The notes under the pieces were generated by a model. The model made no database searches. It saw only the letters and a list, made by a program, of their open reading frames with translations, and was not told the origin of the DNA. Position numbers and translations under genes: made by a program. From the NCBI GenBank assembly GCA_028280845.1, contig JANQKZ010000046.1:1-46992 (forward strand): 46,992 nt of DNA, given 5' to 3'. The DNA is from Opitutales bacterium (lineage in GTDB: Bacteria; Verrucomicrobiota; Verrucomicrobiia; Opitutales; JABSRG01). Positions 1-46,992 of this stretch are shown piece after piece; position 1 is the first letter of the stretch; every line of letters starts with the position of its first letter.

Positions 1-100
1 TTCGTCCGTCGCTCGCTTGCGAGCTATGGACGACACGGTGCGCTGTGCCCTCCATAGCCCGGAGGGCGTCGGAGGGCTGCTCCCCTGTTTGAGCCCACCA
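1..100. repeat. Hairpin-rich structured sequence at the left edge
   Basis: Several short inverted repeats are packed together. They are GCTCGC-tt-GCGAGC, CTATGGA...TCCATAG enclosing a GC-rich core, and CCCTCC-atagcc-cGGAGGG. There is no reading frame of note. The style resembles the structured repeats that follow the tRNA genes elsewhere in this window. It may be the tail of such an element whose tRNA lies outside the window, but that is inference. Confidence 0.4.
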
Positions 101-126
101 GCGCGTCAATTTAAATGCAGATTGCT

Positions 127-690
127 CTAGCCACTGACCACTTTCAGGTCGGCCCGACGGTCGAGCGCACGCTGCTCATCCGAAGCATTCTCGATAGACT
201 CCAAATCTCCTTTGGATAGGGTTTCGATTCGATCTTCCTGCACACCCAGTTGGACCAGGAACGTCTTGACCGAGTTGGATCGCCGGTCGCCCAGGGCGAT
301 ATTGTATTCGGTCGTCCCTTTGAAATCACAGTGCCCTTCTACCAGCAACCGGGACCCCGGATTGTTTTGCAGGTATTCAAAAGACTCCATCAGGTAGCTG
401 CGCTGGTCCTCTCGAATGAACGACTGGTCGTAATCGAAATATACGCTGACGAGGACAGGAGCATTTGGGTCCATAAAGTCTGAATTCTGCTCTTCCAGCC
501 CTTGAGATAAGTTGTAATCATCCCCAAACTCGGGACCAAAACCGGGATCGCCGGGGACGAAATTGGGATTATTCACCCCACCTGCGCCCATTACGGTGTC
601 CCCCGGATTGGGGTCGGGCTTTTTGGGACATCCCGCAAGGAGTACTCCTAAAATTGCACAAAAGGTGAAGATCGACAGGCGTTTGACCAT
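127..690 (-). CDS. pal: Pal-like peptidoglycan-associated lipoprotein (OmpA C-terminal domain)
   Basis: A 187-residue outer-membrane lipoprotein expected to tether the outer membrane to peptidoglycan as part of Tol-Pal. The N-terminus has a lysine/arginine start, a hydrophobic stretch and the lipobox LLAGC (Cys21), typical of signal peptidase II processing. A short proline/glycine-rich linker follows. From about residue 80 there is an OmpA-like domain with the VYFDYDQ strand and the peptidoglycan-binding segment GHCDFKGTTEYNIALGDRR, which keeps the Asp and Arg that contact diaminopimelate in the family. Length fits Pal. tolB is not in the window. The gene is divergent from the CbiX-like gene at 797, so the roughly 100-bp gap probably holds both promoters. 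Pal as opposed to a generic OmpA-family lipoprotein is likely but not proven. Confidence 0.85.
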   Translation of the reverse strand: MVKRLSIFTFCAILGVLLAGCPKKPDPNPGDTVMGAGGVNNPNFVPGDPGFGPEFGDDYNLSQGLEEQNSDFMDPNAPVLVSVYFDYDQSFIREDQRSYLMESFEYLQNNPGSRLLVEGHCDFKGTTEYNIALGDRRSNSVKTFLVQLGVQEDRIETLSKGDLESIENASDEQRALDRRADLKVVSG

Positions 691-796
691 AACTAAAAGC
701 TAATCAAGATTTTCTGTGATGTCAGTGACAAATCAAATTCAGGGCAAGGTAAAATAGAGGTTAAATAATTAGTATCCTTCACCGGCCTTTTCGTTC

Positions 797-1618
797 ATGA
801 AAATTTTCCTCACAGACAATGGTTCTCTACAGCCGGAATCGACTTTAAGTTTGAGAACACTGGCCAAAGTCCTCACCGCCCGGGTAGGCATCGAGGTCTT
901 GCCCGTGAGTTTGTTGCATTCAGATCGGGTCGATCCCGCCGACCTGGAGGGGCACCCGGCCCGGGTTTTTCAACAGGAAGTATCACGGCTACTGGATGAG
1001 GGGGAACGCGACATCCGTATTCTCCCCCTGTTTATCGGGCCCAGCCGCGCCCTGACCGATTACATTCCCAGGAAGGTAGTGGAATTTACGGACATTTTCC
1101 CGGATCTGGAAATTTCCGTGGGCGATCCACTTGTCCGGCGGGGCCATCCAGGTGATTTGGAGCAGGTTGGGCAACTGTTGGCCCAGGGAGTCCGGGAAAC
1201 CCAAAGCTCCCGGCCGGATAAGATCGTGCTGGTCGACCACGGCACCCCGATTCAACCTGTAAATGAGGTGAGGAACCTGCTCGCCCGCTGGCTGGAGAAT
1301 ACTCTGGACCAGCCGGTCATAGCCGCCTCAATGGAGCGACGACCAGAGGCCGCTTACGCCTTTAACGAGCCACTGCTGGAACACGTCCTGGGTGAAATTG
1401 CTCCCTGCGCGCAGATTGAGATCACCCTGTCTATGCTGTTTCTCCAACCGGGCAAACATGCGGGACCGGGTGGTGATATCGACCAAATCGTGGCCCAGGC
1501 CTTACGGGACAAACCAAAGGTCCACCTGAGGAAGACACGCCTCCTGGCGGAATTTGCCGGCTTGAACGAAATATTGAACGATCGATTAGACGACTTGCTG
1601 GAACCCGCTAAGCGGTAG
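797..1618 (+). CDS. CbiX-like sirohydrochlorin chelatase family protein (two-domain)
   Basis: A 273-residue protein with two CbiX-type chelatase repeats. The C-terminal half has the expected metal-binding histidines: a VLVDHGTP motif near residue 146 and [15 protein letters not shown] near 214. The N-terminal half has the same fold signature ([17 protein letters not shown]). Its first strand, however, reads FLTDNGS instead of GHGS, and the second histidine position is also replaced, so this half has probably lost metal binding. The family inserts Co2+ or Fe2+ into sirohydrochlorin for cobalamin or siroheme synthesis. No other tetrapyrrole gene is nearby, so the substrate is uncertain. The 3' end overlaps the convergent response-regulator gene by about 11 bp. 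Confidence 0.75.
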
Positions 1619-2264
1619 TATTACCGCTCTCGATAATCCCGTGCTGGATGGCATACCGGGTCAACCCCGCCACATCGTGGAGGTCGAGCTTCTTCATCAG
1701 GTTCGTGCGGTGATTTTCGGCGGTTTTTACGCTGATGCTGAGTTTTTGTGCGACTTCTTTCGTGCTGTAGCTTTCAGCGATCAATTGAAGGATTTCACGT
1801 TCCCGAGCGGTTAAAATATCCAGGCCGGGTCGGGAGGAGGTCTTGGGATTGACTACGGCTTCGCGGAGGAGTTGGGCCACCTCCGGTCCAAAATAGCTGC
1901 CTCCGTTGGCCACAATATCAATGCCCTTCTTCAGTTCTGCCAGGGGAGCTGCTTTTTCTACAAATCCATGGGCGCCGGCCTGGAGTAATTCGCGCACAAG
2001 GTGTGGGTTTTGGTATCCGCTGAAAACGAGAACACGAATATTCCGCAAATGCTTAGAAAAACGGCGCAAGACTTCGGCGCCATTTAAACCAGGTAGCATG
2101 ATGTCCAATATGACAAAATCGGGCTTTAACTCGATGCACATCTGGTAGGCTGCCTGACCGTCTCCGGTTTCAGCAATAACTTCCATTGTGGGATCTGAGT
2201 TCACAATTTCTGCTACCATCTCACGGATAGCAGTCTGATCCTCAATAATGAGTACACGTTTCAT
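1608..2264 (-). CDS. NarL/FixJ-type response regulator
   Basis: A 218-residue two-component response regulator. The receiver domain (about 1-120) shows the acidic pair in IIEDQ, the phospho-acceptor Asp54 in [10 protein letters not shown], and the conserved Lys in GFVEKAAPL. The C-terminal LuxR-type helix-turn-helix (about 148-212) has [20 protein letters not shown] and [15 protein letters not shown], characteristic of DNA-binding GerE domains. It should be phosphorylated by a histidine kinase, but none is encoded nearby, so its signal is unknown. It ends inside the 3' end of the convergent chelatase gene. Confidence 0.9.
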
Positions 2265-2951
2265 TAATCTAGTCCTTATTTATCCAAAGCCAAGGATAGC
2301 CATCCCTGGAAGTGGGGGGGATTACACCAGTAATTGAGAAATAAACGCAAGAAGCGATTTGGATCGGCAGGCCAGAAATGAGGGAGGCTCACCGGGAGAG
2401 TATGAAGGAATTATAATATACAGATTAATGATAATATAATTCCAAAATAGGGGGCACACCGGAGCTGACAAGCATGGAGCCAGGGCCCCAGGCTTTTTGA
2501 CACTTTGTAAACATTTGCCTTTGGGCGGGATAGGGAATTTCCCGGATCCTGGAGAACCCGCGGGGCAACAGGGTTGGCGCCCTGATCCGAGGGCTCGATA
2601 CCATTGGGGTAAGGGTGTGGCCACGGGCGTTGACACATTTTTGTGACTCAAGGGACGCGCAACCTTTTCATCTTCCCCTCACGGTTGAGGCATGCCAGTA
2701 AACATCGACCCTGAGCCAACCCGGGAAAGGCTGGACGCACTCAAATCCGCCTTCCGTTCAACCGGAGCAGCTGTGAACTCATCCGCACTTCAGTGAAGCT
2801 GCTGATCATTGAGAACCCGATCCAGCGCCTTGGATGTTTAGCTCAGCACCGGGAAGCGCTAAAAAGACAGTGACTTCCTCCTGGGTATCATAAAAGAGGC
2901 AGGTTTCCCGGGCCGGGAAAACACCACTCAGCCCGAGCGACCTCGGACCCC
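2265..2951. other. Gap of about 690 bp without a convincing gene
   Basis: No reading frame here has a recognisable protein signature. An open frame on the minus strand (2322-2651) is proline- and cysteine-rich and looks non-coding. A short plus-strand frame from ATG 2692 (34 codons, starting MPVNIDPEPTRERLDAL) and a start-less minus-strand stretch around 2815-2935 could be gene remnants, but neither is strong enough to call. No tRNA, obvious terminator or repeat was recognised. Confidence 0.5.
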
Positions 2952-3581
2952 TTAATCAGGTAGACGTTTTACCCGGATGTTTTTATAGCGCACCACGCTG
3001 TCCGGATCATGACATTGCAGGGCAAACGTGCCCTCGGCTAATTTCCGGGTAAAGCGATCGGCGGGTTGAGCTCCCTTCGGCTCCTGGTATTGGAGGACGA
3101 TGACATCGTTGAGGCGGACCGTTACCATGTCGCCGTCTACTTTGATATGCTGGGTCCACCATATATTATCCTGCACCGGAGTGAACCCAAGGTTGGCCAC
3201 ATTGTAGAGACTTCCGGTCTTCTTCCAGTCCTTCTGAGATACATTGACTTGGCATTCAAACCCGACCTCGGGCCATCCACTTTCCTGATATTCCGTGTGG
3301 AAGTAAATACCGCCGTTGGAATTGTGTTCCACCAGCACCTCTACCTTGAGCTCGAAATTTTTAAATGGCGCCTCATCTCCGGTATAAAACAAATGAGCAC
3401 GTTTCCCGCGGGTTACCAGGGCTCCGTCCTCAATAACAAAACTGTCGGGGTTTTCTTCGGATACCGTCCACCCCTTAAAGGTCCTTCCATCGAAAAGGGA
3501 CACCCAGTCACCCTCACCACCCAAGAGGGAAGCGGCAGTCAGGGATAGGAGCACAAATAGAGCGTTGATGACACATTTCAT
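2952..3581 (-). CDS. Secreted DUF1080 / 3-keto-disaccharide hydrolase domain protein
   Basis: A 209-residue protein with a signal peptide (MKCVINALFVLLSLTAASLL) followed by a single DUF1080 domain, a concanavalin-like lectin/glucanase fold common in Verrucomicrobiota and Planctomycetota. Recognisable family features are WVSLFDGRTFKGWTV at the mature N-terminus, the FKNFELKVEV strand, NSNGGIYFHTEY in the middle, and the closing FALQCHDPDSVVRYKNIRVK. Family members act on 3-keto-glycosides or other glycans in the periplasm; the actual substrate cannot be read from sequence. The gene stands alone. Its 3' end faces a gene-poor stretch and its 5' end faces the GIY-YIG repeat region. Confidence 0.88.
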   Translation of the reverse strand: MKCVINALFVLLSLTAASLLGGEGDWVSLFDGRTFKGWTVSEENPDSFVIEDGALVTRGKRAHLFYTGDEAPFKNFELKVEVLVEHNSNGGIYFHTEYQESGWPEVGFECQVNVSQKDWKKTGSLYNVANLGFTPVQDNIWWTQHIKVDGDMVTVRLNDVIVLQYQEPKGAQPADRFTRKLAEGTFALQCHDPDSVVRYKNIRVKRLPD

Positions 3582-3681
3582 GAGACAAGCTTGAGGCCGT
3601 TACGGATTGAGCTCAATGCAGGAATTTCATGGAGATCGCATTCATGGAGCGGGGCGGCCCTCACCGGTGCGGCACAGTGGA

Positions 3682-3907
3682 TCTCTGCCTGATCCGGATT
3701 TTAAATATCTTTCAAATGTTAAGGCTTTTTTCTTTGCTCCTGAAGGTTATAGTCACCTCCATTTTCCATGGCTTGAGCTTTGCGGTGTGGAAGACGTCAA
3801 CCTTGTTGTGTTTATGTAGATCCTGCCTTCAGATTTTCTGTCATACCCACATAATAATGGGTCGGGTCTCTCTCGCATATTAAAATATAAACATGATACC
3901 AGGCCAT
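3682..3907 (-). pseudogene. Degenerate GIY-YIG nuclease gene, copy A
   Basis: Copy A of a tandem duplication. From ATG 3907 it reads MAWYHVYILICERDPTHYYV and onward, which holds the two diagnostic segments of GIY-YIG nucleases (VYI and YVG) at normal spacing. An indel relative to copy B (ggat where copy B has cgt) then shifts the frame and a TAA follows shortly. The end is also missing: the similarity stops in the SGSGR segment, about seven codons before the stop seen in copy B. It is therefore broken in two ways. The family is small (about 80-95 residues, UPF0213/YhbQ-like). Confidence 0.75.
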
Positions 3908-4029
3908 AAACCCAAGCTGGCTTGCCCAGCCGTAGCCTCAAGCGTATTCATCGAGTCCGCCTCCGCTTTCCCCGAGGGAAGGACTACGGCGTGACAGCCT
4001 TCGCTGGCCCGCTACGCGCGGAGCGAAGG
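3682..4029. repeat. Tandem duplication unit A (GIY-YIG gene plus palindrome)
   Basis: This stretch of about 348 bp is repeated nearly base for base at 4063-4410. It comprises the degenerate GIY-YIG gene, a roughly 90-bp leader with the inverted segment CCTTCCCTCGGGGAAGG (approximate), and a terminal palindrome with AGCCTTCGCT...AGCGAAGG arms around the core ggcccgctacgcgcgg. The two units differ by scattered substitutions and small indels, so the duplication is not recent. Confidence 0.85.
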
Positions 4030-4040
4030 AATCTTTTCCT

Positions 4041-4288
4041 CTAAAAGTGTCTTCTGGCAAATTCTCTGCCTGATCCGGATTTTAAATATTTTTCAAATGT
4101 TAAGGCTTTTTCTTTGCTCCTGAAGGTTACAGTCACCTCCATTTTCCATGGCTTGAGCTTTGCGGTGTGGAAGACGTCACCCTTGTTGTGTTTATGTAGA
4201 CGTGCCTTCAGGTTTTCTGTCATACCCACATAATAATGGGTCGGGTCTCTCTCTCGCTTATTAAAATATAAACATGATACCAGGCCAT
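4041..4288 (-). pseudogene. GIY-YIG nuclease gene, copy B, probably frameshifted
   Basis: Copy B keeps a long readable body: RDPTHYYVGMTENLKARLHK, then KLKPWKMEVTVTF and the family's C-terminal signature KYLKSGSGREFARRHF. The natural start ATG 4288 (MAWYHVYILIS) is out of frame with this body, because a GA-dinucleotide run near 4253 is two bases longer than in copy A. An open frame exists from 4322 (93 codons). It replaces the VYIL strand with a fortuitous sequence, so the GIY half of the active site would be lost. A sequencing error in the GA run would restore the gene. It lies directly downstream of tRNA-Lys on the same strand. Confidence 0.65.
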
Positions 4289-4410
4289 AAACCCAAGCTG
4301 GCTTGCCCAGCCGTAGCCTCAAGCGTATTCATGGAGTCCGCCTCCGCCTTCCCCGAGGGAAGGACTACGACGTGATAGCCTTCGCTGGCCCGCTACGCGC
4401 GGAGCGAAGG
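4063..4410. repeat. Tandem duplication unit B (GIY-YIG gene plus palindrome), abutting tRNA-Lys
   Basis: Second copy of the roughly 348-bp unit. Its right end is a palindrome GCCTTCGCT-(ggcccgctacgcgcgg)-AGCGAAGGC, immediately followed at 4412 by the CCA end of tRNA-Lys. The element therefore attaches exactly to the tRNA 3' terminus. Confidence 0.85.
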
Positions 4411-4411
4411 C

Positions 4412-4487
4412 TGGTAGGCCGGCTGGGACTCGAACCCAGAACCAATGGCTTAAAAGGCCACTGCTCTACCGATTGAGCTACCGACCC
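4412..4487 (-). tRNA. tRNA-Lys (anticodon UUU)
   Basis: Read on the minus strand, a complete 76-nt cloverleaf is visible. The acceptor arms are GGGTCGG and CCGGCCT (with G-T wobble pairs), followed by discriminator A and an encoded CCA. The D arm contains GCTC...GAGC, the anticodon stem is GTGGC/GCCAT around loop CTTTTAA (anticodon TTT), and the T arm is CTGGG-TTCGAGT-CCCAG. A GIY-YIG repeat element lies directly after its 3' end. Confidence 0.97.
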
Positions 4488-4746
4488 GTTTCCAGGAAAA
4501 AGGTGGATTCAACCGCAATCGTTTCCCCTGTCAAGACAGGAAGGGATTCTCGGTCCTATTTCTCTCATTTTAAGCATTTTACAGCCTTTTTTTGAGCATT
4601 TTTTGTCCTGAATAGTCATAAGAAATACTGCTAAACGCGTGGTATTAGGTAAATGCCTTGAAATTATAAGATAAATTACCAAGATTTTGATACGTATTTG
4701 GAACAAAAGGTCTTGGGAAAACCTCATAACCATAATCTAACCCAAT

Positions 4747-5352
4747 ATGGCTACCAAGACACAAGAAGTTGCAATCGATAAGGTTCTTGTCGATCGCTTT
4801 AGAAAAGGTGACGAAGCAGCTTTCGAAGAAATGGTGATCCGCTACCGTGATCGGATATTTGCGCGGGTCTTCCAGCTGTTGAAAAATCGTCAAGATGCCG
4901 AGGAAGTCACCCAAGATGCGTTCATGCGCGCCCACAAGGGGCTCGAGAACTTTCGCGGAGATTCCTCGTTCTCCACCTGGTTATTTCAAATCGCGACCAA
5001 CCTGGCCCACAACAAATACTGGTATTGGTGGCGCCGGAAACGGGATCAGTCCATTTCCCTGGGGCAAACCCTGACGGACGACGGAGATTCTACCCTGATC
5101 GACGTGATTCCGGCCGAAGGCGAGGACCCCTCCCAAGAGGCGATTACCCAGGAGCTGGTGGATCGGGTAGCCGAATGCATGGATTACCTGAGTCCCAAGC
5201 ATAAAGAAATTTTAACCCTCCGTAATGTTAAGAACATGTCCTACGAGGAGATCGCGGATCATCTCGAAATCAGCGTAGGCACCGTAAAAAGCCGTATCGC
5301 CCGGGCCCGGGAAAGCCTGCGCGAAAAGCTGGGATCTGAATTCAATTTATGA
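4747..5352 (+). CDS. ECF-type RNA polymerase sigma factor (RpoE-like)
   Basis: A 201-residue sigma factor of the extracytoplasmic-function class. Region 2 (about 20-90) includes RYRDRIFARVFQLLKNRQDA, the core-binding segment DAFMRAHKGLENFRGDSSF and the -10 recognition part TWLFQIATNLAHNKY. Region 4 (about 140-195) has LSPKHKEILTLRNVKNMSYE and the helix-turn-helix EISVGTVKSRIARARE. Regions 1 and 3 are absent, as expected. Its stop overlaps the start of the next gene (ATGA), which encodes a membrane protein likely to be its regulator. The preceding 260 bp hold no gene and probably carry its promoter. Confidence 0.92.
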   Translation: MATKTQEVAIDKVLVDRFRKGDEAAFEEMVIRYRDRIFARVFQLLKNRQDAEEVTQDAFMRAHKGLENFRGDSSFSTWLFQIATNLAHNKYWYWWRRKRDQSISLGQTLTDDGDSTLIDVIPAEGEDPSQEAITQELVDRVAECMDYLSPKHKEILTLRNVKNMSYEEIADHLEISVGTVKSRIARARESLREKLGSEFNL

Positions 5353-6095
5353 GAGACGCCAAGTTCGACGAACTGGTTAATCTTTACCTGGATTACGAAA
5401 TCCGCCCCAAGGACTTCCGCTGGCTGCAGCGTGAGATCCTGGATAGTCCGCAATTGCAAGAGCGCTTTAATGAAGCCTGCAAAATGCGCTATGCCGAGCG
5501 GGTAGCCCTTAACCCGATGGAAGCCAAAGTCTACGCCCGAGAGTTAGCTCAACTGCGGGGTAGGATTCTGCGTCCTCCTGCTCTGTACCCTGTGCGTCGG
5601 CACGGTCGCGGGGTCTTTCAACGGAAATCCGTTTCGATTCCAGCTGCCAGCGGGTTAGCCGCCGCCCTGGTATTCCTCTTCATTTTCGGGCAGGCGGAAA
5701 TCCGCAACCAATTGGACAAAAGGCAATTAGAGCAGAGTTATGTCCAGGAGCTGGTCGCCTCGGTTACCCCCGATATCTTGACTTCCGGGTCGGTTACTCC
5801 GAACCCTGTGTCTTTGCGGGACAACTTCTATGCCGCGAGCTTCAATCTGAGTGGCCTGGAAGTAAATCCAAGGGAGCGGGAAATGGTTCCCATGAGTGAA
5901 ACGTTCGAGGAAGCCTATCAGGACCTCGTCAGCAATGAAGTGGTTGGGCAGGATAAGCGACGACTGGTAATTATTATTCCCAAGGAGGCCCTCCCGGAGA
6001 ATTTTCATGCGCGGCAGTGGAAGCCGCGCGAGCAGCGCAGCCTGAACACCGGCCGTCTTCCTGCCATTCAGGCATCCTACTCTTACAACGACTAG
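5349..6095 (+). CDS. Single-pass membrane protein, probable anti-sigma factor partner
   Basis: A 248-residue protein without a confidently recognised domain. The N-terminal third (1-95) is charged and cytoplasm-like (FDELVNLYLDYEIRPKDFRW). One transmembrane segment follows (about 98-115, AASGLAAALVFLFIF). The remaining roughly 130 residues would lie outside the membrane. This topology, together with the 4-bp translational overlap with the ECF sigma gene, is the classical arrangement of an anti-sigma factor. No zinc-binding HxxxCxxC motif is visible. The functional call therefore rests on gene order and topology, not on homology. Confidence 0.65.
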   Translation: MRDAKFDELVNLYLDYEIRPKDFRWLQREILDSPQLQERFNEACKMRYAERVALNPMEAKVYARELAQLRGRILRPPALYPVRRHGRGVFQRKSVSIPAASGLAAALVFLFIFGQAEIRNQLDKRQLEQSYVQELVASVTPDILTSGSVTPNPVSLRDNFYAASFNLSGLEVNPREREMVPMSETFEEAYQDLVSNEVVGQDKRRLVIIIPKEALPENFHARQWKPREQRSLNTGRLPAIQASYSYND

Positions 6096-6107
6096 TCTGG
6101 GCCCAGC

Positions 6108-6725
6108 CTAGCTGTTGAGGGCAGCCTTTATCAGGGATTCCGTGGGGGCATCGGATCCGATTTTCATTTGGGCCTTGCGAATCGATTTATCGGCATCGGC
6201 AGCTTTGTAGCCCAGCGCGATCAAGGCCGCCACAGCATCCTGAAAAGACGAAGCTGTCCCGGGAGGGTTCCCCGTTTCATTATCGGAAAGGCCCGATGCG
6301 GCGGGAGCCGTGACAGATTCACTGAATACCTTATCACGGAGTTCGATAATCAGGCGTTCGGCTGTCTTTTTGCCGATACCAGGGCACTTGGACAGGAGCG
6401 CCACGTCGCCATCCGAGATGGCCTGTTTCAGGACAGGAACGGACATACGGCTCAAAATATTCAGGGCGATCTTGGGCCCGATTCCCGAAACCTTTTCCGT
6501 GAGCAGACGGAAGAAGTCACGGTCCTCCCTGGATGCAAACCCATACAACGTAGCAGAATCTTCCCGGTATACCGCCTGGGTGAACAGCTTCACGGGATTG
6601 CCAGGCGGAGGCATGCGTTCAGCCGTAGTTAAAGGGATTTGGACCTCGTAGCCGACGCCACCCACATTGAGGATCGCCGACAGGGGGCCCGATTCATCTA
6701 AGTTTCCTTCAAGGGTTGAAATCAT
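6108..6725 (-). CDS. ruvA: Holliday junction branch migration protein RuvA
   Basis: A 205-residue RuvA, the tetrameric subunit that binds four-way junctions and loads the RuvB motor. Domain I (OB fold, 1-65) shows VGYEVQIPLTT and KLFTQAVYREDSATLYGFAS. Domain II has the paired helix-hairpin-helix motifs VSGIGPKIALNILS and CPGIGKKTAERLIIELRDK. A linker leads to the C-terminal RuvB-binding domain (FQDAVAALIALGYKAADADK). The length is normal. It is the last gene of a minus-strand operon with dapA and dapB (19-bp gap from dapB). ruvB and ruvC are not in the window. Confidence 0.97.
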   Translation of the reverse strand: MISTLEGNLDESGPLSAILNVGGVGYEVQIPLTTAERMPPPGNPVKLFTQAVYREDSATLYGFASREDRDFFRLLTEKVSGIGPKIALNILSRMSVPVLKQAISDGDVALLSKCPGIGKKTAERLIIELRDKVFSESVTAPAASGLSDNETGNPPGTASSFQDAVAALIALGYKAADADKSIRKAQMKIGSDAPTESLIKAALNS

Positions 6726-6744
6726 CCAGAATCTGCAGAGGGGT

Positions 6745-7476
6745 TCAGGTTAAGCCCAGGACATCCCGCATGGAATATAAGCCAGGAGTTTGGGCCAGCA
6801 CCCAGCTTGCCGCGTGGAGGGCTCCATTGGCAAAGATTTGTCGATCACTGGCCTGGTGCTTCAACTCGAGGCGTTCAGATTCGCCGGCAAACAGCACGGT
6901 GTGGTCGCCAATGATCCCGCCCCCTCGAACGGCATGGACGCCAATTTGTTCATCCGGGCGTTCGCCCGTAATGCCTTCCCGGCCGTAAATGACACGATCC
7001 CGTTTCCAGTTCCGCCCTGAAAGGAGGGCTTCTACCAGCCCCTGGGCTGTTCCGCTGGGCGCGTCTGCTTTAAATTGGTGGTGAGCCTCAATGACTTCGG
7101 GATGAAAGGAAGCATCCAATTTCCGCGCCGTCATTTCAGTTATGTAAAACAAGACATTCACCCCGATGGAATAGTTTCCAGCCCAGACGATGGGGATGGT
7201 CTCGGTTGCCTTCAGGATGCGACTGCGTTCATCTTCGGTGTGTCCTGTCGTGCCAATGATGACTGGTTTTCCGGTCGCCGCACAGGCGTCAACCAGCTTG
7301 GCGGTAGCTTCATGAAAACTGAAATCGAGGACGACATCGCTGGAAGCCAGGGCCGTAGCGAGATCATCTCCCTGGTCAACCTGGCCGCCAATTTCAATGC
7401 CCTTATGCTGGGCCGCGGTGGCAATGGCCTGCCCCATCCGCCCCAAAGCACCATGTATGCAGATTTTATAAGCCAT
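6745..7476 (-). CDS. dapB: 4-hydroxy-tetrahydrodipicolinate reductase DapB
   Basis: A 243-residue cytosolic enzyme of lysine/diaminopimelate synthesis, reducing the DapA product with NAD(P)H. The N-terminal Rossmann motif is HGALGRMGQAIA. KPVIIGTTGHTEDE is the conserved GTTG segment, and EAHHQFKADAPSGTA holds the family signature with the catalytic His and Lys. The conserved C-terminal strand GGIIGDHTVLFAGE is present. It is slightly shorter than E. coli DapB but complete. It starts 8 bp after the dapA stop, so the two are co-transcribed. Confidence 0.97.
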   Translation of the reverse strand: MAYKICIHGALGRMGQAIATAAQHKGIEIGGQVDQGDDLATALASSDVVLDFSFHEATAKLVDACAATGKPVIIGTTGHTEDERSRILKATETIPIVWAGNYSIGVNVLFYITEMTARKLDASFHPEVIEAHHQFKADAPSGTAQGLVEALLSGRNWKRDRVIYGREGITGERPDEQIGVHAVRGGGIIGDHTVLFAGESERLELKHQASDRQIFANGALHAASWVLAQTPGLYSMRDVLGLT

Positions 7477-7484
7477 CGGTGAAA

Positions 7485-8384
7485 TTAAAGGCCCTGGGGG
7501 CGGGGGAGGCGGGCCACCAAGGCCTCGATGTGGTCGGCATTGACCAGACTCAGCGGGGCCAGCGGCAGGCGCACGGCATCCGATGCGATGAGACCTGCAG
7601 CCGCCATAACCCGTTTGATTGGAACTGGATTGGGCTCGATGAAAATGTCCTTGAAGAAGGAGAAAAACCGGAGGTGGTCTGCCTGGGCGGCGATAAAGTC
7701 GTTGTCCAGGGCCGCCCGGACCATGCGCGAGACTTCCGCCGGGAAATAATTGGACGCCACGCTGACTACGCCGTCCGCCCCGGCAGCCATGAACGGTAAA
7801 GTGAGGCTGTCATCCCCGCTTAAAACCGTATAATCGTCGCCCAGCTCCTTCCTGAGCTGGCCCACGCGGTCGCAGGAACCGCCCGCCTCTTTCATGATGG
7901 AAACATGGGGATATTTGTCACGTAGCCGCCTGCAGACGCTCACGGATATATCAATCCCACAGCGTCCGGGAATGGAGTAGAGCATGATCGGTTTTTCGGT
8001 TACCTCGGCCACCGCACTGAAGTGGAAAAACAGGCCCTCCTGGGACGGTTTATTGTAATAGGGAGCTACCTGGAGCATCCCTGTCGCTCCCGCAGCATCG
8101 GCTTCCCTGGTGTAAGTGACCGCTTCGGCGGTGTTGTTGGATCCCGTCCCGGCGAACACAGGAACCCGGCCGGCAGCGAATTCAACGGTTTTCCGGACCA
8201 CATCCAGGTGTTCCGCCGGGGAAAGGGTGGGGGATTCTCCCGTCGTTCCAACGGAGACCAGCCCGGAGATTCCATTTCCAATTTGAAACTCCACCAGTTT
8301 TTCCAGGCTGGCATAATCGACAGACTCCTCGAGCAGAGGAGTAACCAAGGCTGTGTATACACCTGAAAATTGTTTTGTATTCAT
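7485..8384 (-). CDS. dapA: 4-hydroxy-tetrahydrodipicolinate synthase DapA
   Basis: A 299-residue class I aldolase condensing pyruvate with aspartate semialdehyde. Visible signatures are GLVSVGTTGESPTL (substrate loop, residues 41-54), APYYNKPSQEG (107-117), the active-site Tyr136 in LYSIPGR, and the Schiff-base Lys165 in VSIMKEAGGS. It is the first gene of the dapA-dapB-ruvA operon. The divergent gap to the PilT gene (8385-8523) should contain its promoter. Confidence 0.97.
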   Translation of the reverse strand: MNTKQFSGVYTALVTPLLEESVDYASLEKLVEFQIGNGISGLVSVGTTGESPTLSPAEHLDVVRKTVEFAAGRVPVFAGTGSNNTAEAVTYTREADAAGATGMLQVAPYYNKPSQEGLFFHFSAVAEVTEKPIMLYSIPGRCGIDISVSVCRRLRDKYPHVSIMKEAGGSCDRVGQLRKELGDDYTVLSGDDSLTLPFMAAGADGVVSVASNYFPAEVSRMVRAALDNDFIAAQADHLRFFSFFKDIFIEPNPVPIKRVMAAAGLIASDAVRLPLAPLSLVNADHIEALVARLPRPQGL

Positions 8385-8523
8385 TTTTCGAATGATCCAG
8401 AATCCCTGAGATCTGCTATATAAACTGTTTCAGCGGCAGAATTGGACACAATTCATGTCCACTTTCCTAAACGCAACGGTTTATTTTTTACTATCTCAAT
8501 AAAGCATAGCCCTCTTTCGCCCT

Positions 8524-9621
8524 ATGGACCCTATTGAACTGTTTGACCAGCTTTTGACCCTCGCTGTCGACAATGGAGCCAGTGACATTCACATCAAAAC
8601 CGGGAAACCCGCCTACTTCAGGCTTCATGGTCGGCTTGAACCCGTCGACATGGATCCCATTGACCAGGATACGATCGTGGGGTATCTCGAGGAATCCATC
8701 CCGGAGCAGTTTTTCGAAAACTGGCGTCATGAGGGACAGGCGGACTATTCCTATAAACTGGAAACCGTGGGCAGCTTCCGGGTAAATGGATTTCTTCAGC
8801 GGGGGACCCCGAGCATCGTTTTTCGTCACATCAACCCGACTCCACCCACCTTTGAGGACCTGAATCACGACCCGGAAGTGTTTAAGGATCTGGCAAATGA
8901 AAAGGTGGGGATTATTCTGGTCTGTGGCGCAACCGGTTCAGGGAAGAGCTCTACCCTGGCGGCTTTCCTTAACTACATAAATCACAAATACGATAAGCAT
9001 GTCGTCACCCTGGAAGACCCGATTGAATTTACCTACACGGACGAAAAGTCGGTCTTCAACCAACGCGAAATCGGAATCGACTGCCCGACCTTTCAGTTGG
9101 GAATGAAAGCGGTGCTCCGCCAGGATCCGGATATTATCCTTATCGGGGAAATGCGGGACAAGGATACTTTTGAAACCGCGATTAAAGCGGCCGAAACCGG
9201 GCACTTGGTCCTGGGAACCCTCCACGCTGCCAGCGCCCAGCAGGCTGTTCAGCGTTTGTTTGAGTTTTTTACCCCCGAACAGCAGATGTCGATGCGTCGC
9301 CAGATCGCAGGTGCGCTGAAGGCTACCATCACCCAGCGGCTGGTCCCCAAGATGGAAGGTGGCCGATTACCCATTTGTGAAATCATGGTGGTCGAGGGCC
9401 TTGCGCGGAAAACCATCGAGGAAGGAAAATACGAGCAAATTAATAGCGTGATCGAAGCGACCACCGATTCCGGTTCCAAAACGTTCAACCAGGATCTTTA
9501 TCGCCTCATCAAGGCCGGTCTCGTTTCAAAGAAAGACGGGCTTGAATTCTCCCCCAATGCCAAACAGCTCGAAATGAACCTCCAGGGAATCTTCCTGTCA
9601 ACCGGGGGAATCGTCGGCTGA
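8524..9621 (+). CDS. PilT/PilU-family type IV pilus retraction ATPase
   Basis: A 365-residue secretion-type ATPase that would power pilus retraction at the inner membrane. The N-terminal PAS-like domain includes GASDIHIKTGKPAYFRLHG. Walker A is GATGSGKSST (Lys141), the Asp box includes VVTLEDPIEF, Walker B is DPDIILIGEMRD, and the His box is TGHLVLGTLHAASA. The C-terminal region (TIEEGKYEQINSVIEA, then TFNQDLYRLIKAG) matches the PilT/PilU tail. The PilT-specific AIRNLI motif is not obvious, so it may be the PilU-type paralogue. No other pilus gene is adjacent. Confidence 0.9.
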   Translation: MDPIELFDQLLTLAVDNGASDIHIKTGKPAYFRLHGRLEPVDMDPIDQDTIVGYLEESIPEQFFENWRHEGQADYSYKLETVGSFRVNGFLQRGTPSIVFRHINPTPPTFEDLNHDPEVFKDLANEKVGIILVCGATGSGKSSTLAAFLNYINHKYDKHVVTLEDPIEFTYTDEKSVFNQREIGIDCPTFQLGMKAVLRQDPDIILIGEMRDKDTFETAIKAAETGHLVLGTLHAASAQQAVQRLFEFFTPEQQMSMRRQIAGALKATITQRLVPKMEGGRLPICEIMVVEGLARKTIEEGKYEQINSVIEATTDSGSKTFNQDLYRLIKAGLVSKKDGLEFSPNAKQLEMNLQGIFLSTGGIVG

Positions 9622-9749
9622 TTCCGGCCATTGGAGACCTTCCGGGCTCCATCTTATTTTCTTGATCAATGGGCGGCGTCTCGGCTTGATCAAGGGTTTA
9701 TTTTTTCCCTGTGGTTCGATAAAAACCTGCAGGGGCGCTTTCATTTATT

Positions 9750-10661
9750 ATGTCCACGATTTTAATGTTTTCCGGCCAGGGTGCCCAACAGGTTGGCATG
9801 GGCCAGTCGCTTTACCAGGAGGCCCCGGTTGTCGCTCAATTGTATGACCAGGCCAATGAGATCCTGGGGTTCGACCTGAAGGGGATCTCTTTTGCCGGTC
9901 CCGAAGCGGTCCTGACTGAGACCCGATACTGTCAGCCGGCTCTTTTTGTTCATGGATATTCCATTTTTAAATTGTTGGAAGATAAGGGCTTATTGGAAGA
10001 AGGCATCAGCGCGGCCTTAGGGCTCAGCCTGGGTGAATTAACCGCTCTCTCAGTGGCGGAGGTCTTTGACTTTGAAACCGGGTTGAGATTGGTCGCCGAG
10101 CGGGGGCGCCTCATGCAGGAAGCTTGCGAAGAAGCCGGAGGCAGCATGGCCGCCCTTATCGGCGGGGGTAGGGAAGAAGCCAGTGATCTTGCCCGGCGTT
10201 TCGATCTGGATGTCGCCAATTTTAACTGTCCCGGACAAATAGTGATCTCCGGTAACAAGGCTGCAATCGGTGAGGCCGTGGCCGCTGCCCGGGATAGCGG
10301 GTTCAAGCTGGCGAAAGAGCTGAATGTGGCCGGTGCCTATCATAGTCGGTTAATGATACCGGCCCGGGAGCGCTTCGCCAGCGCCATGGAGCAGGTTGCA
10401 TTCAAGGCTCCCCGGTACCCGGTGTATACCAATACTACAGGGGAAAGCATAGTAGATCCAGCCGCTATCAAAACCGCTCTGGCCGAACAGATTACCGGGT
10501 CCGTCTATTTCGAGGACAATATGCGAAATGCTGCTGCGGAAACGGGGAATTCCGTCTTTTTTGAGTGCGGCCCCGGTGGCGTCCTGGCCGGCTTCGCGAA
10601 ACGGATTGACCGTAGTTTTTCGGTCAGAAGCTTCGCGGAGCTTGAAGATTTTGCTTCCTGA
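9750..10661 (+). CDS. fabD: Malonyl-CoA:ACP transacylase FabD
   Basis: A 303-residue acyltransferase that loads malonate onto acyl carrier protein for fatty acid synthesis. The N-terminal FSGQGAQQVGMG is diagnostic. The nucleophile is Ser93 in GLSLGEL, and the catalytic His198 is in AGAYHSRLM. The PGQIVISGN segment is also typical. Length is standard. It is followed after 25 bp by lepA and then lepB on the same strand, suggesting co-transcription. The 128 bp between the PilT-type gene and fabD hold nothing else recognisable. Confidence 0.96.
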   Translation: MSTILMFSGQGAQQVGMGQSLYQEAPVVAQLYDQANEILGFDLKGISFAGPEAVLTETRYCQPALFVHGYSIFKLLEDKGLLEEGISAALGLSLGELTALSVAEVFDFETGLRLVAERGRLMQEACEEAGGSMAALIGGGREEASDLARRFDLDVANFNCPGQIVISGNKAAIGEAVAAARDSGFKLAKELNVAGAYHSRLMIPARERFASAMEQVAFKAPRYPVYTNTTGESIVDPAAIKTALAEQITGSVYFEDNMRNAAAETGNSVFFECGPGGVLAGFAKRIDRSFSVRSFAELEDFAS

Positions 10662-10686
10662 TTAACCCTTCAGGAATCCTTCTTCC

Positions 10687-12495
10687 ATGACCGACGTTAA
10701 ATATATACGGAATTTCTGCATTATTGCCCATGTTGATCATGGGAAGACGACCTTGTCGGATCGTTTGCTCGAACGTACCGAAACGGTAGAAAAGCGAGCC
10801 ATGAAGGACCAGTTGCTCGATTCCATGGACCTGGAACGGGAGCGGGGAATTACGATAAAAAGTCATCCCGTGTCGATGGAATACACTGCTCCGGATACCG
10901 GTGATCGCTACCTGTTTAACCTCATTGATACTCCCGGTCACGTGGATTTCTCCTACGAGGTGTCACGCAGTTTAGCTGCGTGTGAGGGCGCTATGTTGTT
11001 GATTGATGCAGCCCAGGGCGTGGAAGCCCAAACGGTGGCCAATGCCCATCTCGCCATCAACCAGGGGCTTTTGGTCATTCCGGTCATCAACAAGATCGAT
11101 CTTCCCAGTGCGAACGTCGACTTATGCCTGCGGCAGCTGGAAGATATTCTCGCCATTCCCTCCGATGAAGCGATCCTTGCGAGTGGAAAAGAGGGCATCG
11201 GTGTGGATGAGTTACTCGCGGCGGCGGCACACCGGTTTCCAGGTCCGCGGTGGGCCGACTATGCAGGCACGCGGCTCCTCATTTTCGATAGCGTGTATGA
11301 CTCCTACAAGGGAGTGATTTGTTATGTCCGCGTCTTCAGCGGGTCATTGAAATCGGGCCAGACCGTAGTCATGATGTCCGATGGCTCCAAAACGCAGGTG
11401 AAGGAAGTAGGACGCTTTTCTCCGGAAATGCGGGTAGAAAAAGAGCTGCACACGGGAGAGGTTGGCTACATTGTCACAGCCATAAAAACCGTTTCGGAGC
11501 TTAAAATTGGCGACACCGTGACGACGGTGGAAAACGGAGCCAAGGAGATGTTGCCGGGCTATAAGGAAGTCCGTCCTATGGTTTTCAGCGGTATTTACCC
11601 ACTGGATACATCGGATTACGAGAAGCTGAAAACCAGCATGGGTAAACTTCAGCTGAATGATGCGGCCTTAACGTTTCAGAGTGAAACTTCGGTGGCCCTT
11701 GGCTTTGGCTTCCGCTGCGGGTTCCTCGGCTTGCTCCACATGGAGGTCATTCTCGAGCGATTGCGACGAGAGTACAATCTCGACATTTTGTCGACCTATC
11801 CAAGCGTGGTATATCGGGTATACATGACCGATGGGGAGGAGCTCGAGGTGGATAACCCGATCCAGCTTCCGGATCCCTCGGAAATTGAGGCTGTCGAAGA
11901 ACCGACCATCCACGCCCACATTCATATTCCCAATGAAAGCATAGGAGATATGCTGGCGCTCATCACGGAAAAGCGCGGAACTGTCGTCCATACCGAAACC
12001 CTTGATGAAACCCGCCTGGTCCTTGAATGCAAAATGCCCCTGAACGAGATCCTGGTGGACTTCAATGACCGGCTGAAAAGCATCACCCGTGGATATGGAT
12101 CCCTGGATTATGAGCTTGATGAATACAGGAAGTCCAGATTGGTAAAACTGGAAATTCTCGTGAACGGGGAGCCTGTAGATGCGTTTTCCTCCATCGTCCA
12201 TGAGTCCAAAGCTGAGTCTCGGGGCCGTCAGCTGTGCGAAAAGTTGAAGGAAATTCTGCCGCGGCAGTTGTTCAAAATCGCGATCCAGGCCGCAGTGGGT
12301 GGCCGAATTGTGGCTCGAGAAACCCTCAGCGCGATGCGGAAAGATGTTACGGCCAAATGTTACGGTGGGGATATTACCCGAAAGCGGAAACTCCTGGAGA
12401 AACAAAAAGAAGGAAAAAAACGAATGAAACAGATCGGACAGGTGTCTATTCCTCAGGAGGCTTTCATTCAAATTTTGAAAAGCTCTCAGGGCTGA
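10687..12495 (+). CDS. lepA: Elongation factor 4 (LepA), back-translocating GTPase
   Basis: A 602-residue translational GTPase. The G1 motif is AHVDHGKTT, switch I is RERGITIKS, G3 is DTPGHVDF, and G4 is NKIDLPSA. EF-G-like domains II, III and V follow, and the LepA-specific C-terminal domain is seen in ETLSAMRKDVTAKCYGGDIT and the lysine-rich KRKLLEKQKEGKKRMKQIG. Length matches the family. It lies between fabD and the signal peptidase gene, a common lepA-lepB pairing. Confidence 0.98.
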   Translation: MTDVKYIRNFCIIAHVDHGKTTLSDRLLERTETVEKRAMKDQLLDSMDLERERGITIKSHPVSMEYTAPDTGDRYLFNLIDTPGHVDFSYEVSRSLAACEGAMLLIDAAQGVEAQTVANAHLAINQGLLVIPVINKIDLPSANVDLCLRQLEDILAIPSDEAILASGKEGIGVDELLAAAAHRFPGPRWADYAGTRLLIFDSVYDSYKGVICYVRVFSGSLKSGQTVVMMSDGSKTQVKEVGRFSPEMRVEKELHTGEVGYIVTAIKTVSELKIGDTVTTVENGAKEMLPGYKEVRPMVFSGIYPLDTSDYEKLKTSMGKLQLNDAALTFQSETSVALGFGFRCGFLGLLHMEVILERLRREYNLDILSTYPSVVYRVYMTDGEELEVDNPIQLPDPSEIEAVEEPTIHAHIHIPNESIGDMLALITEKRGTVVHTETLDETRLVLECKMPLNEILVDFNDRLKSITRGYGSLDYELDEYRKSRLVKLEILVNGEPVDAFSSIVHESKAESRGRQLCEKLKEILPRQLFKIAIQAAVGGRIVARETLSAMRKDVTAKCYGGDITRKRKLLEKQKEGKKRMKQIGQVSIPQEAFIQILKSSQG

Positions 12496-12517
12496 ATCCC
12501 CCCAGTCTTCATTTTTC

Positions 12518-13822
12518 ATGTCAAAACCCACCAACCAGAGAAAGCAGAAACGTCAGGCAGAAGACCTACTGCATCAGGCCTCCAAGATCTACCATTTCCG
12601 CAAGGATCACCTGAAGGAGTCAGAGATCCAGGAGCTGGAGGATGTCTCTGGCTACCTGCGCGGCGTGCTGAAAGGGAAAGACGGAGGGAATTTGACCCCG
12701 GCTATCGCGCGGTTGGATACGGTTTGCAAGAAACTGGGAGGAAAAATCTACCCGCGTAATTTCTGGAATGAGAACGTGGAAATGTTGCTGCTGGCGGCCA
12801 TCCTCGTGATCGGGGTTCGGACTTTCGTGGCGCAACCCTTTATTATTCCGACCAATTCCATGTACCCCACCTATGCGGGACTGACCTGGGAGGTCTATGA
12901 TTTGGATGAAAGGGATCCCCCAAGCCTGGCGGGTAGGGCGCTTAATCTGGTGACAAAAGGGGGGCGTCACCGCAGCCTCCAGGCGGAAAGCAGTGGCGAG
13001 GTGCTTATCCCGGTTTTTGGTAATGGCGATGCTCGGCCCGGGGGAGGATCGGTTCGATTTGAGTTGGTCAAAGGCAGGATTTTCGGGGTATGGCCCGGAA
13101 CAGTGCGGGAATATACCTTATATGTCGGGAGTAATCTTCAGCCGGTAAAAGTCCAGGTCCCCAAGGATTTTGTCCTCGATGAACTCCTGTTTGAGGCTTT
13201 TTTTGACCGCGACAATCCGGAAATTCGACCTCAGGTCGTTCGCGGTCGAAATTCAAATTATATCAAAACCAATAAAATAGTGGATACCGGGGAGGTGTTT
13301 TTAGCCTTTGATATCCTGTTGGGAGATATGCTGTTTGTCGATCGGATGAGCTATCACTTCGTCAAGCCCGAGGTCGGCGATCCCTTTGTCTTCAAAACGA
13401 AAAATATCGGAGGCCTCCGGTCCAGGTCCGGCCAACAGGAAGACAAATATTACATCAAGCGTCTCGTCGGCCAGGGAGGGGATACCCTGGAAGTCCGGAG
13501 TCCCGTCCTGTATCGAAATGGTCAACCGATTGAAGGAGCCAAAGCCTTTGAAATGAACGCCAACCAGGAAGGTGAATACGAGGGCTATATCGACGGCAAT
13601 CCCATTCCATACGCAAGGAGCGTCCATATCGACGTGCCGGATGGAGCTATGATTCCCGGAAACCCGGTCGAGATTCCCCAGGACTTTTTCTACGCCATGG
13701 GCGATAACTCCGACCAAAGCCTCGATAGTCGAAACTGGGGGCTCGTTCCCAAAGACGCTGTCATTGGTCGGGCCATCTTCATTTATTACCCCTTTACCCG
13801 GCGTTGGGGCCTCGCGAAATAA
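12518..13822 (+). CDS. lepB: Signal peptidase I with a large insertion
   Basis: A 434-residue type I signal peptidase that cleaves exported pre-proteins at the outer face of the inner membrane. A basic coiled N-terminal region (1-85) precedes one transmembrane segment (about 88-104). Box B follows with the nucleophile Ser114 (FIIPTNSMYPT). Box C (GDMLFVDRM) starts near 269, the general base Lys314 is in YYIKRLVGQGGD, and box E is AMGDNSDQSLDSR. About 155 residues separate boxes B and C, far more than in E. coli LepB, where they lie close together. The insert has a beta-rich look. Its last 20 bp (13803-13822) recur at 19077-19096 inside the downstream island. Confidence 0.93.
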   Translation: MSKPTNQRKQKRQAEDLLHQASKIYHFRKDHLKESEIQELEDVSGYLRGVLKGKDGGNLTPAIARLDTVCKKLGGKIYPRNFWNENVEMLLLAAILVIGVRTFVAQPFIIPTNSMYPTYAGLTWEVYDLDERDPPSLAGRALNLVTKGGRHRSLQAESSGEVLIPVFGNGDARPGGGSVRFELVKGRIFGVWPGTVREYTLYVGSNLQPVKVQVPKDFVLDELLFEAFFDRDNPEIRPQVVRGRNSNYIKTNKIVDTGEVFLAFDILLGDMLFVDRMSYHFVKPEVGDPFVFKTKNIGGLRSRSGQQEDKYYIKRLVGQGGDTLEVRSPVLYRNGQPIEGAKAFEMNANQEGEYEGYIDGNPIPYARSVHIDVPDGAMIPGNPVEIPQDFFYAMGDNSDQSLDSRNWGLVPKDAVIGRAIFIYYPFTRRWGLAK

Positions 13823-13943
13823 CCCGCTTTCGCGCAATCAATATTGTAAATATCATTTTGGGATATCCAGTATCCTCTTTGGTTTCCCATTCACTTTTAG
13901 GGGCCCTCTGTAGAATATTTATAAATTCATTCCTTTTGGCTAA

Positions 13944-14006
13944 TGTTAATGAAGTGCTATGGCACGAGCGTTAGCGAGTGTCGTTAGCACCATCGACTGG
14001 TTATAC
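13944..14006 (-). other. attC-like site 1, distal end of the cassette array
   Basis: An imperfect hairpin (13954-13990; arms GTGCTATGGCAC and GTGTCGTTAGCAC) follows the 14001-14549 gene, whose TAA stop lies inside a GTATAAC box (14000-14006). The opposite boundary box is degenerate, which suggests the terminal, decayed site of the array. Confidence 0.55.
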
Positions 14007-14549
14007 TTCTTTGAGAATAGTGTCAGAAATTCCAATACTGGTAACTGCATACGTTTGTTTTTTCGTTATGTTTAGATCTGAAAGAAAAACAAAAATGGAG
14101 CCCGTTTCAGGTAGCGCTGTTCCAGACAGCTCTAACTCAATCCTTATAATGCGTTCATTGAAATTAGCTAAATGAAAACAAATCGCTTCAAACGCTTCTG
14201 GATTTGTATAGATGAGTGCTACTAGAGGATCATTCTCATATTCCTCTCCATAAAGTTCGTATTTTTCAGATTCGATATTCGCTCTAACATCTACGCACCC
14301 AATTGCTTCAGGCTCGCCTGTTGATGTTCGAACTTTTTCCAACCACTCTGTGTCGAATGGCGAACCTAATCTAATTTCAATAGGTTTCCCATGAAAGGCA
14401 GAGCGTTGCTCTGAATCGTCAATTTTTCCAACCAGTCTTAACCTACGTTTTGTCCCCCTTTGGAGATTATAAGCAGTTTCGCGGAAGGTTTGCTCGGCTA
14501 CTAGAATAAAAAGCGAGCATGTTCCTTTTTGGGAAGTGTTATCGAACAT
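14001..14549 (-). CDS. Hypothetical protein in an integron-like cassette
   Basis: A 182-residue protein that I do not recognise. It is polar and mixed alpha/beta without signal peptide or membrane segment. Features include RGTKRRLRLVGKID near the N-terminus, an acidic middle (ESEKYELYGEEYENDPLVAL) and a hydrophobic C-terminal part (GSIFVFLSDLN). It starts 16 bp after attC-like site 2 and its stop codon lies within attC-like site 1, as expected for a single-gene cassette. Base composition is more AT-rich than the flanking lepB. Function unknown. Confidence 0.6.
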   Translation of the reverse strand: MFDNTSQKGTCSLFILVAEQTFRETAYNLQRGTKRRLRLVGKIDDSEQRSAFHGKPIEIRLGSPFDTEWLEKVRTSTGEPEAIGCVDVRANIESEKYELYGEEYENDPLVALIYTNPEAFEAICFHLANFNERIIRIELELSGTALPETGSIFVFLSDLNITKKQTYAVTSIGISDTILKEV

Positions 14550-14564
14550 TTGAGTATGTTTCTT

Positions 14565-14659
14565 GTATAACAGTACTTACTAGGGTATTTTTGGGAGGAT
14601 AACTTACCGCTTTGGGGTAAGCAATCCTGTTCGAGCGAGAGGCCGCTAAGGGGTTAAAT
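14565..14659 (-). other. R-type attC-like element, copy 1 (site 2)
   Basis: A 95-bp element bounded on the minus strand by ATTTAAC (a perfect RYYYAAC) and GTTATAC. The interior carries AGGAT-tgc-TTACC and GGTAA-gtt-ATCCT arms around a short loop, giving an imperfect stem. The same element recurs at 18455-18549, 19645-19730 and 21989-22080. Confidence 0.65.
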
Positions 14660-14750
14660 GTTAGGGTGGAAATAACCCGTCCTCTAACATTTTCTCGGGC
14701 GATAAATGGAATTTTCTCCAACTCTTTTATTTTAATTTCCATTTTTTATC
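14660..14750. other. Short cassette-like interval without a clear gene
   Basis: About 90 bp lie between two attC-like sites. A minus-strand frame begins at 14742 (MEIKIKELEKIPFIAREN) but runs on through site 2, so it is doubtful as a gene. A 9-bp inverted repeat, AAATGTTAG...CTAACATTT, spans 14656-14696. It could be an empty or minimal cassette. Confidence 0.4.
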
Positions 14751-14842
14751 GCAGAACGCTCAGCCCAGGTAACGGTGACAGGCGGCACCGCTGCTCAGCA
14801 GCGGGGGTGACTGGCGACGTTGGCTTCCGCTGCTTGTTGGAT
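14751..14842 (-). other. attC-like site 3
   Basis: A 92-bp site. On the minus strand it opens with ATCCAACAAG (a perfect RYYYAAC box) and closes with GAGCGTTCTGC. The centre is a perfect hairpin CCGCTGC-tga-GCAGCGG, with partly complementary outer arms (AACG...CGTT). It begins a few bases after the stop of the lipoprotein gene at 14846. Confidence 0.75.
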
Positions 14843-14845
14843 GTT

Positions 14846-15349
14846 TCATTTGAATTTAGTCGTTACAAGGAGTTCTCCGTCTTGAACTCTGAAATAAACA
14901 TTTGCGGACAAATCTATGTATTCGATAACCGCATTTAGGGACATATCTTTTACTGAAAAATCATGAACACGAGCTCCAATGGCTCCATCAGTAAAATTGA
15001 AATACACTTCCGGAAATAGTTCTTTTAGAGCTTGGTAGATGCTTTTGTCTTGGAAGTGAAAAGAAACGACTTTGTTCGGGTCTATATCCTTCTCCCGCAT
15101 TCTCTCATACAGGAGCAATCTAGCCTCCATCTCCGTAATTATATCCTCAATTGAAGGGTTATAAATCTCCGAGCCTCCTTTTGGAGTAATCCTTACCTCC
15201 TTTGTCCTTATACCCCCTGAGCTGGAAGAAACTCTTTGGTGTTGGGGTTCAAGAACAATTTGGGGGGGAGTTCCACCTGAACAAGAACTGACTCCCATTG
15301 TTAGTAGAAGAATTACCATTCCCTGAATTTTTTTCATTTTTCTTTTCAT
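14846..15349 (-). CDS. Lipoprotein with an STN/secretin-like short domain (cassette gene)
   Basis: Up to 167 residues. The start is ambiguous: ATG 15349 overlaps the recombination box of site 4, and the second Met four codons on (MKKIQGMVILLLTMGVSSC) gives a normal lipoprotein signal with a Cys at the lipobox, so that start is preferred. The C-terminal half (KVVSFHFQDKSIYQALKELF, SVKDMSLNAVIEYIDLSANV) resembles the short STN domain of secretins and TonB-dependent transducers (two beta-alpha-beta units). It is present as a stand-alone lipoprotein, which is unusual. The resemblance is by pattern only. Confidence 0.6.
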   Translation of the reverse strand: MKRKMKKIQGMVILLLTMGVSSCSGGTPPQIVLEPQHQRVSSSSGGIRTKEVRITPKGGSEIYNPSIEDIITEMEARLLLYERMREKDIDPNKVVSFHFQDKSIYQALKELFPEVYFNFTDGAIGARVHDFSVKDMSLNAVIEYIDLSANVYFRVQDGELLVTTKFK

Positions 15350-15414
15350 CCAACGTAAAGGGATGGAACTACGAGCGCGAAGTGCTCGGAGTTTCTATCC
15401 CCGCCTTGTTGTGA
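15348..15414 (-). other. attC-like site 4
   Basis: A 67-bp site with a clear attC layout on the minus strand. A TCACAAC box is followed by a left arm (GGGGATAGAAACT), then the hairpin CGAGC-acttcgc-GCTCG, then a complementary right arm (AGTTCCATCCC), ending in GTTGGAT, a perfect GTTRRRY. The arms pair with bulges, as in genuine attC sites. It lies a few bases after the DUF1801 gene stop. Confidence 0.8.
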
Positions 15415-15421
15415 CCTTTTT

Positions 15422-15784
15422 TCATCTTACAATCTCAACCATCGCCTTTAGGTCGAAGTCATCGAGATCTGATTTCTTTTTAATTTTCACATGCCGAGCG
15501 TTCTTTCCAGAACCGACTACTGAATACCCAGCATCTTTCAATCTTTCCCAATTGTGGAAAAAAACTCTGACAAAATTCATCTGGGGCTGAATGCCACATA
15601 CAACATTGTTCTCTCCCCCGATAGAATACAGGGAATTACCTACTTTCTTCCCTCCATATACATTCTCATCGGCTTCAGGTAGAGCAAAAATGATTTTCGA
15701 TCTGATCACTTTACCCAGTTCTTTTATTTCCTCTGAAAACGGTTCAAATAATTCTGAGTAACTCTGCGGCGGTTTTTCGTACAT
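15422..15784 (-). CDS. DUF1801 domain protein (cassette gene)
   Basis: A 120-residue protein of the DUF1801 family, a small alpha/beta fold whose biochemical role is not established. Family features are EIKELGKVIRSKIIFALPEA near the N-terminus, VYGGKKVGNSLYSIGG, the strand pair VVCGIQPQMNFVRVFFHNW, and GSGKNARHVKIKK. Such proteins are frequent cargo of integron cassettes and mobile elements. It has its own flanking attC-like sites (15348-15414 downstream, 15801-15857 upstream), so it forms a clean one-gene cassette of about 450 bp. Confidence 0.85.
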   Translation of the reverse strand: MYEKPPQSYSELFEPFSEEIKELGKVIRSKIIFALPEADENVYGGKKVGNSLYSIGGENNVVCGIQPQMNFVRVFFHNWERLKDAGYSVVGSGKNARHVKIKKKSDLDDFDLKAMVEIVR

Positions 15785-15800
15785 GTCATTTATCTATCTT

Positions 15801-15857
15801 GCACAACGACATAGATGAGGCGACTGGCGGTGTTGCCTCCAACTACTTGTTCTGTGC
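15801..15857 (-). other. attC-like site 5
   Basis: A 57-bp site. On the minus strand GCACAGAACAAGTAG opens it and GTCGTTGTGC closes it. The two arms (GCACA...GGAGGC and GCCTCA...TGTGC) are complementary over most of their length, with bulged bases on one side. The stop codon of the upstream gene (15859) is adjacent. Confidence 0.8.
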
Positions 15858-15858
15858 T

Positions 15859-16605
15859 TTATTGGATTTCATTGTAATTAGGGACGTCCAACTTTTCCAC
15901 GAGATTAAAGGTAGATTCCGGGTCAGTGAAATTTTCTTTAAATTTGTACGTAGTCAGAATGCTATCGACTATCGGTCGACTTGAATTCAAGGACCCCTCC
16001 AAAAAAGCGCCCTGCATTATAGGAAGATCTGACTTGTGGATCTCTATGTGGATTAATCCATCTGGAATTTCTGTGATGATGGCCCTCGTATTTGAGCCCT
16101 CATAGATCCAGATTTTACTTTCTGAGTGGATAGTCATTAGCGACTTTACCAAGGCCAAAACGGTCTTTTTGATAAACCCTTCGTAACCCACTGAAAAGAC
16201 ATCGAACACACTAATATCCGTGACATTCAACCATGCTAATTGAAATTCCCATAGATCCTCGTAATCGTCTTTGAATAATTCGTAGATTTCTGGCCCTAAA
16301 CTTTCAAAGCTGCCATCACCTGGAGGAAGGAAATAATCTTTCAGGTTTCCCTCCTCGAACCTCAATGCTACTACTCCTTCTTCTTCGATTTTATGGAGGT
16401 TGGAATTATAATTTGCTGGGAGAAATAATGTAGCGTAACCGAGGTCGATTTCTTCACCAAGTGGTACGCTTGAAGTTTCGTAGCTATTCGGTATCGCCCG
16501 AAGAGCTCCATCCTTTGGAATTTGGCTTATCTTCTGATTTAAGTAGAAGAGAAATCCTAGCGCGATTGTAGGTACTACTAAACCTGCTAACCAAATTTTT
16601 TTCAT
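15859..16605 (-). CDS. Membrane-anchored hypothetical protein (cassette gene)
   Basis: A 248-residue protein of unknown function. It begins with MKKIWLAGLVVPTIALGFLF, an uncleaved-looking signal anchor, followed by an extracytoplasmic domain with several aromatic and acidic stretches (LWEFQLAWLNVTDISVFDVF). A longer frame starts at 16656, but that ATG lies inside attC-like site 6, across the recombination point, so the internal start at 16605 is preferred. The gene is bounded by attC-like sites 5 and 6. No enzymatic motif was recognised. Confidence 0.65.
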   Translation of the reverse strand: MKKIWLAGLVVPTIALGFLFYLNQKISQIPKDGALRAIPNSYETSSVPLGEEIDLGYATLFLPANYNSNLHKIEEEGVVALRFEEGNLKDYFLPPGDGSFESLGPEIYELFKDDYEDLWEFQLAWLNVTDISVFDVFSVGYEGFIKKTVLALVKSLMTIHSESKIWIYEGSNTRAIITEIPDGLIHIEIHKSDLPIMQGAFLEGSLNSSRPIVDSILTTYKFKENFTDPESTFNLVEKLDVPNYNEIQ

Positions 16606-16637
16606 GAAAGTCTTTTTATCGCGAAGCGATTTTTTTT

Positions 16638-16696
16638 CACTAACGTTTGAGTGCATTTACGCGCGAAGCGCGTTGATGTGCCACGACTTGTTGGGC
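16638..16696 (-). other. attC-like site 6
   Basis: A 59-bp site of textbook shape. On the minus strand GCCCAAC (perfect RYYYAAC) begins two bases after the OLD gene stop. The outer arm TGGCACAT faces ATGCACTC, the central hairpin is ACGCGC-ttc-GCGCGT, and the end is AACGTTAGTG. Confidence 0.85.
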
Positions 16697-16697
16697 A

Positions 16698-18437
16698 TTA
16701 TTGATCTGCGGCGAATTCCCATTGCTCTTTAGGGGCTGGGTTGGTCTTAGTCTTCCAGGTCTCCACGAGCTTCTTCAGGGCAGGATAATCGCTGTAGCTG
16801 CCTGGATGCTTCTGAGTCAATGCCAAGTCCGCGAACTTCATTAGAAGTTTGTATTTGTCCGTCTTCTGGAACTCGTCGTCACCCAGAGTAGTAATCGCGT
16901 GATAGGGTTTGTCCTTACCACCGAGCTTACCAAAGTAGAACCCCTCAAAATCTGGAACCTGCGCGATCAATCCGCATGGAGGAAGGTTCTTATCCCGGTT
17001 GGCGACAACCTCCGCAATCTTCTGATTCTCGGTCCACATTCCATTCTTGATCCATCTATCTTTGCGTTTGGACCTTGGAGAGTCTGCGTCGTGAACGATC
17101 GTGTATGGGGTGCCAAACTGATTCAGGATCTTCGCGAAGAGAACCAAGTTGGCCTTCCCCATACAGTTAACGACATTGCACCACAGGCCACCCGAAACAT
17201 GACTGACCGTAAGGGCATGATTCAGGACAGCCTGTTCGGTCTCGCCTTCGACCAGAATTGCGTGGTCCGCGAAGAAGAACTCACTAACCGTTGGATGGCA
17301 TGAACGGATCATCCGAAGCTTCGTTCGATCATCTTCAGTGAACTCCGCCGCCTCCGAGCTAAATACTCGCGGTGATCCTGAGACGCCCTTCTCCACGCGC
17401 ATGATGGTCGTATGCGGCTTTGAAACGTCGATAAATATGGGTGAGTGAGTGCAGGTAAGGACCTGCCACTCATCGATTGCTGCCAACCCATACAGGGCAT
17501 CACGCGCCGCCCTAATCATCGGCGGATGCAGAAATGACTCGGGTTCTTCCAAAAGCAGCATGCGCTGCCTACCAGGATCGATCTTCTTTGTTCCCTTCTT
17601 CGCTCGACCTATCTCTACAAGGGTGCCAAGAGCCGACCAAAGGAACGCTCGTCTCATTCCCGCACCTTGGTGACTCAAGGGAACAGACGCGCCACCGGGT
17701 GAAGCCACCCGGACGTGACTTCCGGCAGCGATAATCTTGTCTGGGTCAATCTTGCCTACCGACTGCCGGAGTGAAACTCGGTGACCAGGGAAGATTTCAT
17801 CGAGCTTGTTGGAGATCTTGTCACAAGCATCATCGAGTTCCTTCTGGGCGCCCTCCGCGAATTCATCTGCCAGTGCCTGTAGCTCACCAAGCACATTTGC
17901 CGCCTTCTTGGTGTCCTTCTTCAAGGCGTCCTTGGCTGCCGCCGTCAGAATTTCTACTACTTGGGCCTCTGTCTTCTCGGGATCGTCAGTCGGCCGAACC
18001 CTTAGGGGAATGGGGATGCGACTGGTGATAAGGGTGTCCCAGCCCCCCATCCCTCCTGCCTCCCATTTCTTTCCGCCTTCATCCCAAGAGAACTTCGCGG
18101 CTTTCTTATCTGGCTCCGCCCATTCCCACTTCGCCTGAACAACCTTTCCATAGTTTGGGTCATCGTATTCCCACTTCTCACCGAGAGCGTCTCGATCCTC
18201 ATCGGTAAGGTCGGAAAAAAGGCCCCCAATAGAAATGGCATTGGTTGGGTCTTCATCTCTGAAGCAGTTGATCGGCAGGGCTGCGCCAGTGCTCGCGAAT
18301 GCCTCGTAGGCGTCCAAAACGGAAGACTTTCCCACGTTATTCTGCCCGATCAGCACTACGATTTCGCCGATCGGAACCTCGACTCCCGGATCGCCAATAC
18401 TTGCGAAATTCTTGATGGTGAGTGCGCGAAGTATCAT
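16698..18437 (-). CDS. OLD-family ATP-dependent nuclease (AAA ATPase plus TOPRIM)
   Basis: A 579-residue overcoming-lysogenization-defect (OLD) protein. The N-terminal SMC-like ATPase has Walker A GQNNVGKSS (residues 31-39), a helical insertion, the ABC-type region with Walker B RMLLLEEPESFLHPP, and the switch His in TCTHSPIFI. From about residue 390 a TOPRIM nuclease domain carries the metal-binding Glu in AILVEGETEQAVL and the DxD in IVHDADSPR. OLD proteins cut DNA and many act in phage defence; class 2 forms pair with UvrD-like helicases (Gabija). No helicase lies next to it, so it resembles class 1 stand-alone OLD. It is flanked by attC-like sites, making it unusually large cassette cargo. 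Confidence 0.88.
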   Translation of the reverse strand: MILRALTIKNFASIGDPGVEVPIGEIVVLIGQNNVGKSSVLDAYEAFASTGAALPINCFRDEDPTNAISIGGLFSDLTDEDRDALGEKWEYDDPNYGKVVQAKWEWAEPDKKAAKFSWDEGGKKWEAGGMGGWDTLITSRIPIPLRVRPTDDPEKTEAQVVEILTAAAKDALKKDTKKAANVLGELQALADEFAEGAQKELDDACDKISNKLDEIFPGHRVSLRQSVGKIDPDKIIAAGSHVRVASPGGASVPLSHQGAGMRRAFLWSALGTLVEIGRAKKGTKKIDPGRQRMLLLEEPESFLHPPMIRAARDALYGLAAIDEWQVLTCTHSPIFIDVSKPHTTIMRVEKGVSGSPRVFSSEAAEFTEDDRTKLRMIRSCHPTVSEFFFADHAILVEGETEQAVLNHALTVSHVSGGLWCNVVNCMGKANLVLFAKILNQFGTPYTIVHDADSPRSKRKDRWIKNGMWTENQKIAEVVANRDKNLPPCGLIAQVPDFEGFYFGKLGGKDKPYHAITTLGDDEFQKTDKYKLLMKFADLALTQKHPGSYSDYPALKKLVETWKTKTNPAPKEQWEFAADQ

Positions 18438-18454
18438 CGTGTTATATTTCCTTA

Positions 18455-18549
18455 ACCCAACAGTACTTATTAGGGTATTTTAGGGAGGATAACTTACCGC
18501 TTTGGGGTAAACAATCCTGTTCGACCGGGAGGTCGCTAAGGGGTTGGGG
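18455..18549 (-). other. R-type attC-like element, copy 2 (site 7)
   Basis: A 95-bp element upstream of the OLD gene. On the minus strand it runs from CCCCAAC to GTTGGGT (perfect GTTRRRY). The interior stem AGGAT...TTACC / GGTAA...ATCCT is conserved with the other three copies. Confidence 0.7.
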
Positions 18550-18713
18550 AGGAGTGATTTAGTAGGGGGATAAACTGACGGAAAACTGGGGGATTTTGGG
18601 GGTGCACGATAGAGGGTGGTCCTAACACGCGCGCGTATTCGTACAAAATTAAGGGATACCCCCGGAATATCGGGGAGGGGTCACGACGACAAAGGATAAC
18701 TTGTTGGCCGTTA

Positions 18714-18933
18714 TTATTGATATAGAACAAGGAAAAGATGACCATGCGAAAGCGAGAGGATTACCTCATCCCCCTTTACTAACATTCCAGTGACTTCCAA
18801 TCCGTCCGGAACAGGGGAGGGGACTACAACAAGCCTCCTTCCCTTGCACCCGGCAAATTTCTACTGATTCACTCTCCAGGTCAAAATCCAAAAAAGGCAG
18901 ATTTTTGCGGAGAAGGGAACAGATGGGATCCAT
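18714..18933 (-). pseudogene. Truncated copy of an unknown repeated island gene (copy 1)
   Basis: From ATG 18933 the frame reads MDPICSLLRKNLPFLDFDLE up to CRVQGK. It then needs a +1 shift to continue as RRLVVVPSPVPDGLEV and LVKGDEVILSLS, before diverging from the intact-length copy and stopping at 18714. The same gene at 22097-22616 carries the same shift. The family is not recognised. The remnant sits upstream of R-type element copy 2. Confidence 0.55.
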
Positions 18934-19083
18934 GAGCACCCAGAGTTATGCGGTATCCAAGGCTAACCGGCTGTGTGGGCCTCTCGATAGCCGGCACAGG
19001 CTAAACAACGGGTCTTCAGGAATCGGATCCGGGCACAAAAAGGCACCAAGCACTAAGCCAAGGGGCCGGACCGGATGTTGGGG
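18747..19083. repeat. Direct repeat of about 337 bp (first copy)
   Basis: Nearly identical to 22430-22764. It comprises the first half of the repeated unknown gene plus about 150 bp upstream, and ends in both copies at GTTGGGG, which looks like a GTTRRRY recombination box. Within the upstream part are CCGGCT...AGCCGG arms. Confidence 0.85.
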
Positions 19084-19096
19084 CCTTGCGAAATAA
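19077..19096. repeat. Copy of the lepB 3' terminus
   Basis: This 20-bp stretch matches the last 20 bp of lepB including its stop codon (13803-13822) with one mismatch. It begins exactly at the GTTGGGG that ends the 337-bp repeat. Confidence 0.7.
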
Positions 19097-19161
19097 TGGA
19101 TCTCAAACTAGAAAAGGGTGCTGTCCTTCGACACTGATCCCTAAAAACCGTAAGGCTCTAA

Positions 19162-19629
19162 TCAATTCTCATTATCAATGATAAGAGAAAACTTTCCCCA
19201 CTTTGCCTCTAACAGTAGAAATTCCTGCCCAAATTCGTATAGAATCGAGGACACGATTGCGATATTTCTATGTTGGGTATCATCACCTGAAACCTGAAGG
19301 GGGTAGGAAAGCGACATCTGGAATTCCAGTAAATTTCCACTCTCGGTCGAGATAGGATTTCCCGAGAATCGAACAGCGATCGGAGATTCGGCTAATATCA
19401 ATGATTCTACGCTTATTCTATCGTGGCCCGGTCCATGGTGGACCGTTCTATGGTGGCCCGTTGTAATCCCCGCAAAACGGATTTCTCCTTCCTTTTCACC
19501 AATGTTGTACCTTAGCGAAAAATAGAGATTCTCAGTTTCCTCGAGCGATGCTTCTTTACCGTGCGTTGCAGCAACCTGGATCGAGAGTAGTATCGGCAGG
19601 TAAATCAGGTAAAAACTTCGTGTGATCAT
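19162..19629 (-). CDS. Small secreted hypothetical protein
   Basis: About 155 residues from ATG 19629, preceded by a GGAAAG ribosome-binding sequence. A longer frame from a TTG at 19650 would begin inside the neighbouring R-type element and is less likely. A signal peptide is visible (SFYLIYLPILLSIQVAATHG). The mature part is beta-rich (NLYFSLRYNIGEKEGEIRFA, FQMSLSYPLQVSG) with a histidine-rich patch (GHHRTVHHGPGHD). It is not recognised as a known family. No convincing attC-like site follows its stop. Function unknown. Confidence 0.5.
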   Translation of the reverse strand: MITRSFYLIYLPILLSIQVAATHGKEASLEETENLYFSLRYNIGEKEGEIRFAGITTGHHRTVHHGPGHDRISVESLILAESPIAVRFSGNPISTESGNLLEFQMSLSYPLQVSGDDTQHRNIAIVSSILYEFGQEFLLLEAKWGKFSLIIDNEN

Positions 19630-19644
19630 ACTTTCCTTTCTTTT

Positions 19645-19730
19645 GTCCAACAGTCCTTATTAAGGTATTTTTTGGGAAGATAAGGAAGATAACTTGCCGC
19701 CTTGGGGGTAGCAATCCTGTTCGAGCGATG
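19645..19730 (-). other. R-type attC-like element, copy 3 (site 8)
   Basis: Bounded on the left by GTCCAAC (minus strand GTTGGAC, a perfect GTTRRRY). It contains an extra short duplication (gataaggaagataac) compared with the other copies, and its right boundary box is not recognisable. The stem segments are still present in altered form. Confidence 0.6.
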
Positions 19731-19743
19731 GGAAGATAACTCC

Positions 19744-19800
19744 TTACTGTGAATAATTGATCGGGGGATTTGCCTGGTAAACTTCTCCCTGGATGGCTCT
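19744..19800 (-). pseudogene. 3' remnant of the repeated unknown gene (copy 3)
   Basis: On the minus strand the fragment reads GEVYQANPPINYSQ followed by a stop, matching the C-terminus EEVYQANHPINYSQ of the copy at 22097-22616. Only the last roughly 17 codons are left, again right beside an R-type element. Confidence 0.55.
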
Positions 19801-19999
19801 GTCTTAGCCATAGCAAATAATAACGGTCTTTTGCATTAGTGATTCAAACAAAAGTCCCGCTTCCCTTCGGGTTCTCGCCCTGCTTCGAATCTGCGATCGC
19901 AGACAGCTAAGGTCACGCGGCGGGCGCACTGACTCTCCTTTTCTGCTGAGAAGGAATCAAATTCCAGGCACTACTTGACGGAGAAATTCTACTATTCTT
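19801..19999. other. Non-coding interval with a perfect 14-bp palindrome
   Basis: No gene is visible. The sequence TCTGCGATCGCAGA at 19890-19903 is a perfect palindrome, set in a GC-rich patch unlike the AT-rich NACHT gene that follows. No attC boundary boxes could be assigned. Confidence 0.4.
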
Positions 20000-21970
20000 T
20001 TAGATTTCATTTACTAGATCTGATAAATCATCGGAGCACTCTGTATCAATTTTATCAATAAGATTATATACTTCTTCATAGATCAAAGCTACATTAAAGA
20101 ATTGAGCTAAAATACAGTTAATTAGATGGAAATTTTTTGAATTATTGTAAGTACTCTTTGAGTTTTCTCCTACTACAAATGGTTTATCCAACGGAATTGA
20201 AGAATCTTTTACCTTTCTCAGATTTTGTTCAATTACAGTAGGGCTAATCCTATGAAAAATCTGGGGCTCTTTTTCTTGGATTAAGTCTAGAATCTGATAA
20301 TCCTTTCCATGTCCGATAGTGACAATGAATACCGTTTTTTGGTAATAGAAGGATATGTTTTTTCGAAATACAAAATTTTTCTCGATTCCTTGCCCTCGCT
20401 CAAATTCATTTCCTTGGAACGGCTCCTCTAAGAGACCCTTTAAACTTTCATCTGACACTTCTTTGATTACTTCAATCTCGGCAATACAATCAAAAAGTAA
20501 TGATTTTCTGTATTCTAGATCAAATGGTTTAACCCTTCGATTTGAAAAGTTTCTGAGAAATGTATTTTGATGCTTTACGAAATTCTCCAAACACTCCTTT
20601 AAAAGGGTTTTTCTGAAACTTCCGTAGTCAATCTCCACACAAAGCTCAATTATATTTAAATAAGACCAAAAATTGTTTTTCCTATATAGCCGTAACAGTA
20701 TATCTTCTTGTTTTCCCTTTGAATCCATGCAAATAAACATAGCAGCGAAATATTCCTGAAGTGATTTATGTGTCCATTTGTAAGTATTTCCTTCTTTAAG
20801 AAAGATTGGTACTGTATGGATTAAATCTCTTAAGAAATCGGCTGCGGAAAATTTAATCCCAGGAATGTTTCTTTCAAAATCAGATAAAACATCTATTAGT
20901 CGTTCCTTAAGGAAGTCTAATTTGTTTTCATGAATTAAACACCAAAAGCCTAATCTCCGGAGTATCTTATGAAAGTCTCCAGAATCCAATTTGCAGTGCT
21001 TTTGATGAATATAACCAGGTCGTTTTGTTAGATCATGTGACTCAAATAATGCATCATAAACCTGACTGTAAAATAAGTATCGCTTCCTCGGAATGGATGG
21101 TTTGTGTCGGTAGGCACAATATAATAAACTAACGTATAATGGATTAGTTAAAAACTCTTCTAAATTTCTATCTCCGCTGTTTTCCAGCTCCTTAATAAGA
21201 TCTTTGGACAATCCTGTTTCGGCATCGTATTTCTTAATCAGTTGGTTTGCCTCTAGTTTGCTCAACGATTCTATGTGAATCCTCCTAAAGTCGTGGAACT
21301 CTGAAAGTTCTGGTTGTTCTCTGGAACTTATTAAAATAAATGTTTTGGGATGTTTATTTATAAAGCTTCGAATTTCTTGAAGAATTTCTAGAGTATCATC
21401 AATCGGAATTTCATCGAATCCATCGAAAAATAAGAGAACTGGTAAATCAACAAAGAATTGAGAGCTGGAATCAACCGGCATTCCAATAGACTTAAAAATT
21501 TCTTCTGTTAAATTTTGATTTCCTTTAAAATTACGTAATTCGAATAATATTGGAAAATAATTCTTCCTTTCAATTAGGGTCTTTATTATCCACTTAACTG
21601 CAGTGGATTTTCCCATCCCAGCTCTATCTACAAGTAACTGGCGTTTTCCAAACGGAAAAATATCAAAATCCTTGTCTAGGGAAATTTTTGGTTCCAATTC
21701 TGGAGTAGCTATAGTTAATGGGACATATAAGTCAGTTAGCTTTTTGGGTGAATTCTGAAACGCTATTGTATGAATTACAGAACATTTCCCATACAAATCA
21801 GAAATATATTTGGTCAAAGATCTAGCAACTATTCGCTCCGTACGTTTCCGATTTTTTCCGCTTTTTAAATAATGGTGTAGAGTTGAAATAACTATATCTG
21901 TAATTATGGATTCAGCAAAAGGAATGCCGAGTTTTGCTGCAGCATTTAATGTTAAGCTTTCTAAAACCAT
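20000..21970 (-). CDS. NACHT-domain STAND NTPase, probable defence protein
   Basis: A 656-residue protein. The N-terminal roughly 100 residues are helical with no recognised effector. The NACHT module follows: Walker A AGMGKST (117-123), Walker B with the extended acidic motif LLFFDGFDEIP (about 179-189), sensor LISSREQPEL, and a winged-helix region including WTHKSLQEYFAAMF. The C-terminal roughly 220 residues lack leucine-rich repeats. Bacterial NACHT proteins are known from published work to protect against phages. That role is inferred here from family and from location in an island with an OLD nuclease. The gene is markedly AT-rich compared with the flanking chromosome, a sign of transfer. 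Confidence 0.85.
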   Translation of the reverse strand: MVLESLTLNAAAKLGIPFAESIITDIVISTLHHYLKSGKNRKRTERIVARSLTKYISDLYGKCSVIHTIAFQNSPKKLTDLYVPLTIATPELEPKISLDKDFDIFPFGKRQLLVDRAGMGKSTAVKWIIKTLIERKNYFPILFELRNFKGNQNLTEEIFKSIGMPVDSSSQFFVDLPVLLFFDGFDEIPIDDTLEILQEIRSFINKHPKTFILISSREQPELSEFHDFRRIHIESLSKLEANQLIKKYDAETGLSKDLIKELENSGDRNLEEFLTNPLYVSLLYCAYRHKPSIPRKRYLFYSQVYDALFESHDLTKRPGYIHQKHCKLDSGDFHKILRRLGFWCLIHENKLDFLKERLIDVLSDFERNIPGIKFSAADFLRDLIHTVPIFLKEGNTYKWTHKSLQEYFAAMFICMDSKGKQEDILLRLYRKNNFWSYLNIIELCVEIDYGSFRKTLLKECLENFVKHQNTFLRNFSNRRVKPFDLEYRKSLLFDCIAEIEVIKEVSDESLKGLLEEPFQGNEFERGQGIEKNFVFRKNISFYYQKTVFIVTIGHGKDYQILDLIQEKEPQIFHRISPTVIEQNLRKVKDSSIPLDKPFVVGENSKSTYNNSKNFHLINCILAQFFNVALIYEEVYNLIDKIDTECSDDLSDLVNEI

Positions 21971-21988
21971 ATTTATTTCTATTTAATA

Positions 21989-22080
21989 GGACAGTAATTA
22001 TTAGGGTATTTTTTAGTAGGATAACTTACCGCTCTGAAATAAGCAATCCTGTTCGAACGGGAGTTCACTAAGGGGCTGTA
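21989..22080 (-). other. R-type attC-like element, copy 4 (site 9)
   Basis: The most diverged copy. The conserved core (TTACCGCTCTGAAATAAG and AATCCTGTTCGAACGGGAG on the plus strand) is present, but the boundary next to the NACHT gene (minus strand CTGTCCTATT) no longer fits GTTRRRY. It lies 17 bp from the stop of the repeated unknown gene. Confidence 0.6.
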
Positions 22081-22096
22081 GAGGAGCGAATGATCC

Positions 22097-22616
22097 TTAC
22101 TGCGAATAATTAATCGGATGATTTGCCTGATAGACTTCCTCGTGGACGGCATCTCTTACCCTGTGGCCTGTCCTGTTCTGGAAGTCGTGGCCAAAATTCA
22201 CGAACCACAGGCTCCAGAAAACGATTCCTTGTTTAGGTAACGGTTTTGATGCCGATTTTTCCTGAACAGTCGCCGGCCAATCGGAAATCACAGGGTTTCT
22301 CACTGATGGCCTATTGACGGCCGAATTCCTGGTCGGCCAAGACGGCGGTTCCTGTATTGGAATTTTGGCTCCTCGATACTCGATATAGCGGTCTGTGACC
22401 ACAGTTAGTCCAAAAAGCCGCTGACCCTTCGAAAGCGAGAGGATTACCTCATCCCCCTTTACTAATATTCGAGTGACTTCCAATCCGTCCGGAACAGGGG
22501 AGGGGACTACAACAAGTCTCCTTCCCTTGCACCCGGTTAATTTCTACTGATTCGCTTTCCAGGTCAAAATCCCAAAAAGGCAGATTTTTGCTGAGATGGG
22601 AACAGATGGGATCCAT
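22097..22616 (-). pseudogene. Repeated unknown island gene, longest copy, one frameshift
   Basis: From ATG 22616 the frame reads MDPICSHLSKNLPFWDFDLE up to INRVQGK. A +1 shift then continues the protein as RRLVVVPSPVPDGLEVTRIL, KGDEVILSLSKGQRLFGLTV and onwards to NYSQ at 22097, about 170 residues in all. The downstream part alone is open from a TTG at 22483 (128 codons). The middle is beta-rich and the C-terminal part is basic and proline-rich; I do not recognise a family. Parts of it recur at 18714-18933 and 19744-19800. Either it is a pseudogene duplicated after damage, or the shift is programmed. Confidence 0.55.
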
Positions 22617-22764
22617 GAGCCCCCAGAGTTATGCGGTATCCAAGGCTTACCGGCTGTGTGGGTCTCGATAGCCGGCACAGGCTAAACAACGGTTCCTCAG
22701 GAATCGGATCCGAGCACAAAAAGGCACCAAGCACTAAGCCAAGGGGCCGGACCGGATGTTGGGG
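22430..22764. repeat. Direct repeat of about 335 bp (second copy)
   Basis: Counterpart of 18747-19083 with few differences. It covers the 5' half of the repeated unknown gene and its upstream region and ends at GTTGGGG. Beyond that point the two copies diverge completely. Confidence 0.85.
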
Positions 22765-22858
22765 GGACCCCCGGAAACGCTCATCCGGGTGGATGAACAT
22801 AGCCCATATAGCTGCTACGGGGATGCTTCCGCCACGGCCGATAAGGTTTGATGATCTG

Positions 22859-23047
22859 TCATATCCGACCCTCAGACAGGTTGAACTTCTCAGCGAGGGC
22901 CCAAGTCCTCATGCCTTTGAAAACGAATCGGACAATCGCTTTGTTTCGTACGGCGTAAAATATGAGTGGTTTTTTCGGCATAGCGGTATATTTTTTGAGG
23001 TTTACTGTGATTTTAGACGGAATAGCAGCAGCTCGAAATGCGACCAC
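22859..23047 (-). pseudogene. Possible helix-turn-helix protein remnant
   Basis: A short minus-strand frame reads RNKAIVRFVFKGMRTWALAE then KFNLSEGRI, a pattern close to the helix-turn-helix of transposase or sigma-like proteins. It meets TGA, after which the same frame continues QIIKPYRPWRK, as if the stop interrupted the recognition helix. The rest of 22765-23140 holds no other recognisable feature. No transposase catalytic domain or terminal repeats are seen. Confidence 0.3.
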
Positions 23048-23140
23048 TTCCCTAAGTCGTTGTTACACAGCAATATTTCGCACAATAAATATTATGTCTA
23101 ATTACGGATTCCGTTGGTGGCCAACCCTTTGCTTTTAAAT

Positions 23141-24673
23141 ATGTCCAATTCTCTCCCCCTCTACGACTGGTGCTCCGAACGCGGAGCTGGTGTCCTTTTA
23201 CACATCACCTCCCTTCCCAGCGAAACGGGTATCGGCAATCTCGGGACTTCGGCTTACCGGTTCATCGATTTCCTGGAGGCCTCCGGGTTCAAGTATTGGC
23301 AGCTTTGTCCCCTGGGCCCTACGGGTTATGGGGATTCCCCCTATCAGTCGTTCTCGGCCTTTGCCGGTAATCCCTACTTCATCGACTGGGATCCCCTGAT
23401 TGAGGCAGGCTTAATCTCCTCTGGTGAATTGGCCCCCCTCCATCGCTTGCGGCATGACAAAGTTGAATATGGGCCCCTGTATGAGCATTTCTGGGATTTG
23501 ATTCAAACCGCTTCGCGGCGCTTCTGGAAAGCTCCTGTTCAGATTTCGGATTATTCTGACATTGAGGAATTCCAGGCTTCCGGTGCCGAACTCCTGGAGC
23601 CTTTTGCCTGGTACAAGGCCCTGAAAAACTATTTTGGAGGCAAGATCTGGCTGGAATGGGATCCGGCCTACCGGAGCTATGCGCTCGCCCGGAAAACCGG
23701 GATTGAAGCGCTGGGGTTGGAGGAATCCATTCAGGATGAGATTTTCTACCAGTATATTTTCTTCAACCAGTGGAAACGGCTGCGGGAATATGCCAATAAC
23801 CGGGGCATTCAGATTATCGGGGACATCCCCATTTTTGTTTCCCTGGATAGTTCAGATGTCTGGTCCTCTCCTGAGCAATTTCAACTGGACCCCAACACAC
23901 TCGAGCCGACTCATGTCGCCGGCGTTCCCCCTGACTATTTTTCAGCCGACGGGCAGCTTTGGGGGAATCCCCTGTTTGATTGGGCGAAAATGAAGAAAGA
24001 CGGCTACAGGTGGTGGCTGAAGCGTCTGGAAACCAGCTTTGAATTATACGACGTCATCCGGGTCGACCATTTCCGTGGTTTTTATGACTATTGGTCGGTG
24101 CCGGCCGGCTCCAAAACCGCCAGAAATGGGAAATGGAAAAAAGGCCCGGGATTGCCTTTCTTTAAGGTGGTTAAAGCGGCCTTCCCCGAAGCCCGTATCA
24201 TTGCCGAGGATCTGGGTGAAGCGTCGGAGGGCGTTAATGCCCTGCGCGACGATTGCGGGTTCCCTGGTATGGCGGTCCTTCAGTTTGCGTTCGACCCGGG
24301 TAACAACAGCCTGTTCCTTCCCCACAACCATATTCAGAATATGGCCGTCTACCCCGGGACTCACGACAACGACACCTCTCTCGGTTGGTACCTCCGGGCC
24401 CCGGAACCCACCCGGGATTTCCTTCGCCGCTACTTCAGGGTTTCCGGGGAAGAAATCGCCTGGGATCTGATTCGTGCGTCCTACTCGAGTGCAGCGAATC
24501 TCGCCATTATACCGCTACAGGACCTGTTGAGCTTGGGATCGGAAGCGCGGATGAATACTCCGAGCTTAGCCCTGGGGAATTGGCAGTGGCGCTACCTCCC
24601 TGCCCACCTCGATGGATTACAGTCCGAGAGCTCCCCATATCTCCAGGAGTTATCCTGGCTCTACAGCCGTTAG
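23141..24673 (+). CDS. malQ: 4-alpha-glucanotransferase MalQ
   Basis: A 510-residue GH77 amylomaltase that transfers alpha-1,4-glucan chains in maltodextrin and glycogen metabolism. Family features are RGAGVLLHITSLPS near the N-terminus, GDSPYQSFSAFAGNPYFID, IIGDIPIFVSLDSSDVW, the nucleophile-containing VIRVDHFRGFYDYW, IAEDLGEAS with the general acid/base Glu, and PGTHDNDTSLGWY with the third catalytic Asp. A frame extension to TTG 23114 exists, but ATG 23141 (MSNSLPLYDW) is preferred. It marks the return to core chromosome after the island. It converges on the OleB-like gene with a 6-bp gap. Confidence 0.96.
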   Translation: MSNSLPLYDWCSERGAGVLLHITSLPSETGIGNLGTSAYRFIDFLEASGFKYWQLCPLGPTGYGDSPYQSFSAFAGNPYFIDWDPLIEAGLISSGELAPLHRLRHDKVEYGPLYEHFWDLIQTASRRFWKAPVQISDYSDIEEFQASGAELLEPFAWYKALKNYFGGKIWLEWDPAYRSYALARKTGIEALGLEESIQDEIFYQYIFFNQWKRLREYANNRGIQIIGDIPIFVSLDSSDVWSSPEQFQLDPNTLEPTHVAGVPPDYFSADGQLWGNPLFDWAKMKKDGYRWWLKRLETSFELYDVIRVDHFRGFYDYWSVPAGSKTARNGKWKKGPGLPFFKVVKAAFPEARIIAEDLGEASEGVNALRDDCGFPGMAVLQFAFDPGNNSLFLPHNHIQNMAVYPGTHDNDTSLGWYLRAPEPTRDFLRRYFRVSGEEIAWDLIRASYSSAANLAIIPLQDLLSLGSEARMNTPSLALGNWQWRYLPAHLDGLQSESSPYLQELSWLYSR

Positions 24674-24679
24674 CCCGAA

Positions 24680-25579
24680 TCAGTTCCGGGACAGGAAGTC
24701 GGCGATTCGGTCCAGCACTTCGGGCTGTGCATCCTCCAGGACATAATGCCCGGCGGCATCGTAGTAGGTGGCTTCGGCGTTGGGAAACCGTCGGATCCAT
24801 TCCCGATAAAAGGTCCGGTCAAAGCAGAAATCCTTTCCGCCCCACTGGATCTGCATGGGTTTGTCGGTCAACTGCTCAAGCCCCTTTTCGATTGTTACCA
24901 AAGTCGGGTATGAGTGGTGCCCCTCATCCATCGGGATATCTTTGACAAACTGATGAATCGCGATGCGGTTGTTCCAGTCATTGTAAGGCGCCAAATACCC
25001 AGCCTTAGCCGCTGGAGTCAGGCCCTTAGCCGTCGCCATGACCGTCGCTGGTCCCGCAAACCCGTTTAGTCTGCGAATGACCCACCGCCCTACTCCGGGT
25101 GTCCGGCAAATGTTGATTCTTAACGGGATGCGGTTACTCCGAAATCCTGATGTATTCAGAATTACGATACGTTTCAACTTGTCCAGATGCCGCAGGGCGA
25201 CCCCAAGTCCGATCGGGCCACCCCAGTCATGGACCACCAGGTGGAAAAACGGGAGCTCGAGGGAGCGGATGAGCTGATCCAGCCGGTCGATGTGCGCCTC
25301 CAAATGATACAGGCTATCATCCTGAGGTTTGTCGGACAGGCCACATCCCAAGTGATCGGGAACGATGCAACGATGGCTTGAACGCAGGCGGTTCACCAGA
25401 TCCCGATAGTAAAACGACCAGGTCGGATTTCCATGAACCATGAGGACCGCTTCGCCCTTCCCTTCGTCCAGGTAATGAAGTGCATGCTCCTTTCCCTCAG
25501 GAGTAAACAAACTCCCTTGAAACGGGTAAAGCGCGCGGACGGCCTCGGGTAGCGATCCAGTGCGGGATGCGGTCACCAT
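24680..25579 (-). CDS. oleB: OleB-like alpha/beta hydrolase (beta-lactone decarboxylase candidate)
   Basis: A 299-residue alpha/beta hydrolase of the haloalkane dehalogenase type. The oxyanion region is HGNPTWSFYYRDLV, the nucleophile is Asp118 in VVHDWGGPIGLG, and the catalytic His278 is in AAGHYVLED. Halide-binding Trp119 is present as in dehalogenases and OleB. The gene overlaps the OleA-like gene by a few bases. In olefin biosynthesis OleB decarboxylates the beta-lactone formed by OleC to a long-chain cis-alkene, so that function is favoured by context. A dehalogenase activity cannot be excluded from sequence. Confidence 0.75.
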   Translation of the reverse strand: MVTASRTGSLPEAVRALYPFQGSLFTPEGKEHALHYLDEGKGEAVLMVHGNPTWSFYYRDLVNRLRSSHRCIVPDHLGCGLSDKPQDDSLYHLEAHIDRLDQLIRSLELPFFHLVVHDWGGPIGLGVALRHLDKLKRIVILNTSGFRSNRIPLRINICRTPGVGRWVIRRLNGFAGPATVMATAKGLTPAAKAGYLAPYNDWNNRIAIHQFVKDIPMDEGHHSYPTLVTIEKGLEQLTDKPMQIQWGGKDFCFDRTFYREWIRRFPNAEATYYDAAGHYVLEDAQPEVLDRIADFLSRN

Positions 25580-26607
25580 TCCACCCCCAGCATCATACAG
25601 CTTAGGCCACTTCCAATGCCGAGGAGGGCGAGTTTGTCTCCGCGGGATACCCTGCCCGCCTCCACCGCCATGGCCAGTGTAATCGGCAAACTGACCGAGC
25701 CAACATTGCCCAGGACTTCAAAGGTGGAATAGTCTTTCCTCAGATCCAGATTGAGCGCGTGGAAAAGCCGGGTTCGATGGGCGCGGCCCACCTGGTGGGT
25801 AATGACATGGTCGGGGGTGGATTCATCCCATCCCAAGTCCGCTTTAAAACGGGACCAATTCCGTTCAGCAACCTGAATTCCCGCCTCCAATAAGGCTTCC
25901 GAATCGGTTTGCATTTCCAGGCCCATTCCAGAGGTGGCGGTATTTCCCTGGCACAGCTCATTGTGAGAGGTATCGGTATCGACGACACCACCTAAGACTT
26001 TCGGGCTGTCCGGGGCGAGATCCCGGTGACAAACCAGACCCGCTACCGCCCCTGCCCCAATGGTGAGATTGGCAAAGTACGGCTTGATCGACTGGCGCGT
26101 CTGGGAAGGATCAATCAATTCCTTTATCGTATTGTCAATCAGGGGTTTACCATTCTCACCGGAAACGAGTAAGGCACTTCGGATCAACCCGCTTTCGATC
26201 AATCCACCGGCCACGATCATGCCGTTGAGAAAGCCCAGGCAGGCATTGGAGATATCCATAATCTGCACAGGGTTGGGCATTTCCAGGAGACCGTGGACAT
26301 ACGCCGCAGTCGCAGGCTCCATCCGGTCCCGGCAAACCCCGGTGTGGATCAGGAGATCGATGGAGTCCATCCCAATCCGGCTCCGGTCCAGGACCTTTTT
26401 ACCCGCTTCAGCAGAGGCGGCCGATGGAGGATATTCGGCCGGCCAGAGCCGTCGCTCCTTAATCCCGGTCATCAGCTCCAGTCGACCGAAGGGGAGCTTG
26501 AGGCGCTCGTACATGGAGGCGAGCTGTTGTTCCAGGGCCTCGGAGCTCAAAACATCTTCGGGAAGCGCATATTCCAGCGTTTCCAGGACCACATTCTTAA
26601 ATTGCAT
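25573..26607 (-). CDS. oleA: OleA-like thiolase (head-to-head acyl-CoA condensation; KAS III family)
   Basis: A 344-residue ketosynthase III-type enzyme. The catalytic Cys123 (MDISNACLGFLNGM), His271 (VITHQVGRAH) and Asn301 (VLGNVGSVSLP) form the thiolase triad. CRDRMEPAT places a Glu (residue 97) where OleA has the glutamate that deprotonates the second acyl chain, separating it from FabH. The end (LALLGIGSGLSCMMLGVEW) is close to characterised OleA. It would condense two fatty acyl-CoAs to a beta-keto acid. Gene order with FabI, FabZ and an OleB-like hydrolase supports a lipid role. OleC and OleD are not in the window. Confidence 0.82.
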   Translation of the reverse strand: MQFKNVVLETLEYALPEDVLSSEALEQQLASMYERLKLPFGRLELMTGIKERRLWPAEYPPSAASAEAGKKVLDRSRIGMDSIDLLIHTGVCRDRMEPATAAYVHGLLEMPNPVQIMDISNACLGFLNGMIVAGGLIESGLIRSALLVSGENGKPLIDNTIKELIDPSQTRQSIKPYFANLTIGAGAVAGLVCHRDLAPDSPKVLGGVVDTDTSHNELCQGNTATSGMGLEMQTDSEALLEAGIQVAERNWSRFKADLGWDESTPDHVITHQVGRAHRTRLFHALNLDLRKDYSTFEVLGNVGSVSLPITLAMAVEAGRVSRGDKLALLGIGSGLSCMMLGVEW

Positions 26608-26610
26608 CGC

Positions 26611-27417
26611 CTACTGTTCGGGCCGCATGGCCAATTGAATAAGTTCTTTGTCAAAATAGTTCAGGTCCATGCCGGCATTGACCACAATGCCCTGGGCGTT
26701 GACCCCACTGGACCGTGCGCTCAAGAGAAAAACTGCCGTATTGGCCACTTCCTGGGTGTCCAAGGCCTGTTTGCGGAGGGTCATTTTCTCCGCATATAGA
26801 TAACTTTCCAGATAGCCCGGAATGCCGGCGCTGGCGCTGGTCTTCAGGGGACCGGCATTGACGGTGTTGAACCGGATGCGGGTATCCGCGCTAAACGACT
26901 TGGCCAGGAAGCGCGAACAGCTGTCGAGGGACGCCTTGATCGGAGACATGTACCCGTAGTTTTCGGCCATAACCTGTGAGGAGATACCAATGGAAACGAC
27001 TGAGGCGTCCTCGGTCAGCAGGGGTTTTAAGTTCCGAGCCATATCGACCAGGGAAAAGGCGGAAATTGCCGTAGCTTGAAGGAAATCCTCACGCTGGGTC
27101 TGGTGAAAGGGCAAAAAGCCTTCGGAGTAATTGGCAAATGCGATGGAATGGACGAATCCACTCAGCGGCTTGACCCCGTCCTGTTCCAGGGCGTTGGCCA
27201 GGCCAACAATCTGTTCAGGATACTCTACATCGCAGACGTAGCAGGGGCGTTCATCGAGGAGCTTGTCCAGACTGTCCTTTCGCGCTTCCGACCGAACACT
27301 GAAAATGACCTCCGCCCCCTCTTCCTCAAGGGTTTGGGCAATTTTCCAGGCCACGCTCTTTCGATTGGCGACCCCAAAAATGAGAAAGCGCTTATCTTCA
27401 AGATCTAAGAAACTCAT
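26611..27417 (-). CDS. fabI: Enoyl-ACP reductase FabI
   Basis: A 268-residue short-chain dehydrogenase-type enoyl reductase, which performs the last step of each fatty acid elongation round. The nucleotide-binding start is FLIFGVANRKSVAWKIAQTL, diagnostic of FabI (GVAN-S-AW). The catalytic pair is Tyr154 and Lys161 in ENYGYMSPIKASLD, and VKPLSGFVHSIAFAN matches the FabI strand carrying the HSIAFA motif. It is placed 4-5 bp from its neighbours in an apparent five-gene operon. Whether it is the only FabI of the organism or a pathway-dedicated one cannot be told here. Confidence 0.93.
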   Translation of the reverse strand: MSFLDLEDKRFLIFGVANRKSVAWKIAQTLEEEGAEVIFSVRSEARKDSLDKLLDERPCYVCDVEYPEQIVGLANALEQDGVKPLSGFVHSIAFANYSEGFLPFHQTQREDFLQATAISAFSLVDMARNLKPLLTEDASVVSIGISSQVMAENYGYMSPIKASLDSCSRFLAKSFSADTRIRFNTVNAGPLKTSASAGIPGYLESYLYAEKMTLRKQALDTQEVANTAVFLLSARSSGVNAQGIVVNAGMDLNYFDKELIQLAMRPEQ

Positions 27418-27421
27418 GGGT

Positions 27422-27874
27422 TCAGCCTTCTTCTTTTACCATAGCCAGGGCAAAATTCAGGGTGGCAACTGCTTTGCCTGCCTCGTTTTCGATACGGCCG
27501 GAGAGAAAGTAAAACATACTGACTTTTTCTTTCATCGTTACTTTCAGCCTAACCGTATCCCCCGGTTTGACCATTGCTTTAAACTTTGCGTTCTCAATTC
27601 GACTGAGGACCGGCGTGGCATCCGCCAGGGTTTTGCCTTCTTTTTCCAGCATTTCGGCGAGAAAGACCGCCCCGGTCTGAAAGATAGACTCACAGAGCAG
27701 AACACCTGGAGTAATGGGGTTACCCGGGTAATGGCCCTCGTAAAAGGACATGCCGGGATCCCATGTTTTTTCGGCGACCATGCCGTCCTCACTACGTTCG
27801 ACCACGCGATCAATAAACAGAAAGGGCGGCCTGTGCGGGATGCGTTGCAGGACTTCTGGGTTGGTAGCTTCCAT
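27422..27874 (-). CDS. fabZ: FabZ-type 3-hydroxyacyl-ACP dehydratase
   Basis: A 150-residue single hot-dog-fold dehydratase. The signatures are IPHRPPFLFIDRVVE at the N-terminus, the catalytic His48 in FYEGHYPGNPITPGVLLCES, and the catalytic Glu62 in the same segment. Length matches FabZ. It lies between the CrtI-like oxidoreductase and FabI on the same strand with gaps under 10 bp, so it should be co-translated with them. Confidence 0.92.
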   Translation of the reverse strand: MEATNPEVLQRIPHRPPFLFIDRVVERSEDGMVAEKTWDPGMSFYEGHYPGNPITPGVLLCESIFQTGAVFLAEMLEKEGKTLADATPVLSRIENAKFKAMVKPGDTVRLKVTMKEKVSMFYFLSGRIENEAGKAVATLNFALAMVKEEG

Positions 27875-27882
27875 CGGGCGTA

Positions 27883-29397
27883 TCAGTTGGATAAGGCGGC
27901 AGCGGCAGAGGCTTCCGCAGTCTGTGCCTTTTTCAATTCATAAAGACGCTTGTCGATCTTATTGGCTGTAATCACCCCGTAATTCATGGTTCCCAACCAA
28001 CCGGACATAATGATTCCAACCGAACCGGCGTGATACAATCCGGGCACCTGGTCAGGCAGATCAAAGGAAACTTTAAGACCTTCGAATTTGGTTCCGAATG
28101 AGGTTCCCCCCATATGCTGGGTGTAATAGTTGATCGTGCGCGGGGTCGCCGCTTCCAGCCAGTCCACTTTGTCACGGATATCCGGAATAAATGCCTCCAG
28201 GCCGACCAGGGCCTCCTCGATTAAGCGCGCTTTGTGTTTCTGGTAGTCCGCTTCAGGGAGTTCGGCCCAATCTGTCCATTTCGCGTTCAGCGAGGCGACA
28301 ATGGAATATCGAGGCGTTTTCAGATGCGGGCGGGTATCCGGATAGTAGACCGAAAAGGTCCGGCTGGTGGTATGAAAGTCGACCAGCTCGTCGCTGCTGA
28401 AATGGGGGGCTCCCGAAGTAAAGACCAGATCGCCAATGTTAGGGATGCTCTCCCCTTCTTTGATTCCTATATAAACCTGGCAGGAACTGGTATTCACCCG
28501 AACCGCTTCGGCTTCCCTGGCATAGGCCTCGGGCACTTTGTCAGCTCCAAGTAATCTAAAGATCGTGTTCTTAATGTTGGCGTTGGAAAGAATGGCGTTG
28601 CACCCGATCTCCCTGCCATTGACCACAACCCCGGCGACATGGTGCTGCCCTTCAATCTCCCGTGTCAGGATTTTCTCAACCAGGCAATAACGGCGCAGGT
28701 CTACTCCGTTGGACCGCATTTCATCGGACATCTTCTTGATCAGGGTATCGGTACCTCCCTTGAAAATGAACACGCCCTTACTCATGAAGTTGGAAAAGAC
28801 GATCCCATAAGAAATCGCCGGGTCATCCATAGTAGATCCGTTGGCGTAGGAAATGGGCTCCATCAGAAGCCGGTGCACATCTGGCCGATTGGGAAAGAAT
28901 TCCTCAAATAACTCCCGGGTAGTCCGGGTATCGTTATCGTAGAAATTCATTTGCTTGAGGTGATCGTAGAATCCATGCACGCGCTCCTCTTCAATCTGGA
29001 ATTTTTCAATGAGTATACGTGTGAAATCCTCCCGGTCGAAAGTGGTCGTAACGTCAAATTCCGGGTTGATGAAGCGCACCTCGGGAAGTTGATGAATGGA
29101 GTCGGCAATTTCCTTGGTCCAGTACTTACGGCAGGACTTTACCATCCCGTAAGGGAACCCATGCAGGGAGATATCAAAGATGTGGCCGCGGGATCGCTTG
29201 AACCAGGTCGCCAGGCCCCCCAGTTGATAATGATGCTCCAGGAGGAGGACGGAATGTCCGGCTTTGGCCAGATAATTTGCACCGGTTAAACCGCCCAAGC
29301 CGCTTCCAATGACCACGACATCATAAAAATCTTTAGCTCCTTTGAGATAATCTCTAGGCATAGCGGTCCAACGTAGAGGGAAATCCCCGTTTGACAA
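27883..29397 (-). CDS. CrtI/phytoene-desaturase-like FAD-dependent oxidoreductase
   Basis: A 504-residue flavoprotein. The dinucleotide-binding motif [20 protein letters not shown] (about 28-47) is followed by [15 protein letters not shown]. The C-terminal FAD motif includes [20 protein letters not shown]. The family includes carotenoid desaturases/isomerases, retinol saturases and related lipid-modifying enzymes. As first gene of the operon with FabZ, FabI, OleA- and OleB-like enzymes, it may act on a long acyl or hydrocarbon substrate rather than a carotenoid; that is inference. No phytoene synthase is nearby. ATG 29361 ([19 protein letters not shown]) is an alternative start. Confidence 0.8.
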
Positions 29398-29470
29398 CCA
29401 TGTTTGTTGCCTCTCGCTTTAGGGAACATCCAAGCCCTCTCCCGCCTAACGATCTTACCCCTATTTTTTG

Positions 29471-30769
29471 ATGGAAAATACCTTTTATGGCCCCGCGGAT
29501 TATGAGCGGTCCCCAGGCTCCTTGCCGAAATCCGAGGAAGACAACCGGGACCCCTTTCAAATTGATCGCGACCGAATCATTTTCTCCTTTGCTTTTCGGA
29601 GACTGCAGTCCAAAACCCAGGTATTCCAGTCGGGCGAATATGATTTTTATCGGACCCGTCTGACGCACTCCATTGAAGTCGCTAAGCTGGGGCGTTCGAT
29701 CTGCGATTTCCTGCGCCGAACTCCGGAAAATTGCCTGCAGGACCGCTTTCGCATCAGCCCCTCCCTGACTGAGGCTATTTGCCTGGCCCACGATTTGGGG
29801 CATCCACCCTTTGGCCACATCGGAGAGCGTAAACTCAACGACCTCATGGCACCATACGGGGGATTCGAGGGCAATGCTCAAACGGTTCGTATTTTGACCG
29901 AGCTGATATACAAGCGGCCGGATGGGCCGGTGGGCATGAGCCCGTCCATCGCCCTTATAGATGGGGTCATGAAATACAAAATGCTCTGGTCTGAGCACCC
30001 GCCCAGCCCGGAGAAACCCTATCCCGCTCACCATTTCATTTACGATTCCCAGGCGAACCTGCGACAAACCGTTTTCGGCCAGGAATCCGCTCCTCCTCTC
30101 CCGACGGACCCACAGGAGCTCAATTCCTGGAAAAGTATTGAGTGTCAGGTGATGGACTGGGCCGATGACACCGCTTATTCCTTGAATGATATCGCGGATG
30201 GAATTCAGGCCGGCTATATTACCTTAGAGTCCCTGGAATCCTGGATCAGCCGCCAGGATCAATTATCCGATGAGGATCAGGCGTCCCTCAGCGGCCTCGA
30301 AAAATCGATCCGTAGACGTGATTACGAGCGTCGGCTCAGTTATAAATTGGGCCAGTTTATTCAAGCGGTCCGCCTGGTTCCAGTAGAGGATCCCGTCATT
30401 GGCAACACCCACCGTCACGCCTTTCGCCTGGAGGTGTCTCCCGAAATTCAGGCCGAATCCCGCTTGTATAAACGCATTGCGGTCGACCTTATTTTCCAGT
30501 CTCCCCAGATCCAACAGGTCGAATTTAAGGGAAGTTTTATCCTCGATCGGCTCTTTCAAGCGCTAATGGACCATTACATCAGCCCGGCGGCACGATCCCT
30601 GGGAATCCTTCCAAGGATGGAAGCCCATTTGATTCGGGAGGAACCGTCCGAGGAAGGAAAAGCCCGCCGGGTATGCGATTATCTCGCGGGTTTGACGGAT
30701 GGGGAGGCTATCCGCATTTACCGGCGCCTGTTCGATCCGGAGTTCGGATCGATTACCGACTTGGCCTAG
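29471..30769 (+). CDS. dgt: dGTPase-family HD-domain triphosphohydrolase
   Basis: About 432 residues from ATG 29471. The HD phosphohydrolase metal site is visible: His66 in RTRLTHSIEVAK, the His-Asp pair in AHDLGHPPFGH, and a later Asp in DWADDTAYSLND. The N-terminal FRRLQSKTQVF motif is typical of Dgt. The enzyme hydrolyses dGTP, or dNTPs in relaxed members, to nucleoside and triphosphate and affects DNA precursor balance; some Dgt proteins restrict phages. Its 3' end overlaps the convergent transporter gene by 4 bp. Confidence 0.92.
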   Translation: MENTFYGPADYERSPGSLPKSEEDNRDPFQIDRDRIIFSFAFRRLQSKTQVFQSGEYDFYRTRLTHSIEVAKLGRSICDFLRRTPENCLQDRFRISPSLTEAICLAHDLGHPPFGHIGERKLNDLMAPYGGFEGNAQTVRILTELIYKRPDGPVGMSPSIALIDGVMKYKMLWSEHPPSPEKPYPAHHFIYDSQANLRQTVFGQESAPPLPTDPQELNSWKSIECQVMDWADDTAYSLNDIADGIQAGYITLESLESWISRQDQLSDEDQASLSGLEKSIRRRDYERRLSYKLGQFIQAVRLVPVEDPVIGNTHRHAFRLEVSPEIQAESRLYKRIAVDLIFQSPQIQQVEFKGSFILDRLFQALMDHYISPAARSLGILPRMEAHLIREEPSEEGKARRVCDYLAGLTDGEAIRIYRRLFDPEFGSITDLA

Positions 30770-32028
30770 AGAAACCGGGAAATCACAAAGACGATTCCGA
30801 ACCCGGTCAAAAACAGCATCCCAAAATAGCTCCCCAGTTTGAGCCAGAGCTTGGGCCGGGCCGATTCCGGCAGATGTTTACTGAAGATTAGGCGATGATT
30901 CCAGAAAGCGAAGATGGGGCCTGCCAGGAAGGCTGTTATGGTGACGACGTCAATCAACCCCGTCATGGGCATACCCTGTTGCGTCACCAGATAGAGAATG
31001 AGCAGGGCCAGACCTCCCCCTATCAAAATCCAGGTAATGTGATTTCCTTTGCTGACCTGGGCTTCCGGGCCCTTCCGGATGACGGCTATAGTCGTGGCCA
31101 GGGCCCTGGGGTAGCCATCCAACACCGTGAGCGTGGTCGAAAACATGGCCGTAAAAGCAGCCACTGAAATAAAGGGCTTGGACCATTGCCCGAGATTCTC
31201 CGTATACAGTTGGACGAGCTGTTGGGAAAACACCGCATTGCTTGCGGCAAAGGCCTCCCCACTGCCATGCATAATCAAAGCTCCCAGGCCGAGGAACATC
31301 ACGGCGGTCACGATCATTAACCCAAAGCCGACATTATAGTCGACCAGGGCATCTTTCAACGGGGTGCGCTCCCGCTTATGGTCTCGGTCGTTGGCTTTTA
31401 CCCACAGGGACTGCATGACCGAAATCTCAATGGGCGCAGGCATCCACCCCATCAGCGCAATAATAAAGGCCAGATTAGCCATGGTCCACACCGAGGGGCT
31501 CTCAAATTCAGGCGGGGCTACCGGGCCGTGGCTGAGGGCAACAATAAACGAGAGGGTCGTGCAAATGAAGAGAAAACCAAGGAGGACCTTCACCACATTG
31601 TCCACGATGCGGTAGTGGCCGATAATGATCAAAGCCAGGCATACCCCCAGCAGGACCACACTCCACCCGAAGAGGCCCAGGAATCCGCCAAAGAGGTAGC
31701 CGGCCAATGCCGCGGTTAGAATGGTGACTGCCGCGATGGTACCAAAGCCGGTCAAAAGGGTAAGGATCAGGAAGACAACCAGTGTTCCCCTCCCCATCCG
31801 ATGGTAACCCGCCAACAGGTGTTCACCGGTTGCGGCAGTATACCGATGGGCGTATTCAAAGAAAGGATACTTAAAGATATTCGTAAAAATCACCAGCAGC
31901 ACCAGTTGCCAACCGAAATTGGCTCCGGCCCGGGTGGACTGCATCAAATGAGAGACCCCGATAGCCGCCCCTGCCAGACAGATCCCGGGGCCGATAATAC
32001 TTAACCAGTGCTTTATCTTTAAATCCAC
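30766..32028 (-). CDS. Divergent Nramp-family metal transporter
   Basis: A 420-residue protein with about 11 hydrophobic segments, recognisable as Nramp by its start GPGICLAGAAIGVSHLMQS and by the AGANFGWQLVLLV stretch of helix 1b/2. The metal-coordinating DPGN of helix 1 is replaced by GVSH, and the MPH of helix 6 reads MPAP (ALMGWMPAPIEISVM). These changes occur at the residues that select Mn2+/Fe2+ in characterised Nramps, so substrate and coupling ion are uncertain. The start lies 75 bp from the divergent kinase gene. Confidence 0.8.
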   Translation of the reverse strand: MDLKIKHWLSIIGPGICLAGAAIGVSHLMQSTRAGANFGWQLVLLVIFTNIFKYPFFEYAHRYTAATGEHLLAGYHRMGRGTLVVFLILTLLTGFGTIAAVTILTAALAGYLFGGFLGLFGWSVVLLGVCLALIIIGHYRIVDNVVKVLLGFLFICTTLSFIVALSHGPVAPPEFESPSVWTMANLAFIIALMGWMPAPIEISVMQSLWVKANDRDHKRERTPLKDALVDYNVGFGLMIVTAVMFLGLGALIMHGSGEAFAASNAVFSQQLVQLYTENLGQWSKPFISVAAFTAMFSTTLTVLDGYPRALATTIAVIRKGPEAQVSKGNHITWILIGGGLALLILYLVTQQGMPMTGLIDVVTITAFLAGPIFAFWNHRLIFSKHLPESARPKLWLKLGSYFGMLFLTGFGIVFVISRFL

Positions 32029-32103
32029 TGGCCTCGTAAGATGCCTTTAAATAATTTTGAGGCAAGATTGGAATTTATCCACAATCCATGTCTCTGTTAC
32101 GTA

Positions 32104-33141
32104 ATGAAGCCCAGTTATCTCCTTCAATCCGATCTCCAACTCCTCCGCCTGGATCAAGCCGATCTCTCCACGATCCAGGACTTTCTTCAAAGTCGGGATT
32201 GTCTCGGTCGGCAGGGAAAAGTGCTTTCATTAAACAAAGCCGGGGAAGGAAATATGAATATTACCCTGAGGGCTATAACGAGTGAAGGGTCCCTTATTCT
32301 CAAACAGTCCATGCCCTGGGTGGCGAAATATCCCAATATCCCGGCACCTCATGATCGCACCATACGCGAGGCGCGGTTCTACCAGATGGTTTACCCCTAT
32401 CCCCATGTGGCGCAGCTGATGCCGGACCTCCTGGCTTTGGATATTAAAAACCGCCTCGCGGTCTTCAGTGACCTGGGTGAGGCCAGTGACTTCTCCTACC
32501 TCTATCACGAGGATGAGTGCATGCCGTTAACGCAACTGGAGGCGCTGGCGAATTGGCTCTCCAAGCTGCATAAGCTTCCTTTTGGGCCTGAAGATCGGGC
32601 TCAGCTGACCAATACCGACATGCGTCTGCTCAATCATGAGCACATCTTTGATTTTCCCTTGAATCCCGATAATGGACTTGAGCTGGACGCGATCACGGCC
32701 GGCCTGCAAGCCGAGGCCGATCGGCTTATTTCAGACAGGGAGTTTGTTCAACGCACCCGGGAAATCGGGACCGGGATTTATCTGTCCGAGGGGACGCACC
32801 TGATTCATGGAGACACCTTTTTAGGTAGCTTCCTGCGCACTCCCCTGGGTCTACGTGTCATCGATCCTGAATTTGCCTTTTTCGGCCGGGCTGAATTTGA
32901 TGCCGGGGTATTTGCGGCTCATCTCATTTTGAGTCATCACGAACCGGATTTTGTGCAACTCTGGTTCAGGCATTACCACGGGCCCGAAGGGTTCGACCCA
33001 CAATTAGCCAATCAGTTTGCCGGGATTGAAATTATGCGCCGCCTGATCGGGGTGGCTCAACTCCCCCTCCGGGCCGATATCGGCCATAAGTCCCGCTGGC
33101 TCGAGCTAGCCCGACAGCTTGTGTTAACCGGTAAGTTTTAG
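32104..33141 (+). CDS. Methylthioribose-kinase-like APH-fold kinase
   Basis: About 345 residues from ATG 32104; a frame extension to 32041 exists but would crowd the divergent promoter. The fold is that of aminoglycoside phosphotransferases. The Brenner-like catalytic loop reads LIHGDTFLGSFL, and the metal-binding motif is VIDPEFAFFGRAEFDAGVFA, the form typical of 5-methylthioribose kinase (DPEFAFYGP-FD). The Gly loop region is KAGEGNMNITLRA and the ATP-lysine LILKQSMPWV. MtnK phosphorylates methylthioribose in methionine salvage. No other salvage gene is adjacent, so this is a family-level call. Confidence 0.8.
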   Translation: MKPSYLLQSDLQLLRLDQADLSTIQDFLQSRDCLGRQGKVLSLNKAGEGNMNITLRAITSEGSLILKQSMPWVAKYPNIPAPHDRTIREARFYQMVYPYPHVAQLMPDLLALDIKNRLAVFSDLGEASDFSYLYHEDECMPLTQLEALANWLSKLHKLPFGPEDRAQLTNTDMRLLNHEHIFDFPLNPDNGLELDAITAGLQAEADRLISDREFVQRTREIGTGIYLSEGTHLIHGDTFLGSFLRTPLGLRVIDPEFAFFGRAEFDAGVFAAHLILSHHEPDFVQLWFRHYHGPEGFDPQLANQFAGIEIMRRLIGVAQLPLRADIGHKSRWLELARQLVLTGKF

Positions 33142-33248
33142 GGTTAAATTCAGGTGCGGAAACTCTCGGCTTGCAGAGCCGGATCCCTCTACTTATTATC
33201 GTTAGCAAGCTAGCCGCTTATCTATTCTGGAATGAGGAATTGCTTGTT

Positions 33249-34016
33249 ATGAAAACCCCTTCTCAAACTCGTTGCCATCGGTGGATACTCACCGTGGCTG
33301 CCGTGTGGATCCTTTCTTCTGTTACGGCATTTGGTCAGACCGAAACTTCCGAGTCAGGTCTTAGCGCTCAGGATATTCTGCAGCGTGCGTTGGATTACCA
33401 CGACCCCTTAAACAAGTGGAGTGAATACCAGGGCACGATTCGATTAATCACCACTTTTGGCGGAGGAGACCAGGGCGATGAAATCATTGAAATCCGCAAC
33501 GAGGATTTCTATTACAAATCCACCCGCCGTCGCCCTTCCGAAATCGTAGTGATGGGAGTCAACGCCGGGGCCTGTTTCCGATCGATCAACGGAGACCCCT
33601 TCCCCTCTGATGAGGATATAATCAGCAAGTCTTTATCGGATGAGCAGATCTATCGGACATACCAACACCACTTGTCGCACATTGGTTTGATCATGACGAT
33701 CAGCAAGGCCGGGATCCCCCTGGAGCCTGAGGTGGTTGAAATGGATTTTAATGGACATCCCGTTTACGCGCTACACTTTGCCGGTGACCAGGAATCCGCA
33801 ATCCATAGCCATTGGGCTGCAGATTGGATCATTTTCATAGACCGGGAAACCTTCTCTGTTCGCGGATATCATGCCAAGTGGTCCGACTGGCCGGAGTTGA
33901 TTTCGGAAACCATCGGAGAGATCGTCGTTGAAGGGATTCGTATTCCCAGCACGAAAGTGTATTATTACGGATCCGACGGTTCGCACGCCTATACGGATAT
34001 TATAACACGGCCTTAA
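33249..34016 (+). CDS. Exported protein of unknown function
   Basis: About 255 residues from ATG 33249 (MKTPSQTRCHRWILTVAAVW), which gives a normal signal peptide ending near TAFGQ. The longer frame from 33171 lacks a credible start. The mature protein is rich in beta strands and aromatic residues (SEYQGTIRLITTFGGGDQGD, WAADWIIFIDRETFSVRGYH). The pattern of a helical ALDYHDPLNKW start followed by repeating strands resembles LolA/LolB-like or DUF6503-type periplasmic proteins, but no motif is decisive. It stands alone between the kinase and xer genes. Confidence 0.6.
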   Translation: MKTPSQTRCHRWILTVAAVWILSSVTAFGQTETSESGLSAQDILQRALDYHDPLNKWSEYQGTIRLITTFGGGDQGDEIIEIRNEDFYYKSTRRRPSEIVVMGVNAGACFRSINGDPFPSDEDIISKSLSDEQIYRTYQHHLSHIGLIMTISKAGIPLEPEVVEMDFNGHPVYALHFAGDQESAIHSHWAADWIIFIDRETFSVRGYHAKWSDWPELISETIGEIVVEGIRIPSTKVYYYGSDGSHAYTDIITRP

Positions 34017-34023
34017 TTCGCTA

Positions 34024-34983
34024 TCACCCGCGTGGATGGGCTTGTGCATGCGTCGTTTTGAGGCGCTTGATGCTGACATGGGTATACACCTGTGTCGTGG
34101 ATAGGCTGGCGTGACCGAGGAGGGCCTGAACCGCTCTGAGCTCCGCACCGTTGTCCAGCAGGTGCGTGGCATAGGAATGCCGGAGTTTATGCGGAGTAAT
34201 GTCGGCGGGCAACCCGGCCAGGGCCAGATAGCGCTTGAGCATCAATTGCACTTTTCTGGCGGATACGGGTTGGTGATTCCACGATACCACAACCGGGTCT
34301 CCATACCCATCCTTCCGCGTGAATGTATGGGTATACTGCTGGAGCACTTCCATGCCGATCGGACCGATGGGGCATAACCGTTCCTTCCCCCCCTTTCCCT
34401 TAATCCGAGCTATGCCGTTTTTCCGGTCGACCTGGCCATATGTCAACGAACACAATTCACTGATACGCAGTCCGGCTCCATACAGCAGCTCGAGAATCAG
34501 GCGATCGCGCCAGGCTTCGAACAGAGCTTTAGGCTCGGGAGTCCCCTCCTGATTCGCAATCCCCGAGAGGGGAGCATCCAGCAAACGCTTCATCTGGGCT
34601 TCGGTTAAGAACTTGGGAAGCGTTTTTTTGAGCTTGGGGAGCACCACTCCCGTGAAAGGGTTGCTTTCGGCTTCTTCGCATCTGATGGCCCACTTATAAA
34701 AGGTCCTCAAGGCCGAAATCCGGTTGTGCAAGGTGCGGCGGGATAACTCCTTTTGGGTCTCAATCACATAGCGTCGAGCGATGCGGGTTGAGATGGAATT
34801 CAAATCTCCATCCCATGGACTGATCCGCTCCATCCATCGGAAAAATTCGCGGATCCCATGCCCGTAATTCCGTCGGGTGTAGGGACTCAAGGCACGCTCA
34901 TGCTGCAGGTGGTCCAGAAAATCATTCACAAGTGGAGCCCAGGACGATGGCCCCTGGTCCGAAGATGATGATTCGCTTCCCAC
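34024..34983 (-). CDS. Tyrosine recombinase XerC/XerD
   Basis: A 319-residue site-specific recombinase of the kind that resolves chromosome dimers at dif. The N-terminal SAM-like DNA-binding domain (about 18-105) is followed by a catalytic domain with the complete active site: Arg173 in LLYGAGLRISEL, Lys in IKGKGGKERL, His265 and Arg268 in HKLRHSYATHLL, His291 in LLGHASLSTTQVYTH, and nucleophile Tyr300. XerC versus XerD cannot be settled here. It lacks the extra insert expected of integron integrases and is 11 kb from the cassette island, so it is not taken as the island's integrase. Confidence 0.92.
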   Translation of the reverse strand: MGSESSSSDQGPSSWAPLVNDFLDHLQHERALSPYTRRNYGHGIREFFRWMERISPWDGDLNSISTRIARRYVIETQKELSRRTLHNRISALRTFYKWAIRCEEAESNPFTGVVLPKLKKTLPKFLTEAQMKRLLDAPLSGIANQEGTPEPKALFEAWRDRLILELLYGAGLRISELCSLTYGQVDRKNGIARIKGKGGKERLCPIGPIGMEVLQQYTHTFTRKDGYGDPVVVSWNHQPVSARKVQLMLKRYLALAGLPADITPHKLRHSYATHLLDNGAELRAVQALLGHASLSTTQVYTHVSIKRLKTTHAQAHPRG

Positions 34984-35128
34984 GGATGCATCATGGGCGA
35001 CACGCGCTGCCCACGTCCAGTTTAGAAAATAGGCTCATACCGGGATTCGTATGGAGGGAAACTTAACAATTTCTGCTTGCCAGCCGAGACATTCTCAGGC
35101 TGTTTTAGCTGTTTCCTTCCAGGAATAT

Positions 35129-35202
35129 GGCGCGGTAGCAAAGTGGTAATGCCTCCCTCTGCAAAAGGGATAACGGCGGTTCGATTCCGCCCCGCGCCTC
35201 CA
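35129..35202 (+). tRNA. tRNA-Cys (anticodon GCA)
   Basis: A 74-nt cloverleaf: acceptor GGCGCGG/CCGCGCC with discriminator T and encoded CCA; anticodon stem TCCCT/AGGGA around CTGCAAA (anticodon GCA); T arm GGCGG-TTCGATT-CCGCC. Its 3' part is the seed of the tandem repeat that follows. Confidence 0.97.
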
Positions 35203-35806
35203 CCCATTTTCTTCCCGCTTCAGCGGGACTGGAAAATGGAGTGCCACGCCGGAGCTTAAGCGTAGGCGGGCTGTTACCAGCCCGGGCGCGTGACTCCATC
35301 TTCGATGTATTGCCTTGCAGGCAAGAGTTGTCGGCCTTTTTCAAAGGCCTCGGAACCGCCCCGCGCCTCCACCCATTTTCTCCCTGCTTTAGCGGGACAA
35401 GAAAATGGAGTGCCACGCCGGAGCCCAAGCGTAGGCGGGCTGTTACCCAGCCCGGGCGCGTGACTTCATCTTCGATGTATTGCCTTACAGGCAAGAGTTG
35501 TCGGCCTTCTTCAAAGGCCTCGGAACCGCCCCGCGCCTCCACCCATTTTCTTCCCGCTTCAGCGGGACGTAGAAAATGGAGTGCCACGCCGAAGCTCAAG
35601 CGTAGGCGGGCTGTTACCCAGCCCGGGCGCATGACTCCATCTTCGATGTATTGCCTTACAGGCAAGAGTTGTCGGCCTTTTTCAAAGGCCTCGGAACCGC
35701 CCCGCGCCTCCACCCATTTTCTTCCTGCTTCAGCGGGACGTAGAAAATGGAGTGCCACGCCAGAGCCCAAGCGTAGGCGGGCTGTTACCAGCCCGGGTAG
35801 AGGTGT
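35187..35806 (+). repeat. Tandem repeat of about 170 bp carrying copies of the tRNA-Cys 3' end
   Basis: Four units begin at about 35187, 35356, 35526 and 35697 (periods 169-171 bp); the last is cut at about 35806. Every unit starts with the tRNA-Cys 3' end (CCGCCCCGCGCCTCCACCCA). Each full unit then holds hairpins: CCATTTTCT...AGAAAATGG enclosing CCCGC-ttca-GCGGG; CGGGCT...AGCCCG; TGCCT-tac-AGGCA; and GGCCTTT-ttc-AAAGGCC. Units differ by a few substitutions. No protein-coding content is credible, although open frames run through the repeat. Confidence 0.9.
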
Positions 35807-35892
35807 TAAAGACAAAAGATTGAGGGGCCAATCCGGACTGTTCCACCCCTTTCCCCTTGTATCAATAGAATTGCTAATCCAAACTATGTTAG

Positions 35893-36267
35893 ATGGATCA
35901 GATCTTGTTCACCCAGGAGGACAACACTTCCTTTTTTGAGTTTAAGGGCGATGTGACCCTCGAGAGCATCCTGTATATTTTTGTAAATTATTATATGGAG
36001 GCCCCTACCCCTCATCTGGTCTGGGTGTTCAGTTACGGATCAATTCACTACTTTGAGCAAGCGGAGATCCTGGCGCTCATTGAGGCCATTCAACCCTATC
36101 ATCAATATCGGCCGGAGGGGCGCTCCGCCTTTGTCACCTATGATGAGCTGTCGGATGAAATGACGCATCATTTTGCCGAACTGGCCCAACAGGAGGGGCA
36201 TCCCCAGGAGTTTGGTTTTTTCCAATCCCGGGAGGAAGCCGTCGCCTGGATAAATATGAGGGGCTAG
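35893..36267 (+). CDS. Small STAS/SpoIIAA-like hypothetical protein
   Basis: A 124-residue cytosolic protein. It has alternating strands and helices (FFEFKGDVTLESILYIFVNY, HLVWVFSYGSIHYFEQAEIL) and an AFVTYDELSDEMTHHFAELA stretch, reminiscent of the SpoIIAA-like STAS fold. There are no catalytic motifs. It precedes the ParA gene by about 50 bp on the same strand. The family assignment is tentative and the function unknown. Confidence 0.6.
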   Translation: MDQILFTQEDNTSFFEFKGDVTLESILYIFVNYYMEAPTPHLVWVFSYGSIHYFEQAEILALIEAIQPYHQYRPEGRSAFVTYDELSDEMTHHFAELAQQEGHPQEFGFFQSREEAVAWINMRG

Positions 36268-36318
36268 TTCCCAGTACGGGTTGCAAAACCTGAACCGATC
36301 CCTTCAGATTCTCGACTT

Positions 36319-37104
36319 ATGCCAGCGACGACCTTCAGTATAGCAAACCAGAAGGGGGGTGTGGGTAAAACCACGACTGCCGTCAATTTCAGCGTAGCTC
36401 TGGGTGTCCATGGGTTGAAGACCCTTCTGGTAGACCTGGATCCGCAAGCAAATGCGACCAGCGGACTGGGGTTTTCCAAAGAAGAAGGGGGGAGTCTGTA
36501 TGGCCCCCTCCTTGGCCAGGGCAACCCGGAGGACCTGATCGTGGATACCGGATTGCCTCGCCTGTCCTTGATCCCCTCCGAAGTCGATCTCGCCGCAGTC
36601 GAAATCGAGTTAATCCAGCGGAAGAACTATCTCGTTCAGCTCAAAGAATGTCTCGAGCGTTTGCACATGAGCGATGCCTTTGATGTCATTGTCCTCGATT
36701 GCCCCCCCTCCCTCGGGATGATTTCCATGAATGGTTTGGCCGCGGCTGATTATTTACTGATCACGCTCCAGTGTGAATATCTTGCGATGGAAGGCCTGGG
36801 ACAAATCCTCAAGGTGGTTCGACAAATTCAGGAGGCCGGGGTTAACCCGGATCTGCAGATAGGGGGTATTCTCATGACTATGTTCGACAGTCGCACGAAT
36901 CTGTCTCACCAGGTGGTTGACGAGGTGAGGTCACACTTTGGGGATTGGGTATTCGATGCGGTCATCCCGCGAACCGTCCGTCTCAGCGAAGCTCCCAGCT
37001 TCGGTAAATCTATCTTTCAATATGATCCCCGCGGTCAGGGAGCGATTGCTTATGAGAACCTGGCCAAGGAGGCGATTCAGCGCTTCAACTTGCAAGGGGA
37101 TTAA
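36319..37104 (+). CDS. parA: ParA/Soj family chromosome-partitioning ATPase
   Basis: A 261-residue deviant-Walker ATPase. Walker A is NQKGGVGKTTTAVNF (signature Lys present), switch I is LLVDLDPQANATSGLG, Walker B is VIVLDCPPSLG, and the C-terminal RTVRLSEAPSFGKSI segment is typical of chromosomal Soj. It would pattern origin segregation together with ParB on the nucleoid. parB does not follow as it usually does; the next gene is rnc after 30 bp. Confidence 0.92.
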   Translation: MPATTFSIANQKGGVGKTTTAVNFSVALGVHGLKTLLVDLDPQANATSGLGFSKEEGGSLYGPLLGQGNPEDLIVDTGLPRLSLIPSEVDLAAVEIELIQRKNYLVQLKECLERLHMSDAFDVIVLDCPPSLGMISMNGLAAADYLLITLQCEYLAMEGLGQILKVVRQIQEAGVNPDLQIGGILMTMFDSRTNLSHQVVDEVRSHFGDWVFDAVIPRTVRLSEAPSFGKSIFQYDPRGQGAIAYENLAKEAIQRFNLQGD

Positions 37105-37133
37105 GCGCGGCCCATAGTATTCGGGGTTCAATC

Positions 37134-37874
37134 GTGGCCCATCCGTTTATGTCCGAATCGATTCGGGAAGACCTACAGGAATTAGAGAACCGTTTAAGCT
37201 ATTCCTTTAAACGGAGGGAATTGCTTGTACTCAGCCTGACCCACCCCTCCTACCTCCAGGAAAACTCAAACCTGAACGCGTCGAATCAACGCATGGAGTT
37301 TTTGGGGGATTCCGTCCTCGGTTTCATCGTGGCGGACGAGCTCTATCAGCTGTATCCCGAGCAATCCGAAGGCGAATTGACCCAGCAGCGATCCGCCCTG
37401 GTCAAAGGGCATGTCCTGCGGGAGATTGCGGAGGAACTCGATTTAGAGTCTCATATATTGATTGGGAAGGCCGAGCTGAATGCTGGCACCCGTGGTCGCG
37501 CCTCGCGAATGGAAGATGCACTCGAAGCCTTAATCGCGGCGATTTACCTGGATGGTGGACTCAAGGCAGCCCGGGAGGTCGTCGTCCACATTTTTGGGGA
37601 TTTCCGTGCGCGTCTGGCTTCCGGGCTGACGAACCATAATGCCAAGGGACAGCTGCAGGAATATGTTCAACGGCTGGGCGGCACCACGGCAGATATTGAG
37701 TATGCTCTCGTTCAGGTGTCTGGTCCGGATCATCAAAAGGAATTTCATATTAGCTTAAAAGTAAATGGGGTCCCCGTAGGGGAAGGCCGGGCATCTTCTC
37801 GGAAAATGGCAGAGAGCCTGGCTGCTCAACAGGGCTTAGAGCAGCTCAAGGACAAAGCTGACCCACTTTCATGA
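37134..37874 (+). CDS. rnc: Ribonuclease III
   Basis: A 246-residue double-strand-specific endoribonuclease. The signature NQRMEFLGDSVLGFIVADEL carries the catalytic acidic cluster, and the second site is in SRMEDALEALIAAIYLDGG. A C-terminal dsRNA-binding domain follows (GQLQEYVQRLGGTTADIEY, GRASSRKMAESLAAQQGLE). The open frame begins at GTG 37134; ATG 37149 (MSESIREDLQ) is an equally possible start. The stop overlaps the mfd start (ATGA). Confidence 0.96.
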   Translation: MAHPFMSESIREDLQELENRLSYSFKRRELLVLSLTHPSYLQENSNLNASNQRMEFLGDSVLGFIVADELYQLYPEQSEGELTQQRSALVKGHVLREIAEELDLESHILIGKAELNAGTRGRASRMEDALEALIAAIYLDGGLKAAREVVVHIFGDFRARLASGLTNHNAKGQLQEYVQRLGGTTADIEYALVQVSGPDHQKEFHISLKVNGVPVGEGRASSRKMAESLAAQQGLEQLKDKADPLS

Positions 37875-40800
37875 AACGGATCAGCCTCGAGGGTAAATCC
37901 GGAGCCAGCTTCGTTCCCGGAATTGTTGAACCGGTCATTCCCGCGGTGACCGCGGACTACTTGCGGGAGCAGCCCCCTGACCTGGTTATCCTTCTTGATA
38001 AATCCCTGTCTTCGGCCGAGCAGTGGGCCGAGGACTTAGGCTTTTTTGTCCAGCAATTCCAACCGGAAGCAAAAGATAATCTGGTGTGTCGTATGCTCCC
38101 CTCAGTGAAAGACTCCGATGAGGGCAACGACCCCAGGATCTTTGAAATTCTGTGTGACCGCCTGGCGGCTGCATCGCTCCTGTTGGATCTGAAAGAAGGG
38201 CGATTGGTGGGGAAAACCGTGGTTCTCGCCACTACCCCGGAAGCCTTCTTCAACCATCTGCCGACCCCTGAGCAGCTGAAACGAGCCGAGATTGAACTCA
38301 CCATTGGCCAGACCCTTCCTTTTGGGGATTTAGTGGACGCGTTAGTCCAGAAACTTGACTACGACTCGGAGGCGGTGTGCGAGACTCCCGGGCAAATCGC
38401 CGTTCGTGGAGGGATTATCGACGTCTACCCGCTCAATGACCACCGTCCCTACCGGATTGATTTCTTCGGGGACGAAATCGAATCTATTCGTACGTTTGAT
38501 CCCACCACCCAGCGATCCGAAGCGTCGGTAGACCGGATTGTGATTAACAGCAACCGCAATGCGGAACGGGAGGAGACGCCCGGCGCTATTCTGAAATACC
38601 TGCCTGAAGCGGTGACCTGGTTTCTGCGGGAGCCGGAGCAACTCGAAGCCGCCTTTCCCAGTGATTTTCAATATCCGGAAAAGCTCAAGGCCACTATTCA
38701 GCCGACCTTCAAGCAGGCAATCGACCGCGCAGGTGGCGAGCGCGACCAATGGATCGGGATCGGGGAGCTGGATACGGGTAAAACGATCTTTGGCGCTCAA
38801 ACCACCCCGCTCCGCTTCGAGTCCGAATCGCTCGCCGTTTATCGTCACTTTCCGGATGAAAGCGCCATCGGGATGGATCGCTTTGAGTCCGAACAGAGCG
38901 CCCGGAGGCAATTCCTGGAAACCCTGCTGGATTGGCAACGTGACGGGTATATCATCTGGATGCTCTCCCGGAATGACGGGGAGGAATCACGCCTCCGGGA
39001 AATATTGCAGTCCGATCCGGTCTTGGAACAACTCCAACCCGTCTACCGGCGGGGCGCCTTGCACCAGGGATTTAAAGTCAATCTACACACCCCGGGAGCT
39101 TTACGTCGGCAGCCGTTTGGATTACAAAAAGGAACTAAAGGCTGGGTCGTTGTCACCGACAGTGAGATCTTCGGGCGATACCGGCGCCGACTGCCCCGTT
39201 TACAAAGCCGAAAACTACCCGTAAGGACGCAGGTAGACCAGTTGCTGGATTTTTCCGAACTGGCGGATGGAGACACCATCGTCCACCTCCAACATGGGCT
39301 CTGTCTCTACCGGGGGCTGACCACAATGGATTTGAGGGGGCGAAGAGAAGAGGTCATCTCCCTGGAATTTGCAGAGGGCGCGATGCTGCATGTTCCCCTC
39401 TTTGAATCCCATCTCCTCACGCGCTATGTAGGATTGAGCAAGCGAAATCCCAAACTGGGAAAACTGGGTTCGGTTACCTGGGAGCGCACCCGGGCCGCAG
39501 CTGAGAAAGCCACTCTCGATTTTGCCGCGGAGCTGCTCCACATGCAGGCCCAGCGGGACAGCGCTGTCGGCCATATCTTTTCCGACCAACACCCCTGGCT
39601 GAAGGAATTCGAGAATGCTTTTATCTTTCAGGAGACCCCGGATCAGCTATCCGCTATCCAAGCGGCAAAGGAGGATATGACCCGTGAGCGTCCCATGGAT
39701 CGCCTGGTCTGCGGGGATGTCGGCTTCGGTAAAACCGAGGTGGCGCTGCGAGCGGCCTTTATGGCCGTTTTAGACGGCAAACAGGTGGCCATGTTGGTCC
39801 CGACGACTGTCCTCTGCCAACAGCACTTTAACACCTTCCGCGAACGGATGGCAGATTATCCCGTGGTCATTGAAATGGTAAGCCGGTTCCGCACCCCGCA
39901 GCAGAACCGTCAAATCCTGAAGGATTTGCAGCAGGGAGCGGTCGACATCGTCGTAGGTACCCATCGCCTGCTCAGCCAGGATGTTTCCTTTCGGGACCTG
40001 GGTCTCCTCATCATAGATGAAGAGCAGCGATTCGGGGTAAAACAGAAGGAGTTGCTCAAAACCCTGAGGGTCAATGTGGAAATACTCACCCTTTCCGCTA
40101 CCCCGATTCCGAGAACCTTGTACCTCGCCCTGGTCGGAGCCAGGGAGATGAGTGTCATTGAAACCCCTCCCCGGGATCGCCTCCCTATTCAAACCATCAT
40201 CAAGGGCTATGACAAAGACCTGATAAAGAGCGCCATTCAGCAGGAGATCAACCGAGGCGGTCAGGTATTTTACCTCCACAACCGGGTCACCACGATTTTC
40301 AATGTGGCGGGGCGCCTGGAGGAGTGGTTCCCCAAGCTCAGGATAGCGGTGGGTCATGGGCAGATGGATGAGGGCATGCTCGAAAGGACCATGACCCGGT
40401 TCGTGGCGAGCGAATACGATATACTCGTTTGCACCACCATCATTGAGAGCGGGATTGATATCCCTAACTGTAACACCATGATTATTGAGGGCGCGGATCG
40501 ATTCGGGCTCTCTCAACTCTACCAGTTGCGGGGGCGGGTCGGCCGGTTCAAACGCCAGGCCTATTGCTATCTGTTGCTACACCGGAAAACGCATCTAAAA
40601 GACGAGGCCCGCAAGCGCCTGTCCAGCATCCGACAATACAATCAGCTTGGGGCGGGATTCCGCATTGCTATGCGAGATCTTGAGCTGCGCGGGGCAGGAA
40701 ATCTGCTCGGGGCGGAGCAAAGTGGGCATATTGCCGGGGTGGGGTTTGACCTCTACTGCCAGCTGCTCCGGCAGAGCATTGCCCGTCTCAAAGGGGAGCC

Positions 40801-41332
40801 GGCTGCCTCGGTCATCCGGGCCAGTGTCCGTCTGGACTTTATCAAGATCGGGCGAGACGGAGAAGACACGGCGGATGAAGAACGGGAGGCCCTGGAGCGC
40901 AAAGGTGGGTATAGCGTCTTAAAGGCCGAGCAGATCCATGGGGAACGCATAGCCCCCATTTCAGCCTATATCCCTTCCGATTACATCGCAGAAACCCGCC
41001 TGAGGATCGATTTTTATCGTCGCCTCGCCATGGCTGCCGACCCTGAGGAAATTGACCGGATCGAGGGCGAACTGAAGGACCGTTTCGGGCGCTTACCCGT
41101 TCCTGTTCAAATACTTATTGTGTTTTCACAAATTCGCTCCCTGGCGGAACAAAAAGGCATAAAATCAGTCGAGACAGAGGGAAGCCGATTAAAATTGAAC
41201 ATAGCTCAATCAAAAGGTGACAAATTTGTTAAGATTGGTTCTCGATTTCCGAGGTTAAACAAGGCAAAACCTTTCGATCGCCTCAAGGAAGTGCGGTCCT
41301 ATTTGAAACGATATCGAACGAATGAAAAGTAA
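37871..41332 (+). CDS. mfd: Transcription-repair coupling factor Mfd
   Basis: A 1153-residue ATP-dependent translocase that removes stalled RNA polymerase and recruits UvrA. The UvrB-like N-terminal module includes [20 protein letters not shown]. The CarD-like polymerase-interaction domain includes [17 protein letters not shown]. The RecG-like motor has Walker [21 protein letters not shown] box [16 protein letters not shown], motif [18 protein letters not shown], and motif [20 protein letters not shown]. The C-terminal TRCF domain follows ([20 protein letters not shown]). Length is typical. It overlaps rnc by 4 bp and the SurA-like gene by 11 bp. Confidence 0.98.
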
Positions 41333-42323
41333 GCTGATTGCAGTTTTAGCCCTTTCCCTTACCGGGATGGCAGGAGGTCTTCCGGCCCAGTTAGGTCTAG
41401 ACCCGCTCCAGGAATGGGAGCTCACCTACCAGAATGGCATCGCCGCCATCGTTGAAGGACGGATCATCACGCGCGAAGAGTTGCGCAAGAAGATGTCACC
41501 TCTGGTCCCCCAGATCATGCGCGAATCCCGGAACGCTGTGGAATTCGAGCAGCGCATGTCCGCCCTTGAACGCGAAGTCCTGCAGAATGAAGTCGATAAG
41601 GTCCTCATCGTGAAGGCATTTAACGAGATCGAAGAGATGCAGATTCCCCCGAACGTGGTGGAAAATGAATTCGAAAATATGCTCGTGGAGAATTTCGATG
41701 GCGATCGAAGCAAGCTGCTCGAATACCTTCGTGGCGAGAACAAGACGATCGCCGAATTCCGCAGGGAGATCCTGGAAGACATTATTGTTTCCGTCATGCG
41801 GTCGCGGAATCGCCAATCCCAGGCTGAAGTCTCCCCCGAACGCATTGAATCGTTCTATAACGAAAACAAAATCCGTTTTTACCAGGAAGAGAGTATTCAC
41901 CTGCGCCAGATTGTCCTGAAGCCCCTGGCCGACGAAAGCAGCCAACTCTTGCTCCAGAACGCGCAGAAAATCGTGGAAGAACTCAATAACGGCGTCGAGT
42001 TTGCTGACCTGGCCCGGGAGTATAGTCAGGATACGATGGGGAAACGCGGTGGGGACTACGGATGGCTCCAACGGGACGAACTCGTTCCCCGCCTCCAGGA
42101 AGTCGCGTTATCGCTCGGCAAGAGGGAATTCAGCGAACCCTTCATCTTTAATAGTTGGGTCTATATTTTATATGTCGAAAACCGCCGGGATGAGGGCATT
42201 CAACCGCTCCCCGAAGTTCGTGATACTATTGAACGCTTCATCATCTCAGAAATCTCCCGGGAAAATCAGGGCCGCTGGCTCGAGCGCCTGCGTTCCGATG
42301 GCTATGTGAAGTATTACCTGTAG
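41322..42323 (+). CDS. SurA-like periplasmic chaperone / parvulin prolyl isomerase
   Basis: A 333-residue exported protein. It has a signal peptide ([20 protein letters not shown]), a SurA N-terminal chaperone domain (about 30-180, starting NGIAAIVEGRIITREEL), and one parvulin/PpiC domain (about 188-285) with ESIHLRQIVLKPLADESSQL, FADLAREYSQDTMGKRGGDY, and GWLQRDELVPRLQEVALSL. Parvulins isomerise peptidyl-prolyl bonds and assist outer-membrane protein folding. E. coli SurA has two parvulin domains; only one is seen here. A clear terminator follows at 42349. Confidence 0.9.
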   Translation: MKSKLIAVLALSLTGMAGGLPAQLGLDPLQEWELTYQNGIAAIVEGRIITREELRKKMSPLVPQIMRESRNAVEFEQRMSALEREVLQNEVDKVLIVKAFNEIEEMQIPPNVVENEFENMLVENFDGDRSKLLEYLRGENKTIAEFRREILEDIIVSVMRSRNRQSQAEVSPERIESFYNENKIRFYQEESIHLRQIVLKPLADESSQLLLQNAQKIVEELNNGVEFADLAREYSQDTMGKRGGDYGWLQRDELVPRLQEVALSLGKREFSEPFIFNSWVYILYVENRRDEGIQPLPEVRDTIERFIISEISRENQGRWLERLRSDGYVKYYL

Positions 42324-42348
42324 GATTGATTTTCATTGTATCATTTCA

Positions 42349-42381
42349 AGAAAGGGTCAGGACGCTGGCCCTTTTTCTTTT
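42349..42381 (+). terminator. Rho-independent terminator after the SurA-like gene
   Basis: The stem AAAGGGtCAG-gacg-CTGgCCCTTT is followed by a T-rich run (TTCTTTT), 25 bp after the gene's stop. It probably ends the transcript that includes rnc and mfd. Confidence 0.88.
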
Positions 42382-42417
42382 ACAGGGCCCTATCGTCCGC
42401 CCAAGCTCATCCTTACA

Positions 42418-43149
42418 ATGGAGTCAGGTGAAAGAAGGGGAACGTATCGTCTCAGATTGAAAGACATTGCCCTGGCCGATCGCCCCCAGGAACGCCTGGA
42501 GCGGCTGGGAGCGGAGGGCCTCAGTGACATGGAACTACTCGCCATGCTGCTGCGAAAGGGCAGCCGTGCTCACGATGTCATGAGCCTGTCCTCTCAGCTT
42601 CTGGCTGAGGCAGGATCCCTGCAAAAGCTCCTCTCCTGGGATCTGGAAGACTTCACGGCTCTGGATGGGATAGGAAAGATAAAGGGGCTGCAGTTACTGG
42701 CCGTCATGGAGTTAGCCCGCCGGGTCCTGAAAGCCCCCGCCGGGGATGGCCCACCGGTTCTTGATGAGCCGGAAAAGGTGTTCCTGCACCTCTACCCGAA
42801 AATGGCCGGCTGGACGGTTGAGCGGTTTTATATCTGTGCGCTGAACAGGAAGAACCGATTGATCCGGGATATTGAAATCACCTCGGGAACGGCGACCAGC
42901 TCACTGGTGCATCCCCGTGAGGTGTTTCGCGCTGCGGTTCAATGCCAAGCCACGGCGATCATCGCGGCACACAATCATCCCAGTGGGGACCCGGCTCCCA
43001 GTGCAGCGGATATCCAGGTCACGAAGAAACTGCAATCCGCGGCTCAGACCATCGAGATTGACCTCCTGGACCACATCATTATTGGAAGCCCGCAATTCGA
43101 TCCGGCCAGCCGGGGATACTACAGTTTCAGTGAGTCCGGACTCCTCTAG
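42418..43149 (+). CDS. radC: RadC/JAB-domain protein
   Basis: A 243-residue RadC. The N-terminal helix-hairpin-helix region includes RLGAEGLSDMELLAMLLRKG and LDGIGKIKGLQLLAVMEL. The C-terminal JAMM/MPN+ metalloprotease-like core has the motif AAHNHPSGDPAPSAADIQ (HxH...D) and an upstream SGTATSSLVHPREVF. Despite the name, a DNA-repair role is not established. Length is standard. Confidence 0.95.
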   Translation: MESGERRGTYRLRLKDIALADRPQERLERLGAEGLSDMELLAMLLRKGSRAHDVMSLSSQLLAEAGSLQKLLSWDLEDFTALDGIGKIKGLQLLAVMELARRVLKAPAGDGPPVLDEPEKVFLHLYPKMAGWTVERFYICALNRKNRLIRDIEITSGTATSSLVHPREVFRAAVQCQATAIIAAHNHPSGDPAPSAADIQVTKKLQSAAQTIEIDLLDHIIIGSPQFDPASRGYYSFSESGLL

Positions 43150-43243
43150 TAGGTTGAAATAATTTTTCAAAAAAAGGACTTGGCAAGGGACCATGTCCTT
43201 TGCCATCGTCCACAGTTTCCTAAGTTTGGAAGTTCGTTTAGCT

Positions 43244-43330
43244 GGTAGGATATCCAAGTGGCTAAAGGACGTGGACTGTAAATCCATTCGCGTAATGCGT
43301 TCGGGGGTTCGAATCCCTCTCCTACCACCA
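43244..43330 (+). tRNA. tRNA-Tyr (anticodon GUA)
   Basis: An 87-nt type II tRNA: acceptor GGTAGGA/TCCTACC with discriminator A and encoded CCA; anticodon stem GTGGA/TCCAT around CTGTAAA (anticodon GTA); long variable arm CGC-gtaat-GCG; T arm GGGGG-TTCGAAT-CCCTC with a mismatch or wobble at its base. Confidence 0.96.
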
Positions 43331-43655
43331 TCCTTCGCTCCTGTGGAGCTTCGGATGGCACGCCAAAAGTTTGCTGAGGGATGAGAACCCTTGGGGTCGA
43401 CATAGCAAGCCATTTATAAGCGAGCGAAGATGGGGCAGCATAGCTGTCGCAAAGCGATCTGCCAACAGGCAGACCCAATCCCTCTCCTACCACCATTTTT
43501 CACAGTGCTTTAGCGCTGCTTGAAAAATGAGAGTCTCGCCGAAGACTGGACGAAGGCGGACACCATCCTTCGCTCCTGTGGAGCTTCGGATGGCACGCCA
43601 AAAGTTTGCTGAGGGATGAGAACCCTTGGGGTCGACGTAGCGAGCCATTTAGGTA
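43311..43655 (+). repeat. tRNA-Tyr tail repeats with hairpins
   Basis: A unit beginning CACCATCCTTCGCTCCTGTG and running about 90 bp (43326-43418) is repeated at 43560-43652. Between them, at about 43479, is another copy of the tRNA-Tyr 3' end (AATCCCTCTCCTACCACCA) followed by a second hairpin with partly complementary CATTTTTC / GAAAAATG arms. The first unit folds as CCATCC-(ttcGCTCctgtgGAGCtt)-CGGATGG. No gene is credible in this stretch. Confidence 0.8.
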
Positions 43656-43877
43656 TTGCGCTGGATCTTAGATGGCAACTTAGGTCGAGACCCTTACCCA
43701 AGAGCGGCATTGCCTGTACCATATTATGATACCGATGCTGCGGAACGAGCTACATGGATAAACGGACTCAATGGAATTGCACCTGGACCCTCATACAGTT
43801 CTCCTGGTTACACATATGGTTCCACCAATTTCCGAATAGATATTGAAATATTAAAATATGTAAACTTTAAGCAATAG
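43656..43877 (+). CDS. Short orphan ORF, possibly the tail of a larger protein
   Basis: A 73-codon frame with no recognised family. The first part still overlaps the repeat boundary. The rest (RATWINGLNGIAPGPSYSSP, FRIDIEILKYVNFKQ) looks like genuine protein, AT-richer than the neighbours. It is followed 23 bp later by a second small gene. Displaced C-terminal tips of polymorphic toxins typically look like this, but nothing here proves it. Confidence 0.35.
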   Translation: MRWILDGNLGRDPYPRAALPVPYYDTDAAERATWINGLNGIAPGPSYSSPGYTYGSTNFRIDIEILKYVNFKQ

Positions 43878-43900
43878 CGTGTAACGACACTCAAGTTGAT

Positions 43901-44440
43901 ATGAACACAATTACAATTCAGTGTCTAAAAGACTTGAAATCAAAGGATCCTTCTAAACACAGTGAGGCTCTCCTTGGTCTGCAGGAAACTATGCGGACTA
44001 CATACCCGAATAGTTCGGATGGACAAGTCCCTTGGGATAAAGACATCTTGTCCGAATCTGAAATCCTTGAAGTTAGAGACGCTTTAATAGTTTTTTTGCG
44101 AGAAAACCCTCATTGTCCTGCCAGAGGGTATGCCTATGGAGCTTTGAACTGGATGTGGTTCGTCGTGGACCAGAAAGATCTGTTTGAGAGGTTGTTGTAT
44201 CTCGAGTTTATTCGGGTATTCAATGATACGTCACAGGTGAGTCGATTATTACAATGTCTTAACATGGAAACCCCGCATCCGCCGGGGAATAGCCTCATTA
44301 ATAGTGAAGCTCTGCCTGTAGTGGAAAACCACTACAAAGAATCTGGAGAATGGCTTAAGTTTATAGAGGAAGAGACTGATTGGCTGGAGGGGAGAAAAAC
44401 TTTCGAGGACATTCTAAATGGTCTGAGACTTGGAGAATAA
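43901..44440 (+). CDS. Hypothetical protein, possibly acquired
   Basis: A 179-residue cytosolic, acidic, mostly helical protein that I do not recognise (LLGLQETMRTTYPNSSDGQV, GYAYGALNWMWFVVDQKDLF, GEWLKFIEEETDWLEGRKTF). The gene is AT-richer than the surrounding radC and ClC genes, suggesting transfer. Its position directly after a small orphan frame would fit an immunity protein, but this is speculation. A hairpin at about 44494-44517 lies downstream. Confidence 0.55.
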   Translation: MNTITIQCLKDLKSKDPSKHSEALLGLQETMRTTYPNSSDGQVPWDKDILSESEILEVRDALIVFLRENPHCPARGYAYGALNWMWFVVDQKDLFERLLYLEFIRVFNDTSQVSRLLQCLNMETPHPPGNSLINSEALPVVENHYKESGEWLKFIEEETDWLEGRKTFEDILNGLRLGE

Positions 44441-44490
44441 GAGTTAAAAGCTCAACCGGCTAATAGGTGGAGACTAAAAGAGGGTTATTG

Positions 44491-44528
44491 GGCAATTATG
44501 CTGTTAGGAGTTTGTCTCTCCTAACTTT
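44491..44528 (+). terminator. Possible terminator hairpin
   Basis: GTTAGGAG-tttgtct-CTCCTAAC forms an 8-bp perfect stem followed by TTTTAAC, about 60 bp after the 43901-44440 gene. The T run is short, so efficiency is uncertain. The arms also resemble integron boundary boxes. The remaining stretch to 44688 shows nothing further. Confidence 0.45.
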
Positions 44529-44688
44529 TAACGGACGCCTTTCTGCTTAGCGTTTGTCAACTTTGCCAGTACCGAGGTCATCCACTGAGGCGGTCCGCTA
44601 AAGCGCCGGATCCCAAGATTCCGCCCCACCCTGCCCCTCCTCGCTTGCACCTTCGCTTTCCATCCTCCAAGCTGTCGTGTTTTGTGCC

Positions 44689-46524
44689 ATGGATCCGGAC
44701 AACCCAGCAGCTCCTGAACTGATTCCTCGGAAAATGGGAGAAATGGAAGCCGAGGGAGTAGTGAAACCTCCGTTGGGGCGCCGACTCCGTCAGCGGTTTT
44801 CCGATTCTCAGCGCTTTCTTCTGCTCTGCATCGTGGCGGGCGTATTATGCGGATTGATCGGGGTGATTTTCCAGTCCTCCATCGATTTCCTCTTTGCTGT
44901 CCTCATCGAGCCGTATAGCCATTCCCATCCAAGCAAGAGCTGGGTCTTTTTATTAGGCTTACCGACCTTAGGTGGTTTGGTAGTTGGCCTGGTCCTCCGC
45001 TATGTTTCTCCGTCCTCCGCGGGGAGTGGGATTCCCCAGACCAAGGCGGCATATTACCAGGATTTTGGTGTCATTTCCTGGAAAGATGGGGTTTGGCGCT
45101 TGCTCTTGGGCATCCTTTCCGTCGGGACGGGGAACAGTCTTGGGCGTGAGGGACCAACCGTCCACATTTGCGCATCCATTTCCTCCTCGATTGGCCAATG
45201 GGCCGGGCTGGCCAAGGCGAGAGTCCAAGCCATGGTTCCGGTGGGAATGGGGGCCGGCATAGCCGCGGCCTTCAACACGCCCATCGCCGCGCTCTTTTTT
45301 GTCTTTGAAGAGTTGCTGGCTGACTTCAGCAGCAAAGCGCTGGGCGGCATCGTGGTGGCGGTGGTGATCGCGGCTATCGTGGAGCGCACCCTGTTGGGCG
45401 ATGGGGCTGCTTTGATCGTCGACTTTACGCTGGAGCAGACCGAGCCCTGGATGCTCATCAGTATTCCGATGGGGATCGCGGCAGCCCTGTTTGGACATCT
45501 CTTTGTTTCCCTGCTCCTCTTCTGGCGAAACTTCTTTAAGCACCAGAAAGCCCTGCCCCGCTGGGCGCGCCCGGCCATCGGGGGGTTCGGAGTCGGCCTC
45601 GTCGGCCTTGGGGTGCTGGTGGCCTCCGGCCAAATCGGGGTGTTTGGCACAGGACACCATACCCTGAACCAGTCGCTGGCCGGTCTCCTCGATTGGAGGG
45701 CCCTGTCCCTGCTGTTTATTGGTAAACTGCTGGCCACCTCCTTCTGCTATGGAGCTGGCGGAAGCGGCGGGATTTTCGCCCCGGTCCTCTTCATGGGGAG
45801 CATGCTGGGGGGGCTCTTCGGCTGGGGTTTAGTCACGCTGTTTCCCAACTTGCCCGGGGAGACCGTACAGGCTTGCGCCCTGCTGGGGACCGGATCCTTT
45901 TTTGCCGCTGTCATCCGGTGCAAATTTACCTCTATGCTCATGATTATTGAGCTGACCCAGAGCTACACCCTGGTCCTTCCGCTCATGGCGGGAAACCTCC
46001 TGGCCTATTCTATTTCTTATCGGCTCAGGCCGGTCCCGATTTATGATGCCCTGCTCCTCCAGGACGGAATTAGCCTGAAGCGCATGCCCACCTATCGCGG
46101 CGAGCGGGACTGGAGAAACCTCCCGGTCAGCACGATCATGACTTATGACGTCGTTTCGCTACGCGCAGCTGACCCGGTACACCAGGCCCTGGAACGCCTC
46201 AAAAAGGTAAAGCACCATGCCTACCCGGTCCTGGATGGGCCTACCGAGGACCCCAGCCTGATCGGTGTGATCACCCACCATGAATTGGAAGAGATTCAGA
46301 AAGACGATCCCCATCGTGCCTTAAAGGATCTCCTCCGGGATCGTGAGGTAGTCAGCTTGAGTCCGGATACCTCTATCCGGAATGCTGCGAACACCCTGGT
46401 GGTGAAGGATGTTCTACAGGCGCCGGTAGTGAGCAAAAAGAACCCGGCTAAACTGATCGGGATTGTGACCCTGCACGATATTGCCCGGCAGCAGAATGCG
46501 ATCCAGGAAAGTATCGGCAGGTAA
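44689..46524 (+). CDS. ClC-family chloride transporter/channel with C-terminal CBS domains
   Basis: About 611 residues from ATG 44689; a GTG four codons upstream is an alternative. The membrane part (about 40-450) has the three ClC filter motifs: GSGIPQTK, GREGPTVHICAS (with the gating glutamate, as in H+/Cl- exchangers) and GGSGGIFAPVLFMG. Two CBS modules follow (about 485-605, including VSTIMTYDVVSLRAADPVHQ and LIGVITHHELEEI, then VSLSPDTSIRNAANTLVV and LIGIVTLHDIARQ), which usually bind adenine nucleotides and regulate transport. It acts in the inner membrane. Confidence 0.93.
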   Translation: MDPDNPAAPELIPRKMGEMEAEGVVKPPLGRRLRQRFSDSQRFLLLCIVAGVLCGLIGVIFQSSIDFLFAVLIEPYSHSHPSKSWVFLLGLPTLGGLVVGLVLRYVSPSSAGSGIPQTKAAYYQDFGVISWKDGVWRLLLGILSVGTGNSLGREGPTVHICASISSSIGQWAGLAKARVQAMVPVGMGAGIAAAFNTPIAALFFVFEELLADFSSKALGGIVVAVVIAAIVERTLLGDGAALIVDFTLEQTEPWMLISIPMGIAAALFGHLFVSLLLFWRNFFKHQKALPRWARPAIGGFGVGLVGLGVLVASGQIGVFGTGHHTLNQSLAGLLDWRALSLLFIGKLLATSFCYGAGGSGGIFAPVLFMGSMLGGLFGWGLVTLFPNLPGETVQACALLGTGSFFAAVIRCKFTSMLMIIELTQSYTLVLPLMAGNLLAYSISYRLRPVPIYDALLLQDGISLKRMPTYRGERDWRNLPVSTIMTYDVVSLRAADPVHQALERLKKVKHHAYPVLDGPTEDPSLIGVITHHELEEIQKDDPHRALKDLLRDREVVSLSPDTSIRNAANTLVVKDVLQAPVVSKKNPAKLIGIVTLHDIARQQNAIQESIGR

Positions 46525-46541
46525 TGGGGAGCTGGCGCGTC

Positions 46542-46992
46542 CTAAGGATACACCTCCCGGGCCGCTAATTCATACCAGGGGGTGATACCTTCCAGGTCGC
46601 CGGCTTTTACTTTATTCACCCAGTTGGGCTCGGTGAGCAGTGCGCGGCCGATAGCCACCATGTCGAATTCGTCCGCCTCTACCCGCTGCTTGAGGGCCGA
46701 CAGGCCCTCAACTCCGCCCCCCTTAAAGGCGTGAAGCTCCAAGCCGACACTCCCTACGGCAATCGTGGGTAGACCTGACACCTGTCTGGTCCAGCCCGCC
46801 ATGGTCAAGGGGCTCCCTTCAAATGCCGGCTCCCAATACCGCCGAACACTGGGGTGGAACACATCGACGCCAGCCGCTTTCAGGGGAATCAGCAGATCCG
46901 TCAGCTCCTTCGGATTGTTCACATAGGCCGCTCCATAATCCTCAATCGTCCAGGTACTGAATCGCAGGATAATGGGAAACTCCGGCCCCACC
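46542..46992 (-). CDS. Old-yellow-enzyme-type NADH:flavin oxidoreductase (partial)
   Basis: The C-terminal roughly 150 residues of an FMN-dependent TIM-barrel oxidoreductase; the 5' part lies beyond the right edge of the window. Visible features are FPIILRFSTWTIEDYGAAYV, the barrel strand VDVFHPSVRRYWEP, LPTIAVGSVGL, and the phosphate-binding DEFDMVAIGRALLTEPNW, the usual FMN-binding end of the family (MVAxGRxLLxDP). Substrate cannot be inferred. Confidence 0.88.
   Translation of the reverse strand, partial: VGPEFPIILRFSTWTIEDYGAAYVNNPKELTDLLIPLKAAGVDVFHPSVRRYWEPAFEGSPLTMAGWTRQVSGLPTIAVGSVGLELHAFKGGGVEGLSALKQRVEADEFDMVAIGRALLTEPNWVNKVKAGDLEGITPWYELAAREVYP

Follow-up and report, generated by a model that had tools for sequence, protein, structure and literature searches.

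The 9.3 kb that separate lepB from malQ in the window analysed here (the whole stretch of 46,992 nucleotides, contig C14 of a 4.79-Mb assembly in 62 contigs, 97.7% complete) very probably represent an integron without an integrase, with as many as four attI-type sites in tandem at its head. The part at 13.94-18.46 kb is a real CALIN, that is, an array of integron cassettes without an adjacent integrase: all tests agree with this, apart from a fifth attC that is weak. A CALIN between lepB and malQ had been proposed in the initial annotation, and the proposal held: attC sites were recovered with covariance models built independently of the window, movement of the ORF3 cassette was detected, and no intI was found. 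However, the annotation missed four attI-type sites, two of them within the extent that it gave (13944-18549), and two genes led by such sites further to the right. Because attI-type repeats lie at 19649 and 21990, the array therefore reaches about 22.1 kb and takes in these two additional genes, one of them for a NACHT protein.

The lepB-malQ insertion, its genes and its attC sites

In six relatives belonging to four families lepB and malQ are directly adjacent, from which it follows that the array was inserted into a conserved junction. This adjacency also speaks for the initial annotation, which was to be given up if the same genes and spacers recurred in the same order across distant relatives: they do not; moreover, the ORF3 gene, present in two copies in this genome, is absent from the 272 others among the 273 genomes of the order that were searched. 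Seven minus-strand ORFs were analysed in the gap.

12518-13822, plus strand: lepB, left flank of the insertion
14001-14549, minus strand: ORF1, 182 aa, no Pfam family
14846-15349, minus strand: ORF2, 167 aa, N terminus lipoprotein-like
15422-15784, minus strand: ORF3, 120 aa, weakly DUF1801-like
15859-16656, minus strand: ORF4, 265 aa, no family, one N-terminal membrane segment (by eye)
16698-18437, minus strand: 579-aa ATPase/TOPRIM nuclease of the OLD family; anti-phage candidate
19162-19650, minus strand: ORF6, preceded by attI copy 3, about 155-162 aa
20000-21970, minus strand: 656-aa NACHT and SNaCT5 protein, preceded by attI copy 4; anti-phage candidate
23114-24673, plus strand: malQ, right flank of the insertion

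Regarding base composition, ORF1-4 have a GC content of 39-40% (ORF1, 39%), the NACHT gene 33% and the OLD gene 53.5%, in a window of 51.7%. The label OLD was borne out by PADLOC (Old, E 3.6e-75) and by Pfam (AAA_15 and OLD-like_TOPRIM), but the label DUF1801 initially given to ORF3 stayed below the cut-off (PF08818, E 0.015). In the case of the NACHT protein, Pfam detected NACHT (E 4.7e-11) and SNaCT5 (E 5.5e-12). With these two candidates, the cassette stock would include phage-defence genes. An Rfam search matched the array to no family.

Behind each of ORF1-4 and the OLD gene an imperfect palindrome of the form R''...R' was seen, about 10 nt or less from the stop codon or overlapping it, just as had been described for these five minus-strand genes. 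The hairpins are thus present, but their folding as DNA yielded z-scores of -0.2 to -2.0 against dinucleotide shuffles, so that stability alone is not beyond chance. Over the genome, the plain RYYYAAC/GTTRRRY pattern was uninformative as well (67 matches vs 206 for the reversed pattern). Because folding energies were unremarkable and box patterns useless, covariance models were used. For model R1, 25 attC were taken from other genomes of the order, out of arrays that adjoin or lie close to bona fide intI genes; the model was run on the window and on the locus of array C41 of this genome. Model R2 was built from 16 attC of this genome's other arrays and 4 from relatives, with no window sequences and without the other copy of the ORF3 attC; it was run on the whole 47-kb window with filters off. 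The initial annotation had named this kind of search beforehand as one that could refute it, and sites were found.

13938-14006, minus strand: attC of ORF1, the last cassette; R'' GTATAAC overlaps the ORF1 stop, R' degenerate; R1 12.2 bits (E 0.37), R2 19.8 bits (E 0.003)
14751-14842, minus strand: attC of the ORF2 cassette; R'' ATCCAAC, R' GTTCTGC, the latter degenerate; R2 9.9 bits (E 1.7)
15348-15414, minus strand: attC of the ORF3 cassette; R2 31.3 bits (E 1.6e-6)
15801-15855, minus strand: attC of the ORF4 cassette; R1 19.0 bits (E 0.005), R2 22.8 bits
16638-16696, minus strand: attC of the OLD cassette; GCCCAAC ... GTTAGTG; R1 19.8 bits (E 0.003), R2 26.2 bits

The best four R2 matches of the window are all minus-strand sites of the array, at E <=0.003. 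Four attC (ORF1, ORF3, ORF4 and OLD) are real, and the fifth (ORF2) is a weak scorer with DNA relatives in two further arrays of this genome, C31 (81%) and C53 (76%). R''/R' boxes and L''/L' arms with extrahelical bases fit at the ORF3, ORF4 and OLD sites, with some box deviations; the RYYYAAC/GTTRRRY boxes reported initially hold for these three, but R' is degenerate at 13938 and 14751. Likewise, the attC reading stood behind the five ORFs, weakly so for ORF2, and failed at 14569-14655 and 18459-18545, which are attI-like.

When a cassette is excised, its R'' has to pair with the first bases of that same cassette. Among ten cassettes, five from this array and five from C41, R'' matched the own cassette start at 32 of 40 variable positions; permutations gave a mean of 16.2, and none of 200,000 reached 32. 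With the far end of its attC as the partner instead, matches fell to 12 of 36 positions. The R'' of ORF1 is a 7/7 complement of its cassette start GTTATAC and that of ORF2 is also an exact complement, with ORF4 as the sole clear exception (0/4).

Direct evidence of site-specific movement comes from the complete ORF3 cassette (15354-15806, minus strand), which runs from the TT after one crossover to the G of the next. A second copy in array C22 (L096:4890-5342) is identical at 440 of 453 bases, while the 40-base flanks outside agree at 18/40 and 16/40; identity stops exactly at G^TT on both sides. Since the cassette stands in a second array, array order is not conserved, and the 97% identity indicates a movement that is not ancient. 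The shared ORF3 cassette and the R''/R' permutations together show that the cassettes are units of recombination at G^TT. It could be argued that ordinary genes are here separated by terminators of transcription or by repetitive palindromes, which would suit the unremarkable folding energies and genes that all lie on one strand. This is contradicted by the ORF3 cassette with its exact crossover borders, and covariance scores, pairing of R'' and R' in each cassette and recurrence in several other arrays speak against it too, so that we consider it hardly conceivable.

The attI-type repeats

A repeat of about 90 bp (87-93 bp) occurs four times in the gap, and pieces of the flank of its fourth copy recur as well.

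14569-14655, minus strand: attI-type copy 1; stem-loop, L-box-like CCCTAGT, end ...TAAGTACTG^TT; 93% identical to copy 2
18459-18563, minus strand: attI-type copy 2; the OLD cassette begins with its R box GTTGGGT
19649-19727, minus strand: attI-type copy 3; 75% identical to copy 2
21990-22078, minus strand: attI-type copy 4; 84% identical to copy 2, crossover triplet degenerate (GTC, not GTT)
22094-22764, unstranded: flank behind copy 4; pieces recur behind copy 3 (19741-19797) and copy 2 (18739-19083)
18739-19083, unstranded: flank-segment copy, 94% to 22422-22764, the segment behind copy 4

The repeat also heads array C41 (L016 about 7116-7223), and a more diverged copy heads array C22 (L096 about 9762-9830). 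Every copy stands directly before a first gene, and the arrays C41 and C22 begin with it. The end of the repeat, ...CCCTAATAAGTACTG^TT, supplies the TT that opens the following cassette; a place before the first cassette together with the common crossover G^TT was found for copies 1 and 2 of the window and for the C41 and C22 copies. In these four first cassettes led by attI, 6-7 of 7 positions of the R box are complementary to the cassette R'' (ORF1 GTTATAC/GTATAAC, OLD GTTGGGT/GCCCAAC, C41 GTTAGGG/TCCTAAC, C22 GTTATGT/ACATAAC). A single gene follows each of copies 3 and 4, ORF6 and the NACHT gene respectively, and now ends in the next attI copy. The R2 search of the whole window found no recognisable attC behind either gene, and the preceding attI suggests that they are cassettes.

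By eye, copies 1 and 2 carry an L and an R box (CCCTAAT or CCCTAGT ... GTTGGGT / GTTATAC). In attI1 the L box reads CCCTAAA and the R box GTTRRRY, while attI2 has the core AATAAAATGTTRRRY (PMC12901181); the ends of the repeat, CCCTAAT...GTTGGG, match this, so the plan of the repeat is that of attI. Six repeat copies retain a stem-loop in which two pairs have changed in both partners; this is suggestive only. This conserved stem-loop and the crossover end G^TT would also fit an attC variant that is genome-specific like VCR. Both attC models miss the repeat, however, it always precedes a first gene and opens the C41 and C22 arrays, and its end matches sites upstream of intI. The VCR-like candidate was dropped, given the position at the head of C41 and the tie of the end motif to intI, and we regard it as quite improbable.

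The repeat core had no exact match in 84,980 species genomes, and BLAST of the repeat in 272 relatives gave no copy; thus, the terminal motif alone is common to relatives. This motif, TAATAA-n(1-2)-ACTGTT, was taken from the window repeat and scored with a threshold of >=11/12. Within the order it was detected on the divergent strand upstream of intI at 6 of 31 loci, compared to 4 of 1550 shuffles. Among 55 named Verrucomicrobiota loci, 15 carry it 341-810 bp upstream of intI and pointing away from it; controls gave 0/55 on the same strand as intI, 0/17 loci outside the phylum and 0.28% of shuffles. With this threshold the other 40 of these 55 do not show the motif, which means that attI varies within the phylum. 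At the present locus no intI adjoins the repeats and the same motif stands beside intI in relatives, hence the name attI-type sites. Altogether, terminal motif and position show the 90-bp repeat, on sequence grounds, to be an attI-type site and not an attC.

Integrase and origin of the array

As stated in the initial annotation, no intI lies in the window, and searching the whole genome with TIGR02249 also gave nothing above the cut-off, the best two matches being XerD (C8) and XerC (window 34024-34983). The combination of intI, attI and attC that makes a complete integron is thus not present, for lack of intI. Under the preferred reading of an integrase-less integron with attI-type heads, cassettes would have entered singly when IntI recombined attC with attI at G^TT, this IntI being encoded elsewhere, then or now, and acting in trans. 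Copy 1 (14569) would then head a one-cassette run (ORF1) and copy 2 (18459) a four-cassette run (OLD, ORF4, ORF3, ORF2). Parts of the copy 4 flank are found again behind copies 2 and 3, which makes it probable that the extra copies came about when attI was duplicated together with pieces of the flank upstream of it. Transcription would enter from the attI side, and the first gene behind each attI would be best placed for it.

Alternatively, a complete integron at this place could have lost intI by deletion, in which case the four attI-like repeats would be later tandem duplications without function. CALINs have been widely proposed to be degraded integrons (PMC9024848; PMC8618304), and the piecewise duplication of the copy 4 flank behind copies 2 and 3 would agree with this. 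Against it, tblastn detected no intI remnant in 13.8-23.2 kb or in the C41 locus. Furthermore, orphan attI head three arrays here and many in relatives, again free of intI remnants, and independent intI loss at each locus is the less economical assumption. We view this deletion as possible but rather doubtful.

A further explanation is an active chromosomal integron with its intI on an unassembled piece, to which the arrays seen here would be satellites. The assembly is 97.7% complete and in 62 contigs, draft genomes are known to inflate CALIN counts (PMC9024848), and arrays C56 and C60 run off their contigs on the head (integrase-proximal) side, so that an intI may exist unassembled. In line with this, intI is present in 61 of the 273 genomes of the order, and the cassette that is 97% identical in two arrays points to movement that is not ancient. 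On the other hand, no intI fragment appears anywhere in the assembly, the contig ends of C56 and C60 included. Overall, we give this explanation a little less than even weight.

The relatives allow a broader view of attI-type sites away from intI. Allowing <=1 mismatch, AATAACACTGTTSGGC has about 60 copies in the 273 genomes vs about 11 for the reversed pattern; some adjoin intI and many do not. Among 20 fetched motif copies without a reported nearby intI, attC follow downstream in 14, and an integrase-like match was found in one of the 20 stretches. All 58 attC matches in these stretches are downstream on the motif strand, with the reservation that the fetched stretches favour the downstream side. 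Orphan copies also occur in five single-contig genomes with intI at other places, and there assembly gaps are no explanation. Upstream flanks of 94-178 bp are alike among some attI copies of one genome; a stem-loop before attI (mean z -1.2) is only suggestive. Orphan arrays and intI arrays of relatives have attC families in common, with no fully clean case of a whole cassette present in both. Integrase-free attI heading attC arrays may therefore be a lineage-wide architecture. In a wider sense, the entry site itself could be dispersed in the lineage, as intI-free attI of about 100-170 bp, often several per genome, that would serve as satellite platforms for a trans-acting IntI. CALINs would then arise through attI spread and not through intI loss or off-target attG insertion, a proposal on which we judge the chances to be evenly balanced.

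Comparison with known systems

CALINs are about as numerous in databases as complete integrons (2961 vs 2760; PMC9024848), and their origin is disputed between intI loss, rearrangement and off-target insertion. At the same time, attI sites other than those of class 1 have been little described, and the standard tool, IntegronFinder, does not detect them (PMC9024848). A Verrucomicrobiota attI motif and attI-headed arrays distant from intI in single-contig genomes make the idea of one integrase with many platforms testable. In addition, the candidate anti-phage genes OLD and NACHT are added to the chromosomal cassette stock outside Proteobacteria.

Integrons and CALINs in Verrucomicrobiota are already known (PMC9024848; PMC8618304). 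The chromosomal integrons of this phylum, as in Verrucomicrobia bacterium IMCC26134 (CP011265.1), share the attC family, the attI motif and cassettes divergent from intI with the array described here, but have intI beside attI, whereas the window has none. In the case of Xanthomonas, CALINs outside ilvD (PMC12444791) are likewise integrase-less chromosomal arrays away from the intI locus; the available part of that account describes no attI at their heads and discusses ancestral integron activity as their origin.

The DeltaattI-type cassettes of class 1 and 2 integrons (PMC12901181) resemble ORF6 and the NACHT gene in having attI on both sides, and the attI-ORF-attI architecture recombines efficiently with IntI1 in laboratory assays (PMC12901181). 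In those cassettes, however, which belong to mobile resistance integrons, attI is present as pieces of 14-244 nt or as one full attI1, whereas the window has copies of about 90 bp and flank pieces in a chromosomal array without intI. Neither attI-headed CALINs nor attI copies dispersed away from intI were described in the open-licence papers searched. Compared to CALINs as defined with IntegronFinder (PMC9024848), the array is alike in its several tandem attC-bounded cassettes on one strand without intI in cis. It differs in its attI-type heads, four of them in one locus, as CALINs are defined on attC alone. What is new here is thus a variant of the CALIN, set apart by its attI-type heads.

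Stretches of the window beside the attI-type copies and tRNA genes

Between the attC of ORF2 (a minus-strand gene of the window array) and the first of the four copies of the attI-type repeat, no clear gene could be identified (14571-14756). A frame of 67 amino acids in this stretch runs through the repeat copy into the start of ORF1, the neighboring gene. The stretch could be a promoter or a gene-less cassette. Elsewhere in the window, repeats were detected near tRNA genes:

35187-35797, 3682-4410 and 43326-43651: near-identical direct repeats (94-98%) near tRNA-Cys, tRNA-Lys and tRNA-Tyr genes

Other arrays of the source genome

Further arrays and attC clusters were located on other contigs:

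C22, 1-9830 (locus L096), minus strand: second cassette array, about 16 attC
C41, locus L016, 7116-10230: third array, six attC
C60, C56, C53, C31 and C5 (L097, L098, L099, L100 and L101, respectively): more attC clusters

The C22 array, headed by a diverged attI-type site, is larger than that of the window and extends past the contig start. It includes one copy of the ORF3 cassette, which is also found in the window, and two copies of a glyoxalase-like cassette that are 88% alike, and it also encodes a HEPN protein and an addiction-module antitoxin. In the case of C41, the head is a copy of the attI-type repeat, adjoining what was judged by eye to be an IS3-type transposase fragment, and the cassette products are GNAT, aspartyl protease and HAD-like proteins. 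On C56 and C60, the integrase-proximal side of the clusters lies at the contig end.

attI-motif sites and integrase genes in relatives

Genomes of the same order contributed the following features:

L107-L126: 20 attI-motif sites, no intI reported nearby
L125, 6243-7037, strand opposite to the array: tyrosine recombinase-like gene, 32% to IntI

attC arrays are headed by 14 of these 20 orphan sites, with about 13 attC apiece at L109 and L115, and the recombinase-like gene sits within such an array. In the single-contig genome G034, two loci that carry intI (L086 and L087) contain segments of about 2.5 kb that recur at 97%, both inside a locus and from one locus to the other. At L069, on contig C5 of a genome from another family (G040), the intI end adjoins the malQ end, a second case in which malQ is associated with parts of an integron.
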